Assembly: GCA_019096065.1 (NCBI GenBank)
Contig: JAGUCH010000007.1
Location: forward strand, 1,014,501-1,078,500
Direction of reading: 5' to 3'
Length of the DNA stretch: 64,000 nt
DNA from: Paracyclopina nana
Taxonomy: Eukaryota > Arthropoda > Copepoda > Cyclopoida > Cyclopettidae
A program made the translations under genes and the position numbers. Positions 1-64,000 of this stretch are shown in pieces (the stretch's first letter is position 1; each line of letters starts with the position of its first letter). The notes under the pieces were generated by a model. It searched no databases, was not told where the DNA came from, and worked only from the letters and a program-made list of their open reading frames with translations.

Positions 1-1378
1 CTCCTCGTTTGCGGAGGTGTGAGGAGGAGATCGTTCGACAGGCATGATGAATGAGCGGCGGCGAGAGTGGCGTAAAAAGCGCGAGAGCAGGGGTGTAACA
101 ACTTGGAGTGAATCCAAAGAACTGTGTCTTTTCCCCCTGGTACTCGATCTTTTATAGCCTCTCTCATCCCCTGTGCAGCGGCCGCTCACCCGCAGCATCC
201 GCTGCATTTTTCCGACCCTCGGGTGATCGTTTTAGCATGGCAATTGAAATTGTTTGTGCGATCCGGTCCTCGATAGGAGATTTTGACGATCGTAAAACAA
301 GAAGGTTGTTTGGAGCGACTGCTGTGCATGCGAGAATAATGGCTTTTAGTGCGTTGACAGACAATCTTGATAATTGCCTTGCACATGTGAAGCACAGCAT
401 GCAGCCCTCATAAAGGGGCCAGTTTTACGACTTGTTTATTGGCGCTCTCTTGCCTCACTGCAAGATGGCCGATGCGTAAATTGCAGCAGCAGCAATTATG
501 CGTTGAAATGCATTGAAATGGAGCGGCTCTGGCTCTGCCTCAGGGGGTTGCTGGCCCGCCCTGTGTGGCTTCTGGGCGACCGCGGCCTCGAGGCCGTCGA
601 TCGTGACGTGCGGGGGTGTGGCCGACCCGGCAGTTCGCTGCGCAGGTATTCGAATCGAATTGGGAGCATGAGAATGAGCAGAGAATTGATCGTGCTGATC
701 GAATTTGATTTATTAGCATTTGCGATGCATGTATAGCGACTAGCTCTCATTTAGTGGCTCGTTACACTTTTCTGTTGAGTGATGCGATGCCCACTGTGTT
801 ATGCGCTTCCGGTGGTCCGGGGTAGATGGCCTCTTCCCAAGGGCACCCGACCTCGACGCGGAAACGGTCCTGGTGTTTGGACCCAGGGGGCACAGCATCC
901 GCACTCGGTGTCTCGAGGGACGACGCGGGTGGCGGGATCTGCTGCCCAAGCTGCTCCCTCTCGTGAGCTTCTGGTAGCCTCAGCCACCGTAGCCTCAGCG
1001 AGGGTGAGGTTGGTGTTCGTGGCATACTTTCAGCCGGAACGCACTAATATTGCTTCCTCTCCCCGGTCTTGTTTGGTCGTTGTCGGAAACAACGACTTCC
1101 CCAGGGATGGAGGCGGGAGCGAAGGTGTCGCGTGTTTTGCGGTACTCGAAGAGTTGTCCTCAGCACCGCGCCAATTTTGTAGGGGTTCGAACACTCTGAG
1201 ACCTACGCGCTACACCTTACTAACTTATAGCTTACAAGACTCCATCTTTGGTTGGAAGGATATGTCGTCGAGCTGTTCGCTCGCGCATGGTCGTTTATTT
1301 ACTGCTGTACAATTGTAGTGCTACCGCACGAGAGGAGGCGAGAGCGCAGGTACGCAGGCTCGGGATCCTGCTACATTG
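1..1378. other. GC-rich stretch, no gene supported; possible decayed LTR
   Basis: This stretch is clearly richer in G and C than the rest of the window. It has several short overlapping open frames on both strands, but none shows a recognisable domain or splice structure. A segment from 1178 to 1375 starts TGTAG and ends CTACA and is followed by TTGGCCAAAATG, which loosely resembles an LTR end followed by a primer-binding site. No target-site duplication or partner LTR is visible. It could equally be a promoter or untranslated region of a gene lying to the left of the window. Confidence 0.25.
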
Positions 1379-1444
1379 GCCAAAATGTTGTGCTTAAGAA
1401 ACAAATAGAGTTGACTGAAACTACTTACTTTGAAGTATTTAATT

Positions 1445-1895
1445 TGATTATAAGTATGTATTTTGACTGAAAATCTGTTGTTTCACTGAAAATGTGTGCT
1501 TTGACTGAAAATGTGTGCTTTAACTGAAAATGTGTCTATAGACTGAGGATATGTATTTTGGATAAAAATGTGTACTTTGACTGAAAATGTGTGCTTTAAC
1601 TGAAAATGTGTCTATAGACTGAGGATATGTATTTTGGATAAAAATGTGTGCTTTGACTGAAAATGTGTAATTTGACTAAAAATATGTATTTTGACTATAA
1701 ATATGTATTTTGACTATAAATATGTAATTTGACTATAAATATGTATTTTGACTATAAATATGTATTTTGACTATAAATATGTATTTTGACTATAAATATG
1801 TATTTTGACTATAAATATGTATTTTGACTATAAATATGTATTTTGACTATAAATATGTATTTTGAATATAAATATGTATTTTGAATACAAATAAG
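1445..1895. repeat. Minisatellite, about 19-bp unit
   Basis: Head-to-tail units close to TTGACTATAAATATGTATT, nearly perfect from 1680 to 1890. They become more divergent to the left, where variants such as TTGACTGAAAATGTGTGC occur. The array lies downstream of the last visible exon of the Toll-like gene and could be part of an intron of that gene. Confidence 0.9.
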
Positions 1896-2092
1896 AATTT
1901 AACTAACTAACATGTACTAGTATTCTGAAATCAAATTAATTTTGACCAAATGTTTGATATTTGACTAAAATAATGTATTTGACTTTTTCTTGTAATTTGG
2001 CTAAAAATGTGCATTCTGATTTAAAATACTTGTGTGTTTAAATAAAAATGTTTGCTTTGACAACAAAAACCCAGTGTTTGAATGTATCTTAC

Positions 2093-3856
2093 GAGATCAT
2101 TGATTTGGCTGCTACAAGTGCAAGTCCATGGGTTGTTGGAAAGCTCAAGCACATCTGTGGTCTTGATGAGCTTTTGTGACACATCATAGGAGATCTGAAA
2201 CACATCCAATTAGTTCATCTTAAGCATTACTGTACTTGAAATACATACACTAGTTAGTTGGTTGTTTTTAGCACTGAATCTCATGCCCAAGTTCATGTCT
2301 AGTAGTTTTTCAGGCAGATTTTCCAGCTTGTTGCCATCCAAGGTCAAATTCTCAACTTCATCATAGTGGTGGGCTTTCACATCCAAAGATGAAAATGCTG
2401 AGTCATTGAGCTTTGAAATATCACCATAGAGCAGTTAATACAAAAAGTATTTGTAGCAGCAGTATTTCAGATGTACCTTATTGTTGGACAAATCAACAGC
2501 TTGGGTATGCTCTGGCAAAATTGGAAAGTGGAGTAGATTCTGCCCAGCACAATTGACATGTACAGTGTAATGCCTGTTCCTGGCATTCACAAGGGTTTCC
2601 TGTATGGAATGTATTAAGCAAGAGCAGCCATCTTGGGTGGGACAGTGAGGCAGAACAATTTCATCATAGTACTTCATGACAAGGAATAATTTGGAGGTAT
2701 GAATGTCATCATGGATGCATCTGGTGAAGCTAATACTTTTTATGACTGTGTCATCTGCCAAGCTTGATTTCCAGCCGTGCATCCAAGCTAGGTCTGATGA
2801 GCAGGCCCATGTGTTGTCTGCAATGACGATGAAAAACACATTTCAGAACAACAACACAGCTGAAATACTATTAACTCTCTGCTGAGTTGCAATAATTCAG
2901 CTGAAATGTAAACATTCAGCTGAAAAGTAAACATTCAGCTGAAATGTTAACATTCTTAACTCTCTGCTGAATTGTAATAATTCAGCTGAAAAGTAAACAA
3001 ACAGCTGAAATGTAAACATACAGCTGATAAGTAAGCATTCAGCTGAAAAGTAAACAAATAGCTGAAATGTAAACATACAGCTGAAATGTAAACATTCAGC
3101 TGATGAGTAAACAAACAGCTGAAGTGCCAACATTGAATAGAAATGTAAACATTCAGCTGACAAAGCCCTGAAGTCAGGCGAATTGGTCCCATTCAGGTGA
3201 AAGATAAACAATGCAAGATGATGCTTACTGGAAATATCCAAATGTTGGACACTTTTAGGCAAGCTCTTGAACACACTGGGCTTGATGCTTGCAGTCAACT
3301 TGTTATTGGACAAATCCAAGAGTGACAATTTGGGGAACTTTGCAAAATAATTAGGAGCAATATTTGAGATTTCATTGTGGCTGACATTGAGTGTTCTCAG
3401 TCTTTGCAGACTTTGCAGGAAATCATCAGCTCTCAACTCAGCCAATTTGCTGCCACTGATGGTCAAATGTTCCAGGCTGGTTAAGCCCTGCCCTGCTTTG
3501 TCACTGATGCAGCCGACAGCTGACTTGAGTCCACTGGAGATCACACTGAGATTTTTAAGGCTTGTGAATCCTGCCAAATGTTGCACACCAATGCACTTCA
3601 GCTGGGGCGAGTCCTGAATGCTCAGCCTCTGAATGGCACCAAAAATGGCCTCAGGATCCAGCTGTGAATCCTCAGTTGTTTTGACGGAAAATATTTGCGT
3701 GGAGTTGAGGCCCTTGCAATTTAATTGCAAACTGCCATTATTGGTGGCACAAGCACAGAACTGGCTCACTAGGCTGGGCAAATTTTCACAGCCTTGGCAA
3801 ATAATTATTGTGAAGCACAGGAGAATGAAGGCCACATTGTGCTTGTGCAAGGCCAT
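2093..3856 (-). CDS. Toll-like leucine-rich-repeat ectodomain protein, partial
   Basis: Four exons are supported on the minus strand: 3856-3229, 2817-2477, 2410-2249 and 2194-2093, all with GT-AG borders and matching phases. The start ATG opens a signal peptide (MALHKHNVAFILLCF). It is followed by a cysteine-bearing N-cap, several LRRs (LDLSNNKL, LNVSHNEI), a C-cap with WAC and RCIHDD, a second N-cap (CPTQDGCSC...VNCAG), further LRRs and a second C-cap beginning NNPWTCTC. This N-cap, LRR, C-cap, N-cap, LRR, C-cap order is the ectodomain plan of insect Toll. The last visible exon ends in phase 0 at a good GTAAGA donor, and no transmembrane or TIR exon is seen downstream to position 1. Without that splice the frame closes at 2021. 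The gene is either cut by the window edge, secreted and truncated, or degenerate. Intron 1 holds a 19-bp minisatellite. Confidence 0.7.
2886..3165. repeat. Intronic minisatellite, 19-bp unit
   Basis: Repeats near CAGCTGAAATGTAAACATT fill most of intron 1 (3228-2818) of the Toll-like gene. Variants with AAAG, TAAACAAA and one 35-bp disruption are present. The long open frame that runs from exon 1 into this array is an artefact, because the true donor GTAAGC lies at 3228. Confidence 0.9.
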
Positions 3857-5780
3857 GATTTGTGTGGGCTGAAAAAGGATGAAAAGCTGTGTTGACAATT
3901 GTGTCAGCTATGTAGGGTTTTTCACTGATAAGGTCTTGTTGAACTAGCAAAGTCAGCTGGTGCACGTGGTATCTCAATATCCACTACTAGTATACCTTAG
4001 TTTTGGTCCTTGACAGCTCCAGTCATGCACTGCCACGCCATGCCAACATCATGCACTCAGTGCACACCTTTCTGCTATCACGATTCAGCCTTTCGGTTAT
4101 TTTTCAATAGTCCCACAATATGCATGGAAATTTACCATGCAGGCCGAATTCTGGTTATTTTCCAGTTCTAGACACCAACTTTTCTTCAATTTTGTATAGA
4201 AATGGCTTGCACAGTGGATTATTTTGACATTTTTTATAATTTTATAAGCATTGTAGAGCTACTGAAAAATAGGCCAAATTTACTAATTATTAACTATATT
4301 ATTACCTAAATTATTCATTTTTTGGTTTCTAGCAAAACTAAGTGTAAATAAAGATTTTTTTAGCAATTTTTCTTTTAAAAAAAATGGGGGCTTTTAAGAA
4401 CAGCTGAATAATAATATTGTGGAACGGATTTTCAGTGGGCTTCATCCGAGTTGGCTTTAGAAGGATTCTAGAGGGTATAAAAAAGCAATCTAAATACAAA
4501 GTAATTGCTTTGCCACCTCAATTACACTAGAATCCTCCATCTGACCTAAAAAAGGAGCAGCAAGATGGATGTAACACAATATGAGGCATAATTTACGATG
4601 AGTGTAATTGGAGCCAGGCAATGACTTTTCAGCCATCTTTTTATGAGAGCCTTACATAAAGTTGATTAATTGATTCGTTAAAGCTCTTAATTATCTTTAT
4701 GTAATGAAGCCAACTAAGTAAGCTAATAGATAGCATTCAAAAGATTCCGTCAGGATTTCATTTTAAAAAAAAATTAATACAAACCAAAAAAATCTTAATT
4801 GTAAGTTCAAAGTCGAGGCTGAATCATTAAAAATCAAACTCTGAAACTGAGATTAAAAAATTGCATAAACCTAATTTCCTTAAAAATCCAAAAATCCGCA
4901 ATAGAGTCTGATATCTTGAAAAAGGTAATAGAATTATAGCAAAAAACTAAAAATAAGGCTCGAAAATGAAAGTTATCTAAATTAACAAAATATTGATACT
5001 ATACATAAAATGCTTTCTGGTAATGGGAAATAAATAAGTGATTAGTACCTGCTTTGTTGTTTTCTTTTTTCTATTTGCAGCAAAACTGACGGCGGTGTTT
5101 TCTTGCTGCACTTTAGCTTTCTACAATTGCCCCTTTTGCCAAGTTTTATGCCTCTCATTCTACGACGAGCGAAGCATTCAGAGAAAACGAGGAGAAAATC
5201 AGGACGCTCTTCTTCACACAATGTAGCGAAATAATATACAGTGTGCGTCAGCAAATTATGCAAAAAATGCAATTTTTCAGCAAATTATGTACAGTAACTG
5301 CCCAAAATAAAAATGTGGGATTTAGTGGATTATTTTTTGATGGATTTTGAAAACGCTGAATTTTGCTTGTGTAATTGCCAAAGCTTGTTTGCCCCCAATT
5401 TTATTGGCAATCTCGGCCCATTTGTTCCATTTAGGAGTAGATCAAACAAACGTAGTAGAGAGCCTATCATAAGCCACAAAGATGCGCCACTCATTTTTGA
5501 TAAGTGAAGTTTATAAGCATCACATGGCCTGAAAAAGCCAAAAAATTAGGCAAAATAGCATTAATAATGATCTACTTTGCAAATTCAATAAAAATTCTAT
5601 TGAATTTCAGAGCTCTTTCTTTTCTTTTCTTTTCTTTTCTTTTTTTTGTATTTGTTTGAGTTTCTGGTTAAACTGGTAGCTTTGAGCTTCTAAGAATTTT
5701 GTAAAGTTTGTACTTGTGTCAATAATTGGGTAGAATGAATGCTATTTGCTGCTGGGATTTCACCGCTGGTTTTTTTTTGG
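3857..5780. other. Intergenic, AT-rich, no gene seen
   Basis: No coding exon is supported between the Toll-like gene start and the His-rich peptide promoter. The stretch holds one copy of a short dispersed repeat (4288-4378) and an imperfect hairpin (4648-4710). It also has a short TTTTC run near 5620-5645. Confidence 0.6.
4288..4378 (+). repeat. Dispersed 90-bp repeat, copy A
   Basis: About 80 percent identical by eye to 7631-7722 inside the photolyase gene. Shared blocks include ATTAACTATAT, CCTAAATT, TTCATTTTTT, GTTTCTAG, ACTAAGT and TTTTTTAGCAATTTTT in the same order. No open frame or terminal inverted repeat is visible, so the family is unassigned. Confidence 0.7.
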
Positions 5781-5781
5781 C

Positions 5782-5899
5782 TATAAAAGCACAAAAAACC
5801 TAGGTTGATTCTCATTGATTCTCCTGCGCTCCTAAAGACAAAAAGTAAGTTTTTTGGCTAATTCTCTTTTAAATGTTGACAAACAATTTTTTTCTTTAG
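5782..5899 (+). promoter_or_regulatory. TATA promoter and 5' UTR intron of the His-rich peptide gene
   Basis: TATAAAA at 5782-5788 predicts transcription starting near 5812. A canonical intron (GTAAGT at 5845, TTTCTTTAG ending at 5899) lies in the leader just before the ATG at 5910. A strong TATA box with a short leader fits an abundantly or tissue-specifically expressed secreted product. Confidence 0.65.
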
Positions 5900-5909
5900 A
5901 ATTTGCAAG

Positions 5910-6122
5910 ATGTCAAAGGTTCTTTTGCTCTTTTTGGCTGTTTGCCTCATTGTTGTGGCCCTTTCAGCGGGAAATCCAATTTTTGTCCTACATGAGGGTA
6001 TAACTGGCACTCACCACCATGATGGAAATCATGCTCATCATCCTCATTGGCACCAAGGATATCACCACCATGGGTATCACCATGATCACCATCACCACCA
6101 TGCTCATCCCTATCACTTCTAA
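5910..6122 (+). CDS. Small histidine-rich secreted peptide
   Basis: This 70-residue product has a clear signal peptide (residues 1 to about 20, MSKVLLLFLAVCLIVVALSA). A short neutral stretch follows (NPIFVLHEG), then a tail from about residue 34 that is more than half histidine, with Gly, Tyr, Pro and Asp between the histidines. The tail has no cysteine and ends HAHPYHF. Such tails bind Zn, Cu or Ni and become charged at low pH. Metal handling, cuticle or gut secretion, or antimicrobial action are all possible, and none is shown by the sequence. The upstream TATA box and leader intron support a real gene. No homologue was recognised. Confidence 0.75.
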   Translation: MSKVLLLFLAVCLIVVALSAGNPIFVLHEGITGTHHHDGNHAHHPHWHQGYHHHGYHHDHHHHHAHPYHF

Positions 6123-6250
6123 AGTTTTTGAAAGTGTGTGAAAATACATCTTTTCTTCGCATAAGAGAGTCTCTATCATATGTGCTTTTGCATCATCTCC
6201 CTCTATTGGGCCAAAGTACAAAAAGTCATATTCTAATAACAAGTACTAGT

Positions 6251-6451
6251 ATGGGAGCAGAAAAGCTAAAAGCTCGTAAATCTTTGGGCTTGACTGGGGA
6301 GGAAATTGCATTCTTATCTGCCTTAAAGCCACAAGTATACAACATGTGTACACAACTCTGGAAAAGCAGTGAGCCCACTGAAGACAATTTAGTCAAGTTT
6401 GCTGAATCTTTTTTTGACTCGATGACTTTTACAAAACAACCTCCCAAATAA
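6251..6451 (+). CDS. Small ORF, 66 aa, unknown
   Basis: An ATG at 6251 opens a 66-residue frame (MGAEKLKARKSLGLTGEEI... ending FTKQPPK). It looks like an alpha-helical soluble protein, with no signal peptide or membrane segment. The frame stays open upstream to 6128, but that part reads as low-quality sequence. It lies between the His-rich peptide and the 3' end of photolyase, with no promoter or splice site that fixes it as a gene. It could be a real small protein, a last exon, or chance. Confidence 0.3.
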   Translation: MGAEKLKARKSLGLTGEEIAFLSALKPQVYNMCTQLWKSSEPTEDNLVKFAESFFDSMTFTKQPPK

Positions 6452-6516
6452 TGAGATTGTCTCATTTCAGTTTTCTTATAATTGAGATTTTATTTTGAGC
6501 TGTCATAATACTGCTG

Positions 6517-8459
6517 TTACTTTTGCTTTTTAGCAAGGCATGCCTTGGCTCCATATTTGGCAGCATATCGAGCTATGTCAAACTTTCGCTTGCATCCAGC
6601 ATAGTTCATGAACCTGATCTTGCCGAAAACGGCCCGCTCAGTCCAGCCTTGGTCATGGATGCCCACAATGGACCACATGCACCCAACGTAGCCGTTGGAA
6701 TCAGATCCGTCCAGGGAGTAGTGATCGTTGAGATAAATGGCCAGTTCAAGGGCTTCCTCGGGAGATTTCGTCCACTCCAGGATCTTTTTGGCCCAGTACA
6801 TTCGCATGAAGCCATGAATTTTGCCCTCGTTCCTCAGCTGGATTTGAGCCGCGTTCCAGAGCTCATCGTGAGTTTTGGCCTCTTCAAATTGGGCCTTGGT
6901 GTACAAGTACTCCCTCTTGTCTTTCTTGTGGTCTTCCAGGGTTTTCTTGGCCCAGTCATAGCCCCCATTGAGGTTGTCATAGTTCTTTTGGTAGTAGCAA
7001 AAGTTGTCAGAAAGTTCTGACCTCACCACAGCCTCTTCGACGAAAGCTGCCACAGACTCGCTATTGGCACCCTTCTGAGCCTTAAGGAAGTTGATTTTAA
7101 CTTTTGACTAAAATCTTTACAAAAAGCTCCTTTACCTTGACGTGCAAAATGCTCCTTTGAACGCCAAGCTGGCCAAAATGAAACCATGGTGAGAGCATGG
7201 ACAAAGCTTTTTGGTTGGGATCATTTCGCTTGTCTTTGTACAGCTTCAGCCTCGCTTTGACAAAGCTGTCAAGCATCTCCAGGCCTTGGCGTGTTCCAGG
7301 CTGAGCCCAGTCCACGTTGCCCACAGATTCATCAACAGTGACCTCCTTTTTGGCCAAGTCCCAGTCAATGGCCTCAGACTCCACTGGGACAGGGTGCTTG
7401 ATGACAGGTGGGAACTCGGTGAGGAATTCGGTCAATCTGGACATGATTTTGTTCCGGATGGTCCTGGCAGCGTACTCTTGCTTGTCAGAGGCTTCCCACA
7501 CGGGTACGATGTTGTGGGCGTCCACCTGGTACAGACAAGGACCGTCCAACTTGGTCATTTCAGTCTTCAATTTCTCGAGCTGTCCCCGATGAGGCCTGTT
7601 GAACGAAACTTCCATAAATTACATAACAATCAACTATTAACTATATGATAACCTAAATTTTTCATTTTTTTTGTTTCTAGTATGACTAAGTATATAGAAA
7701 GATTTTTTAGCAATTTTTTTTTCAAATTCTCGAGTTGTCCCCGATGAGGCCTGGAGAACGAAACTTCCACTAATTACATACCAATGCATTTAATACTAGA
7801 GCCACCAACTCCTATTATGTACAGCTAATGAGACTCAATTGTCATCTTCCAATCATGTATCAAGTTTCTAAAGCTAAAAACTAAATTGGAAAAACTCTTG
7901 TCGCGACTCATAACCGATGTTTGAAGCTTTGAGTTATCAGCTTTAAGATGACAACTCACTTTAAAGGGCTGAAGTCGGTGACAAGACAGCCAACATTGGC
8001 CTTTTTCATCCACTCCAGGATCCGCTTGGACATGGGCTTGTCATAGTCCCTGAGCAAATGGAAGCCAATGCCAAGCTTGACACACTCCTCAGCAACTTCC
8101 TTGAGACCTCCAAGGGAAAAATCGATCATTCTTCGCGTAGCCTCTGGATTTTCAGGGTGGCTCACAGAGATGCCAGCGACGATATGAAATGGAAGGTTGT
8201 CAGCCAAGGCCAACTTTTGGGCATACAAGGCTGCCCAGTTGTCTTGGAGCCTTTGATCTCGATGCATCCAATAGGCCACACCTTTGGCCTCTCGGTGCAA
8301 AAATCCCTGATTTCCAGCCAACAATTTGACACGCTTCATGTTAAACTTGAATTTCTCCGCATTCTCTCCTGATCTTTTGGCTGTAAACTCCTCGGCCAGG
8401 CCGCAATTGGAGGCTGTCACTTCGGCGGATTTGGCCTTTTTAGCGGGTGGCGGCGCCAT
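6517..8459 (-). CDS. phr: Class II CPD photolyase
   Basis: Repairs cyclobutane pyrimidine dimers in UV-damaged DNA using light and FAD. Exons are 8459-7960, 7595-7136 and 7080-6517, giving about 507 aa, normal for the class II family. The N-terminal part is Lys-rich ([10 protein letters not shown]), fitting nuclear entry. The chromophore-binding alpha/beta domain carries the class II motif [10 protein letters not shown], and the C-terminal FAD domain carries [35 protein letters not shown]. The ATG at 8459 is the first in frame. Intron 1 (7959-7596) is unusually long for this window because it holds a 90-bp dispersed repeat and a duplicated copy of the exon 2 acceptor border. Intron 2 (7135-7081) is 55 bp. 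Confidence 0.95.
7568..7785. repeat. Repeat insertion flanked by a duplicated exon border
   Basis: A 90-bp dispersed repeat (copy B, 7631-7722, related to 4288-4378) sits in photolyase intron 1. It lies between two copies of a 63-bp segment, 7568-7630 and 7723-7785. That segment contains the start of exon 2 and its splice acceptor. The outer copy is intronic and keeps a good acceptor (read on the minus strand, CTCCAG). Confidence 0.75.
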
Positions 8460-9932
8460 TTTGGAATTGACTGTGAGAAAACGACGAATTTTGACTGACT
8501 TGAGCTCTCAAACGAAGATTTGATTTTCACCGTTGCGACTTGCGACATGCGATTTCGCGGCTTTTGCCAGTTTACGTAATTTTTTATTTACATAAGCGCG
8601 GAAGAATTTAATAAAAATCTCGCAACCCTGAGAGAAATTCCGATTTTTTCAGGCAAACTTTTTCTCATTTGGGACTAAGGTTTTATTTGAGCTACTCAGC
8701 AACACCAAGTTGCTCAGTGGTCAGTTCAGCTTTTTTCATTTTGCATCTTGACCGTTCTGACCGTTTGACTTTTTATTTTGAAGCATCAACCACTTTTGAC
8801 GATCCTAAGGGTATTTTAAGACTAAAGTGAACAAATTGCAGAAAAAAAGTCCGATAGCGCTCCTTAATTATAGTCCTTGCCAAGGAACGTAATGCGTATA
8901 TTATATATATATTCCTCTGAAGTGAGTGTTAGTGTTGTTGACATTAAAGGCATCTTTAAAGGCAAGGACTGCATACGAAACAAGAGCTTATTTTGAAGAG
9001 GGAACCGGGCCAAATTGCCGGAATAAGGAGCCAAGCATTTCAGAGGAAACACGCAGAATTCCCGTAAAAAACTGGTCACCAGCTGTGTAAAACGTAGAGG
9101 CCCCATTTCAGGACTTGAGACATCACCCGATGCCTCAAAATATTTTCACCAAGCCTGATGACTCCCTTGAACTTGGACACTCTAGCCAACTTGACCTCGG
9201 CCTCTTCTGGCTGGCTGGAGGACACCCTTGTTTCTGCAGCAGAGGAGCTGGCTTTAGTCATTCATCTTAAATGAAATAATTGTTACTGAGGCAAGGCTGG
9301 AAAAAACCTTGATTTTGAGGCAATTCCCGACCACGCAGAGAAAAAACTTTGGTGTTTTGGCAAGTCTCTGGTTTTGGCGATCCCATCATTCCCATGGGAC
9401 CAGTGATGCACCGAGCAACAAAAAATTGGGCACCTATAAGTGAAAAAAAGCAACGTCTCAATTTTGTAGAGTTGTAGCGCGAAAGGTTACACCCCCAAAT
9501 TTCATCAACATATTTTCTAGAAATATCAAATATTTCTAAATATTAAAGTTACTATTTAGCAAAGTCAAGAAAATGCGCTCTGAGAAAAGTTGGCTTGGAT
9601 TTCCCGACTCGGCTTGCTTCATTTGAAGGAGTGTGTTAGTACAAGAATTTTAAGGCATTTTAAGGCAACAATGCAAATAAAAAGGTCGTTATTTCGCCAT
9701 ATTTTGCCAATTTATGAAAAACGGAAAAATTATTCAAATAAATGGTTTCTTTAAGGCAACAAATAAAATAGTAAAATGATTGGCTTATTCGCTCACATGA
9801 AGCATTCCATAATTGGCTGCGTCCAAATATTCGATCTCTCGCAAGGAGTTTGTTATCATTTGTGCGGCCGCTCCTGAAAAATTAAATTTTTTTTAAAAAA
9901 GTTGTCAAAACAATACTGCTTTGTGTGTCAAA
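8460..9932. other. Mostly unannotated region between photolyase and ELMO
   Basis: No conserved exon is recognised. The one open frame that looks protein-like is described separately at 9079-9261. The rest is AT-rich and contains no clear repeat. Confidence 0.5.
9079..9261 (-). CDS. Possible small hypothetical protein
   Basis: An ATG at 9261 opens a 61-residue frame (MTKASSSAAETRVSSS... ending KWGLYVLHSW). It begins with a Ser/Ala/Glu-rich stretch and then has a basic amphipathic segment. A different frame just downstream on the same strand also looks coding (GDQFFTGILRVSSEMLGSLF). This raises the possibility of one longer protein with a frameshift or an unrecognised tiny intron near 9085. 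No family was recognised. Confidence 0.25.
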
Positions 9933-12098
9933 ATGTCGAGCGTCAAAGTGTGCGTGAAGCATGGGCTGTCGGCCTCAACTCCGGCTCAGTTCATTCCTGG
10001 AGTGCCCAAAACTGATGCCAAAATTGACTTCATCATCCAGCATTGTCTGGAGGTGTGGAAGGACTTCAATGGCAAAGAAGATGACTTGCCAAGTGTTGTG
10101 CTTCGCTTCAACGAGTCCGATCAAGTCGTGAATGAAGACAACCAAAATGCCATTGTCGATGGGACAATCCTGGTGATGGACTACTCCACTCCAGCATTGG
10201 TGACCTTCATCCTTGAAAGCTTGGCCAATCATGAGCATTCCGGAGCGGATGTTCTTATCAAGAGACTCAAAGCGAATGACCCTGAATTTACGGATAAACT
10301 TGTCGCTGACAATGGTGTCAAAGTCGTTATTGATCGGGTTCTCTATGACTTGGCCACTCATGAAGAGTCCAAGATGATCAATGATCTTTTGGAAGCACTT
10401 TGCTTGTTGGCAAACAAGAGCAACTCGAAAGTCTTCGAAGCGCTTGAAGTGCACAGTGACAAACTTGTTGTGACTCTTGCCGAAGAGTTCAGCTTGAGCA
10501 ATCTGGATCACTCAAGGATCCTGCATGCTTCTCACTTCTTGACTTTTATCCAAAAGTCTATCAATTTGTATGCCAAAGTCACTGATGCCATCAGCATCGA
10601 AAGCCTTGTCTTGACCGTCTTGTCGAAGGAGCTTCCCGAACATGTCAAATTTGCAGTTCTTGCACTGCTCAATGAGCTGATCTTGAACAACACGGAGGAC
10701 CGGTACCAACTTGTGCAGATCCTGGAGAGGCATGATCTTGCTGCTCACCTTGGCAAGCAGTTCAAGCATGTGGAGAACAAGGTGTATCAGCGACAACTGT
10801 ATTTCGTCCAATGTTGGACTTTGCTTCGCTACCAAAAGTTGATGAACACTCTGGTGGATTCGCAAGATCAGCGAGCTGTGTCGATGATCAAGGAGTTGAG
10901 GAAAATAGCTCTGGAGCGGAATGACCAGCACATTCCATCCGGAATGATGGTGCAACGAGCAAGGTTTGCAGATGATTACAAGACGCTTGGTTTCGATTCG
11001 ACTGTGGATCCAACGCAGGACTTTCAGAAGCCTCCAGGATTGCTCGCTCTCCAACTCATGCATGAATTTGCCTCCAATAATGAGGACATGTTCAACAAGC
11101 TAGTCATGGAGAGCTCTTGTCTTGTGGATGACTGTCCATTTGCGAAGAGTTGCATTGGCCTCGTCAAGGTCCTGTGTGAAATTTTTCGCATTGACCAGGA
11201 TCCAATGCTTGATAAAGGGAGCATTTCTTATTGCCATTTCATACTAGTTGATGATCAAAGCTTTTTTGCCAAAGTCTTCTCGATTTGCATCCAGCATTTG
11301 TTCCGCACCTGGAGAGACATGCGAGCCAGCTCGAATGATTTCGACAAAGTCATGGAGGTCACCAAAGACCAGTTGATGGCAGCGATGAAAAAGGAGCCTC
11401 AGACCCTTGAAGCATTCAAAAACGCCTTGCCAAGCTATGCTGATTTGAGTGAGTCATGGCAGAATGCTAACAAGCGAAAAGGCGAAGAAGACTGCGAAGC
11501 CATCCAACGCCTCAAGGAAGTCTTGAAGCCTGACATCCTGGATCTAATCTTGGCCCAAAGACTGAACTACATTTGCGAAGGCACTCTCTTCACCAACCAA
11601 AGGAAAGGCCATTCCAAGATGATCTTTGTCAAGTTGAGTGCAAACAAGAAGACGCTTTGCTATGATGAGTGGACCGACAAGAGTCGAGTACCTGAAATCG
11701 AAGACCTTCGCAAGAAGATCCTGGTCAGCGACATCAAGGGCTTCTATTCTGGAGCAGAATGCTTGACCATCTCTGCATCTGTCTCTCAAAACAGCAAAGA
11801 TGCCAGAAGGCGGAATGATCACGACAAGTACTTGACGATTTTGTCTGCGAATGACCAGCTCGAACTCATTGTTCCGGATGACAAGGACAAGGCAAAAGAT
11901 GCATTTGATTACTGGTGTGATGCCATCAATGCTCTCATGGGTAGAGAGATGAAAAGCAAGAAGTTGTCAGATGACCTCGATTTGCTGCTTGGCCATGAAG
12001 TCCGCTTAAGATTGCTTGACATCGAAGATGTCAAGCTTCCGGATCTTCCTCCACCAATTCCTCCTTTGCCTCCATCATTTGACATTGAATCATGCTGA
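9933..12098 (+). CDS. Ced-12: ELMO/CED-12 engulfment and cell-motility protein
   Basis: Partner of DOCK180-type proteins in the bipartite guanine exchange factor that activates Rac during phagocytosis, cell migration and myoblast fusion. The 721-aa product matches the family length. It has an N-terminal Ras-binding and armadillo-like helical region (about 1-280). The ELMO domain (about 300-480) carries the hallmark YKTLGFDSTVDPTQDF. A PH domain follows (about 530-660), and the tail PDLPPPIPPLPP is the proline motif that binds the DOCK SH3 domain. The start is taken at 9933 (AAAATGTCG); the in-frame TTG at 9921 is less likely. The gene has no introns, but ASCC2 and NOC4L here are also intronless, so this alone does not show retroposition. 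Confidence 0.95.
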   Translation: MSSVKVCVKHGLSASTPAQFIPGVPKTDAKIDFIIQHCLEVWKDFNGKEDDLPSVVLRFNESDQVVNEDNQNAIVDGTILVMDYSTPALVTFILESLANHEHSGADVLIKRLKANDPEFTDKLVADNGVKVVIDRVLYDLATHEESKMINDLLEALCLLANKSNSKVFEALEVHSDKLVVTLAEEFSLSNLDHSRILHASHFLTFIQKSINLYAKVTDAISIESLVLTVLSKELPEHVKFAVLALLNELILNNTEDRYQLVQILERHDLAAHLGKQFKHVENKVYQRQLYFVQCWTLLRYQKLMNTLVDSQDQRAVSMIKELRKIALERNDQHIPSGMMVQRARFADDYKTLGFDSTVDPTQDFQKPPGLLALQLMHEFASNNEDMFNKLVMESSCLVDDCPFAKSCIGLVKVLCEIFRIDQDPMLDKGSISYCHFILVDDQSFFAKVFSICIQHLFRTWRDMRASSNDFDKVMEVTKDQLMAAMKKEPQTLEAFKNALPSYADLSESWQNANKRKGEEDCEAIQRLKEVLKPDILDLILAQRLNYICEGTLFTNQRKGHSKMIFVKLSANKKTLCYDEWTDKSRVPEIEDLRKKILVSDIKGFYSGAECLTISASVSQNSKDARRRNDHDKYLTILSANDQLELIVPDDKDKAKDAFDYWCDAINALMGREMKSKKLSDDLDLLLGHEVRLRLLDIEDVKLPDLPPPIPPLPPSFDIESC

Positions 12099-12643
12099 AA
12101 TGCATTTAACGCTCATGTGTGCATTGCCTTGGCAATATTATGCACAAATGTTATGCCAAAAAAGCATATGCAAGCCTTTCACTCATCATTTGTTTCACAT
12201 TTTTGGGCAAGAATTGGCTTTGTACGTCAACTATTAGCAATATAATTGCACTTTAATTGAACATGAACATTATGTCAAAATATTAACCATTAATTTATGA
12301 TAATATATTTGCCACTAAAATATCTATGCAATGCAATTTTTAAAAAAATTAAAAATTCCAATATATATCAATGCAATGCAATTTCAAAAAAAAAATTTAA
12401 ATTAAATGCAACATCATTTTCTCTTGTGCTAAAAAGCCAATTTAGGTAAGAAAATGCGAAAAAAAAGGAGTAGAGATAGGCTTGAAAATGCTTTTTGCAC
12501 AAAACATCCTGTATAAATATTGTTATTGAACTGATTATACAAAACATGCTTTAACACTTGGCTTTTCGATGTTTGTCATCAATACAGTTACATACCATAT
12601 TACTGTACATTCAGGTGAAAAGAAAAAGAGTAGTCAAGAAGTC
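12099..12643. other. Intergenic, nothing recognised
   Basis: AT-rich, with several short repeats of AATGCAATGCAATTT around 12325-12385. An in-frame extension of the next gene reaches 12569 but has no ATG. Confidence 0.5.
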
Positions 12644-12907
12644 ATGAAGCAGTTTGGCAGCATTGCCATAATTGTTGGCATTCTGCTGCTGATAAGTCTC
12701 ACCTTGGTCTCCTCCAGACCAATGTCAACATCTTCTTTGATATCATCATTGGCAAAGGCTTCTTCCTCATCCTTGTCAGTGGAAAAGAGATCTCTTTTTG
12801 GACTCAGTGCATTTGTGTTGTCATTTTTGAATGCCATCATGGCAATCAGCTTGAACACTTCCATCAACAGGCAAAATGCTGAATTTGGCAGTATTGTGGG
12901 TGGCTGA
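12644..12907 (+). CDS. Small secreted protein, unknown
   Basis: This 87-residue frame begins with a strong signal peptide (MKQFGSIAIIVGILLLISL, then TLVSS). A Ser-rich segment and a basic site VEKR follow, then a hydrophobic stretch LFGLSAFVLSFLNAIMAISL. The last part resembles FGFLSFAMAVVNGVINL in the gene that follows, so the two may be diverged neighbours of one secreted family. The stop at 12905-12907 is only 76 bp before the next ATG. No function can be assigned. Confidence 0.5.
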   Translation: MKQFGSIAIIVGILLLISLTLVSSRPMSTSSLISSLAKASSSSLSVEKRSLFGLSAFVLSFLNAIMAISLNTSINRQNAEFGSIVGG

Positions 12908-12983
12908 AATACACTTGCTTACATCTCCATGTATTTGTGTATTTATTTTTTTTTAAAAGTTGATTTTTAACTTTCAGTGAATC

Positions 12984-14802
12984 ATGGCTTTGGCTGGAGC
13001 TTTGCTCAGTGCCAATTTGACTTTGATGGACAATGCCAAAATGGGAGCTTGCCTTGACCAGTTAAGCTCAAATGAGTTTGACTACACTGAATGTATTTAC
13101 TTGCCTCACCACAGATTCAAGAGGGCCAACAGCAAAAAATCAAAGTAAGCCAAAAAAAATCTTAAGAGTCTTAAAAAAAATTGACACACTCAAAAAAAGC
13201 TCAAAAAATGGGAATTTTAATTTTAATGCTGCTATGCTAAATGTTGTATTTTTTTTAAAGGAAAAGTGAAATGCCAGTCGTTTTTCTGCCTGAATCCACT
13301 CCACAAGAATGCTCTGATTCCAAATCTACCATGTCAGCATTTGGATTTTTGAGCTTTGCCATGGCAGTTGTGAATGGAGTGATCAACTTGGCCAACAATG
13401 TCAACAACAATAACAAGTAAGTGAAGACTGATGCAAAAAAGAAGAGCCCAATGCACTTTTTCCTAAAATCCCATTTTAAAAATGCAAATAATTGACTTAA
13501 TATGCAAATTATTGATATTTTAGACAAATAATTGACTTTTTGCAAAAAAAAATAAACTTTAGGCAAATAATTGACTCTTTAAAGCAAAAAGTTACGTTAT
13601 GGGCAAATGATTTAGTGAAAAGCAGAAAATTGACATGCCTTACAAAAAAATTGACCTTTTTTACAAAAAAATAACTTTTTTACAAAAAATGGCATTACCT
13701 AGAAAAAATTGCTTTCATTCAAATTATTGACCTTTTTACGCTAATAATTATCTAATTAGATGAACTTTTGACTTTTTAGGCACACAATTAGCTTTTAATG
13801 CATAAATTGAAATTTTTAGCCAAAATTGACTTCTTATGCATAAATTGACTTTTTGGCATTGAATGACATTTCATATGCATAAATTGACTGTTTTGGCATA
13901 AATAGACTTTCTAGGCATATATTGACTTTTCATGGATAGACTGACTTTTTTGGCATAGACTGACTTTTTAGGCATAAATTGACCTTTTATAAATAAAGTG
14001 ACCTTTTATGCATTATAGACTCAAACATTAATTGACTTGACATAAAAAGTCAATTTATGACTTTTTGTGTTGAAAAGTGACTTTTATGCATAAATTCACT
14101 TTTAGTGTATTAATTGACTGCTTAAGCACATAATTGACTCTTATCCAAAAAATTGACTTGTTTTGTGTACATTAATACACATAGTATCATTAACTTGCTC
14201 TTAAACCATTATTGGGCACCCCAAAAACGCAATAAAAATGAAATACTTCTGGTGATTTCAGCAACAACAATAACAACAACAACAATAACAACAACAATGT
14301 GGGCAACATCAATGTGGCCAATGCTAACAACAATGCTAATAATGAAAACATGGCTACAGCTGGTAGAAGAAGGAATTTGGCACTAAGGCTGAAAAAGGTC
14401 AAAAATATCATTCAGGAGGAGCAAAATTCAGTTTTTGTGGGTTTCAAGCCCATCCAAGTGAAATATTTGGACAAAAGGAGTTTAGCCAATGACCTAATAA
14501 GTGAAGACGTCAGCTTGGTGACTTTGACTTATGTAGACATTTTCTTTGAACTTAGTCAAAGGAAACTAAGCAAAGTTTGCCAACTGAAGCTTCTGTGTTG
14601 TGCTGCCAAATTTTCTTCAACACTAGGAGCAGTCCCAATGAAAATGGCCTCAGCTTTGCTCCAAGGCCTCATTTTTGGCCTTGATTTGCCCTACAAAGAC
14701 TACACTGATGCCCACTTGAATGGATCTAAAAAGAGCTTTAAAACTAAGTGCTCAGAAATGTATTCCGGTTGTAATTTGCCCAAATACAGATCATGCGATT
14801 GA
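12984..14802 (+). CDS. Asn-repeat, cysteine-containing protein of arthropod secreted type
   Basis: Exons 12984-13144, 13261-13416 and 14262-14802 join in phase to give 285 aa. A basic KR site occurs near residue 50 (HHRFKRANSKKSK). A hydrophobic stretch (FGFLSFAMAVVNGVINLANNV) runs into a tract of about 18 asparagines coded by mixed AAC and AAT, then NVGNINVANANNNANNE and a basic GRRRN. The C-terminal 120 residues carry paired cysteines (LLCCAAKF, KCSEMYSGCNLP, RSCD). This hydrophobic, Asn-rich, GRRR layout recurs in uncharacterised secreted arthropod proteins. A splice acceptor (ACTTTCAG) lies six bases before the ATG. The Asn tract spans the exon 2/3 junction. The gene ends 11 bp from the convergent stop of RGP1. 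Confidence 0.7.
13560..14160. repeat. Degenerate intronic repeat, about 20-bp unit
   Basis: Intron 2 (13417-14261) of the Asn-repeat gene is filled with loose repeats of the type ATTGACTTTTTAGGCATAA. Unit length and sequence drift, so this is an old array. Confidence 0.75.
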
Positions 14803-14813
14803 ATACGCCATTA

Positions 14814-17800
14814 TTATTGCTTGTAGATGAATAGGGCAGTCTCCCATTTGGTGGACTTGACCTTCAATTTGCTTGGAGCCCTCCAAAATTCCTGGTTCAA
14901 GGCTTGGACCTTCATGGAGTTGGTGAGGACAAACTCAAATTTCAGTATCCAATTGTACGCAACTGTAAGCAGATAACACTACAAGTTGTAATAAAATACA
15001 AATACAAAAAATAATGCCAGCAGAATATTTAAAGTAGATACGTATCTATATGAGATTTCTGTGAGCAAACGCATCAAGTAAGAATCAGGCTATTTGTAAG
15101 CAAATACAGACTATTTGTAAGTAAATACAGACTATTTGTAAGCAAATACAGACTATTTGTAAGCAAATACAGACTATTTGTAAGCAAATACAGACTATTT
15201 GTAAGCAAATACAGACTATTTGTAAGCAAATACAGACTATTTGTAAGCAAATACAGACTATTTGTAAGCAAATAGATAATTTTTGTAAGGAAGAACAACC
15301 AATTTGTAAGCAAGTACAAACTACTTGCAAGCAAATACAGTCCATTTGTAAGAAAATACTGGTCATTTTTTAGCAAAAAAGAATTTGGCAAATTCAATTT
15401 TTTCGTAAATTACATATGCAATAATCTACTGTAATCAAATACTTTTTTCTCTCAAATACATTAGAAATTAAATATGCTTACAGAATGGAGTTGCAAAAGT
15501 AGGCGTGGCCTGGTGGGGCACTTCAATGTTGAAGGAGATGGCATCAGTGCCATAGCACACCTCTTGGGTGGTGGCTTGAGTGGTTCTTTCCTCTGGAATA
15601 CTCTTGGAATGGTGAGGGTAGGACTCCACTGCAACCAGAGACACAGAGAACTGGCAGCAAATCCTGGCGAATTGAGGGGTGTCCCGAAAGTCAATGAGGC
15701 CCACGATGACATTCCCTGGCTGCACATGTCTCCTTTGCAAATTCATCTTAGCAATTTCCCCATTGGCATCACTCATTCTTGCAAAGAAGGCTGTGGCAGA
15801 GGAAATTTGCCCTATTCCATTCACTCTTGGATGCTAGAAAAATTGCAACTTGATCGTAGACTTTTTAAGTTTTAAGTTTCCAACCAAGGTCCATATGCAT
15901 TCAAGGAAGCAGGAAATCTTAGCAAGCTCAGGGAAATTTTAGATTTAGGAGCAAGCAAAACAATTGGAGTAAGGGTTCTTATGCAAAGGGAGACCCAAGT
16001 TCTTACTAATTGAGCTATGAGTTTTAACCTTTGGGAACCTAAAATTGCTCTTTATGAATCTTGATAAGGATTGAGGATTCTTAAGTTTTTACTTTCAGTT
16101 CCTTAAGTTTCAACTAGCAAAGGGAAGTTCTTGCTTGGATAAAGTTAATATGTTAACCATCAGAACTCACTATGGTAGCCTAAAGTTCTCACTATGGTAA
16201 CCTGTAGTTCTCATTAAGGTAACTTTAGTTCTCACTATCGTAACATTTAGCTCTTACTAAGGTAATGTTTACTTCTCACTAAGGTAATGTTTACTTCTCA
16301 CTAAGGTATTCTTTAGTTATCACTTAGTTAACCTTTAGTTCTCACTAATGTAACATTTAGTCAGAACTAAGGTAACATTTAGTCAGAACTAAGGTAACCT
16401 TTAGTTCTCACTAAGGTAAACTATGGCTCTCACTAAAGTAACTTTTAGTTCTCACCAAGGTAGCATTAAGTTATCACTTAGGTAACGTTAAGTTCTCACT
16501 AAGGTAACCTAAATTTAGTTTAACAAAGGTAAACTTTTGTTCTCGCCAAGGTAACTTTTAGTTCTCACCAAGGTAGCATTAAGTTATAACTTAGGTAACC
16601 TTTAGTTCTCACTAAGGTAACCTAAATTTCTCACTATGGTAACCTGTAGTTCTCATAAAGGTAACATTTAGTTCTCCCTAAGGTAGCATTAAGTTATCAC
16701 TTAGGTAACCTTTAATTTTTGATATGGTAACCTTTAGGTCTCACTAATGTAAATCATTAGTTCTCACTGGAGTAATTGTCAGTTCTCATTAAGGTAGCTG
16801 TCAGTTCTCACTGTAAGGTTACTTCTCAATAAGGTATCAGTTATTTCTCACAAATGTAGCCATTAGTTCTCACTTTACTAACCTTAAGTTCTCACTTTAC
16901 TAACCTTAAGTTCTCACTTAACTAACATTTAGTACTCGCTAAGGTAACCTTTAGTTATCACTTTTATTTACTAACCTTTAGTTCTCACATAACAAAATTT
17001 TGGTTCAAACTTAACTAACCTTTTGTTCTCACTTAGGTAAGATAAGGTTTAAACTTTGGCAACCTAAGCTTTAATTTATTTGGGAGGCTTCCTTCTTTGA
17101 GGTTTAGCAGAGCTCAATCTGCCAAAAGAACTTTCCTAGAGGTTTTGGAACTCGCATATCAGAGAAAAGAAAGTGATAAATACCAGATGTCCAATTGTGT
17201 GCTCATTGGAAGCATTAGCTGGGCTCATGAATGGATTGGTTCTCCTCAGGACTTTGGAACTGTCAGAGTCTGCTATGTCATAAGTAGCTAAAAGAGAAGC
17301 AGGTGGATCCACTTGGATGCTAAACCAGAATCTCATCGGCTGCTCTTGGCTTTCCTTGATGACCAACTCCAGGCAAAGCTTGGTCTTGAAGCTGAGGAAT
17401 CTTCCAACAAAAGAGGGCAGCCAATCTTCAGGAAAGTTATCTTCCATGATAACAATTCCCTAGGCATAAAAATGATTAAACTTAAGAAACAGAAAGTTTA
17501 AATCACAACCTTGGACATAGGGATGAGCTCTTTGTCAGCAATTATCAGAGTTGGGTTGGTCATTCCACATAAGGTTTCATGACTTTTGGACTTTCTAGAG
17601 CCATGAGTTTTGGTCTTCAAAGCTCCAGGGAAGTCACCAGGTACCAATCCATTGGAAGAGGAGTGCCAATTGAAAAGTTGGCCACTCAAAGTCATAACAT
17701 GCTCAGACCTATTAATAATACATTTACCTTTTTACTTTTGGCTGATTAGCAGTGATCATTATCGACAATGCATTGGCCAAATACTTATGCACAAAAAAGC

Positions 17801-18063
17801 ATATTTAAGTATATTTCAAATGTTTTCATCTCATTTTTTGACCTAAAATGGCTTGATGGTACAGCAGCAGAAAATGCTGTTGCTCTTCAGAGCCTTTTTG
17901 ATTTGATTGACAATTCAACATGCTGGCAAAGTATCGACAATCCTCTGTTGATGAATACATCTTTAACTTACTTGTCATGGCTATGATTGAAGATTGTCAA
18001 TTGACATTTTAACTCTCCAGACACTTTGGCTTGCAGAATCCTAGCTTTGATATCCACCACCAT
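14814..18063 (-). CDS. RGP1: RGP1, partner of RIC1 in the Rab6 exchange factor
   Basis: Forms with RIC1 the Golgi-associated exchange factor for Rab6, acting in endosome-to-Golgi retrograde traffic. Five exons on the minus strand (18063-17972, 17708-17510, 17459-17184, 15833-15482, 14962-14814) join in phase to give 355 aa, against about 390 in human. The arrestin-like fold is recognised from ELKCQLTIFNHS near the N-terminus, WLPSFVGRFLSFKTKLCLEL in the middle, and CCQFSVSLVAVE with WILKFEFVLT near the C-terminus; these align in order with human RGP1. Exon 2 ends at a weak donor (GTTGTG). Introns 3 and 4 are enlarged by minisatellites. The 3' end faces the Asn-repeat gene and the 5' end faces SMIM14. 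Confidence 0.85.
15096..15350. repeat. Intronic minisatellite, 21-bp unit
   Basis: At least eight close copies of TTTGTAAGCAAATACAGACTA lie in RGP1 intron 4 (15481-14963). They are near perfect from 15110 to 15260 and degrade to the right. Confidence 0.9.
16140..17050. repeat. Intronic minisatellite, 22-bp unit
   Basis: About 40 diverged copies of TTAGTTCTCACTAAGGTAACCT fill RGP1 intron 3 (17183-15834). Copies vary in length between about 19 and 24 bp, which indicates an older array than the 15-bp array at 25.2 kb. Confidence 0.9.
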
Positions 18064-19624
<1,561 letters not shown>

Positions 19625-19742
19625 AATTGAACGGAAAAGACTCCGCTACATTCTGTGATCCAACGAAGATTTAAAGAAGAAAAAAGAGCATACTTTGTTA
19701 CTGTATTGTACACATCACCTTTACATCCACTTTGCAATTAGA

Positions 19743-19748
19743 AATAAA
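19743..19748 (+). terminator. Polyadenylation signal of SMIM14
   Basis: AATAAA 119 bp after the SMIM14 stop codon, in an A-rich stretch. Confidence 0.55.
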
Positions 19749-19776
19749 TAATAGTTTTGTATAAAACAGTTCCTTG

Positions 19777-22755
19777 TTAAAGTTCTTGATGAGATGGCTT
19801 GACGTAGCCAGGAAAAGCCCAGAATGAGGATGGAAATCCGGAAGAGTCTCGCTCCCTTTTCACAAATGCTGAAAATGAGGAAATGCAATTGCCTATGAAG
19901 TTGTTGGCTTGGCCCAAAATGGCCAAGTCCAAATGGGGATTGTCTTGAGCAAGTTTGACAGCTGTTACTCCAGACTTGCTGAATGCTTTGTTGAGCTTGT
20001 CCAACATGTGGTCATGGTCGGAGGCCACAAAGATTGACTTGGCTTGGACTTGACTGACCACTCTCCTCAGTTGTCGAAGGATGATTTCTTCACTGGGTTG
20101 GCAAAGTTCGGTGGAAGGCCTACCATGCTCATTCATGTAGCCCAAACATTGAGCAGCAGCAAACAGTGAAGGTGAAGTGTTGACATGTTCACAAGCTCGA
20201 GTCTGTAATTCAAAAGATCAAAACTATTTATACAGGCCACACTTAAAATGTCTTAAATGTCTTGAACTTAAGACATATTGAACCTAATATCTTTAAATGG
20301 ACTTGGACAGTTTGCTAATATGTGATCGATATTTGTGGATACATTGGATGGTACCTATTGTTTGGTATTAGGGCCTGTTCACCTGCTTATTATGACCGTT
20401 ATTATGGCAAAATGTTGGTGAGAAATACTGAGAAACTGAGAATTTTTATAATGGTGCAGGATGGCTTTTGGTACCAATAGACCGATTCCGAAGTCAAAAT
20501 CTGAAAAATGATTTTACAAATACCACATATTTGCAAATTTCATCATAATATCGCGCGTTATTTTGCTGATAATAATGCAGGTGAACAGGGCCTTAATTGA
20601 ATTTCAATTTGTAGATCCAAGGATCTTGATGCCTAAATACATCCTTTGTAGGTCCAAATTATAAATGCTTAAAGACTTTTCCTAACTCAAGTCCACTTAT
20701 AAATTAGATCCAATTCAGAATCAACCTATATTTTTACATTACAAGAATCTCAGCATGTAGGTCCTGATCATGCAGCTTATATATATCCTGCAGGTTCTGT
20801 AGGTCCGAATTGTAACTTATCAACACAGAAGTCCACTCTTGAAGTAGATCCAATCAGAATCAACCTACATATTTAAACTGCATGAATTTCAACATGCAGG
20901 TACAAGGACTGTCATGCTTAAAATCATCATGAGTTGGTCCAAATTCTAGTCGTGTAAACTCTTTTCAACACTCAAATCCATCCTTCAAGAAGATCCAATC
21001 AGAATCAACCTACAATTTCATAGTGCATGAATTTCAAAATGTAGGTCCAAGGATCATGATGATAAAATGATGAGTAGGTCCTTTTAACAAAACAAGTCCA
21101 CTATTCAAGTAGGTCCAATCAGAATCAACCTATAGCTTTATACTACTTGAATTTCAACATGTAGGTCCAAGGAATGTGATGCCTAAATGCTGAGTAGGTC
21201 TAAATTTTAGGTGTGTCAAGACTTTATAGACTTTTAAAGTGAGTTTTTTAGCACTCAAGTCCACTTTTTGAGTAGGTCCAAAAATCAGAATCTAGTCCAT
21301 TTTAGAAGTTGTAGGTGCAATTAAGAATTTACCCAGTCTACTCCATTCCTCAAGTGGATCCCCACAAATGGTCCTTTGGGCAGTTGTGTCTTGATGAAAT
21401 GAGCAGCGTGGTCAGAGATCCTGGAGGTCCATTTCAAGTACTTGTGGAGTCCTACATTCTCCTTTTGTACAGGGTATGGAGCTGGCGCTCCTGTGAAGGC
21501 CAACACTGGCCATTTGGAGGCTGGATATTTCTCAAGCCACTCTTGAGCCACATTGGTATGATGCACATCATAATGGAGTGGTCCATAAGTTGTTGATCCA
21601 ACAAAGTCCACCCTGAATGTGTCCCAAAAAGGACCAAAAGGGTTGCCAATTTTGGCATTGCATACCCCACCAACATTGAGTGTTTCAGACTCAAAATTGT
21701 GCCTTTTGGCATAGCAGAATGAGATCCTTTCATTTGGAGGCCACACGGTGGGAGCAAGGAGCTCAAAAAAGGCCTCCATGGTGATGACTTTTGCAAAGGC
21801 TTCAAGGGGTGACACTTGGAAATAAGTGTCAAAAGGCACTTGGACCGCCTTGCTAAGGCCTTTTCTGTATTCGACCCAAGGTGGGAGAATCAAGGTGCGG
21901 TTCAAGCCCTTGGCAAATCCAAAAGCACCTAAAAAATGGTCAGCTTGGTTGCCAAACCTTCCTGAAGAAACATAAAAAAATTTTTTAGGTATTTTAAATT
22001 CATTTCTCTCTTTTTTCAATAGTAGAACCGAAAAAATTCTTTCCAATTAGGAGGAAATTAGATATTTTATGGCCCTGGATTCAATTTTGGAGGACATAAA
22101 GTAATTTTATGCAATGTTATATGATTTCCTCATCATGTTATAATTGAGTTTACAGATCCAACTGAGCTCTTTAGTGTCATAGGTCTTTCTAAGCATTTTG
22201 GAGGATATTAAATACAGGAATCGATTAAGGGGGGGAAATAAAGTAACTTTATGCCCCTAATAGTCTATGAAACTAATTAAATTCCAAATAATTCAGAAAA
22301 AAGTTTTTAGAACTACCAAGATTCGAACCTCAAGCAGACAACTGAGCTATGTATAAATTATATACGCTATATCAGGACTATTTTACCATTCTTTATATAT
22401 GATGAAATTTAAAAAAAGTTAAGGCATAAGTGGGAAAAATGTACTTATACCGAGCTGGGGAACCTAAAATAGGGCTGTTCATTAGCTGAACTAGGACTTA
22501 AAAATAGAAAAACACTCGTAAACTTACATCCCTCGCAGGCTTGGGCTAATAAAGATTAGCTCGGGATTTTCCATTATGAAAACAAATCTCTGCTATTCAA
22601 CAACCCTGTTTTACATGCTCGCACTCGATATAAATAAATAAAATTTCCTTACCCATGCAAGGGCAGTACATTATGTACCCATTGGGATCTCCTTGAGCAT
22701 CGATCAATGCCAGCATTGACACAGACAAGGCAAGTGTTGTGAAAATGGCCGCCAT
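19777..22755 (-). CDS. POFUT1: GDP-fucose protein O-fucosyltransferase 1
   Basis: An ER enzyme that adds O-fucose to EGF repeats, including those of Notch. Exons 22755-22653, 21961-21333 and 20202-19777 join in phase to give about 385 aa, matching human (388). Residues 1-21 form a signal peptide, followed by GYIMYCPCMGRFGNQADHF, the family signature with the GDP-fucose-binding region. HLRNGVDW and QCLGYM follow, then ILGQANNFIGNCISSFSAFV with VKRERD. The C-terminus KPSHQEL fits an H-x-E-L ER-retention signal, where human has RDEF. Intron 1 (22652-21962) and intron 2 (21332-20203) are both large and filled with repeats, including a MITE. Confidence 0.95.
20371..20592. mobile_element. PIF/Harbinger-like MITE
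   Basis: A 222-bp element in POFUT1 intron 2. The left end GGGCCTGTTCACCTGC and the reverse complement of the right end GGCCCTGTTCACCTGC form terminal inverted repeats of at least 16 bp, with further pairing inside. TTA is duplicated on both sides (20368-20370 and 20593-20595). GGGCC-type ends with a TWA duplication are typical of PIF/Harbinger elements. No coding capacity. Confidence 0.85.
20600..21310. repeat. Intronic tandem repeat, roughly 120-bp unit
   Basis: POFUT1 intron 2 contains about six diverged copies of a unit built on AAGTAGGTCCAATCAGAATC, then AACCTA, then TGAATTTCAACATGTAGGTC and CAAGGA. The unit has internal sub-repeats of GTAGGTCCAA. Confidence 0.75.
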
Positions 22756-23576
22756 CTTTTTCTGACAAAAGTTGTTGTTGTTTGATCAAACATTGACTAA
22801 TCTTTCACATTTTGGGCCTGGTCATTTAGTGTGTTCAAAATTTTTTTAGATTGATGTTTTTGGAGTGTCATGAAAAAGGTAAATTCGTGACGCAAAGAAT
22901 AGTGTCAAGGAGTGACTAACAGATGACCATGTAACTAGCAACCAAAACAAACTTAACCAGATGACTTGATGAATTTTTGTACATTTTTTACCAAAAAGAG
23001 CCCAACTTTGCTTTGTATAACTTTCTGTTTACACTGGTAACTCATGAATCAAAACAAACTTTTTTCCTTGTGTTTGTCTGAGTTGTGCTGAGTCGCAAAG
23101 TGACAAATTTTGGTAACTTCACTGCACAATGTGTCAAGTTTTGCTCACATAGGGACAAAAAGCCTCAGATGACCAGGCCCTTTGCTCTCTTCTTTCCATG
23201 TTTTGAAATTTGTTTTGTTGTTTGTTTTGAATTGGATGTGAGAGCGCTACCAGATGTTCTTGAGGATCCAGGTAAAAGTGTTGAGATTCGTCCACTCTGA
23301 GAAAAGCTGGGGGCGGGCATGCAAATTTTTTGCAAGATAGTCCAAAAAATTGAAATTACTTCAAAACAGAATCTATATTTTTCAATTTAGTTAAGAAAAA
23401 CAGTTTTTTAATTTGAAACCTACTTTTTTTTAAATTAAAACGCATCAACATTCCTAAAAAATTCAAATTTTTCATCATTTAAAATTCGAATTTTTCAAAA
23501 TATAAACCACTATTTCAAATAATAAAACCTTATTTTCTAAATGAATACACACCAGCATTATGAATACAAATTTATT
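22756..23576. other. Intergenic, nothing recognised
   Basis: Upstream flank of POFUT1. AT-rich, with no conserved exon. The open frame at 23085-23300 has no recognisable domain. Confidence 0.4.
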
Positions 23577-23801
23577 TATTGGAGGGCGGGCCGAAGGCCC
23601 GCACTCAACATTTCACTGTGACCTATGTCACTCCCCAGTTTTGAAACAGGAAACTGCACCAGGAAACCACACCAGGATATCGACCAGGAAGTAAATTGCA
23701 ATCCAGAAAAAAACAGAAAAATAACTGTCTGTTACGGGATTTGAACCTGGGTCTAACTGCATTGCAATCAGACTGTCACTGAGCCACCAAAGCATCGCAT
23801 A
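23577..23801 (-). mobile_element. tRNA-derived SINE
   Basis: On the minus strand the element begins with a tRNA-like head carrying an A box (TGGCTCAGTGACAG) and a B box (GGTTCAAATCC). It continues through a pyrimidine-rich body and ends in a strong hairpin (GCGGGCCTTCGGCCCGC) followed by AATAAATAAA. The 9-bp sequence AAATTTATT flanks both ends (23568-23576 and 23802-23810), as expected for a target-site duplication from LINE-mediated insertion. The anticodon arm does not fold as in a working tRNA. Confidence 0.8.
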
Positions 23802-23929
23802 AAATTTATTACTCTGATCAGCATTGTCAAAGCAAAAGTTGAAGTTGAGCAAATGTTTAGGATTGCCTTTACCCCTAGCAAATTTTGTATGTTGGCTAAG
23901 TCATTTCAGAAGCTAGCAACGGCCCTTGC

Positions 23930-24173
23930 CCCAATGTGCAACCAACGTACATAATGCAAGTAATGTCCATAACAGCAAGTAATGTCCCAAAAGACCAGTA
24001 GTGTCCCATTAAGCAAGCAATGTCCCAAAAGACAAGTAATGTCCAGGCGACAAGCAATGTTCCAGATACAAGCAGTGTCCCAAAATGCAAGTAATATCCA
24101 AATAGACAAGTAATGACCCTTAGACCAATTGATGTCCCTTAGAGCAAGTAATGTCCCTATAAGTGTCAGCACC
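23930..24173. repeat. Minisatellite, about 20-bp unit (left block)
   Basis: Diverged copies of CAAGTAATGTCCCAAAAGAC. Related but more diverged units (AAGCAACGTCCCAAAGTGAA) continue at 24460-24600 and again at 25949-26230. The three blocks look like one array split by two inserted elements. Confidence 0.8.
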
Positions 24174-24455
24174 CAACCAGAAATTTTCCCAAGTTTTCTG
24201 AAAGTTATTGTAACGTTTTCGCACTCCTTCGTTTTACCCAAGTTGAGTTTATGTCGTTATGTAACATTAACTTCCGTAACACCTAAGGAAAAAAATTGAA
24301 AAAAATCGAAGGTGACACGAAAAATTGGTGTTTTCGATTTTACCTAGGTGTCAAGGCAGTTAATGTTACATAATGACTTAAACTCTATGTTGATGAAACG
24401 TATCAGTTTCACTTAGGGTTTTTTTGGCGTATGAGGGCTCAGAATTTCTCGTTGG
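24174..24455. mobile_element. Short inverted-repeat element, copy 1
   Basis: About 282 bp, starting CCAACCAGAAATTTT and ending in the complement of CCAACGAGAAATTCT. It has a further internal inverted repeat around GTTATGTAACATTAAC. A second copy, in the opposite orientation, lies at 59401-59673 in the cornichon gene. No coding capacity; superfamily not assigned. Confidence 0.7.
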
Positions 24456-24643
24456 TCAGCATCCCAAAGTTTGCAAGCAACGTCCGAAAGTGCAAGCACA
24501 TAGACCCTCACTGAACGCAGCGTCCCAAAGTGAAAGCAACATCCCATAGTGAATGCAGCATCCGAAAGTTAAAGCAATGTCCATTATGACAAAATTATGT
24601 CTTACTAGGCAAGGAATACTCTAAAGTGCTAGTGAAAGTAACG

Positions 24644-25939
24644 ATTGTACTGTTCAAATCCGTGTCCGCAAAAATCCGTGCCGTTATATTCCGTTCCATA
24701 AAAATCCGTTCCGTGATAATCAGCTCCGCAAATCTCCGGTAATCCTCAAATACGTACATGGTATTTTTCTTAAGAAGGTTTGGTGAGTTCAATTTTAAAA
24801 GTTGCTACAGTGATTGCGCATCAGCAATCATCAAAAGATGCGCGCACAACAGCATAACTCTTTGTTGTCATGCTACTGGAAAAAAGGCTGGACAAACAAG
24901 ATGGCTGGTTTCTTTAGAGGATCCCCCATACCCTTACAGTGAGTCTAGGTTTTGCAGCCCCCATGGCAATTACAGTGGTCCAGCTCAGGTACAAAAGCCT
25001 TGCATTGATTCATTGCCAGAAAGCACTACTGATTTTATCCCTGCTCTTCATAGTAGCCAAGTTCCATCCAAAAATTCTGGTAAAAAACGGAAAAATCGAG
25101 ATTTGACATACATGGATGAAACAAATATTATTTCTACTAAAAGGCAAAGTTGATTAAAATATATTGAATGGTTTTTAATTGAGATGATTTTAAGTGAACG
25201 GATTTTCACGGAACGGATTTTTACGGAACGGAATATAACGGAACGGAATATAACGGAACGGAATATAACGGAACGGAATATAACGGAACGGAATATAACG
25301 GAACGGAATATAACGGAACGGAATATAACGGAACGGAATATAACGGAACGGAATATAACGGAACGGAATATAACGGAACGGAATATAACGGAACGGAATA
25401 TAACGGAACGGAATATAACGGAACGGAATATAACGGAACGGAATATAACGGAACGGAATATAACGGAACGGAATATAACGGAACGGAATATAACGGAACG
25501 GAATATAACGGAACGGAATATAACGGAACGGAATATAACGGAACGGAATATAACGGAACGGAATATAACGGAACGGAATATAACGGAACGGAATATAACG
25601 GAACGGAATATAACGGAACGGAATATAACGGAACGGAATATAACGGAACGGAATATAACGGAACGGAATATAACGGAACGGAATATAACGGAACGGAATA
25701 TAACGGAACGGAATATAACGGAACGGAATATAACGGAACGGAATATAACGGAACGGAATATAACGGAACGGAATATAACGGAACGGAATATAACGGAACG
25801 GAATATAACGGAACGGAATATAACGGAACGGAATATAACGGAACGGAATATAACGGAACGGAATATAACGGAACGGAATATAACGGAACGGAATATAACG
25901 GAACGGATTTTTGCGGACACGGATTTCAACAGATATACC
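24644..25939. mobile_element. Foldback element with one arm expanded to a 15-bp array
   Basis: The left arm (24644 to about 24770) and the right end (to 25939) are inverted copies of each other. Both carry AAATCCGTGTCCGCAAAAAT, CCGTTATATTCCGTTCC and related steps when the right end is read on the minus strand. AAAGTAACG occurs directly outside both ends (24635-24643 and 25940-25948), a possible 9-bp target-site duplication. The middle (about 24780-25180) is unique sequence with an open frame ending near 25153. That frame has a basic stretch (GKKRKNRD) but no recognisable transposase domain. Confidence 0.65.
25222..25912. repeat. 15-bp satellite array, about 46 near-identical copies
   Basis: GGAACGGAATATAAC is repeated without visible change across about 690 bp. 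Because 15 is a multiple of three, several frames on both strands stay open for about 250-300 codons. These frames encode pure pentapeptide repeats (TERNI, RSVIF, RYIPF) and are not genes. The uniformity points to recent expansion, and the true copy number may differ from the assembly. Confidence 0.95.
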
Positions 25940-25948
25940 AAAGTAACG

Positions 25949-26280
25949 TACCAAAGTGAAAGCAATGTCCCAACGTGAAAGTCATGTACCAGAGTGCAAG
26001 CTTAGTCCCAAACAGAATTAAGGCAACATTTCAAAGTGAAAGCAACGTCCTCTATGACAAAATAATGTCCCAAAAGATACTGAGAATTATAATGTGGAAA
26101 CAATGTCTCAAAGTGAAGACAACGTCCCAACGTGAATGCAATGTCCCAAAGTGAAAACAGCGTCCTAAATAGAGAGCAACGTCCGATAGGTCAAATAAAT
26201 GAAATAACGTACTGAATGGACAGTGACCTCCCTTTAAGATGCCAATAATATTCAAAGTAAAAAATTGCTCATCTTCACAA
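25949..26280. repeat. Minisatellite, about 20-bp unit (right block)
   Basis: Diverged units such as AAGCAATGTCCCAACGTGAA and AACAGCGTCCTAAATAG, related to the blocks at 23930-24173 and 24460-24600. Confidence 0.7.
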
Positions 26281-26558
26281 AAAAGCATGCTTAAATCATC
26301 TGGTGAATGCAATGACCCTGATATTCAGCTCTTTTTCCGGTAAAAGTAATGTGCATCCCCTTTTTTTACAATCGTGCATTTATGCAAGTCTAGACTTCAT
26401 TTGGGGCAAAGAACATGGAGAAATCTTGGAGGCTTGTCAAGCTCAGATTTTCCTTGACAAAACCGGGTATTGGAAAAATCAATTTATCACATTTCATAAC
26501 TACATTTGTTGTGAATTGTATCCGCACTTGTGGTGTAATTTACCCACCCTCTAACGCG

Positions 26559-26565
26559 TATAAAA
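26559..26565 (+). promoter_or_regulatory. TATA box of the secreted kelch gene
   Basis: TATAAAA inside CGCGTATAAAAGCGAG, about 30 bp before the likely transcription start and 37 bp before the ATG at 26596. The leader would therefore be very short. Confidence 0.55.
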
Positions 26566-26595
26566 GCGAGATTCTCTTCTTTGGGTCCATCAAAA

Positions 26596-27759
26596 ATGAG
26601 GGCAAGTTCCGCAAGTTCACTCATCTCTATTTTCTTCTGCTTTTTCCTAAGCAATTTTAGATTTTCCCAGTCGAAATCACAACTAGGTAAGTGTTATCCA
26701 TTTGACATCCTATTAACACTTTTTATTCCGAAAATGGCTTTTTAGGAAAGCTTTTGGTGGTCACTGGTGCGCAAGGATCTGGTAAAAGTGAGACTGAACT
26801 GGTTAATTTGTCTCATAATGGGCACCAAAATGGCTGCAATAGAATTCCTGAATTTCCCATGGATCTGAAATTCGCTTCTGGAGCTTTTGTGAATAATGAA
26901 GTCGTAATTTGTGGCGGGAAAATGGATTTTTCCGCGGTGAATTCTCAGTGTTACTCATATGGATTTCAAAGCAAATCTTGGAATCCAATTGGAAAAATGA
27001 AGGAGCCAAGAAAATCAGCTTTTGCTTTGCAAGTCAATGGAAAATTATTCATTGCTGGAGGTTGGAATGAAAAAGACCACAAATTACACACAACAGGTGA
27101 GATTTTTTTATTTTTAAAAGAATATGCTTTGGAATTTGAATCATTTCCAGAATGGTTTGACCCCAAGAAAAAAGAAAGCCAAATGGGGCCTAACTTGCCT
27201 GAGAAATTAACCAGTCATTGTATGGTACAAATTAACCAGTCAACAGTCATGATCATTGGTGGCCACAATGGGCAAGATTTCAGCTCTGCCACCTTCTTTT
27301 TTGACATTGCTAAGCAAGAGTTCAGCCTTGGCCCACAGCTGAGGCACAAAAGGTCCAGCTTTGGCTGCAGTATTTTACGCTCAGAAAATGGCCAAAAACA
27401 TGTCATTGTGGCCGGAGGTTGGAATGGGCCCAGATTCAAATTTGACACCACTGAAATTTTGGATGTCAACAATCCTCAAAAATGGACAGAAGGTAAGCCA
27501 TCAAAATGATTGATTTTTTAGAAGCAAAATATTGAAATCCTCAACAAAAGGTCCTCGGTTGCCAAGACCTTCTTATGGACTTGAGATGGTTTCTGGGCCA
27601 GATTTTGTGCTAGCAGTTGGGGGAAATGGGCATCAAATTTCAAGGCTGGATTGTGCAGCCCAATTTTGTGCTTGGAAGCCTTTAAAGGCCAACTTGAGCT
27701 GCAAAAGACTATTTCATATTGCTGTGTTAGTGCCTGATAATTTTTTCATTTGCTCATGA
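26596..27759 (+). CDS. Secreted kelch-repeat protein
   Basis: Exons 26596-26686, 26746-27096, 27151-27492 and 27551-27759 join in phase to give 330 aa. Exon 1 encodes a signal peptide (LISIFFCFFLSNFRF). Kelch blades follow, each with a GG pair and a downstream aromatic: VVICGGKMD, LFIAGGWNE, MIIGGHNGQ, VIVAGGWNG and VLAVGGNGH. The repeat number fits a single beta-propeller. There is no BTB or BACK domain, so this is not a KLHL ubiquitin adaptor. Secreted kelch proteins of this size are common in crustaceans and other arthropods, but their ligands are unknown. The stretch GAQGSGKS near the N-terminus looks like a P-loop but lies outside any NTPase fold. Confidence 0.85.
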
Positions 27760-29184
27760 ATGAATACAACCTGTTTTCTCTCATCTTTTGCTTTCTTCAT
27801 GACTGAAGAGTGTGTTACTCTTTTAAAAAGAGTGATATTTTTTTGACTTTTTCACACAATAACCTGCGCATTTTTAGACCTTTTTTTTTACAAATAATTG
27901 AGTAAAGTGCCAAGTTTGAATAAAGTCAAACTCTCAATAGCTGTCACTTTTTCTATTTGTGCAATTCCTCCGCTCAATTCAGAGGCTTTGATGGACTTCA
28001 TCAATGATGCTTGTGTCATCATTCAGAGTCGTAAGACTCTGTTATGCAATTTGCTGTCACTATCCGATTTCAGCCAGTTTCGATCCATGTCTTCTTTTTC
28101 TAGCTACAGAAATGATAAAAGTTAGATCTCCCAAGGCCATGCCAATAAATCTTACAGATTAAGTATTGATTGTGCCATACTTGAAATTAGATTACTTCCT
28201 CTATTCAAGCACGATTAACTGATTTTCCTCTAGAGATGAATAAATGACAGCTTTGCTAGCTGAAAGCTTTCTTAAAGGTATAAAAGTGGCCCTAAGCTTG
28301 AGAGATTATTATGATATAAAATAAAAAGATACTACCAGAACAGTATTTCTTATGGAAAATGCATTCACTTGAAAATAATCGACATTTTCTAAAAGGAAAT
28401 CAATTTAAACTTGAATGAAGCCCAAGTTTGTAGCTTTGTTCACTGCTATTTCTGCCTTTCCGGTCTGGTGCGCTATTTTTTATTACAGTAAAACTTTCCA
28501 ATATATTTAAGCGGTATTAATTATTGCTATGTCAAAATACCACATTTATCGATTAAAAATTCTAGGCGAAGGTCAGCATGCATTAACCATGGTTTTACCA
28601 TAAAACGCTTCATAAGATCGAATGAGAACAAAGAACAGTAGGGGGCGCTAGTGCTTTTACAAGCAGATGTGAGATTTATACGCATTACATTTAGAAGACT
28701 GCTGTACATGTCAACACGCAAAAGAGACTTCCAAGCAAGTTATTGCTCTCTCACTTCAGTTACGAAACTTTCATCTCTGATGTAAGCCAGTCCAACTCAA
28801 TGGTTTTCTATTTTTTCTTCTTTTTAACTTCAATGATTAGAACTTCTTGATGGTTTAGGATATCCTAGAAAGGAGACAAAATGTTTTCTGAGACTTTTAA
28901 AAAGGTGTGTATTTTAGTTATCTTGCTTTTGCAGTGTATCACATTCCTTGTTTTAGCTTGCACAGTATAGAAGATAAATAACAGCTTTCTTTTTAATATA
29001 TATATATGTTGGTATCAGTAGAAGTAGTACAACAGGTTAGTATATAGAATCTAAAAATATATACAACAAAGGCTTTAGCTAGCACCAATCATTAATAGGA
29101 ATATGGTAAATGATAAAGTTATATAATATTATTATTGCAACATTGCTTTATGATAAACTCCGGAATGAGTATTGTTCTTCTGTG
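27760..29184. other. Intergenic, nothing recognised
   Basis: Lies between the kelch gene and the 3' end of the MPRIP-like gene. AT-rich, with a short TA run near 29000. Much of the right half may be the MPRIP-like 3' untranslated region. Confidence 0.4.
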
Positions 29185-32100
29185 CTAAGTGTCTGTGATG
29201 GCTCCTGAGTCACTCTGAGAAGCCTGCTGTTGCTGCTGAACTTGCCTACTGCTGGCAATGCTGTGTTTTCTGGAATGTTTCCTCTCTTTCAACTGTCTGA
29301 CTGTCTTCTCTGAAACCAGCAACTTGTTGGTCAGATCTTGGATCCTCTTGCTCATCAGGTTCTCCTGCTGCTCCTGCATCACAATCGTCCTCTTGAAGCT
29401 CTCCTCAAACCTCATCCGGTCAATCTCAAGGGTGTCAATGGAGTCCTGCGCCTTGGACAGTCTCCCCCGCAAAGCTCTGATCTCATCGACTGCAGCATAG
29501 AAGTGGTCCATGATGACCACAAACCTCTGCTTCAAGTCCTCATGGGACATGCTGTCCAGAGTGTCCAGGGTGGGTGCCTTGAGGGACATAAGGTCTGACA
29601 TGGAACTGATCTTGACAAGGGAGGCTCTTCGCGAGTTGGACCTTGTCGACATGGGAGAACTGTTACTTGCCAACCGGTCATACAGGTCATGCTCTTTGGC
29701 CTTGAGCTTGAAGGCTAATTCCATTTGCTCCTTTTCAGCTTTGAGGGTCTCCTCAAACTTCTCCTCCATGCTGACCACCATTCGACTAAAGCTCTCTTGG
29801 CTGTGATGCTTGAGGTCATCATTTGTCTCCTTGATGGCCTCCAGTTCCACTTGGAGCTCCTGGATCCTATCCTCGCTCTCCTTCAACTGCTCACTGAGAT
29901 CAGAGACAACCCTTTCCTTCCTCCTGGTTTCTTCGCTGAAAGCCGATTCTCTTTCATCTCTCTGCTTCTCAAGCTTGGACAGGTTGTCCTCCCATGCGTG
30001 CAGCTCATTGTCGTACTGCATGTACAGGGACTCGTAGAGCAGCTTCCACTTGGTGGCTTCCTTTTCAAGAGAGTCCTTGGTGAGTTGGAGATTGGCAGAG
30101 ATTTCCTGATTTTGCAGTTGGGCCTGTTGCAGTTCCTTCTCCTTCCGCTCAATTTTGTCGGCCGCCTCTTCCAACTTGAGAGCAGCCTTGTCCAGCTTGC
30201 TCATGGCTTCATCCCTTGACTTGGTCACCTCATCAAGGCTTTGCAATTGCTGCTGCAAAGTGATCTGCAAAGGAAAATGTCAAATAAGTTTCAACACAAT
30301 AGATGGAAAATTACTGCATGGTTAGGCGGACAACCTGTCCAAGCTCAAAAAGCAGAGGCATTTAAGTGAATCTGCTTAGAATGAAGAGACCAGGAGGAAG
30401 GAAAGGGTTGTCTCTGATCTCAGTGAACAGTTAACGGAGAGCAAGGATAGGATCCAGGAGCTCCAAGGTAATTAAGGGTTATCAGCTGTCTGACTAAACA
30501 GTTAAATTTGTACCTGATTGAGAGAGAGCTGATTTTTTAGGGACAAGTTCTCAGAGGTCTGCTTGGCAAGCTCCTTTTGAGTTCTGGCCAATTCATCTGC
30601 CACATATGAGGCTCGACTGTCATAGATGGAGGATTTGGAGCCATTGCTTGAGCTACTGGAGACAGCGGAGGTGCTCTGAGAACTGTTGGCTGTGGTGAAT
30701 GAGTATTTCTTGCCAGATCCACTTGTGCTCTGAATTTGTGCCTGACTTTGCCTCAATTGAGATGTCAGGTCTATGTTTGAGTTATGCAGAGAGAACAGTT
30801 CGCTTTGAGTCAACTCCAGCTTGGCCTTGAGGGAGTCCACCTCAGTTTCCAGCAAGTCCACCAGGACACCTTCACTAGAGACAGGCTCATGCCCCTGACT
30901 GACATCATCCCCAGGTTTGTCTTCCTCCTCAGACACCTCATCCGAGGATCCCTCAATGTCATCTTCATCATCCTCATCATACTCAGATCCCTCCTCATCA
31001 GTTTCCTCTTCATCATCCTCTTGCTCATTGCTGGAGGATGGGGTTGTGGTGAGCTTGGGAATGTTCAAGCTCTTGGCAAGTAAAGGTACTTTAGGTGGGA
31101 TCAGCTCATTGGTTGTCGAGGATCGTACAATCTTTGTCGTGGTGATTGTCATGGAGTCGCTGAAGCTGCTGCTCCTTTTGGTCAAGGGGGGTTTGTTACT
31201 TGGGCTCTTGGAGTCTTCACTGCCACCTTTGGATTCAGGCAAGTTGGCAGCCTTCCTCAGGGATGTGATCCAGTTGTTTCTGATGCCATCAGTGATGGCA
31301 GAGAACACAATGTTCTTCCCTTCAAAGGTGTGGACAGAGAAGCCAAAGTTCCTGGGCAGATCTGTCTTATCCACCTGTTGGACTAGAGACAGGTCAATGA
31401 TGCCATCCAAGAAGCCCTTGCTCTCTGCCTTGGGATCCCTGTAGTAGAGGAGTGCCACATCCTGGAGGACAAACCTGAAAAAGAGCATAACACATTCAAG
31501 CTGAAGCATGGGCCAGGATGTTAAGAGGTGTTACCAGTATTTGTGCCATTCCTTGGTGAGACCCTGCTTCATTAGCCATCCTTTTTTGGTGAGTAGCTCA
31601 GGGCTGCTGTTGACCAGATCAAGACCACACCCATCTGGTGTGCCTCTGCTCTCAGATGGGCTGGGGGATAGGGACTCTGTGGAGGAGATGCTATCTTTCT
31701 TTTGCAGCTGAGACGAAGAATTCCTGCTCTGAAGGGCTGCCAAGCCTAGGTAGGAGGTTGAGCTTCGCAGTGGACTAGCACTTGTGGAGGAGGCTCTTCT
31801 TTTGGCAAGGCTGCAATCGAGTGTCGTGTCACTGGTGTTGAACCGCTGGGACCGGTACTCACTCGACAAGGTGGGCTTGTAGTAGGAGGACTTTCTGCTT
31901 GAAGACAAGGGAGACAATACTGCACTTGACAGGGAGTTGTTGCTCAGAGTTATGGATGTGCTGGAGGTTTTGGATGAGGAAGAGCCACTATTCGTGGGAG
32001 ACGGGGGCGGTCGCGACATAATCGAGGATGACCTGGAGTTGCCGCTCTTGATGATATTGCAGGGGGATGCTGGTGGAGAAGTGGTAGGGGGAGTGGGAGG

Positions 32101-32949
32101 CACTTCAGTAGCCTCTTTATCACCCTCACTAGTCTTGCTTGTCCTCCTGCTGTATCTGCTCTCCGATGACTTCCTCATGATCGAAGTTGGCTTGCTCATC
32201 ACCACAGGAGTTTGCGGGGGCTTGTCAGTCACCAATGGGATCAAAGGCTGACCCTTCTTGGCCTGGTCTTCACTCAGCTCATCTTCTTCCTTGTCATCCT
32301 CCAGGTCTTCATCGGAGGACTCTTCCATCTCTTCGCTGTGTCTGTCCTCCTCGGATTTGCTTGAGCTCTGAGCCACTTGTGCCTTGGCAAATCTGGAAGT
32401 AGGACTCATGAAGTTGGTGGCAAAGCTCCTCATGCCCGGAAAGGTGGCACTCCTCTTGGCCCTGCCTCCATTGCCAGTGGACCTGCCTGGTCCCATGACT
32501 GAGGCTTGGGGGAACAAGCGGAGGATGTCCAGCCACATTCGCGACTCTTCGCGACAAGTCCCTTTGCAGAAGTGGATGCCATCATTGGCCACAATGGCGA
32601 TGCTGTTCTCGTTGCCAGTGATGGCATCTGCCTCAGTGATCTCAAAGACGTTGTTCAAGTTGATGATGGCTTGGGGAATGGTGTCATAGTGATCATCGAC
32701 ACTGTAGGTGAGTTCCCCATCATCGTAGAGGACGAACCACCTTCGCTGCCACCGCTTGGTCCTGTACACTGGGTTGGTAAAGTCCCAGTTGGGAGCCACG
32801 AAGAGGTAGCCGCACTTGGACACAATCCTGGTGGCCTTGTTGACCTCAAGGGCTTCATCGGAGTGCTGCTCCCGATCCCTGTAGCAGTTGGCGCACTTGT
32901 TTTTGTTGAAGATGTTCGGCTTGAACTTGTTGCACTCGTTTTTCCACAT
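29185..32949 (-). CDS. MPRIP: MPRIP/outspread-like PH and coiled-coil protein
   Basis: The family links RhoA and myosin phosphatase to actin filaments. Exons 32949-31535, 31474-30514 and 30264-29185 join in phase to give 1151 aa. The N-terminus ([20 protein letters not shown]) matches the start of human MPRIP. PH domain 1 spans about 45-155 ([18 protein letters not shown]). A long Ser/Pro/Thr-rich linker follows, then PH domain 2 from about 455 to 550 ([25 protein letters not shown]), split by intron 1. An acidic tract lies near 600-640. The last 450 residues form a coiled coil ([20 protein letters not shown]), and the tail is Gln/Ser rich. Intron 2 (30513-30265) contains an inverted copy of part of exon 3. 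Confidence 0.9.
30327..30468 (+). repeat. Inverted copy of MPRIP exon 3 inside MPRIP intron 2
   Basis: Plus-strand sequence here matches, with scattered differences, the minus-strand coding sequence at 29850-29992. When translated on the plus strand it still shows [17 protein letters not shown] followed by RIQELQ. About 140 bp can pair with exon 3 of the same transcript across a loop of about 335 nt. It is not in coding orientation for the host gene. Confidence 0.85.
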
Positions 32950-34278
32950 GTTGATGCGATTGCCTGCCTGCTCACGTATACGCTACCATCTTGATGAGAA
33001 GTGAAAGGACATGGTCAAAGTTTGCAGCTGCAGCTGCTGCTGCCAGTCCGTCCGTCAAGACAAGTACTAAGCTGGACAAGAGCATCAAGACCGGCCGGAC
33101 AGCCTGTGGAGTGTGCAGCTCCGCACCAGCAACGCAGCACATCTGGGACGTGCGCAACTACATCAACGTTTACCTGATTGCGCGCACGTACCTGCATGCG
33201 CGTGCTAGCTGCTACGTAAGCCAAAAGCGCGTTCACATCACTCACCCTTTTTTAAGGAGCCGTATTTACATTGCAAGCGGCTTTTGCGACATTTTCAAAT
33301 ACTACAAAAATGCGAGAAAATCCAGCGAGATTTTTTGCTTTGCGGGAACTAATTACAGTAAAAGTCAAGCATGAAAAGCGTAAAATGTCAAATTTTTGTT
33401 GTTGCTTCAAGTCGGAAACTGTTTTCATAACTTAAAAACTCAGTTAAAAAACTGCGACCTTTGCTTCGATTGCGCACCATATATAGTTAAAAGTCTATCT
33501 AAGTGAATGTAATGAGCTCTGAGTTTTGTCGTTTTAATAGAGCGTATTTTGCGACGCAGTCGATGCAATTCGAGCGTCCCTTGCGTGGTCCCACCTTGCA
33601 TTAGGAGTGAGGGAGGGCTGGGCTCTTCCGATATGTTCCACACACACACTCACGCACATATTACTACAATATTCGTGCGCATGGCAGCCAACAGATGCCA
33701 CAAATTCTTCGCCAACGCAGCAACGCCGTTCAATCGCGACGCGTCGGCTTGTAATCGCCCCCTATCACACGCTTGTAAATCAAGGCCCAGTGGCATGCAT
33801 TGAATCATGCATTCCTGGGCCTGTAGGCGTTTTTTATAGCAGCAGCAGCAACAACGTCTACTACAACTAAGATGATGATGATGATGATGATGCGGTAGAC
33901 AATCGAAAAAAAATTCATTGATGAGTGTTGCAAAATCATGGTTCATTAAGCTTAATGCTAGCTTTGCAATTTGCTGCAGCAGCAGTAACACTTTGCAACA
34001 TCGTATTTAGATTATAAGGAAAAAAAAGAGCCAAAAAGTGGAGCAGCAACAATGGGCCATAAAAATGACGCTAATGGTTCTGCTTTGCGTGGAACGACAC
34101 GTGTTTTTTGTCATGCAATAACAAACGCAGAAAATTCCGCCAAACATCTCATTTGTAGGTAGCAGATGCTCATTTGACGGAATTTACGGAAACGCACAAA
34201 AAGACGAAATAATGTCTGCATACACGCGCAGTAGTAGTTTTTTAATGCACAACATAATTAGCTTAAAATGGGAATGTT
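32950..34278. other. Upstream region of the MPRIP-like gene; simple repeats
   Basis: No conserved exon. A GC-richer stretch around 33010-33220 may be the MPRIP-like promoter or 5' leader. Short AGC and GAT triplet runs occur at 33838-33892. Confidence 0.5.
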
Positions 34279-37200
34279 TTAATTACGCAAAATTGCGTCG
34301 TACGCTTGGTAGATGCCTTGAGCCACATCCACGGCGCGAGATTTAACGGCCAACTGGAATGGGAAAAAAACGCACAGTCAGCTTTTGCCAAATAATGGCT
34401 CATAATTAGCAGTATATGTAGACCTACCGAGATGGCATTGCTATTAGGCGATAGCTTCAGCTCGCAAAGGGCCCAGACGTTGTTCGTAAACTTAATGGCC
34501 TGATAAATCATATCCTGACCCTCCAGAGTCCGCTTGGCCACCGTGAACACGTTATTTTGGTGCATTTTTGTTGAAACTCCGTCTGAAATGAATAAAAATG
34601 CTCGCACTTTTCGGCATTATCAAATGACATGAATCAAATGTACCAGCGTTGCATTCGGTGCCTTCGATGGAGAACTGAATCTCGTTCTGGGCTGGGATGT
34701 CTTTCCACGTGGCCAAGAAGACCTTCTTCTCCATGTTGCCATCCTCACTGAAGTAGACATGAGTGGGAACAATGGTGGCAAAGTAGAAGACGTCAATGTT
34801 GTTCTTGATGGCCACCTGCAGGTTGGTGAGCGGCTCCATTTTGGCCACTTGGCCAGCAGTGTTCAAGGGCAAGGACACGTCCACGGATTGGTTGGGTGGA
34901 ATCGAGGGGACGTTCAGGGCTTGAGCAGGGGACAAGCCAAAACTGTTCTTGTTGAACTGCACCCCGAATCCATTCATGGGCTGCATGGCCTTATTGGCCA
35001 GGGTCATTTCCATGTAGATGGTGCCATTCTTCCTTGAAAACGTGCCGCGAACCTCGAGGCCTTTGCCCTTGCCAGCTGACAGCCATTCCACCTTGGGAGG
35101 AATGTAGAAGGTGGTGGTGGATGCTGTGCCAAGACCAAAGATGTCTCCAAGCAGGGAGTTGTTAGAAGCAGGTGCAGCTGCACCGGAGCCTCCACCAGTC
35201 AAAAGGCTGTCAAGGCCACCAGACAGAAGGTCAACGTTGCCAGGAACGCCTCCGGCTGGCACGCCCCCTCCAAGATCCATGGAGAGAAGATCACCGATCA
35301 AGGAGCCAGGCTCCGGAATGACTTGGGCTTGAGGAAGGCCATCCTCGCCAGTCCTGGATGGCAGGGCTCTCTTGAGGCCACCAGTGCCCTCCACAAATGC
35401 AGTTGGTGGCTTATGATACACCTGGATTGAAAAATAGTCCGATAAGTAGAGGTATGAGACACTTTTTCAGTATCTTTATGCAAATGCTTGAGGCTGGCAA
35501 ATGAAGCGAGTGATTCAAGCTAGAAAAACTAAATATATTTAAGGATGATTTTACCGAGGCTAAAGAAGCGATGTGGCAAATGAGCTCGTCAAGCAGAGTG
35601 GGTTCGATCAGGTCGGTCTCTTCACTGATGAGAGGCTTTTCAGCCAAAACGACCTCTTTGGCAGCAGCTGGATCGGTGGACAACAACCGCCAGTAGATGA
35701 AGCCTCGATCGCGCAGGTCCGGATTGTCCGAGTCCTGCGTGGCCAACGACAACACCTGTTGCACCAACTCCTGCGTATCCGTTGGCCGCTTCAGGAACAG
35801 CTTGACAATTGCCGTCAGTAGCTGCAATTGGACCTGAGTGTTCTCATCCTGGAAGGAGTCCAAGAAGCTCTCGAGAAGCTCATCCGCGTTGTCGATGCGC
35901 TCGGCATATTCTCCAATGATCCAGATCATGGAGGCCCTCGCCTCGGGCTCATCCAAGGTGTCCAGGTTCTCACACAGGGTGGCAATGATGGACTCGTACT
36001 TGTTGGGGTACTTCCTGAAGATGTCCTTGATGACAACAATGGCCTCCTGGACCACATAGTTGACCTTGGTCTGGATCAAATCGAGGAGCGTGGACACGCA
36101 CCTCTCGGCAGACGTCTCCACCTTGATGGCACACCGGCCAATGGCTCTCACGGATTTGCGCACGAAATCCACGTCCACCTCGGTGGCGTACTCCTTGAGC
36201 TCGGACAGGACCTGGGCAATGTTGGACTGCGACGCCAGCCTGATCATGATGTCCAGCTTCTCGAGCTTGACATAGATGGGGTCGTTGTACTTGACGAAGA
36301 ACACCTTCATTTCGTGCCTCAAAATGTCCGCCCTCTTCTGGATGATCAAGTTGATGTTCCTCAGAGCCACGTACTGGACTTCCGGCTCGGACGACAAGAG
36401 CGTCACCAGCGGCGGAGCCAGCTTCTTGCTCAAGTTGTTGACGAAGTCCGCATCTTGAGCCATCATCTCCATGTACTTCATGAGCACCTTGACGGCGCTC
36501 AGGACGACGGCAGCATTGGCGTGCGCCAACCGCGGCGTGATCCTCTCGCATATGGACTGCGCCTCGCGCTCGTCCTTGGGATTGTAGTTGGACAAGGAGT
36601 CCAGGATGAACACTTGGCCCCACTCCGTGCACTCGTTGAGAGCTGTCAGGAGCTTGTTGATGGTGGCGGCGTTCATTTCGATCAGGGGCCGCCCGCTCGG
36701 GCTGGCCTCGTTGATCTCCGACAGGGCTGCCACAGCATTGGCAACCACCATGGGATTGGAGTCGCTCAAGAGCTCCTTGAGCGAGTCCAGGAATCCTTGC
36801 TCCTCCACCAGTTGGGAGTTGATGTCGTGCAGCTTGGCCACGGACACAGCGGCCGTCTTGCGCACATACGGATCCTCATCCTTGAGACATTTCCTCAGCG
36901 GCTCGCACAAGTACTCGGTGATCTTGTCCACTCGGATGCAGCCCATGGTGCGAACGGCCAAGGCTCTGATCAAAGGGTTGGGATCTTCGCAGTCCTTGAC
37001 GAACGTGTTGACAGCCATGATGGCCATGTCTGGCTGGGATTTGGCGTAGTTCATCAAGTACAAGTAGACGAGCTTCTTCAGCTCCAAGTTGTCGGTTTGC
37101 ATGCAATTCGCCACGTCGGGAAACAGCGCGCTCACATCTTTGCCAACCGTCATGGAAGCAATAACCTTTGGGGAAAAACAGAAAAGTTACTCTACATTCC

Positions 37201-37330
37201 AAGGTGGACTTGACTGACTCACTTTTTTGACAGCCTCGCGCTTCTTCTCCTTCTTGTCCGAGTTCAGCTCGGACTTGAGCTCGAAAATCTCGCCCTTCTT
37301 CGTCGTGGTGAAGTATTTCGAGTCCGTCAT
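34279..37330 (-). CDS. AP1B1: AP-1/AP-2 complex subunit beta (beta-adaptin)
   Basis: Large subunit of clathrin adaptors at the trans-Golgi and plasma membrane; many invertebrates use one beta subunit for both complexes. Exons 37330-37223, 37165-35555, 35421-34644, 34582-34428 and 34353-34279 join in phase to give 908 aa. The N-terminus [19 protein letters not shown] and the HEAT-repeat trunk (about 1-573) are highly conserved. A hinge of about 573-690 contains [10 protein letters not shown] and [11 protein letters not shown] clathrin-box-like motifs. The ear follows: a beta-sandwich ([14 protein letters not shown]) and a platform ([20 protein letters not shown]) ending in YDAILRN. Intron 2 precedes the hinge. 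The first exon is divergent from NOC4L, with 612 bp between the two starts. Confidence 0.95.
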
Positions 37331-37942
37331 TTTGAATTCTCAGCGGCGAAAAATTCAAAAGTTCCGAAACGAAGCAAGTCGTCGGCAAATTCGACAAGTC
37401 TCGCAATTTGAATGAGAAAAGTCACTAAACACTGCACTTGTCAAACTGGATTCGGGCGAAAAGTGGCGAAAAAAGCCACTTGTTATGTGTTTCTGTGAGG
37501 TAAAAGTGCGACAATAACACTTTTTACGCCCTACTCTTGCACTGCCTGGCACTTGTGACTTTGCAGGCTGCAGCTTTACTCAACGGCCGCTAGAGGGCGC
37601 TATACCTCAACAAGGATCAAGTTTTAAGTTTTGTTCTCTTTTTGGATAATGCACCATTAGCAATATGAGAAGTTAACGAGTATTTTTAAGGCTCCATGAA
37701 TTAGACTTATTTGACTCACTACGATTTCACGATTTTTTTTTACGTATATTACATAGCGAGGTAATGATGACAAGTTGAGTGCTATGAAATGGCTCGAATA
37801 TTTGCAAAGGTTTAAAAAACGAGTAAGATCGAAAAAGAAAAAAATAAGATTGGCTCTTTGACGATCCGTTCGTTTTATTTTCAAAACGAAAAACACACGT
37901 GCGGAACACTGTAAACGCTAAAATATAGCGTTTAATTCAAGA
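37331..37942. promoter_or_regulatory. Divergent promoter region, AP beta and NOC4L
   Basis: 612 bp between two divergent housekeeping start codons. No TATA box is obvious for either. A GC-richer stretch lies near 37555-37605. Confidence 0.4.
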
Positions 37943-39406
37943 ATGGCTTCTAGAGAGGAGCTCAAGAAGTTAACAGCTTCAATTTTAGAGGCGAGAAGCA
38001 ACACCAAGCTGATTCCAGATTTGGTCGAGGCCCTCGACAATCCCGAGTTAGCTCGGGTTGCTCTCAACAGCCTTGCCAAAGTGTTTACTCATTGGATGAA
38101 GAAAGGTGATTTGAAGGCCGCCCATGAAAAATCCGCTGATTTAAACGACCCCGCTGTCAAATATTCCAAATGGTTCCAACAAGTGTTTGATGTGGCATTT
38201 GACAAAATAACTGGCCTCCTCGGAAGCACAGCTGAAAAACACGACAAGTCTTTCAAAGAATTGTGTCTTGTCATCGCCGTGAAATTAGTCGTGCTCTCAC
38301 ATGTGGATCAGAGTGACGCCAAAGTCTGGAGCAATGATGATGTCAGCCGGTTCAAGCAAATCATCGATTGTTTGCTGTCAACGACAATTGACAACTCCTT
38401 GCTAATTGAAAGGTTCCAAGAGTACCTTGAATATGCTGATGCCAAAACGTACACCATTCAGTGCTTGGCTCGTGTCATGTCAACCAAGCAATCCAAGCAA
38501 GAGCTAAATTTCCGGCAAAATGTGCTCAAGTTCTTGGAGCTTTTGGACTTTCAAGGGAAAATTGATGACAGCTCGGCCAAATTGATCATGGAGGACTTTG
38601 CCCCTCCCCAAGAGAGTGTAGTGAAAAACTTCAACTTGGTGTGGCAAGATTTCAGCAAATTGCACCACAAGGAGGTTGACGTTTACAAGCGGATCCTCAT
38701 CTTGCTCACTGACAAAGTGTTGCCCGTCCTGAAGAATCCAGTGTTCTACACAGACTTCCTGATGACCTCTTATAACATTGGCGGATCCATCAGCCTTTTG
38801 GCTCTAAATGGGGTTTTCCTCCTCATGACCAAGCATAACTTGGAGTACCCGGAATTCTACAAAAAGCTCTACGCTCTCTGCACTCCGGACTTGATGCATG
38901 CCAAGTACAGAGCCAGGTTTTTCCACTTGGCCAATCTGTTCCTGTCAAGCTCACATTTGCCGGAATATCTGATAGCAGCCTTCATCAAAAGGCTGTCAAG
39001 GTTGTGCTTGACAGCTCCCTCAAATGCCATCCTACTTGTCTTGCCCTTCATTGGCAACCTACTCTTACGGCACAAAGGACTGCTCAAAATGGTGGAAAAC
39101 ACCGAGGAGCATTTCGACATGGACGAGGTCGACCCCATCCATGCCAAAGCAGCCGAGTCTGGCCTCTGGGAGATCAAAACATTGCAGAGTCATGCTTTGC
39201 CGCAAGTGTCACAGGCTGCCAAGTTCATCAACAAAAACCTGCCCCAAATGGAGTGGAACTTGGAGGACTACCTCGAGATCACGAACGATGACATGTTTTT
39301 CACCGAGGCCAAAAAGAAGATCTTTGTCAATGTGCCGCTCACCTTTGAGAGGCCCAAAGGCTGCGCACTGGCCAAAAACGACTTGGTAACGTCAATTTTT
39401 GAGTGA
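37943..39406 (+). CDS. NOC4L: Nucleolar complex protein 4 homologue
   Basis: Acts with NOP14 in nucleolar maturation and export of the 40S ribosomal subunit. The single-exon frame gives 487 aa (human 516). The C-terminal CBF/Mak21 domain is clear: GGSISLLALNGVFLLMTKHN, LEYPEFYKKLYALCTPDLMH, KYRARFFHLANLFLSSSHLP and IKRLSRLCLTAP. The N-terminal half is helical and less conserved, as in the family. The ATG at 37943 is the first in frame. The 3' end is 41 bp from the convergent stop of the FABP gene. Confidence 0.95.
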   Translation: MASREELKKLTASILEARSNTKLIPDLVEALDNPELARVALNSLAKVFTHWMKKGDLKAAHEKSADLNDPAVKYSKWFQQVFDVAFDKITGLLGSTAEKHDKSFKELCLVIAVKLVVLSHVDQSDAKVWSNDDVSRFKQIIDCLLSTTIDNSLLIERFQEYLEYADAKTYTIQCLARVMSTKQSKQELNFRQNVLKFLELLDFQGKIDDSSAKLIMEDFAPPQESVVKNFNLVWQDFSKLHHKEVDVYKRILILLTDKVLPVLKNPVFYTDFLMTSYNIGGSISLLALNGVFLLMTKHNLEYPEFYKKLYALCTPDLMHAKYRARFFHLANLFLSSSHLPEYLIAAFIKRLSRLCLTAPSNAILLVLPFIGNLLLRHKGLLKMVENTEEHFDMDEVDPIHAKAAESGLWEIKTLQSHALPQVSQAAKFINKNLPQMEWNLEDYLEITNDDMFFTEAKKKIFVNVPLTFERPKGCALAKNDLVTSIFE

Positions 39407-39447
39407 CTAATAAACCTAGTATTGCTCTATTGAAACTGGCGAAATTT

Positions 39448-39929
39448 TCATGGCAGCCTGTTGTAGACTCTGGTGGTCACCACATCATCCACGGAGCAAA
39501 CGCACTTCATTTTGTCCTGGAAAAACTCCCTGACACAAACCGAATCCTTGCCGCCTTCAGTTCCCAACATTTCATGCTTGAGCACAGTGGGCTTTTCCAG
39601 TGTCATGGTAGACTTGACCTGTTAAGAAACTCGAAATTTTAAGCTGTCTTTAAAATTCTCGAAAGTTTAACCTGACGTCCGTCCGCGGTCTTTTCGTCAA
39701 ACTGCTCGCCGATTTTGAAGCTAATTTGAGACGTGGAGACCAAGGACTCTTGCTTGAATGTCAAGACGTCATTGTCATCCTTGCTGATCGTCACCACTGG
39801 CGAAGACTTGGCTCCCAATGTGCGCACAAGGTAGCTCACTCCCAGCCTCTGCATGAAAGCATCGAAATTTTCCGACTGCGCTAGCTGAAATTTGCCAAAA
39901 ACCGAGGTGTCAGGTTGGAGCTTCACCAT
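39448..39929 (-). CDS. Cytosolic fatty-acid-binding protein
   Basis: Lipocalin-like carrier of fatty acids or retinoids in the cytosol. Exons 39929-39672 and 39618-39448 give 142 aa, standard for the family. The signature GKFQLAQSENFDAFMQRLGV is near the N-terminus, ISFKIGEQFDEKTADGRQ marks the exon border, and DVVTTRVYNRL carries the R-x-Y carboxylate-binding pair. The start at 39929 (MVKLQPDTSVFGKF) fits the family. The frame also stays open to an ATG at 40061, which would add 44 unusual residues; these may be leader sequence. The upstream start faces EIPR1 divergently. Confidence 0.9.
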
Positions 39930-40306
39930 TTTGGGCAAAGGGGAAAATGGATCTTTCAACTGAAGTTGTGACGTCAAATTTGGCGAAGAAACGGCAACAT
40001 TCTCACAAGCCGAAAATGTAAACATTGAGGGAGACAAAGCATCATTTTTAAGGCCATTCATTTTCCGTCAAACTTGAATCTTTGGCAGAAACAAAAACAG
40101 CGAAGCGTTATTATGCCTGTTTTTTCCGCCAAGTCAAACGAGGCTAAAGTCAAGGCTCATTGCGTTCATTAACTTCAAGTTTTTAACTGATTCGGAAGAA
40201 ATTGACCCTACCTTCTCAGCTATTGACAGCTGTTCTCTGTCCCTGATCATTTATGAAGTCATAGATTTGCTTGCGTGTCTCGGAAAATTTACCATTTTTG
40301 CCGAAA

Positions 40307-41462
40307 ATGGATGGTTCTAGCAATGGGCTCATTTACGGCCTGGAGTTTCAATGCAGAGCGCTGGCATCATTGGACAGTGATGATGATTCCGTCCGGTTTG
40401 TCGTAGGGACCCAAGGACTTCGAGTGCCTTGCAATCAGGTAGCGACATCATAAAGATGAAAAGTTATATGCCCACGACATTCAAATATGGTTTCAGTTGC
40501 ATTTGCTGAACGTCACCGAAGATGACGCCAAGACTATCGCGAAGCAAATATTCAGCCACCCTCAGGGCGAAATCTGGCAAATCAGCCCGAACAGAGTGCG
40601 GCATGACATGGTGTGTGTCCGGTTTTCAACTGTTGAATCTGACGGATCATTGTCTCAGGGGGCAAATGTGTACGATTTGAACAAGGCCAATGAGAGCACC
40701 CTTGTGTCAGAGTACAGCATCCAAGAAAAAGACCTGAATCATGTATCGTGGATGCCGACTGAAGCTGGCCAGCTGATGGTGTTGGCCGAGAACCGACTCA
40801 TTCACTATGATGTCCAATCAAAAGAACCTGTTGCTAGCGGGAAGCTTGAAGGCAAAGGCTTTAACGAATTGACTTTCGGATCGTGGAATATGCACCAGAA
40901 CTGTCAACAGTATGCAACAGTCAACGAATACCATATTCGAGGCTGGGATGTGAGGAGCATGAGCCAAGCATGGAGCTTCGAAAGTCCTGGCAATCAAGTG
41001 GTCCGGTGCATAGACTTCAACCCCAACAAGCAGTATTACCTCGTGTCCAGTGGGGATGATGGGGCAGTGAGGTTTTGGGACATTCGCAATGCCAGAAAAG
41101 CACTAGCCGTTCGCAATGACCATTCCCATTGGGTCTGGTCAGTGAAGTTCAACCAGTATCATGACCAACTGATTCTGAGCTCTAGCTCTGACGGCCATGT
41201 GGTCCTTTCCTCCATGGCCAGCTTGTCAAGTGAGCCACTTGGTCAGCTCATTGACGAGGAAGAGGACAACCAGCAGGCTAATAAAGTGCCTTCGCTGGAG
41301 GATGGCAAAATCAGAGCATATGATGATCACGAAGACTCTGTGTACTGTGCAGAATGGTCTGCCACTGATCCCTGGATATTTGCCTCATTGTCCTATGACG
41401 GACGACTAGTGATTAATAACGTTCCACGCAATGTCAAATTCCGCATTTTGAATCTAGCTTAA
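40307..41462 (+). CDS. EIPR1: EARP/GARP-interacting protein 1 (TSSC1), WD40 protein
   Basis: Works with the EARP and GARP tethering complexes in endosomal recycling and dense-core vesicle biogenesis. Exons 40307-40438 and 40497-41462, with a 58-bp intron, give 365 aa. The N-terminus [13 protein letters not shown] and the WD repeats are conserved: [20 protein letters not shown] with [12 protein letters not shown], and [20 protein letters not shown]. The C-terminus [18 protein letters not shown] is diagnostic. The acidic loop DEEEDNQ before the last blade is also typical. The next gene, SFT2, follows in the same orientation after only 38 bp. Confidence 0.95.
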
Positions 41463-41485
41463 TGATCACAATTATGTATTTGTCT

Positions 41486-41500
41486 ATTTTCAGCAATATT
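41486..41500 (+). promoter_or_regulatory. Splice-acceptor-like sequence before the SFT2 start
   Basis: The 38 bp between EIPR1 and SFT2 contain TTTGTCTATTTTCAG directly followed by CAATATT and the ATG. A pyrimidine-rich acceptor so close behind an upstream stop fits spliced-leader trans-splicing of an operon, or a cis intron whose first exon lies inside or before EIPR1. Confidence 0.5.
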
Positions 41501-42166
41501 ATGGCCGGCTTGAAAGCTGACCTGGACAACTACTTAAGCTCCAAGGGCGGGAGCAGTCTCAGTAACCTGACAAAGTCGTTTACATTGCCCACGCTGAAGT
41601 CGCCCTTTGGCACAAGAGACTCGTCCAAAAGTGGTGGTGACGACGAGGAGGCTTTGCTCAGTGAAAGTGACTCCACATCCAGTGGGTGGTGGAACAACAA
41701 CGATGCCAAGAAAGACTGCTTGCCATCTCTCACGAAAAAGCAGCGGATTTTCGGCTTTGTCACATGCCTTGGATTGGGGCTGTTCTTCTTCTCATTTGCC
41801 ACTTTCTATGTGCCTGTCATTGTGCTGAAGGCAAGAAAATTTGCTCTGTTATTCAGCATGGGCAGCCTGTTCACACTTGGCAGCTTCTCCTTTTTGTGGG
41901 GCCCTTGCAATCACCTCAAGCACTTATTTGGCAAGGAAAGGCTGCCCTTCACATCGGTCTATCTTGGCACTTTGGCGGGCACTCTGTATTTTGCCATGGG
42001 ACTTCAAAGCTACGTGCTCACCTCTATGGCAGCCGTTTGTCAAGTGTTGGCTCTTCTTTGGTTTGTGATAAGCTACATTCCTGGAGGTCAGACAGGAATG
42101 AAGTTTTTCGGGCGGATTTGCTCTGCCATGTGCAAGAAAGGTGGTGGGGGTGTACTTCCCATTTAA
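41501..42166 (+). CDS. SFT2-domain vesicle transport protein
   Basis: Four-span Golgi membrane protein thought to assist fusion of endosome-derived carriers with the Golgi. The frame gives 221 aa, closest in size to SFT2D3. A soluble N-terminus with many Ser and acidic residues precedes KKQRIFGFVTCLGLGLFFFS, which opens the SFT2 domain. The other membrane segments are FALLFSMGSLFTLGSFSFLW, GTLAGTLYFAMGL and AVCQVLALLWFVISYIPGG. The TAA at 42164-42166 overlaps the stop of the PEX7-like copy on the other strand. The gene starts 38 bp after EIPR1. Its last 190 bp are duplicated downstream. Confidence 0.9.
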   Translation: MAGLKADLDNYLSSKGGSSLSNLTKSFTLPTLKSPFGTRDSSKSGGDDEEALLSESDSTSSGWWNNNDAKKDCLPSLTKKQRIFGFVTCLGLGLFFFSFATFYVPVIVLKARKFALLFSMGSLFTLGSFSFLWGPCNHLKHLFGKERLPFTSVYLGTLAGTLYFAMGLQSYVLTSMAAVCQVLALLWFVISYIPGGQTGMKFFGRICSAMCKKGGGGVLPI

Positions 42167-42429
42167 TCACAGTGAAAGACCTTTGTCTCAGAGTCCCACG
42201 AACAATCAACAGCAAGGTTCTGGTGAAACGGGCTCAAGTCAAGGCCGAAAACAAACTCTGTGTGATGTGTGAGCCTTTTGTGCTTTAACGGGCCATTGAT
42301 GTTCCAAGATCTGACAGAGAGGTCGTATGAGCAGCTCAGATATGTGTCTTCATTGTGGCAGGAGGCAACCAATAGTTTCACTTCATATTCTTGGCCAAAA
42401 AACCTAAGTAGTGGTTGAAAAGTGGGCAC
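42163..42429 (-). pseudogene. Duplicated 3' fragment of PEX7
   Basis: An 80-residue open frame nearly identical to the last WD repeats of PEX7 (HTEFVFGLDLSPFHQNLAVD then CSWDSETKVFH). It has no upstream exons because it begins at the duplication junction. The frame is still open, which suggests a recent copy. Confidence 0.85.
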
Positions 42430-42608
42430 TCTGTATTTTGCCTTGGGACTTCAAAGCTGTGTGTGCTCACCTCTATGGCAGCCGTTTGTCAAGTGTTGGC
42501 TCTTCTCTGGTTTGTGATAAGCTACATTCCTGGAGGTCAGACAGGAATGAAGTTTATTGGGCAGATTAGCTCTGACATGTGTAAGAAAGGCGGTGGGGTG
42601 TACTTCCC
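42423..42608 (+). pseudogene. Duplicated 3' fragment of the SFT2 gene
   Basis: Copy of the last membrane segment of the SFT2 protein (TSMAAVCQVLALLWFVISYI). A 2-bp length change near 42460 (GCTGTGTGTGCTCACC for GCTACGTGCTCACC) shifts the upstream part out of frame. It has no start or upstream domain. Confidence 0.85.
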
Positions 42609-42610
42609 AT

Positions 42611-43123
42611 TTAATCATAGTGAAAGACCTTTGTCTCGGAGTCCCACGAACAATCAACTGCAAGGTTCTGGTGAAAAGGGCTCAAGTCGAGGCCGAAAAC
42701 AAACTCTGTGTGATGTGTGAGCCTTTTGTGCTTTAACGGGCCCTTAATGTTCCAAGATCTGACAGAGAGGTCGTATGAGCAGCTCAGAAATTTGTCTTCA
42801 TTGTGGCGGGAGGCGACCACTCGTTTCACAGCATATTCATGGCCAAAGAACCTGAGGAGTGGTTGAAAAGTGTGCCTGAGGTCCCATAGCCGAATTGCTC
42901 CGTCAACAGCTCCAGTCAGTATCCAATTTCGATTGAAATGATGCCAATCGAGTGATGCCACGTCACATCCGTGATTCAAAGCAATTGCTGACCTCGACAC
43001 ATCATTCAAGTCCCACAGGTCGAGCCTCTTCTGTGAGCTGCCCACTGCTACCAAGTTTGAGTGGAAGTGAGAAAATTTTGAGTCAAACACTAAAGACTGA
43101 GTGATGTCGCATTTTCTAACTGC
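42611..43123 (-). CDS. PEX7: PEX7, C-terminal part of the exon split by the BEL element
   Basis: Continuation of PEX7 exon 3 beyond the retrotransposon. WD40 repeats are visible (LVFDSKFSHFHSNLVAVGSS, RLDLWDLNDV, WILTGAVDGAIRLWDLR, FLSCSYDLSVRSWNI), and the end is that of the family (HHTEFVFGLDLS...ADCSWD-like). ACTGC (plus strand) at 43119-43123 is the second copy of the target site. With the element and one target copy left out, 26 + 508 bases of exon 3 form one open frame. In the assembled state this part has no start codon of its own, so it should not make normal PEX7. Confidence 0.9.
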   Translation of the reverse strand, partial: AVRKCDITQSLVFDSKFSHFHSNLVAVGSSQKRLDLWDLNDVSRSAIALNHGCDVASLDWHHFNRNWILTGAVDGAIRLWDLRHTFQPLLRFFGHEYAVKRVVASRHNEDKFLSCSYDLSVRSWNIKGPLKHKRLTHHTEFVFGLDLSPFHQNLAVDCSWDSETKVFHYD

Positions 43124-43348
43124 TGTACGCAATGTCGCTGCAAAAGTACTACGCCTTTGAGAGAATTGCGGATGACTACGAAGTGTTTTCAACGTTTTAA
43201 TGAAACTTACGAGTTTTCAATAAATAGACGTGATGAAGGTGAATGCTGGAACGTAACTGATGAATTTATTCAGCTGTCGCTATCGGAAGGGGAGGGAAAC
43301 ATGAGAGGCGGGAATATTCAAATTGGAATAACAAGCGAAGTTCAAACA
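43124..43348 (-). repeat. 3' LTR of the BEL element
   Basis: 225 bp, identical by eye to 52483-52707. On the minus strand it carries an ATTAAA that could serve as a polyadenylation signal. The stop codon of the last ORF lies just inside it. Confidence 0.95.
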
Positions 43349-44739
43349 TTCCCCGCTGGTGGCGCTGTGTCGTCACCACCATAATCTTCGCCAAACATGA
43401 GATCATGTGCGTCAGACATGTCGATGTCTTCGTCCTCGTCTTCTTCCTTTTTGAGCAGGTCTTCAGGGACTTCTGCCAATAGTTTTGGTCCGGCGTTGGC
43501 TCCTGGAGGCGGAGGAATCGGGGTAGCCAATCTTAAGACCGGTCGAGGTTGCGGGGGCGGCGGCATCAAAAGTTCCTCCGGCGGAGGAATTTCCACCTTT
43601 AAAAGGGGCAACGGGGCTACTTCCGAAGCCAGTAGGGCAGCGGAAGCTGAAGGAGGTGGTGCGTCATCGTCGATTTTCAATAGCAGTTGCTCAAACGGGA
43701 GAATCCTTTGCCTCGCGTCCTCGAGGTCTGAGGCCGGGGCTGAATCCAGGTTCGGATCACTGCCAGACGGAGTAGTTGTGGGCCCCGAGGTCATTGACGG
43801 TTCTGATCCTGGTTCTAGCGAGGTAGTGGAGGATGACATCGAGGCTTCGGCTGAATTGGGTCGATACGATGCATCTGAAGCTACCTCCAAGGATCCAGAC
43901 GTTGCCGTGGATGATGGCGAGACAAGGTTTATTGTCTCGGTGGATTGAGTCCGGAGCTTTCTGAGGTAAGAAACAAAATTTGCTTCCCCAGTCCGGATTT
44001 CCCAGCGTCGATCCCTTCTCACAAAGTCATTGTTCAATTCGAAAAAGTTATCGACTGTAATGTGAGGATTTTGATTAAGGATCCGGTTTAACGCGTTTAT
44101 GGGAACTAAGACAATTTTTTCGCTGGTCAACGTGCTAGCTAACCCCTTTGGATCAGTTCTGGGGTCTCTAAACGTGACAGTTTGAGCGAAATTAGCGATC
44201 ATTTCATTTCCTTTTTGTTTTGCTAAACTGTTGCCTCTGTTTGGTTTTGCAGGCCTCGGGGGCAGTATTGAGGCTGCTTGGGATCGCGGAGCTCCAGTGT
44301 TTTGGCGAACGAGGTCCTCAAGACCGGTTTTTTCGCGCTGGAGCTCATTGTAATTGCGAAGCGCTATTCTACGGTTTTCATCGCTTTGCATTGTTCTATG
44401 TATCGGGTAAGGATCGGCCGAGCTAACAATTTTAATAGCATCGTCATAGATTTTACCCAGATCTGCGAATACGTGGATGGCTTCTTTGACATTGCCTCGA
44501 CTTAGATAGAGAAGCCTTAGACTATCGAGTTTTAACCAGTCGAGTCTCTTTTTCAGGTGTTCCATCGGGATCCTTGAGACGTGGCCTTCCTGAAGCTTTG
44601 AGCCGAGGATTCGGCTCATTGGATTTAGCAGGACTTCGGCAATTCCAGTACCCTTCGTTTTGAGTTCGCTATACAAGGTGGGCTTGTTGAACTTGAACGG
44701 GTAGTTTCGTTTTCGGTTGATGTTGGATTGATGAGCCAT
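43342..44739 (-). CDS. BEL element third ORF, unknown function
   Basis: A 465-residue frame downstream of pol, where some BEL elements carry env. It has no signal peptide or membrane segment. The N-terminal third is basic and helical (INRKRNYPFKFNK, MEHLKKRLDWLKLDSLRLLY). The middle is mixed, with FFELNNDFVRRDRRWEI. The C-terminal half is rich in Ser, Pro and Glu, including polyproline runs and an acidic stretch (KKEEDEDEDIDMSDAHD). This resembles a nuclear or regulatory protein more than an envelope. The ATG at 44739 is the first in frame, and the frame ends 3 codons into the 3' LTR. 438 bp of apparent non-coding sequence separate it from pol. No homologue was recognised. Confidence 0.75.
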   Translation of the reverse strand: MAHQSNINRKRNYPFKFNKPTLYSELKTKGTGIAEVLLNPMSRILGSKLQEGHVSRIPMEHLKKRLDWLKLDSLRLLYLSRGNVKEAIHVFADLGKIYDDAIKIVSSADPYPIHRTMQSDENRRIALRNYNELQREKTGLEDLVRQNTGAPRSQAASILPPRPAKPNRGNSLAKQKGNEMIANFAQTVTFRDPRTDPKGLASTLTSEKIVLVPINALNRILNQNPHITVDNFFELNNDFVRRDRRWEIRTGEANFVSYLRKLRTQSTETINLVSPSSTATSGSLEVASDASYRPNSAEASMSSSTTSLEPGSEPSMTSGPTTTPSGSDPNLDSAPASDLEDARQRILPFEQLLLKIDDDAPPPSASAALLASEVAPLPLLKVEIPPPEELLMPPPPQPRPVLRLATPIPPPPGANAGPKLLAEVPEDLLKKEEDEDEDIDMSDAHDLMFGEDYGGDDTAPPAGNV

Positions 44740-45177
44740 TTTTCTTTTCAGACGAAGAAGTTTTCCAATTATGGCGAAGTTTTCCAAAGATGGCGAGGAC
44801 GTGGACTCGTGCAAATTTTAGAACACAATGGGGATCGATCCTTGTCCCACGTGAGCTATTTATACTGTTCAGCCGGCTCCGAGAGGTGTCTCAGTAAGTC
44901 CGCGTGCAATGAGGTTTTTACGTCATTGGTTTTCTGTTCACCGTTTTCTGATCGGCCTCTAATTCGTACTTTGGGACTTAGCGAATTTTTTGGCTGTTTT
45001 CCGCGAAGAAGTTTTCCGTGCAAGTTCTTTGTTTACGGGTGATCGCTGCGCGATTCGCCGTTCGGCTTTCCCCGCAACTTGCGCTGTGCGACGAAAACTT
45101 ACGTCACTGACGAATTTTCCGCGGACACAATTAGTGCTGTTTTCCCCGCGTCTAGCAGAGTATTGAATTCCCCGCGT

Positions 45178-48100
45178 TTATAGTATATTTAGCGGAATCA
45201 ATTGACGAATAGAGTAGACGTCAGGTTTTGCAGGTTTTATTTTATCTTTTTTAGTTTTACTTTGGTCCTGAGCAATCAGGACTTCGCATTTTCTAATTAA
45301 CCCGTCTTTGTCCGGAATGAGTTTCGAGATTCTACCCCATTTCCAGTCATAGCGGGGTGGGACTTGCCAAGTCTTTTTTGCATCTGGAGACTGCATTATG
45401 AGGCAAAGTTCACCAAGTTTTGGGTTGTCTCTAAATTTTGTCCATTTAGGAAACTTTTTTAGGTCATCTATTACGGCAGTTGTCCATTGTTGCCAGTAAG
45501 TATCGACTATGTCACGTATATTTAAATATAGATTCGTGAATCTGTTTTCGTCCTTTACTTCAAGGACACTATTGTCAAAGTTTAAGCCTGCTTTTATCAA
45601 GTCATTTATGCATAAAATGCCTTCTATTTTGTCAGTTTCTATAGGATTGACGGGCCTGTTATTTATCAAGTTTATGATCATTTCAGAAGCCGTCATTAGT
45701 TCATCGTGTGAGAATTCGTGGCTTTCTAGACATGGAAGTCTAGCTTTCGCTAAGCCCACCATTCGTTCAGCGAGTCCATTGTTTTGGGGACTGTAAACAG
45801 GTGAGAATTCCCAGTTCTCTATATTTAATGTATTTTGTATTGTGGACATGTCAGGTATTAACAGTTTTCTAGCGCAACAAAATTGAGCTGCGTTATCAGA
45901 CCTGACATTTTTCGGGGTCCTTCGTTTGCTGCAAAACCTTTGAAGGGCAGTAATTATGTGTTCAGTTGCCATGCTTTCCGTGATTTCCATGTGAAAAGCG
46001 TGGGTTTGCTGGCAAACTATGATTAGCAAATAGTATTTGTGGATTGCTCTTCCAATTTTTACTTTAACTGGGCCCGCAAAGTCGATCGAGATGGATTCAA
46101 AAAGTTTTAAAGTTTCAAGTTTTGAATCCGGAAGCGGAGCCATGTGTTGACTTTGGTACGGTTTGCCTTTTGTTAAGTTGCATATCAGACAGTGTCTTAT
46201 TACGTTTTTGGCAAGTACACGTAGTCCTTTTATTTGGAAGAATCGGTTGACTTCCATTATTGTTTCTCTTAAAGATGCATGATTGACTTCATGAGCGTTT
46301 TGCACTAAAAGTTTCGTGAGATGACAGTCTTTGTCAAGTATGATAGGCCTTTTTTGATATATAGACAAGGCTGCGAAGTCTTCTACTCGTGATTCCCCGC
46401 GTACGATGCCATTTGCATCTAGCTTGGCATTGAAGCTGGCGAGTTCTGCCTTTAGGTTAGAACTTTCACGAGAAAAAGCTGCTGTTTGGGCCTCTTTTAT
46501 GATAAAAGTCAAGGCAGAGCGAAGCTTTTGAGGTAGTGGGCGCTTGGCCTTTAGGTTAAAGCTTTCCAGCTTTTTGCGAGTTTCTCCAGTGCAATCCGGA
46601 CTTTTTAAGCGCCGTGCGCAAAGTCTGAATTTTCCGTTTTCTAGAGACGAGACTCGTTTTAATAGTTTGCTTAGGTCTTCGAAGTGCGTTTTCAAATACG
46701 TTTCCGTGAAAATAATCGGACGTTTTGATACAGTTTTTATTAAGTCCTTTGGCTGTTTTTCAGGCCATGAGGCGTCTAGTTTGAATAGAGCTCGTATAAA
46801 GTCAAATGACATGAAAGGTGTGTAGTTTTTGAGCTTTAGATGACTGAAAAGGCAGATTCTGGCGAATGAGTTCCTCATTTCGTTTTGATCTTCTTCAGGC
46901 ATGTCATCAAAGTTTTCTTCATCGAAGTCATAATCCGGATTTTCAAGGTTATTACCTTTGAACCAGAAGTTTTGTTGACTGATGAATTCGTCAAGTGTTA
47001 ATGATCGAGTGCCAAGGTCAGCAGGATTTTTATTAGTCCTTACGTAATGCCATTGGCTTTTTTCAGTTGTTTCTCTTATTAGTGCAAGTCTCGTAGCGAT
47101 GAATTGTTCAAGCCGTCTGCTTGTGAACTTAATCCATTGTAAAGTGCACTGTGAATCGAGATAGTAATGAATGTTTTCCTTAGGCACCTCGTAATTGACC
47201 AGTTTCAAGTTTTTAACTACGTTTGGCACTATTTGGGCAGCGCAGACTGCTCCCATTAGTTCAGCTTTTGGAATAGATCTCCCTGAAAATGAGATCAGCT
47301 TCTTTTTAGCTACAATAAGATGAGCTTTTATTAGCTCGTTTTCATCGTCAGTTTTGTAAAAAGTTCTAATGTAGACTGCGACACAATAAGCTTTTCTAGA
47401 TGCATCACAGAAAGCATGTATTTCACGTTTCGTAATGAATTCCGGATTGACAGATATATAACGAGGTAATTCAATTTCGTTTATTCTGCATCCGTCATTA
47501 ACATAGTTTTGAAAAGCTTTAAGGATTGGTTCGACTCGTTCGTCTTTTTCTTTGTAGTCTACGAGTTTGTCATCCCAGCCAAGTTTTAAAGTATCGTTTA
47601 AGCCCCAGACTTCCTGAGTTATTAGGCGTCCTTTTAAGGTAAATGGGGCTAATAAGTCTTGGGGGTCAAAAATTTGAGCTACTACTGATGTGATGTATCG
47701 TCTGGTCACGATTTTGAGGTCATCATCAGTAAGTTTTGTTTTTAAAGGTTGAAAGCTAATAATGTCATCGCTCGAAATCCATTTGATGCCAAGAGCTTTG
47801 ACATCTGGAGTTTTTGATTTTAGGTCGAATGTGGGGTGCCAGTCTGAAGTTTCTATTTTGGACATGAAGTCTTTGTCATTACTGACCCACTTTTTAAAGA
47901 CCATTTTCGATTTTGCATGGACATTTTTGACATCATTGTAAACTGCGAGTGCATCGCTTGTTTTATCGCAGCTGAACAAAATATCGTCCATGTAAAGGCA
48001 TTCATTGAACACGTATTCGGTCAATGGATGCAAATTGCCTTCTTTTGATATCTCTTTCATAGTGTAGAGAGCAGCGTAAGGCGAAGCTGCATTGCCAAAG

Positions 48101-49368
48101 ACCCAGGACTCAAACTGATAAGCTTGGCCTCTGTGTATTAGTCTATGGAACTTTTTGTCTTTTTCACTTAGGTGGACGTTTAAGAACATTTTTTCAGCGT
48201 CAGCTATATAGCCTTTTAGTCCCATCCGGAAGCGCATCCAGATTGACCATATATCGCCTTGAAGCTTTTGTCCAGTCATAACTTGTGAGTTTAAAGAGAC
48301 TTTGTTTTTGCCGAAAGGGCGAGCTGCATCCATGCAAACTCTAACTTTCATAGTAAGTCTGTCAAGTTTGACCACCATGACACGTGGAATATAGAAGCCG
48401 ATGAGCTTGTCTTCGTCATCGCGAAGAAGTCTTAAAGCTCCATGTTTGACCATGTCTTCTATGGCTTTATCCACTTGTTTCATGTTTTCGGGACCCAATT
48501 TGTCCTCTTGTTTTTTCTCAAAAGTGTAAACTTGATAATAATTATTTGGCAGAGGGGGTGGATCAGGCCATGAGTACCAGGGGACATCCATTTCTTTGTT
48601 GCCTTTGGCATTAGTGTGGATGCTGCCTTTGATGATGTCTCTGGCTTTGATCTCGTCTGCAGTCAAGTATTCGTTACTTTCAATAAGTTTTAAGCCTTGG
48701 CTGTCATCATCGAAAAGTGCATACATGATTTCCTTGAGTTCTGGGCATTCATTTTGCACTATTTCGTGAGTTAGCAAAGTGGCACTTGAGTTTTTCTTTG
48801 AATCCGGATTTGAATAAGTCAGCGTATTGCCAAAAACAGTTTCTCTGACTAAGGGCGAGTTTTCCATTCCGGATGAAATGTCTTTAAAACTTGTATGCAA
48901 AGTTGGATAGTTGATGCCTAGAAGGATTTCAACTGGTCCATTATGCAGTTTTGGGAAGTCAATTGGTTTTAGAAAGTCGAATTGCCTTTTAAGTTTTTCG
49001 TAATTGGGCAGTTTTATCAGTTTGTTGATGCCATCAGACGTGTAAGCTTGGATGTCAAAGTTTTGCTTCGTCTTAAAGACTGGTCTGATGTTGACATTGC
49101 ATCTGTAGCTTTTCATGTCTTGGACTTTGTCATTTATGGTTGAAACCGAATAGTTAACTTTTTGGCCTTGAAGGTTTAAAGCCTTGTGTAGACTAGTGCT
49201 GATGAAGGTATTACTTGAAGCTTCATCCAACACCATGTTAGTTTTCACTTGCTTGTCGCCATTAGTGACAATTACTGGAACTACTCTAAAGCATTTATTT
49301 GTAGTTAGCTTTGGTAGATCTAGCTGTCTTTTTATTTCAATCATTTGTAAGGCGACTGCTTCAGGCAT
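45178..49368 (-). CDS. BEL/Pao Pol polyprotein
   Basis: 1396 residues in one open frame. An aspartic protease with the BEL-type LDEASS active site lies near 47-52. Reverse transcriptase spans about 290-560, with a catalytic Asp in GYIADAEKMF (about 390) and YMDD at about 459-462. RNase H begins near 650 (IHAFCDASRKAYCVAVY) and contains an Asp in YYLDSQC. The integrase has a HHCC zinc site (HEVNH...CLIC near 1010-1055). Its catalytic core residues lie in SIDFAGPV, VRSDNAAQF and GLAERMVG. The C-terminus (GELCLIMQ, WKWGRISKLIPDKDG) is a DUF5641-type domain. All catalytic motifs look intact. It starts 9 bases after the gag stop in another frame. Confidence 0.95.
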   Translation of the reverse strand: MPEAVALQMIEIKRQLDLPKLTTNKCFRVVPVIVTNGDKQVKTNMVLDEASSNTFISTSLHKALNLQGQKVNYSVSTINDKVQDMKSYRCNVNIRPVFKTKQNFDIQAYTSDGINKLIKLPNYEKLKRQFDFLKPIDFPKLHNGPVEILLGINYPTLHTSFKDISSGMENSPLVRETVFGNTLTYSNPDSKKNSSATLLTHEIVQNECPELKEIMYALFDDDSQGLKLIESNEYLTADEIKARDIIKGSIHTNAKGNKEMDVPWYSWPDPPPLPNNYYQVYTFEKKQEDKLGPENMKQVDKAIEDMVKHGALRLLRDDEDKLIGFYIPRVMVVKLDRLTMKVRVCMDAARPFGKNKVSLNSQVMTGQKLQGDIWSIWMRFRMGLKGYIADAEKMFLNVHLSEKDKKFHRLIHRGQAYQFESWVFGNAASPYAALYTMKEISKEGNLHPLTEYVFNECLYMDDILFSCDKTSDALAVYNDVKNVHAKSKMVFKKWVSNDKDFMSKIETSDWHPTFDLKSKTPDVKALGIKWISSDDIISFQPLKTKLTDDDLKIVTRRYITSVVAQIFDPQDLLAPFTLKGRLITQEVWGLNDTLKLGWDDKLVDYKEKDERVEPILKAFQNYVNDGCRINEIELPRYISVNPEFITKREIHAFCDASRKAYCVAVYIRTFYKTDDENELIKAHLIVAKKKLISFSGRSIPKAELMGAVCAAQIVPNVVKNLKLVNYEVPKENIHYYLDSQCTLQWIKFTSRRLEQFIATRLALIRETTEKSQWHYVRTNKNPADLGTRSLTLDEFISQQNFWFKGNNLENPDYDFDEENFDDMPEEDQNEMRNSFARICLFSHLKLKNYTPFMSFDFIRALFKLDASWPEKQPKDLIKTVSKRPIIFTETYLKTHFEDLSKLLKRVSSLENGKFRLCARRLKSPDCTGETRKKLESFNLKAKRPLPQKLRSALTFIIKEAQTAAFSRESSNLKAELASFNAKLDANGIVRGESRVEDFAALSIYQKRPIILDKDCHLTKLLVQNAHEVNHASLRETIMEVNRFFQIKGLRVLAKNVIRHCLICNLTKGKPYQSQHMAPLPDSKLETLKLFESISIDFAGPVKVKIGRAIHKYYLLIIVCQQTHAFHMEITESMATEHIITALQRFCSKRRTPKNVRSDNAAQFCCARKLLIPDMSTIQNTLNIENWEFSPVYSPQNNGLAERMVGLAKARLPCLESHEFSHDELMTASEMIINLINNRPVNPIETDKIEGILCINDLIKAGLNFDNSVLEVKDENRFTNLYLNIRDIVDTYWQQWTTAVIDDLKKFPKWTKFRDNPKLGELCLIMQSPDAKKTWQVPPRYDWKWGRISKLIPDKDGLIRKCEVLIAQDQSKTKKDKIKPAKPDVYSIRQLIPLNIL

Positions 49369-49376
49369 CTTAGTTG

Positions 49377-50789
49377 CTATGTTATTTCTGCGCTGGGTTC
49401 GCTGCTTTCTAAAAAACTGTTTCGTTCAAGCAGCGTTGCCAGCGTGGTCTCGATTTTGTCAAGCTTCTTTTCGAGATTTTTGTTCATTGATTCTTTTTGC
49501 CTGTTATCAAAGTGCTTGTGCATGATGCCATGATGTGGGCCATTGCAAGCTTTGCACTTTGGGGCTTTGCACGTATTCCTCCTATGTTTTGAGGTGAGAC
49601 AGCGCATGCAAACGCCTTTTTCAATACACTTCTCGTACTTGTCTTTGGCCGCCATTTTGTAGAAGACTCTGCACTTTGGCAGTGTGTGATTGTCTCTGTT
49701 ACAAATTGGACAGCCGGACAAGGTTTCATCGCGGGTTGCAGTAGCCAAGCAAGTCTCTGAAAAGTCAGACGAGTAGTCAGATTCGACTTCGGTGTCTGAG
49801 TCAGAGTTGACTAGCAAAGTGGGCTCTGCTTTCTTTTTAGGTCTTGCGCCCGTGGGAGCGTCTGTTTTTAGAGTTTTTTCATAGGCATTTAGCCTGTTGA
49901 GAGACATGTGCCATTCCATGAATTGTAACACTGACTCTGTATTTAATTTCAGGTTTTTGGACTCAATGTATGTTTCGAATGCCATTTTGGAGGACTCTTT
50001 CCATTGGATGCCAAATGGGATCGTTTGAATGCCCATGTCCGGATCGCAATTGAGTCTTTGTCCTTCATCTCTGTAATGTTTTCGCAGAGCGTAAATGACA
50101 TCCTTGTATTCAATAAGTGAGTCTTTATTTGTATGATCAAGAGGTTTTAGGCCACATAACTTGTTCATGAGGTAGCCTGTTCGTCCTTTTTGATCAGCAA
50201 ACAGCGTGTCAAGTCTTTCAATAGCATTGGCCAAGTTTGTGAGGTTCAAAGGTTTGCAGTCTTTGACCTCAGTCAATGCCTCTCCCTCAACACTGTCAGC
50301 CAGGATCATGAGTTTGTTTGCAGGTGAAATGGACGTGTTTTTGATAACTTTAAGGAAGAATCGATCCTTGAAGTCCGGATAGTCGCCCATGTTTCCTGTA
50401 AACTTCATTTTCAGACTGTCTGTTTCTTTGGGCAGTTTTTCCTTTTTCGGGTCAAATATCTGGCTCATTTTGAAGGCTCTTCTGTAGAGGTCAGACCATT
50501 CAGTGATCGGATCTTTTTGAGCTTTTCTCAAAATTGAGTTTCGGTTTGTTTGAATTGTGATGTATTCTTCTTCCTCTTCAAACCGAGGTGAAGGTGATCT
50601 ATTTCTGGAAGTTCGTCCTCGGTATGAGTATTCAGGTCTGGCATTGGCATTGCCGCTGCAATTGTCTCTGCCATTGCCATTTCCCTGAGCATTTGGGTTT
50701 GGGCCTTTTATTTGAGAGATTGGCCAGTTTTCATTTTTCGGTGGTTCCGGGGTTAGCTCTAAGTTTGGAGCTTTCAAATTTTGCCTCAT
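49377..50789 (-). CDS. BEL Gag, C-terminal part with zinc knuckles
   Basis: 470 residues. A capsid-like helical region (DUF1759 type; MKFTGNMGDYPDFKDRF) is followed by a basic and acidic linker. A row of cysteine motifs of zinc-knuckle type comes next (CPICNRDNHTLPKC, CMRCLTSKHRRNTC, CKACNGPHHG), then a coiled coil. Its first ATG overlaps the stop of the preceding frame in TAATG, but the preceding sequence also appears coding in this frame, so the real start is probably further upstream. Confidence 0.85.
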   Translation of the reverse strand: MRQNLKAPNLELTPEPPKNENWPISQIKGPNPNAQGNGNGRDNCSGNANARPEYSYRGRTSRNRSPSPRFEEEEEYITIQTNRNSILRKAQKDPITEWSDLYRRAFKMSQIFDPKKEKLPKETDSLKMKFTGNMGDYPDFKDRFFLKVIKNTSISPANKLMILADSVEGEALTEVKDCKPLNLTNLANAIERLDTLFADQKGRTGYLMNKLCGLKPLDHTNKDSLIEYKDVIYALRKHYRDEGQRLNCDPDMGIQTIPFGIQWKESSKMAFETYIESKNLKLNTESVLQFMEWHMSLNRLNAYEKTLKTDAPTGARPKKKAEPTLLVNSDSDTEVESDYSSDFSETCLATATRDETLSGCPICNRDNHTLPKCRVFYKMAAKDKYEKCIEKGVCMRCLTSKHRRNTCKAPKCKACNGPHHGIMHKHFDNRQKESMNKNLEKKLDKIETTLATLLERNSFLESSEPSAEIT

Positions 50790-51810
50790 TATCGTGTTTT
50801 CCAGGTCTTCAAAAGCTCTTTTTCGAAGCTTTTCATGTCCTTTTCCTCTGGATTGGACGCTTCTAGTTCTTTTTGAACTTGTTTCGGTGGAGCTGGAGTT
50901 GACGTGGGGGCTGCGGGTTGAGGCAGCTTTAGTTTCCGGATTAGCGCGCTTGACCCACTTCTGAACTGTGTAATGTGGCCTTGATAACTGCTAATCTGTC
51001 TAGGTTCAAGTTTTGCATGTTTGAAGGCTTCTTTGGCCTCTTGAGCTTTCAATGCAATTTTGTTTTCTAGCTCTGATAACAGTTCAGTGCGCGATTTGAA
51101 TAAGTCCGGATTCGGATCTTTTTCATAGTTTTCAATCGTCTTTTGAGGTCTGCTATGAGCTGCTTGAATTCCTCGTAGTTTTCGCTTGCTTTAGCGTTTT
51201 CCGGGGTGGAAGTATCAAAGCTTCCTGGTTTTTGAATAGTGGATGATGACTTGTCGATGCTCATTTGCAAGGACTCATCTTTTTCATCGCTTCTAAGCTT
51301 TTCAGGTTTTTCAAGTAGTTCTTCCATAGTTTTGTCCCCCATTTCTGGTAATTTTGACAAGCTGACATTATTCCAGCTACAGACGTAAGAGGACTCTGCT
51401 AAGGAGACTTGTGACTCGTCCGGATGAAGCTTTTCATATTCGGCTTGGTAGACTTTGAACTTTGCAATCCAAGCTCTCCTTCGAATCATTAGTTTTTGAA
51501 GTTCTTTGTCCAATTCAATTGCTTTTGAGTCTCTCATTTCACCGTCCTCATAGTCTCCGTAAGGCATTTGGAAGACAGCATTGATGCTGTCCTGCAGAAC
51601 TGTGAGCTTGGGTCTGAGAGCTTTTAATTCTTTTATTTTTGACTTCACATTCGCTTTCATGGTTTCGATTGGAATCTGGTACCAGTCCTCGAAGACCTTG
51701 AACAGAGCCTGAAGCTCATTTTCAATGTCACTGATAGCTGATGTCCAATTGGATCCGGACTCGTTTTCATCCGATGAATGCGAAGTGCTGTTCAAGACTT
51801 TTTCCGCCAT
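50789..51810 (-). CDS. BEL Gag, N-terminal part, frame broken twice
   Basis: The ATG at 51810 opens a helical Gag-like frame (MAEKVLNSTSHSSDENESGS) that closes at 51067. A second frame, open from upstream of 51052, closes at 50789. Coding character passes smoothly from one frame to the next near 51138 and again near 50820, both next to runs of A. Real mutations, programmed shifts and sequencing indels would all look like this. Pol and the third ORF show no such breaks. Confidence 0.75.
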
Positions 51811-52482
51811 TTTACTCGTGAAATAAGCAAGGTTTTATTCAGGTTTAATCACAAGCAAGTTTTATTTTCGTATAGACACGAAGTTTTATTGTAGAGAGGA
51901 AGTTTGAATGACAAGTAGTCGATAGTTTTACAGATGTGGATAGAGGTTGACAATCCTTTGAGTTTGAGGATTGCCTGGGTTGGGTTCACAGTAGAAAGTT
52001 TTAGAAGAAGTTTTGATAGGATAGTTTTACAAGTTAGAAAGGAAGTTTTTGAAGAAGAAATGACGCTTTTGGAGGTCTGTTGCCACGGGATTGGAATATT
52101 GCCGTGGGATGTCTCTCCTCTATGGGTCATATGCCAGATGGAAGCTCGGTTTGATGATGCTTTTCGAGATCTGTTGCCACGGGATTGGAATATTGCCGTG
52201 GGATTTCACTCGTCTGTGGATCAACAAAGCCAAGGCTGCCACGTGGTTTGGTTTTGAGCTTTCGCTACAAACAGGATTTTCACGCCGCTTTTTAAGGCAG
52301 GGGTTTCTGTTGCTGTTTGTAGGATCGCTGTTGGCCTTTGCCAAACGGGATTTCCAACGCCGCTTTTTATAGCAGGGGTTTTCTGTTGCCGTTTAGTTTT
52401 GAGCCCCAAGAGCTACGGCATTCAAGACTTCTAACCGGCGGTTAAACAGGGGCTGAGTCTGTCCTGTTAACGTTGGGCGCCA
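51811..52482 (-). other. BEL 5' leader with internal direct repeats
   Basis: Non-coding leader between the primer-binding site and gag. Two pairs of direct repeats are present: about 52074-52110 with 52169-52204 (CACGGGATTGGAATATTGCC), and about 52285-52325 with 52346-52390 (CGCCGCTTTTTA...GCAGGGG). Each pair could mark packaging or dimer signals, or simple slippage. Confidence 0.75.
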
Positions 52483-52707
52483 TGTACGCAATGTCGCTGC
52501 AAAAGTACTACGCCTTTGAGAGAATTGCGGATGACTACGAAGTGTTTTCAACGTTTTAATGAAACTTACGAGTTTTCAATAAATAGACGTGATGAAGGTG
52601 AATGCTGGAACGTAACTGATGAATTTATTCAGCTGTCGCTATCGGAAGGGGAGGGAAACATGAGAGGCGGGAATATTCAAATTGGAATAACAAGCGAAGT
52701 TCAAACA
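52483..52707 (-). repeat. 5' LTR of the BEL element
   Basis: 225 bp, identical by eye to the 3' LTR. Its outer edge abuts the target copy 52708-52712 inside PEX7 exon 3. Confidence 0.95.
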
Positions 52708-53222
52708 ACTGCTTTTAAAGTGTTCGGGTCCCACTGAGAAAAAAATACTATTATGACCTGCATGAAAAGTCCGATATAGAATTTTTACAATTTTGACTGA
52801 TCCATCCAATGAGCAAGTGAGGATAAGCATTCCAAACCAATCAATGGAAGACACTTCTTTAGCATGTGCTTGAAGGGACATTGATCTGGTGTCATTGTGC
52901 CAACTTGTCATCATGCCACTTCCACTGCATGTCACGAGCCTGCATGGATCCTGTGGGCTCCAAGCCACGTCTGTGATGACGTCAGGCTCTGCGGATTTAC
53001 CCAGCTCAGTGAGAGTTTGATTGCCAGGGTCCACAGCCAGCCAAAAAATTGAGCCTTTTCCTGGACATTCATGCTATTTGGTAGATCTTTTCTTGTAAAT
53101 GAAGAAGGCTCACCAGTGAGTCCAAAGTGCGATCCACCCACCAAAGCTAGTCTGTTCCCTATTGTTGGGGAAAATTTGACAGAGTACCCATGAAATCCTG
53201 GTGTTGTCAGACTCTTGGCCAT
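52708..53222 (-). CDS. PEX7: PEX7, N-terminal exons, interrupted by the BEL element
   Basis: Receptor that carries PTS2-tagged enzymes to peroxisomes; a WD40 beta-propeller. Exons 53222-53114 and 53060-52789 and the start of exon 3 (52733-52708) are in phase. The 53-bp intron 1 uses the acceptor at 53062-53061; the nearer AG at 53081 would break the frame. The N-terminus SLTTPGFHGYSVKFSPTIGN matches the family (LRTPGRHGYAAEFSP in human). EVSSIDWFGMLILTCSLDGS and WDPNTLKAV follow before the break. Exon 3 resumes at 43118, and the whole gene would encode about 304 aa (human 323). The assembled allele would read into the 5' LTR. The start codon faces NUDT2 with 67 bp between them. Confidence 0.92.
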
Positions 53223-53289
53223 TTTTCTTCTGCTGCTGCTGACAATATTCCGGTTTGTCTTATCAGACCAATTTTATCTTTTCAGAACT

Positions 53290-53712
53290 ATGGAGCCAGT
53301 GCGTGCTGCAGGGTTTATCATTTACCGCAAATTCCCTCAAATCGAGTATTTGCTCATGAGAGCCTCGTATGGATCGCACCATTGGACTCCTCCCAAAGGG
53401 CATGTGGATCCTGGCGAGTCAGACTATGAAACTGCTCTCAGAGAAACTCAAGAGGAGGCAGGCTTCAAGCCTGAGGTTCTCAAAGTGGTGCCAGACTTTA
53501 AAGTAGTTCTCCACTACAATGTGAAAGACAAGCCCAAAATAGTCACTTATTGGTTGGCAGAACTATTGAATCCGAGCGTTAACAACGTTCAGCTGTCAAG
53601 AGAGCATGAAGACTACAAGTGGCTGCCATTGGAAGAGACAATGACTCTCAGTGGTTTCAAAGACATGAATGAGGAGCTGAAGAGGTGCCATGCGAAAATT
53701 CAAAGCCTCTAA
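53290..53712 (+). CDS. NUDT2: Bis(5'-nucleosyl)-tetraphosphatase, Nudix type
   Basis: Cleaves Ap4A into AMP and ATP in the cytosol. The 140-aa product matches the NUDT2 length. The Nudix box is intact (GHVDPGESDYETALRETQEE then AGF), with the conserved TPPKGH before it and the family tail EHEDYKWLPLEE. ATG 53290 is preceded at once by TTTTATCTTTTCAG and AACT, an acceptor-like sequence. It is divergent from PEX7 across 67 bp, and convergent with ASCC2 (24 bp between stops). Confidence 0.95.
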   Translation: MEPVRAAGFIIYRKFPQIEYLLMRASYGSHHWTPPKGHVDPGESDYETALRETQEEAGFKPEVLKVVPDFKVVLHYNVKDKPKIVTYWLAELLNPSVNNVQLSREHEDYKWLPLEETMTLSGFKDMNEELKRCHAKIQSL

Positions 53713-53736
53713 ATATGCATCTATTAAAATAGCATT

Positions 53737-55860
53737 TCAAAACATTCCCTTTGCTTGCTTCCTGTCAGCCATGGAGCGATGGTGTTTCCCTTTGTTTGTG
53801 TTCTTCCTAGCTCGGTTGATGAGAGTCTGCTTGTCTTGGCCCTGTCCCTTGGGATTCCCCACTACATCACGGTTATGGTGTACCACAGGACGTTGGCCAC
53901 CCCTGTTCCCCATTTTGGCCTGTCTTTTCCGCTCGGCTTCTTGCCTGATTTCCTCGGGATTTCTGGCGAAATCCAGGCTCCGCTTGCTTACTCCCTCGTC
54001 ATCGTCATTGTCCTCTTCATCCTCATCACGATTGTAGTTTTTGCTCGTGGACACGTGACCCCCGCCAAGAGCTCTGGGTAGCACGAATTCCCTCTCATTC
54101 TCTAGGGCATCAGGTTCAATTTCCCCTCTGGCATTTTCATCGTAAGTGTCATCATATTCGTCATCGTACTCGACATCATCAGGGCCCAGGTAAACTTCGT
54201 CCTTGACAATGCCAAGCACTGCAAATCTGTCCCTCATCGACTCGAGGTCCTTTTTATCGTCCAGCAGAGCATTGGCATTCTTGGCCAACCTCTTCTTTCC
54301 CCTGTGAAGCCTGGACACATCGAAACCTTCAAGGGCCTCATCGCATGCAAGGACCTCTTCTGGCATCTTGGGTACCGCTTCAACGACTGCAGGAACTCGT
54401 TTGGTCATAGTTCTATCCAAGTCAGCCAAATGCGGGGGCAGGTTATCCTCCAGTAAGGCATTGATCACTTTTTCGGGGTCGTTGTCAAAGTAGGGTAGGC
54501 ACTCGGTTAGAAACCCTTCCCCAAGGGTCGGAAAAAGGTCTCTCACTTGTGAAACCAAAGAAGCCAGTTCAATGGAATCTGATATCACTGCAGCCGTTGC
54601 TCCAACAGGTTCATCACATTCTCTGTAGGCAGGTACTCTTTCTTCAGCTTTGAGAGCCTGATGATCCGGATGGAATATTCCACCTTTCAGGTACTCTACC
54701 CTCATGGGGTCAACTTGGAGGCCTCTCATCTTGAAAATGTCCAAATCATCATCCAGAGGATAGGAGCTGATGTAGTCGCAGAAAAACGAGGATTCCGATA
54801 GGTATCCACAATAGAGGTGTAGCAGCTCTTCTAGCTCATTGTCACCTGAAGTGCGCTCCTCCACGACAGGCACAATGACACAATTCATCACAATAGCGCG
54901 TACCAACTTGAGCAAATTGAGCTTGGCAAGGAGAACGCGCGAGAGCAAAAAGTTGGCGGTCTCCTGGCCGATATTCTCCTCAGCCCAGTCCTGGACAATC
55001 TTGGCATGAGCACCGTTCAAGCAGCTGTGGTAAAAGTTGGCCATTTTGACTGTGAATTCGGAATTGGCAGCATGGAAAGCTTCGGAGGCTTGAGCGCAAG
55101 CTTCAAACAACGATGACACTGAACAAGCCAGGTCCGCAGCGCACAAAACAAGGTCTTCAAAGGCCTGAGAGTCCAGGGCCGCTCTGGTCTGGAAATGCCT
55201 CTCAAATTTCTCGGCTATGGCTTCAGAGGCTTCTATGGTTGTAGCTGCACTGCTTCTCAAGTCATCCAGGTACTTTGGCTGGTGTGTCACAAGGTTCATC
55301 ACCATCCTGGTGACAAGCTGACGATTGCCTGCCAAGAACAACGAGCAAATGTCCAAGATTTTGGGCACATCAAACAGAAAGTCGTTATAGATGATCTTGC
55401 CGAAAAAGGTGGGAGTCATGAAATCTCCAGGGGACTCTTTGCACGTGGACATTCTCAAGAAGACGTAGAAGGAATGCGTCATCACGGAGGACACGCACGC
55501 TTGAATGTCTTGATCTGGATGCTTGGCAAACTTGTCATGTGAATGAGGCAGACGTTTCAAGAGCCGGCCAAGGAATTTGTGGACGTCCTTGTCAAAGCAA
55601 ACCTGGGACCAGAACACGTGGTAAGGCGACTTGATGAGTGATTTCAAGTCATGCAATACGAGGCCAGCTCGTTGAAGCCACGTGTCCTTGGCTCCCTGGA
55701 CAGTGGCCACATCTTCTGGAGATGGCGGAGGAGCATAAGAGACCCATTCTCTGGGGAGAATCCATTCGGCATGAAGAGCTGGAATGAACCTCCCGATGCC
55801 ATTCACGTTGATTCTCACTTGCCTCGACTCCAACGGCTGCTCTCGGTGATCTTGGTTCAT
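53737..55860 (-). CDS. ASCC2: ASCC2, CUE-domain subunit of the ASC-1 complex
   Basis: Binds K63-linked ubiquitin and works with the ASCC3 helicase in alkylation repair and in splitting collided ribosomes. The single-exon frame gives 707 aa (human 757). The N-terminal half is conserved (IPALHAEWILPREWVSYAPP, FWSQVCFDKDVHKFLGRLLK). A CUE domain lies near 440-485 (LASLVSQVRDLFPTLGEGFL, YFDNDPEKVINALLEDNLPP). The C-terminus is acidic, then basic (NRDEDEEDNDDDEGVSKRS). The start 55860 is chosen because the family begins there; the frame stays open upstream to 56013. It lies 174 bp downstream of NFU1 on the same strand. Confidence 0.92.
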   Translation of the reverse strand: MNQDHREQPLESRQVRINVNGIGRFIPALHAEWILPREWVSYAPPPSPEDVATVQGAKDTWLQRAGLVLHDLKSLIKSPYHVFWSQVCFDKDVHKFLGRLLKRLPHSHDKFAKHPDQDIQACVSSVMTHSFYVFLRMSTCKESPGDFMTPTFFGKIIYNDFLFDVPKILDICSLFLAGNRQLVTRMVMNLVTHQPKYLDDLRSSAATTIEASEAIAEKFERHFQTRAALDSQAFEDLVLCAADLACSVSSLFEACAQASEAFHAANSEFTVKMANFYHSCLNGAHAKIVQDWAEENIGQETANFLLSRVLLAKLNLLKLVRAIVMNCVIVPVVEERTSGDNELEELLHLYCGYLSESSFFCDYISSYPLDDDLDIFKMRGLQVDPMRVEYLKGGIFHPDHQALKAEERVPAYRECDEPVGATAAVISDSIELASLVSQVRDLFPTLGEGFLTECLPYFDNDPEKVINALLEDNLPPHLADLDRTMTKRVPAVVEAVPKMPEEVLACDEALEGFDVSRLHRGKKRLAKNANALLDDKKDLESMRDRFAVLGIVKDEVYLGPDDVEYDDEYDDTYDENARGEIEPDALENEREFVLPRALGGGHVSTSKNYNRDEDEEDNDDDEGVSKRSLDFARNPEEIRQEAERKRQAKMGNRGGQRPVVHHNRDVVGNPKGQGQDKQTLINRARKNTNKGKHHRSMADRKQAKGMF

Positions 55861-56034
55861 ACTTGATAAGTAACACGAACCTTGATGAAAATTGCAGGCA
55901 CGAAATTGCCTTTTTAATATGATGCAACAGTTAACAGTTTTGACCCAGGCCAATTTGACGGAAAAAGTTTGTTGACGAATAATTTTGTTAGAAACAGCTG
56001 ATTTCAAAATCACGAAACCTCGAATAGTACTATA

Positions 56035-56922
56035 TTATTCTTTTTCACTCGACAATTTTTCTTGCAACTTTTTGAATTCTAGCTCGGTGACTTCATCGGA
56101 TTTGTCAAACACTTGTTCGACAGCCACAACCTAAAACAGCCCCATGACAAAAGAGATGCTTCAAATGTTAGTTAATCGATCTTACTTCAGGAACGTAGAA
56201 TTGCAGCATGTTTTGCACGCCATTTTTCAGGGTGACAACGGAGCTTGGGCAACTTGTACAGGATCCCTGCATTTTCAGCTTCACTACGCCATCGTCAAAA
56301 CCCATGTAGATGATGTCTCCACCATCCTCCTGAAATGATGTTCCTCAACAGTCACTTTTGTTTAATGCCATGGTAAAAGTACCTGAACAGTGGGCCTGAT
56401 TCTTGTGTCGAGCAATTCCTTTATCATGGCCACGGTGTCGGAGTCATCATCATGGATCTCAGTGCCTCCCGAAGGAACCGCATCCTCGTTGACAATGGGC
56501 AGACCGCTGTGGAAAAAGTCCATGATGGTTGCAAATATTTCGGGCTTGAGTGTTTTCCATTCCACGCTGTCATCATCCACCTTTGTCACTGTGATGAAAT
56601 CAGAGCCGAAAAACACAGAATTGACACCTTCAATGCGAAACAGGAGTTTTGCCAAAGGGCTGCAATAAGCTGATGACAATGTTGGAAAGTCCAACGTTCC
56701 TTGCTCCAAAACCTTGATAAATGTCATTTTACCTCAAATGATTGGAATGTTATGTAACAATTTCCTTACTTTTCTTCCGGGCAAGAATTTCAAGCTTTGC
56801 GGGTTGGGAGTGTCTTGTGTCTGGATGAACATGGATCTTGTTGTCAACAAAGGAAACGAGGCTTTAGTGCTCAAGAAAGGCTTCACACCGCCCATTTTCT
56901 TCATTGGACAAGAAGAGCTCAT
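56035..56922 (-). CDS. NFU1: NFU1, mitochondrial iron-sulfur scaffold
   Basis: Delivers 4Fe-4S clusters to lipoate synthase and complex II, among others. Exons 56922-56770, 56712-56383, 56329-56186 and 56130-56035 give 240 aa. The N-terminus is a mitochondrial presequence rich in Ser, Lys and Arg. [19 protein letters not shown] and [19 protein letters not shown] form the NFU N-domain. [20 protein letters not shown] with [16 protein letters not shown] is the cluster-binding CxxC domain. Exon 2 begins at the acceptor ATCAAG, which keeps the phase; the nearer AG does not. SDHC, a recipient pathway protein, lies next upstream on the same strand. Confidence 0.95.
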
Positions 56923-57238
56923 CCATTTTGACGATTTCACGCAATTACGACTTGCATTGAGCAACAACGGAGACAATAGCCTAAAACTGACGACTGAAGC
57001 CTCAAATGTAATAACTCAATTAGCTGAATCAACGTTACCTCTTTGAAAATGACATTTTGAGAATAAGTATTTAAGTCGCGAATCTTCGATGTTGACTATT
57101 TGTTTTGATTTTGGCCAAGTCAAAATAGAACGCGCGAAAATTCAAAAACCTTGATTTTTCTCGCGAAATGGACTGAAACGTTGAGGCCATTTTCAATTTG
57201 CTTAAACTTTGGTGAATTTATTCCATATCTTTAATGAT

Positions 57239-57963
57239 TTACAGCATGGCTACCAATGCAGCGCTAACTAGAGACAAACCGAGCACGGCGTAACCAGTTT
57301 TGTAGAGGTCGGGCAATTTAAATCCGTATCCAAGATCCCAAGTCTGCAAGGTAGAAATGAGTCAAAAATGACACCATGCGATTTGACGAACAATTTGCAA
57401 GTGTCAACAAATAGTTACCAAATGTCTGATTCCGTTCAGCAGATGAAAGGTGACTGGCCAAGCGACGATAAATTTAGCTCCAAACAACAAAACTCCGCCA
57501 AATTGAGCCTGTTGCAACAGCTCCACAGCATAAGGAAACTGGTGATGCGTGAAAACAGCGGTGAGGCCCACTCCAGACAAGACAGCCGACTGAAAACATC
57601 CAGTGGCACGATGAGTGATGGACATGAGCCAGGTGATTTGAGGGGCGTAAATGGTCAAATGGGGCGAGATTGGCCGGCCCAAACGCTTGTTTTTATCCCA
57701 GAAGGTCTGCTTTTCTTTGGGGCTGACAGTTTGCAAAGCTGTCATCGAAGAAGTGGAATGAATCCTACACGAGACAAAATTTGACGTTCGTGATTACGAT
57801 ATTTTTCCGTTTACGCAGAAATGAGTGATTTACCATTTCTTCCCCAAATTTTGCTGGAGGAGACATCCTCTCATGGCTAATCTGTGAATATAAAACTCGT
57901 CAAAATCCTCTTAATTCGCTTGGAATGAACCATTTTAAGATCTTACCTCGTACTTAACGCCAT
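57239..57963 (-). CDS. SDHC: Succinate dehydrogenase cytochrome b560 subunit
   Basis: Membrane anchor of mitochondrial complex II that binds heme b and ubiquinone. Exons 57963-57947, 57881-57834, 57764-57419 and 57343-57239 give 171 aa (human 169). The first exon codes only about six residues. Family motifs are RPISPHLTIYAPQITWLMSI, with SITHRATG (quinone site) and HLLNGIRHL, which carries the heme ligand. Three membrane spans are visible, the last being YAVLGLSLVSAALVAML. The start is divergent from TMEM223 with about 300 bp between them. Confidence 0.95.
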
Positions 57964-58264
57964 TTTGTCTATTGTTGTTTTCACCTTTACATAAACTTTC
58001 ATTCACTGACTCACAGCGCCACCTATAATGACGGATTTATTCAACTGAACTCAATAACAGATTAAATTCTCTTTTTCAGCCAATAAACAAAACAATATTT
58101 AAAAAATAGCAGTGAAATGCTAGAAATTAAGTAAAAGCTTAAGTTTTATAACTGCTTCTCTAGATTATTTGAAGGTGGCGCTGCGCATGTTTGTTTACAT
58201 TAGAAGCAGAACTGAGCTCTTAGTTTTCGCATAATTTTTGTAAACAAACTAAACTTCAAAGAGA

Positions 58265-58975
58265 ATGCTGTGGAGCGAATTTCAGCACAAATGTCAGTCC
58301 ATTTTGAGGCCTTTGCGCCGATTCTACCACGTGTACAAGCCCAAAGACAAATTTTCGGCCGAGTCGCCATTAAGTGACAGCTTCGCCACAAAGGACATTC
58401 TCCTCTTCAGATATGAGGATCCAAGGAAGATTTTCCGGTGGAACTTGCTGGCTGGCACCATGTTCCCAATGTGGACATATTTGGGCTACACCGCGTGGGG
58501 ACTCAAATCCGCATTCGCCCCTTACAAAGAGAGCCTAGAGCAAACTGACCGCGGCTGGGTGTTCCGAAATGTGGACTATGCCAGCAGAGGCGTCGCAGTG
58601 GGCTTTTTCTCGTTTGGCGTCTGCGTCAGCTTGTATTGGCTGTTACGTAACATGAACACTGTCAGAAGAGCCATTTTGCGCAAGGGCGGCAAACACTTGA
58701 CAATTGTCACCTATGGACTTTTCGGTGTCACCTCTCGAACCTTGACAGTTCCTGTTTCTCACGTAACCTTAATCTTATTACTGCTGAACATTTCCATTTT
58801 AAAAGCATTTTTCAATTTTCAGTGTAGCGGAGTGCGAAAAACTTTCCTCGAAAAGGAGAGGTTTTTCTTGAGGATCAAGGAGCATCCTCTGATGTTCCAA
58901 TTCAATGTTGAGGACGGCATCTTCCATAACAAGCCCTTATTCGACCGGACTGTCGGCCTCAGCAGAAGGCTGTGA
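58265..58975 (+). CDS. TMEM223: TMEM223, mitochondrial inner-membrane protein
   Basis: In vertebrates it is implicated in cytochrome c oxidase (COX1) biogenesis. Exons 58265-58762 and 58823-58975 give 216 aa. Conserved parts are DILLFRYEDPRKIFRWNLLA with GTMFPMWTYLGY, a second span (GVAVGFFSFGVCVSLYWLL), VTYGLFGVTSRTLTVPVSHV and the tail GIFHNKPLFDRTVG. The 60-bp intron is a multiple of three without stops, so its retention would insert 20 residues and not end the frame. The acceptor TTTTCAG and the family alignment support splicing. Confidence 0.88.
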   Translation: MLWSEFQHKCQSILRPLRRFYHVYKPKDKFSAESPLSDSFATKDILLFRYEDPRKIFRWNLLAGTMFPMWTYLGYTAWGLKSAFAPYKESLEQTDRGWVFRNVDYASRGVAVGFFSFGVCVSLYWLLRNMNTVRRAILRKGGKHLTIVTYGLFGVTSRTLTVPVSHVTLILLLLNISILKAFFNFQCSGVRKTFLEKERFFLRIKEHPLMFQFNVEDGIFHNKPLFDRTVGLSRRL

Positions 58976-59079
58976 TTCGTATGAAACGTGTTTTATTCTT
59001 ATTATGTTAATTAAATCAGGTTCTTCGGACAAGTTCGATCACCACGAGTAATTTTCTTGCTGTTCTCCCAACATTGGAC

Positions 59080-60305
59080 TTAGGTGGAGATCAACGAGTA
59101 GATCATTCTGAAACAAATGACAAATAATCGGATTACAACGCTGCCTCCAAATTGGAAAAGATTTTTTGTCCAAAAAGCCATTTGTCAAGCCCGCGCTTCT
59201 TAATTATTTGGCCGAGATACTTAATTTAAGTATAAGACCGGATTTTTAATGTCCCGACAGGCCTAAACCTAAAATGTCCGATACTACCAAATAGCAAATT
59301 ATCAATAGATGTGCAGATACTACTTATACTACAAGTCATGTGTCAGTAACATAAGGCAGCTGTTGCCAACATTTTGTCGGGCAAAATCATTATAGCCCTA
59401 CCAAACCAGAAATTCTGAGCCCTCATACGCCAAAAAAAACCTCAGAAAAACTTCTACGTTTTATCGACATAGAGTTTTAAGTCAAAAGAAACATTGAAAC
59501 TAACTGCCTAGGTAAAATTGAAAACACGAATTTTCAGTGTTAACATAGATTTTTTTTTTTAATTTTTTACATAGGCAGTTAATGCTACATAACGACATAA
59601 ACTCAACCTGGGTAAAACGAAAGTATGCTAACGCATTGCAATAACTTTCAGAAAACTTGGGAAATTTTCTGGTATTTTAAGATGGTATTTACTCTTATTT
59701 TGCACTTCTAAACTAAGACCGTAAGCTACATGTCCTAATTACTTTCTTACTCTTAGTAAAAGTAGAGAGCATGCATAAAACTTTGAGGAGAGAAAAGCCA
59801 TCATGAAAACTGCCCATTTAAAGGAGGAGTACGGCTCTTACCCATAGAGATAGTAGAAGAATGACAGGAGGTAGAATGCCAACTTGATCCAACCTTCTCG
59901 TTGGCATTTGTTCAACGTGTCAGCATTCATGATGCTGGTGGGGTCGTACAATCCAGGTCCGGACATGATAGGCCGGTGCAAGTACCGATGCACATGGTAG
60001 GCGATCAGCGGAACGTTGAGGAACAGCGAGAAGAATTCGCCCGAGATGAGAAAGAGAAAGTTGAAAAACACGTGGAGAATGTACTCGGGCAGGACCAACG
60101 GGTTAAGCGAGTTGCACTGGTCGATAGGGTTCTTGTAGTCGGTTTTAAGCTCGTCGAAAGCGATGATCTGAAAAGCGGGAGATAACTGATAATAAGTCTG
60201 AAGCTGAATAAATAAACAGCTTACGTGAAAGATGGCGAAAAAGATGAGGAAAGCGTCGATGATGAGTGCAACGATGTACGAAAAAGCTGCGAAAGTGAAC
60301 GCCAT
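59080..60305 (-). CDS. CNIH1: Cornichon, cargo receptor for ER export
   Basis: A COPII cargo adaptor, known for export of TGF-alpha-like ligands (Gurken in Drosophila). Exons 60305-60225, 60167-59842 and 59107-59080 give 144 aa, the same as human CNIH1. The sequence [49 protein letters not shown] and [40 protein letters not shown] is highly conserved. Intron 1 (57 bp) is in frame without stops. Intron 2 (734 bp) contains the short inverted-repeat element at 59401-59673. Confidence 0.95.
59401..59673. mobile_element. Short inverted-repeat element, copy 2
   Basis: In cornichon intron 2, in the opposite orientation to the copy at 24174-24455. It shares CCAGAAATTCTGAGCCCTC, ATACGCCAAAAAAA, CATAACGACATAAACTCAAC and AACTTTCAGAAAACTTGGGA (as complements in the other copy). 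Confidence 0.75.
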
Positions 60306-60588
60306 TTTTCGGAGAAAAAAAACGCCGTTGCCTAATATCGATTTTTCTGCACGAAATCAAATCAGCGTCGTCGACTGAAAAAATGTAAACAAAGTTTGAC
60401 GTAAAATAAGCACGCCATGAAAATATTCATCTCGACTAAAACGCATAAACTTACTATTTAACTTAGTGCAAAACCGAGGAAAAGGTTTGCATCAGAATTA
60501 TTCCATTTGGATTATTAAGATGGAATTTATGTTGCTAATGAACAATTCATGGCAAATTCAAGGCCGATTTTGAAAAGTGTTACCAGAG

Positions 60589-61301
60589 TCAGTTTTTTGA
60601 CTTGGCTAGCGCCATGATGTGGAGCAAGTTTTGCGAGTCCTTTTTGGCCTGCATCAGCTTCTTCTGGATCTTCTTTTTGCCCTCCTTCTTCTTCTTGGAC
60701 ATTTGCTTGGCTTGCGAAACTTCCAGGGCTCTCGCATTTCTCATCGCCTTGCGAACAATGCAATAAAACACGAAAACGGCAATTATGCACACGTTGAAGA
60801 AGAGGTTGATCCCAAGGGAAACGAAAGTGACAATCTTGAGGTTCATCAGCGCAGTTTCCAGGAATGCAAATGCCCTGTCCAGATCCAAATCCGTCAGGTA
60901 GAATTCGATGGGCAAGTCCCCAGTGTACATGAACTCCATAATGATCCTGGTGGTATTGAAATTGTCCGAGCCAAAAATGGAGGTTAGCGTTTTGTTGGCA
61001 TTATCCTTGACAGCCGCGCCCGAGGCTGATAAGGCTGCAAAAATGTCCGTTGCCATTGCTGTGGTTGCATTTTTGATGGAATTGGCTATTGCAGAGCTGA
61101 AAGAAAGGGAATACAAATTCGATACACTTAGCCATGAGATGCTTACAAAAGGCTGTAGATTGCATTGCCGATGGCTCTGAAAAGGCCAATAAATGCGCTT
61201 TTGATGCCGTCAATGATTTTCGAGGCCAAAGCCTCTAAAAAGGCCTCGCTCGAGCCGAAATTCACCACCAAAATGAAGAGAACAAGTTTATTGAGCAGCA
61301 T
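60589..61301 (-). CDS. Single-pass membrane protein with Lys-rich tail, unknown
   Basis: Exons 61301-61147 and 61096-60589 join in phase to give 220 aa. A signal peptide (LLNKLVLFILVVNFGSSEA) is followed by a luminal or extracellular region with many Ala, Ser and Asn residues and possible glycosylation sites (NAT, NKT, NTT). One membrane segment lies near 140-165 (VSLGINLFFNVCIIAVFVFY). The cytoplasmic tail is strongly basic (KQMSKKKKEGKKKIQKK). The topology predicts a type I membrane protein. No family was recognised. It is divergent from SLC12A9 (340 bp between the starts). Confidence 0.7.
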
Positions 61302-61641
61302 AATTAACGCTTTGCTATTTGACGGAATATTTTATTTGTGGCGCTTTTAGCCAACGCACTCGGCTTTTTATTTTGCGCGAAATAAGTAAACAACAAACTT
61401 TTGTGCTTCAAGTTCAGTTGTGACATTTCAACGCATTACGATGGCTTAGAACACATTTGACTCATTCAGCAAGATCTGAATCTAGGGATAGAATCCATTT
61501 TTCTCAGAGCGCCATTCGTAAGAGCGTCCTTACCCGTACTTTAATTAAAGTATCCCATTTACTAATATTACGGAGGACTTGACATTTTGGCACTTCGATT
61601 CACTGGGCGTTTCTGCTACAAATCACATTTTTGAGGTCAAG

Positions 61642-64000
61642 ATGGCTTCTAATAGCATTGACGAAGAAGCCATTGAAAATTCCGGAGTCGTCATTGGCGA
61701 CAACGACCACGTCGAGCTCATTCAAGATGAAGTTCGTGAGCCAGTTGGGCCTAAATGGTACTCGGCCTTTCTGCCCAAAAGGCCAAGGCCATTGAGTCTT
61801 TTAACGCCAGATGAGAACCCTGAAGGAACGCTCAGTACTCTCAATGGTGTCATTGTCCCTGTGATCTTGTCCATGTTCAGGTAAAAAAACCTAATAAACT
61901 AGCTTAATTTAGTTTAATTTTCTTTCGTTTTAGCTCATTGCTGTTTTTGAGGGTTGGTTACATAGTCGGGAATGCGGGGTTAATCTACGCCCTTCTCCAG
62001 CTCGTTTTGGCCTACATCATTTTGGTGTGCACCATTTGCTCAATCAGTGCCATCGCCACCAATGGATCTGTCAAGGGAGGCGGCGTCTATTTCATGATCA
62101 GCCGAACTCTTGGCCCTCAGCTTGGAGGATCCGTTGGAAGTAGCCCAAAACTTAACCTATTTCGATTCTGCAGACGCTAACCATGACTCCTTTTCAGTTC
62201 TCTTCTACTCTGCCAATGTTGTCTCCGGAGCACTCTACGCTGCTGGCTTTTCCGAGTCACTGGTGGACAACTTGGGCCCAAATGGGCGGGTCATGAAGGA
62301 CGCCATTCCCGATGGGAAGTGGATTAACTTTGGATACTCGACAGGTGTACTCGTCTTCTGCCTGAGCATCAGCCTCATTGGCGCCAAGGCGTTCAGCAGA
62401 GCCACCATGCTTTTTGCAGTTCTGCTCCTTACCTCACTTGTCACCCTTGGCGGATCTTTCCTTCAAGATGCTCATGTAAGGGAAAAATAGTCAATCTCTA
62501 ATTCATTTTTACAACCATGCTTATTTTTTAGCTCGTGGGTCACTTCAATGAGACTGTCAGTGCAAATTGCACCGCCAATTGCTCCTATGTGGTGTACAAC
62601 ACCAGCTATTATGGGCTTTCGTACGAGCATGGCAAGCACATTTTCCCCATGATGAAGGCCAACTTGTATCCCGGATTCTCCAGGGATTGCGAAGTTCGCG
62701 CGGCGCCTGTCAGCTTCTTCTCCGTGTTTGGAGTCATGTTCGCCGGAGTCACCGGCATCATGGCGGGTGCCAATGTGTCTGGCGACCTGAAAAACCCCAG
62801 CACCTCCATTCCCAGGGGAACTTTGGCGGCCACTGCAACCACTTTTCTCACCTACGCGTCAATCTTCATTTGCACCGCCATGACCACTGACAGGGCCTAC
62901 CTCTACCACGATTGCCTCTACATGATGGCCATTGACATCAGTGGAGGATATGTGATCTTTGCTGGCGCTCTGCTTGTCACATCTTGCGCTTGTCTCAACT
63001 GTCTCATAGGTAACCCCCCTTTTTCACTATTTCTACGCTTAGCAAGAGAAATTGCTAAAGGAGAGTTAAATCTCATATGCACTGTGGGTCTTTTGGACTG
63101 AACAAGTTCAAATAAATTTGAAAGTGACCTTTTCACAATTCTGGCTTAATTTGATAGAAAACATGAAAGGGGCGTTTTTCATGCATCACTGTGGGGCTTT
63201 TGGACCAAAAAAGTTCAAATCAATCTGAAAATGGTAGTGGGTGTGGATTGGCAAAAAACTTTCAAAATTGATAGTTAAGTTGATAGCAAATATAAAAGGG
63301 AGTTTTTCATGCACTGTTGGGCATTTGGACCAAAAAAGTTCAAATCATTCTGAAAATGGTAGTGGGTGTGGATTGGCAAAAAACTTTCAAAATTGATAGT
63401 TAAGTTGATAGCAAATATAAAAGGGAGTTTTTCATGCACTTATGGGCTTTTAGACAAAACAGTTCAAATCAATCTGAAAATGGTAGTGGGTCTCACTTGG
63501 AAAAACCTTTCCAAAATTCGAGCTATAGTTCATAGTAAATTTTTAAAAAAGGAAGAGTTTTTCATGCACTATGGGGCTTTTTGGCCAAAAAAGTTACCTC
63601 AACCTGAAAATGGTAGTGGGTGTCAATAGGCAAAAAATTTTTAGCAAATATTTTTAATGGGAGAGTTTTTCATGCACTGAGGGGCTTCTGGACCAAAAAA
63701 GCTTATCTGGAAAATGAAAATGGCACTATTTATAAAAATACACTAAAGAAAGCCCTTCAAAAACTCAAGCTAAGAATGATTCCATTGTAAATGGAGAACT
63801 ATTCCATGCACTGTGGGGCTATTCGACACAAAAAAGTTCATTTCAAAATCTGAATGAAAATCAGTGAGGAATCCATTGAAATTGAATTTATAACTATATT
63901 CCACAGGTGCTGCGAGAGTGGTGGAAGCTCTGGTGTCAGATACAATGTTTGGCAGGTTTGCAGAGTCCCTGTTTGGCCAGTTCAAGATCGGCACCAATCC
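61642..64000 (+). CDS. SLC12A9: Cation-chloride cotransporter family protein, 5' part
   Basis: Exons 61642-61880, 61934-62139, 62198-62475, 62532-63009 and 63907 onward are in phase; the gene runs off the right edge. The N-terminus is acidic and cytosolic. GVIVPVILSMFSSLLFLRVG, IATNGSVKGGGVYFMISRTL with GPQLGGSVG, and VMFAGVTGIMAGANVSGDLK are the APC-superfamily core motifs, closest to SLC12A9 rather than to NKCC or KCC. A glycosylated extracellular loop (NET, NCT, NCS, NTS) lies in exon 4. SLC12A9 is linked to lysosomal or polyamine and ammonium handling in vertebrates; its transport activity is debated. Intron 4 (63010-63906) contains a large tandem repeat. Confidence 0.9.
63040..63850. repeat. 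Intronic tandem repeat, about 120-bp unit
   Basis: About six to seven copies in SLC12A9 intron 4 of a unit holding TTTTTCATGCACTGTGGGGC, then TTGGACCAAAAAAGTTCAAA, then TCAATCTGAAAATGGTAGTG. The middle copies (63180-63500) are the most alike. Confidence 0.85.

Follow-up and report, generated by a model that had tools for sequence, protein, structure and literature searches.

In Drosophila, PTS2 import is reported to be absent while Pex7 is retained, and Pex7 mutants show defects (PMC7477296); the loss of PTS2 import and the loss of its receptor are therefore to be regarded as distinct things. The role of PEX7 in animals devoid of PTS2 import is said there to be still unknown. As to the partners of the receptor, the presence or absence of PEX39 is reported to be mirrored by the KPWE motif of PEX13, and fly and nematode, both without PTS2 import, are described as being also without PEX39 (PMC12339391).

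The loss of a peroxin is usually visible just as an absence. Here, I describe a broken PEX7 gene of the copepod Paracyclopina nana that is still legible and, with the genes of its partners available alongside it in one genome, makes the order of loss testable; the case is relevant to the function of PEX7 in animals that possess it and lack PTS2 import. No report of it was met with in titles or the beginnings of abstracts on the loss of PEX7 or PTS2 import (arthropods, Acari), on retrotransposon insertion into PEX7 or on BEL/Pao insertion into exons.

The PEX7 gene and the insertion in its last coding exon

The window, that is, the whole stretch of 64,000 nucleotides that was analysed, carries PEX7 on its minus strand: exon 1 (53114..53222, start codon included), exon 2 (52789..53060) and exon 3, which is the last coding exon, with introns of 53 and 55 bp, both GT...AG. 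As the initial annotation had observed, exon 3 harbours a BEL/Pao element of 9,584 bp (43124-52707, minus strand), lying in sense orientation and bounded by the target-site duplication ACTGC (right copy 52708..52712, left copy 43119..43123). The 5' LTR (52483..52707) and the 3' LTR (43124..43348), both on the minus strand, have the same sequence, with 0 differences over 225 bases and TG...CA ends. Upstream of the element stand 26 bases of exon 3 (52708..52733, with one target copy) and downstream 508 bases (42611..43118, ending at the stop codon), both on the minus strand. At the empty site these form the open exon of 534 bases that had been claimed, and the joined reading of 304 aa is free of any further lesion.

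Named Peroxin-7 or PTS2 receptor proteins align along nearly the full length of the joined reading, the best named match being that of Daphnia magna (36%). In the PDB, the upstream half is matched best by the yeast PTS2 receptor 3w15; this structure ranks fourth for the whole reading, after three propellers which I take to be designed proteins, and sixth for the downstream piece alone, behind the same three and two natural WD40 proteins of near-equal score. Among natural proteins, PEX7 is the closest WD40 propeller to the reading as a whole and likewise to its upstream half. The search for another copy, which the initial annotation had suggested, found no second PEX7 in the 92-Mb assembly, neither by DNA nor by protein searches from each half, whose matches outside the locus are WD40 relatives of at most 37% identity. 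The gene's 3' end takes part in a 450-bp tandem duplication: the right copy (42424..42875) holds the PEX7 3' end and a relic of the 3' end of a Got1/Sft2 gene, and the left copy (41977..42427), 92.5% identical to it, holds the Got1/Sft2 3' end together with a relic of that of PEX7. A candidate for a second PEX7 at 42166-42423 was rejected, being just an 86-residue 3' relic.

As the gene stands, its translation amounts to 137 aa and meets a stop within seven bases of entering the LTR, so that the frame is shortened to 136 of its 304 own residues plus one. The LTR sequence contains AATAAA, hence both LTRs do, and no in-frame ATG was found 3' of the insertion in PEX7. Since the truncated product would be too short for a propeller, the PEX7 allele in this assembly is, as had been proposed, in all likelihood a null one, a reading that the sequence supports well; its transcripts would terminate in the 5' LTR or be degraded.

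PTS2 cargo, import partners and the residues of PEX7

Two explanations of the null allele had been offered at the outset, segregation with an intact allele or a lineage that tolerates the loss of PTS2 import, and the cargo genes, PEX13 and PEX7 itself lend support to the latter. None of the canonical cargo proteins ACAA1, AGPS and PHYH was found with a PTS2 at its N-terminus; this and the other absences rest on six-frame searches run without an animal control (a GNPAT query was likewise uncontrolled), and the test covered these three proteins, so that a PTS2 on others would escape it. Six thiolase loci, again with no animal control, include no ACAA1 when classed by what I take to be the human thiolase references and motifs. 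AGPS was not recovered by an equally uncontrolled genome query; two genes matching that query at 29-30% were discarded as AGPS, appearing by eye to be LDHD and D2HGDH. PHYH, which like the thiolase had been singled out for a check, revealed no PTS2 in its N-terminal exons, and a loose match (RLNLKQRQF) lies within its conserved domain. A strict match (RLGRVLRHL) occurs at another PhyH-family gene (L072), in a different frame overlapping the start of the gene, and the remaining strict matches lie in the middle of the gene (L074) or on the opposite strand (L075).

PEX13 and PEX5 are both present in the genome. At the PEX13 locus, no [RK]PWE was found in any frame of at least 15 aa, a scan that a tiny exon further upstream, or one lying far off, could escape. 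A search with the short domain KPWE_dom, run without an animal control, returned one match, at E 0.7 and below cut-off, which lies in a frame of 1,856 aa; this domain, PF17733, is presumed here to be that of PEX39. PEX5 retains WxxxF-type motifs and a PEX7-box-like stretch, at 27% over 125 columns against what is presumably the human PEX7-binding region.

The glutamate with which human PEX7 binds the KPWE of PEX13 and PEX39 (E77) is here a proline, P72. The same position is E in 22 and D in one of 23 other full-length PEX7s, E in yeast 3w15, and P and K in two relatives (P0007, P0008); the alignment comprised 25 of 34 proteins, namely the 23 full-length ones plus P0007 and P0008, and omitted four partial (P0002, P0005, P0006, P0011) and five weak ones (P0039-P0043). 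Near-invariant columns are kept at 41 of the 55 covered in the PEX7 studied here, and at 28/46 and 31/45 in the two relatives; on leave-one-out, each of the 23 other PEX7s keeps at least 88% of them (lowest 53/60). In the relatives P0001, P0007 and P0008 the PEX7 frame is open wherever covered (9 of 15 proteins aligned), so that PEX7 must have been functional until recently. It may have drifted while its frame remained open, for some lesser role.

The reading that probably accounts for these observations is that of a recent null insertion in the sole PEX7 found, tolerated because PTS2 import had already been largely dismantled. The cargo would have been lost or left without PTS2, the KPWE limb of PEX13 would have gone, PEX39 having probably been lost alongside, and PEX7 would have lingered, drifting but open, until the element, inserted recently and in sense orientation into its last coding exon, broke it.

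The PEX7-box-like stretch of PEX5, the open PEX7 frames in relatives, the uncontrolled nature of the absences and the stray PTS2 matches noted above count against an earlier dismantling. The first two also fit a different explanation, namely that a rare, recent and deleterious null allele was caught in the assembled individual or haplotype, PTS2 import being still needed and most individuals carrying an intact PEX7; the identical LTRs and the otherwise lesion-free gene would likewise suit so recent an event. This is nonetheless unlikely, considering that canonical cargo with an N-terminal PTS2 was not found, that the PEX13 locus is without KPWE and that PEX7 is without the glutamate that binds it. 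Missing cargo, KPWE and glutamate speak to the need for PTS2 import, not to allele frequency, and the allele may be rare even where import is lost.

The BEL/Pao element and its family

By its pol domains, LTRs and target-site duplication, the element is a BEL/Pao LTR retrotransposon. Its pol open frame (45178..49425, 1415 aa), on the minus strand like all the features that follow, resembles those of BEL/Pao elements in uniting Peptidase_A17, the Pao retrotransposon peptidase (47197-47706; 102.5 bits, cut-off 22.3), reverse transcriptase (RVT_1, 47896-48204; 36.2 bits, cut-off 29.6), an integrase zinc-binding domain (Integrase_H2C2, 46168-46323; 25.6 bits, cut-off 25.5) and, at the C-terminal end, DUF5641 (45247-45522; 46.8 bits, cut-off 23.1) in a single long frame; rve (45826-46092) scores slightly below cut-off (30.2 bits against 32.6), and two aspartic protease profiles fall below theirs (Asp_protease_2, 17.9 against 24.3; DUF1758, 14.9 against 22). 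TG...CA ends and a 5-bp duplication are a further likeness. The gag-like region is split over frames (51067..51834; 50789..51190, overlapping it in a different frame; 49377..50990, with DUF1759 at 24.6 bits, slightly below the cut-off of 25.4), whereas sibling copies read through. The element differs from BEL/Pao in a conserved third ORF 3' of pol (43342..44817, 491 aa), for which no homolog was found outside this genome and whose predicted fold has a mean pLDDT of 39.9.

Were the element spliced out or skipped, a working or partly working PEX7 could still be made: by reading, the half beyond the element offers a cryptic AG that is in frame with the donor of exon 2, at a cost of 16 residues. 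Such rescue is very improbable, as a WD motif would be lost with those residues, a GT-AG at the duplicated target leaves the frame unrestored (by reading), and splicing would have to bypass the AATAAA of both LTRs across 9.6 kb.

The family counts 40 scored LTR matches in the genome out of 66 candidates, the two described here included. Among the 13 LTR pairs compared, which are those with fetched loci and include the PEX7 pair (left out are at least the C2 pair, C1:700398-705508, C1:12589919-12593653 and C5:1745502-1750970), 7 show no difference and 12 have a perfect 5-bp duplication. A 225-bp LTR is a weak clock, 0 differences permitting up to 1.3% divergence at 95%. This BEL/Pao family is young, with many young copies, and the insertion in PEX7 is recent. 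That assembly misplaced the element into PEX7 is hardly credible: repeated LTR families can mislead assemblers and the split gag-like region may hold a base error, but a perfect 5-bp duplication, TG...CA ends and an unbroken flanking gene are those of an integration product, and these features recur, each time at a target of its own, in 11 of the 12 remaining pairs.

A possible order of loss and comparison with other animals

The insertion may tentatively be placed at the end of an ordered loss, which would have begun with cargo and signals and gone on to PEX39, the KPWE of PEX13 and the partner glutamate of PEX7; the receptor itself would have been retained, as in flies, for a non-PTS2 role until the present break, which leaves an animal without any PEX7. 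If this were true, such a second role would be dispensable.

Comparison with known systems reveals likenesses and differences in each case. The parallel with insects drawn in the initial annotation holds in part: as in Drosophila, PEX7 was retained in a lineage where PTS2 import is apparently absent, whereas the fly Pex7 is reported to be intact, its mutants being defective, and PEX7 here has since been broken (PMC7477296). The fly protein has also been reported to sustain PTS2 import in human cells deficient in PEX7. In tardigrades the PTS2 receptor is reported as unrecovered in all species but one, which is similar, yet their PEX13 and PEX14 are given as unrecovered too, in contrast with the presence of PEX13 and PEX5 here (PMC13389832). 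Nematodes are reported to have lost the PTS2 route and PEX7 together, as may be the case here, with the difference that nematode PEX7 is not found at all, while that of P. nana is whole except for one insertion (PMC4690255, PMC8172628).

Interruption of PEX7

PEX7, encoding the PTS2 receptor, lies on the minus strand at 42611-53222 and comprises exon 1 (53222-53114), exon 2 (53060-52789) and exon 3, the latter split into two pieces (52733-52708 and 43118-42611) by an LTR element; its introns, of 53 and 55 bp, start with GT and end with AG. The element (43124-52707; 9,584 bp) is bounded by two LTRs that are identical over 225 bases, start with TG and end with CA, and it is flanked on both sides by ACTGC. 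The coordinates and lengths in the initial annotation, including the 534-base exon, proved correct. Scripted removal of the element and one target copy yields a stop-free reading of 304 residues.

In a PDB search, the yeast PTS2 receptor (3w15) is the top match of the upstream half (E 5e-17) and the fourth of the whole reading (8e-28), outranked by three propellers which are presumably designed proteins. The downstream piece alone ranks 3w15 sixth (2.8e-16), below the same propellers and two natural WD40 proteins (1.1e-16 and 2.1e-16); therefore, the identification rests on the whole reading and the upstream half. The 34 protein matches include full-length ones named Peroxin-7 or peroxisomal targeting signal 2 receptor, as well as an uncharacterised Daphnia magna protein (36%), and P0001, the protein closest to the downstream piece, is 75% identical with 94% of 169 residues covered. 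The insertion is derived, since the reading continues across its site in P0002, P0007, P0008 and P0011, at least four of the nine relatives aligned.

Where translation enters the 5' LTR, the codon split by the junction still specifies valine; a second valine and then TGA follow, the stop being reached inside the initial seven LTR bases. The predicted product has 137 residues, 136 of them matching the empty-site reading. The LTR contains AATAAA in the PEX7 sense, no in-frame ATG occurs in the downstream piece, and a later recombination between the two LTRs would leave behind 230 bp, a length not divisible by three. Judged from sequence, the interrupted allele should be null, and the insertion with its resulting null is close to certain. 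Loss of PEX7 in the mouse is described as severe in PMC9310236.

A second PEX7 was not found in the genome: a DNA query of exons 1-2 returned only itself, and an exon 2 protein query itself and one 37-residue stretch (E 0.004, 35%). The downstream-piece protein query gave 35 matches, including itself and an 86-residue relic in a tandem duplicate (90%), beyond which the best had E 3e-10 at 31% and none exceeded 37%, which is the ordinary WD40 level.

This 450-bp tandem duplication (41977-42875) lies across the tail-to-tail 3' ends of PEX7 and a convergent Got1/Sft2 gene, each gene keeping a single end together with a relic of its neighbour's; its copies being only 92.5% identical, it is probably older than the insertion. 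As for the latter, zero differences in 225 LTR bases are compatible at 95% with up to 1.3% divergence, so that LTR identity alone is insufficient to call the event very young. Head to head with PEX7 lies a NUDIX gene (53194-53712, plus strand); given that the likely start codons are about 70 bp apart, the two genes may have a common promoter region.

The element and its relatives

In pol, Peptidase_A17, RVT_1, Integrase_H2C2 and DUF5641 score above Pfam cut-offs, and rve and aspartic protease models below them; by this domain set, the element is filed with BEL/Pao. An LTR query of the genome gave at least 40 scored matches of 66 candidates, both LTRs of the PEX7 element counted. A perfect 5-bp duplication is present in 12 of the 13 LTR pairs compared (PEX7 copy included) and seven pairs show zero differences; hence, the family moved recently and often. 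A solo LTR at C1:12720185 has GGCAT on each side. In the PEX7 copy, no single frame covers the gag-like region, whereas all eight sibling ends with both matches continue in one frame (coordinates checked by hand).

After pol, a third ORF of 491 aa (43342-44817, minus strand) is an unbroken frame in six of eight matched full-length copies (one of the six being truncated at the edge of its locus) and is split in two in L004 and L011; compared with L007, dN is 0.043 and dS 0.361. Among 7,997 candidates scored in a search of 5.8 billion proteins, not one reaches E 1e-3 against it. Its low-confidence model (mean pLDDT 39.9) places helices near the start, the long tail being devoid of them.

The same LTR family includes four short elements (2.4-2.9 kb; L010/L009, L016/L013, L017/L014 and L030/L024) that have TSDs and LTRs with 0-1 differences, suggesting that non-autonomous derivatives have been mobilised together with the 9.6-kb copies. 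One of them, the 2.4-kb L010/L009 (C7:1859381-1861713), has identical LTRs and sits inside a 341-aa open frame; 95% of shuffles give 142 or less, and four of 12 tested junctions are above 142, two marginally.

PTS2 cargo and machinery

The PTS2 cargo followed in PMC12339391 comprises PHYH, ACAA1 and AGPS. The genome has 10 Thiolase_N matches, spread over six places, which were scored against three human references (ACAT1, ACAA2 and ACAA1): ACAT1 is best at two, ACAA2 at two, ACAA1 at one (L047) and none at one. L047 favours ACAA1 narrowly (150 vs 139 and 133 bits) and by its motifs is presumably HADHB, as the place without a best reference is presumably SCP2. Identity to ACAA1 at the thiolase loci is 30-45%, reaching 52% across one 58-residue stretch of a locus better matched by ACAT1, and the best ACAT1 and ACAA2 loci have 56-75%. 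By these scores and motifs, ACAA1 is called not found among the six places.

In PHYH (L071, C9:1296346-1297097), a PTS2 is absent from the N-terminal exons as read, and a loose match, RLNLKQRQF, falls within the conserved domain. Its C-terminus is GKL, not a canonical PTS1. The strict match RLGRVLRHL at L072, another PhyH-family gene, is in a different frame overlapping the gene start and is taken, without proof, as a chance match. AGPS was not found, its query of the genome matching only two genes at 29-30% (by eye, LDHD and D2HGDH); an uncontrolled GNPAT query of the genome gave no match.

PMC12339391 shows that PEX7 is bound, via human E77, by PEX39 and by the KPWE motif at the PEX13 N-terminus, and describes the presence or absence of PEX39 across eukaryotes as mirroring that of the PEX13 motif, fly and nematode, which are without PTS2 import, being also without PEX39. 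Here, PEX13 was found at C2:9145475, its open frame beginning MAADVPPPVPPRNN when read from the first likely methionine, and [RK]PWE is absent from every frame of at least 15 aa there. The one genome match of the KPWE_dom family, presumably the PEX39 domain, lies below the threshold.

The E77 position of PEX7 is P72 in the window copy, P in P0007 and K in P0008; in 23 other full-length PEX7s it is E (22) or D (one), and yeast 3w15 has E. Near-invariant columns, defined on those 23, are kept at 41 of 55 covered in the window copy, 28 of 46 in P0007 and 31 of 45 in P0008; when the 23 are scored by leave-one-out, none falls below 88%, the minimum being 53 of 60 in a fungus. Both observations argue that constraint on PEX7 changed in the clade before the insertion.

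Order of events

Two points count against an earlier loss of PTS2 import: part of PEX5 can still be aligned with the PEX7-binding region, and PEX7 frames stayed open in the clade. Loss of PTS2 import before the insertion is nonetheless likely, albeit not proven, and it fits in one story with the insertion-caused null: PTS2 import would have been largely abandoned first; PEX7 would then have lingered, drifting, perhaps with a second role; and an active retrotransposon would have broken it afterwards. A possible model for such a second role is Drosophila Pex7, as described in PMC7477296.
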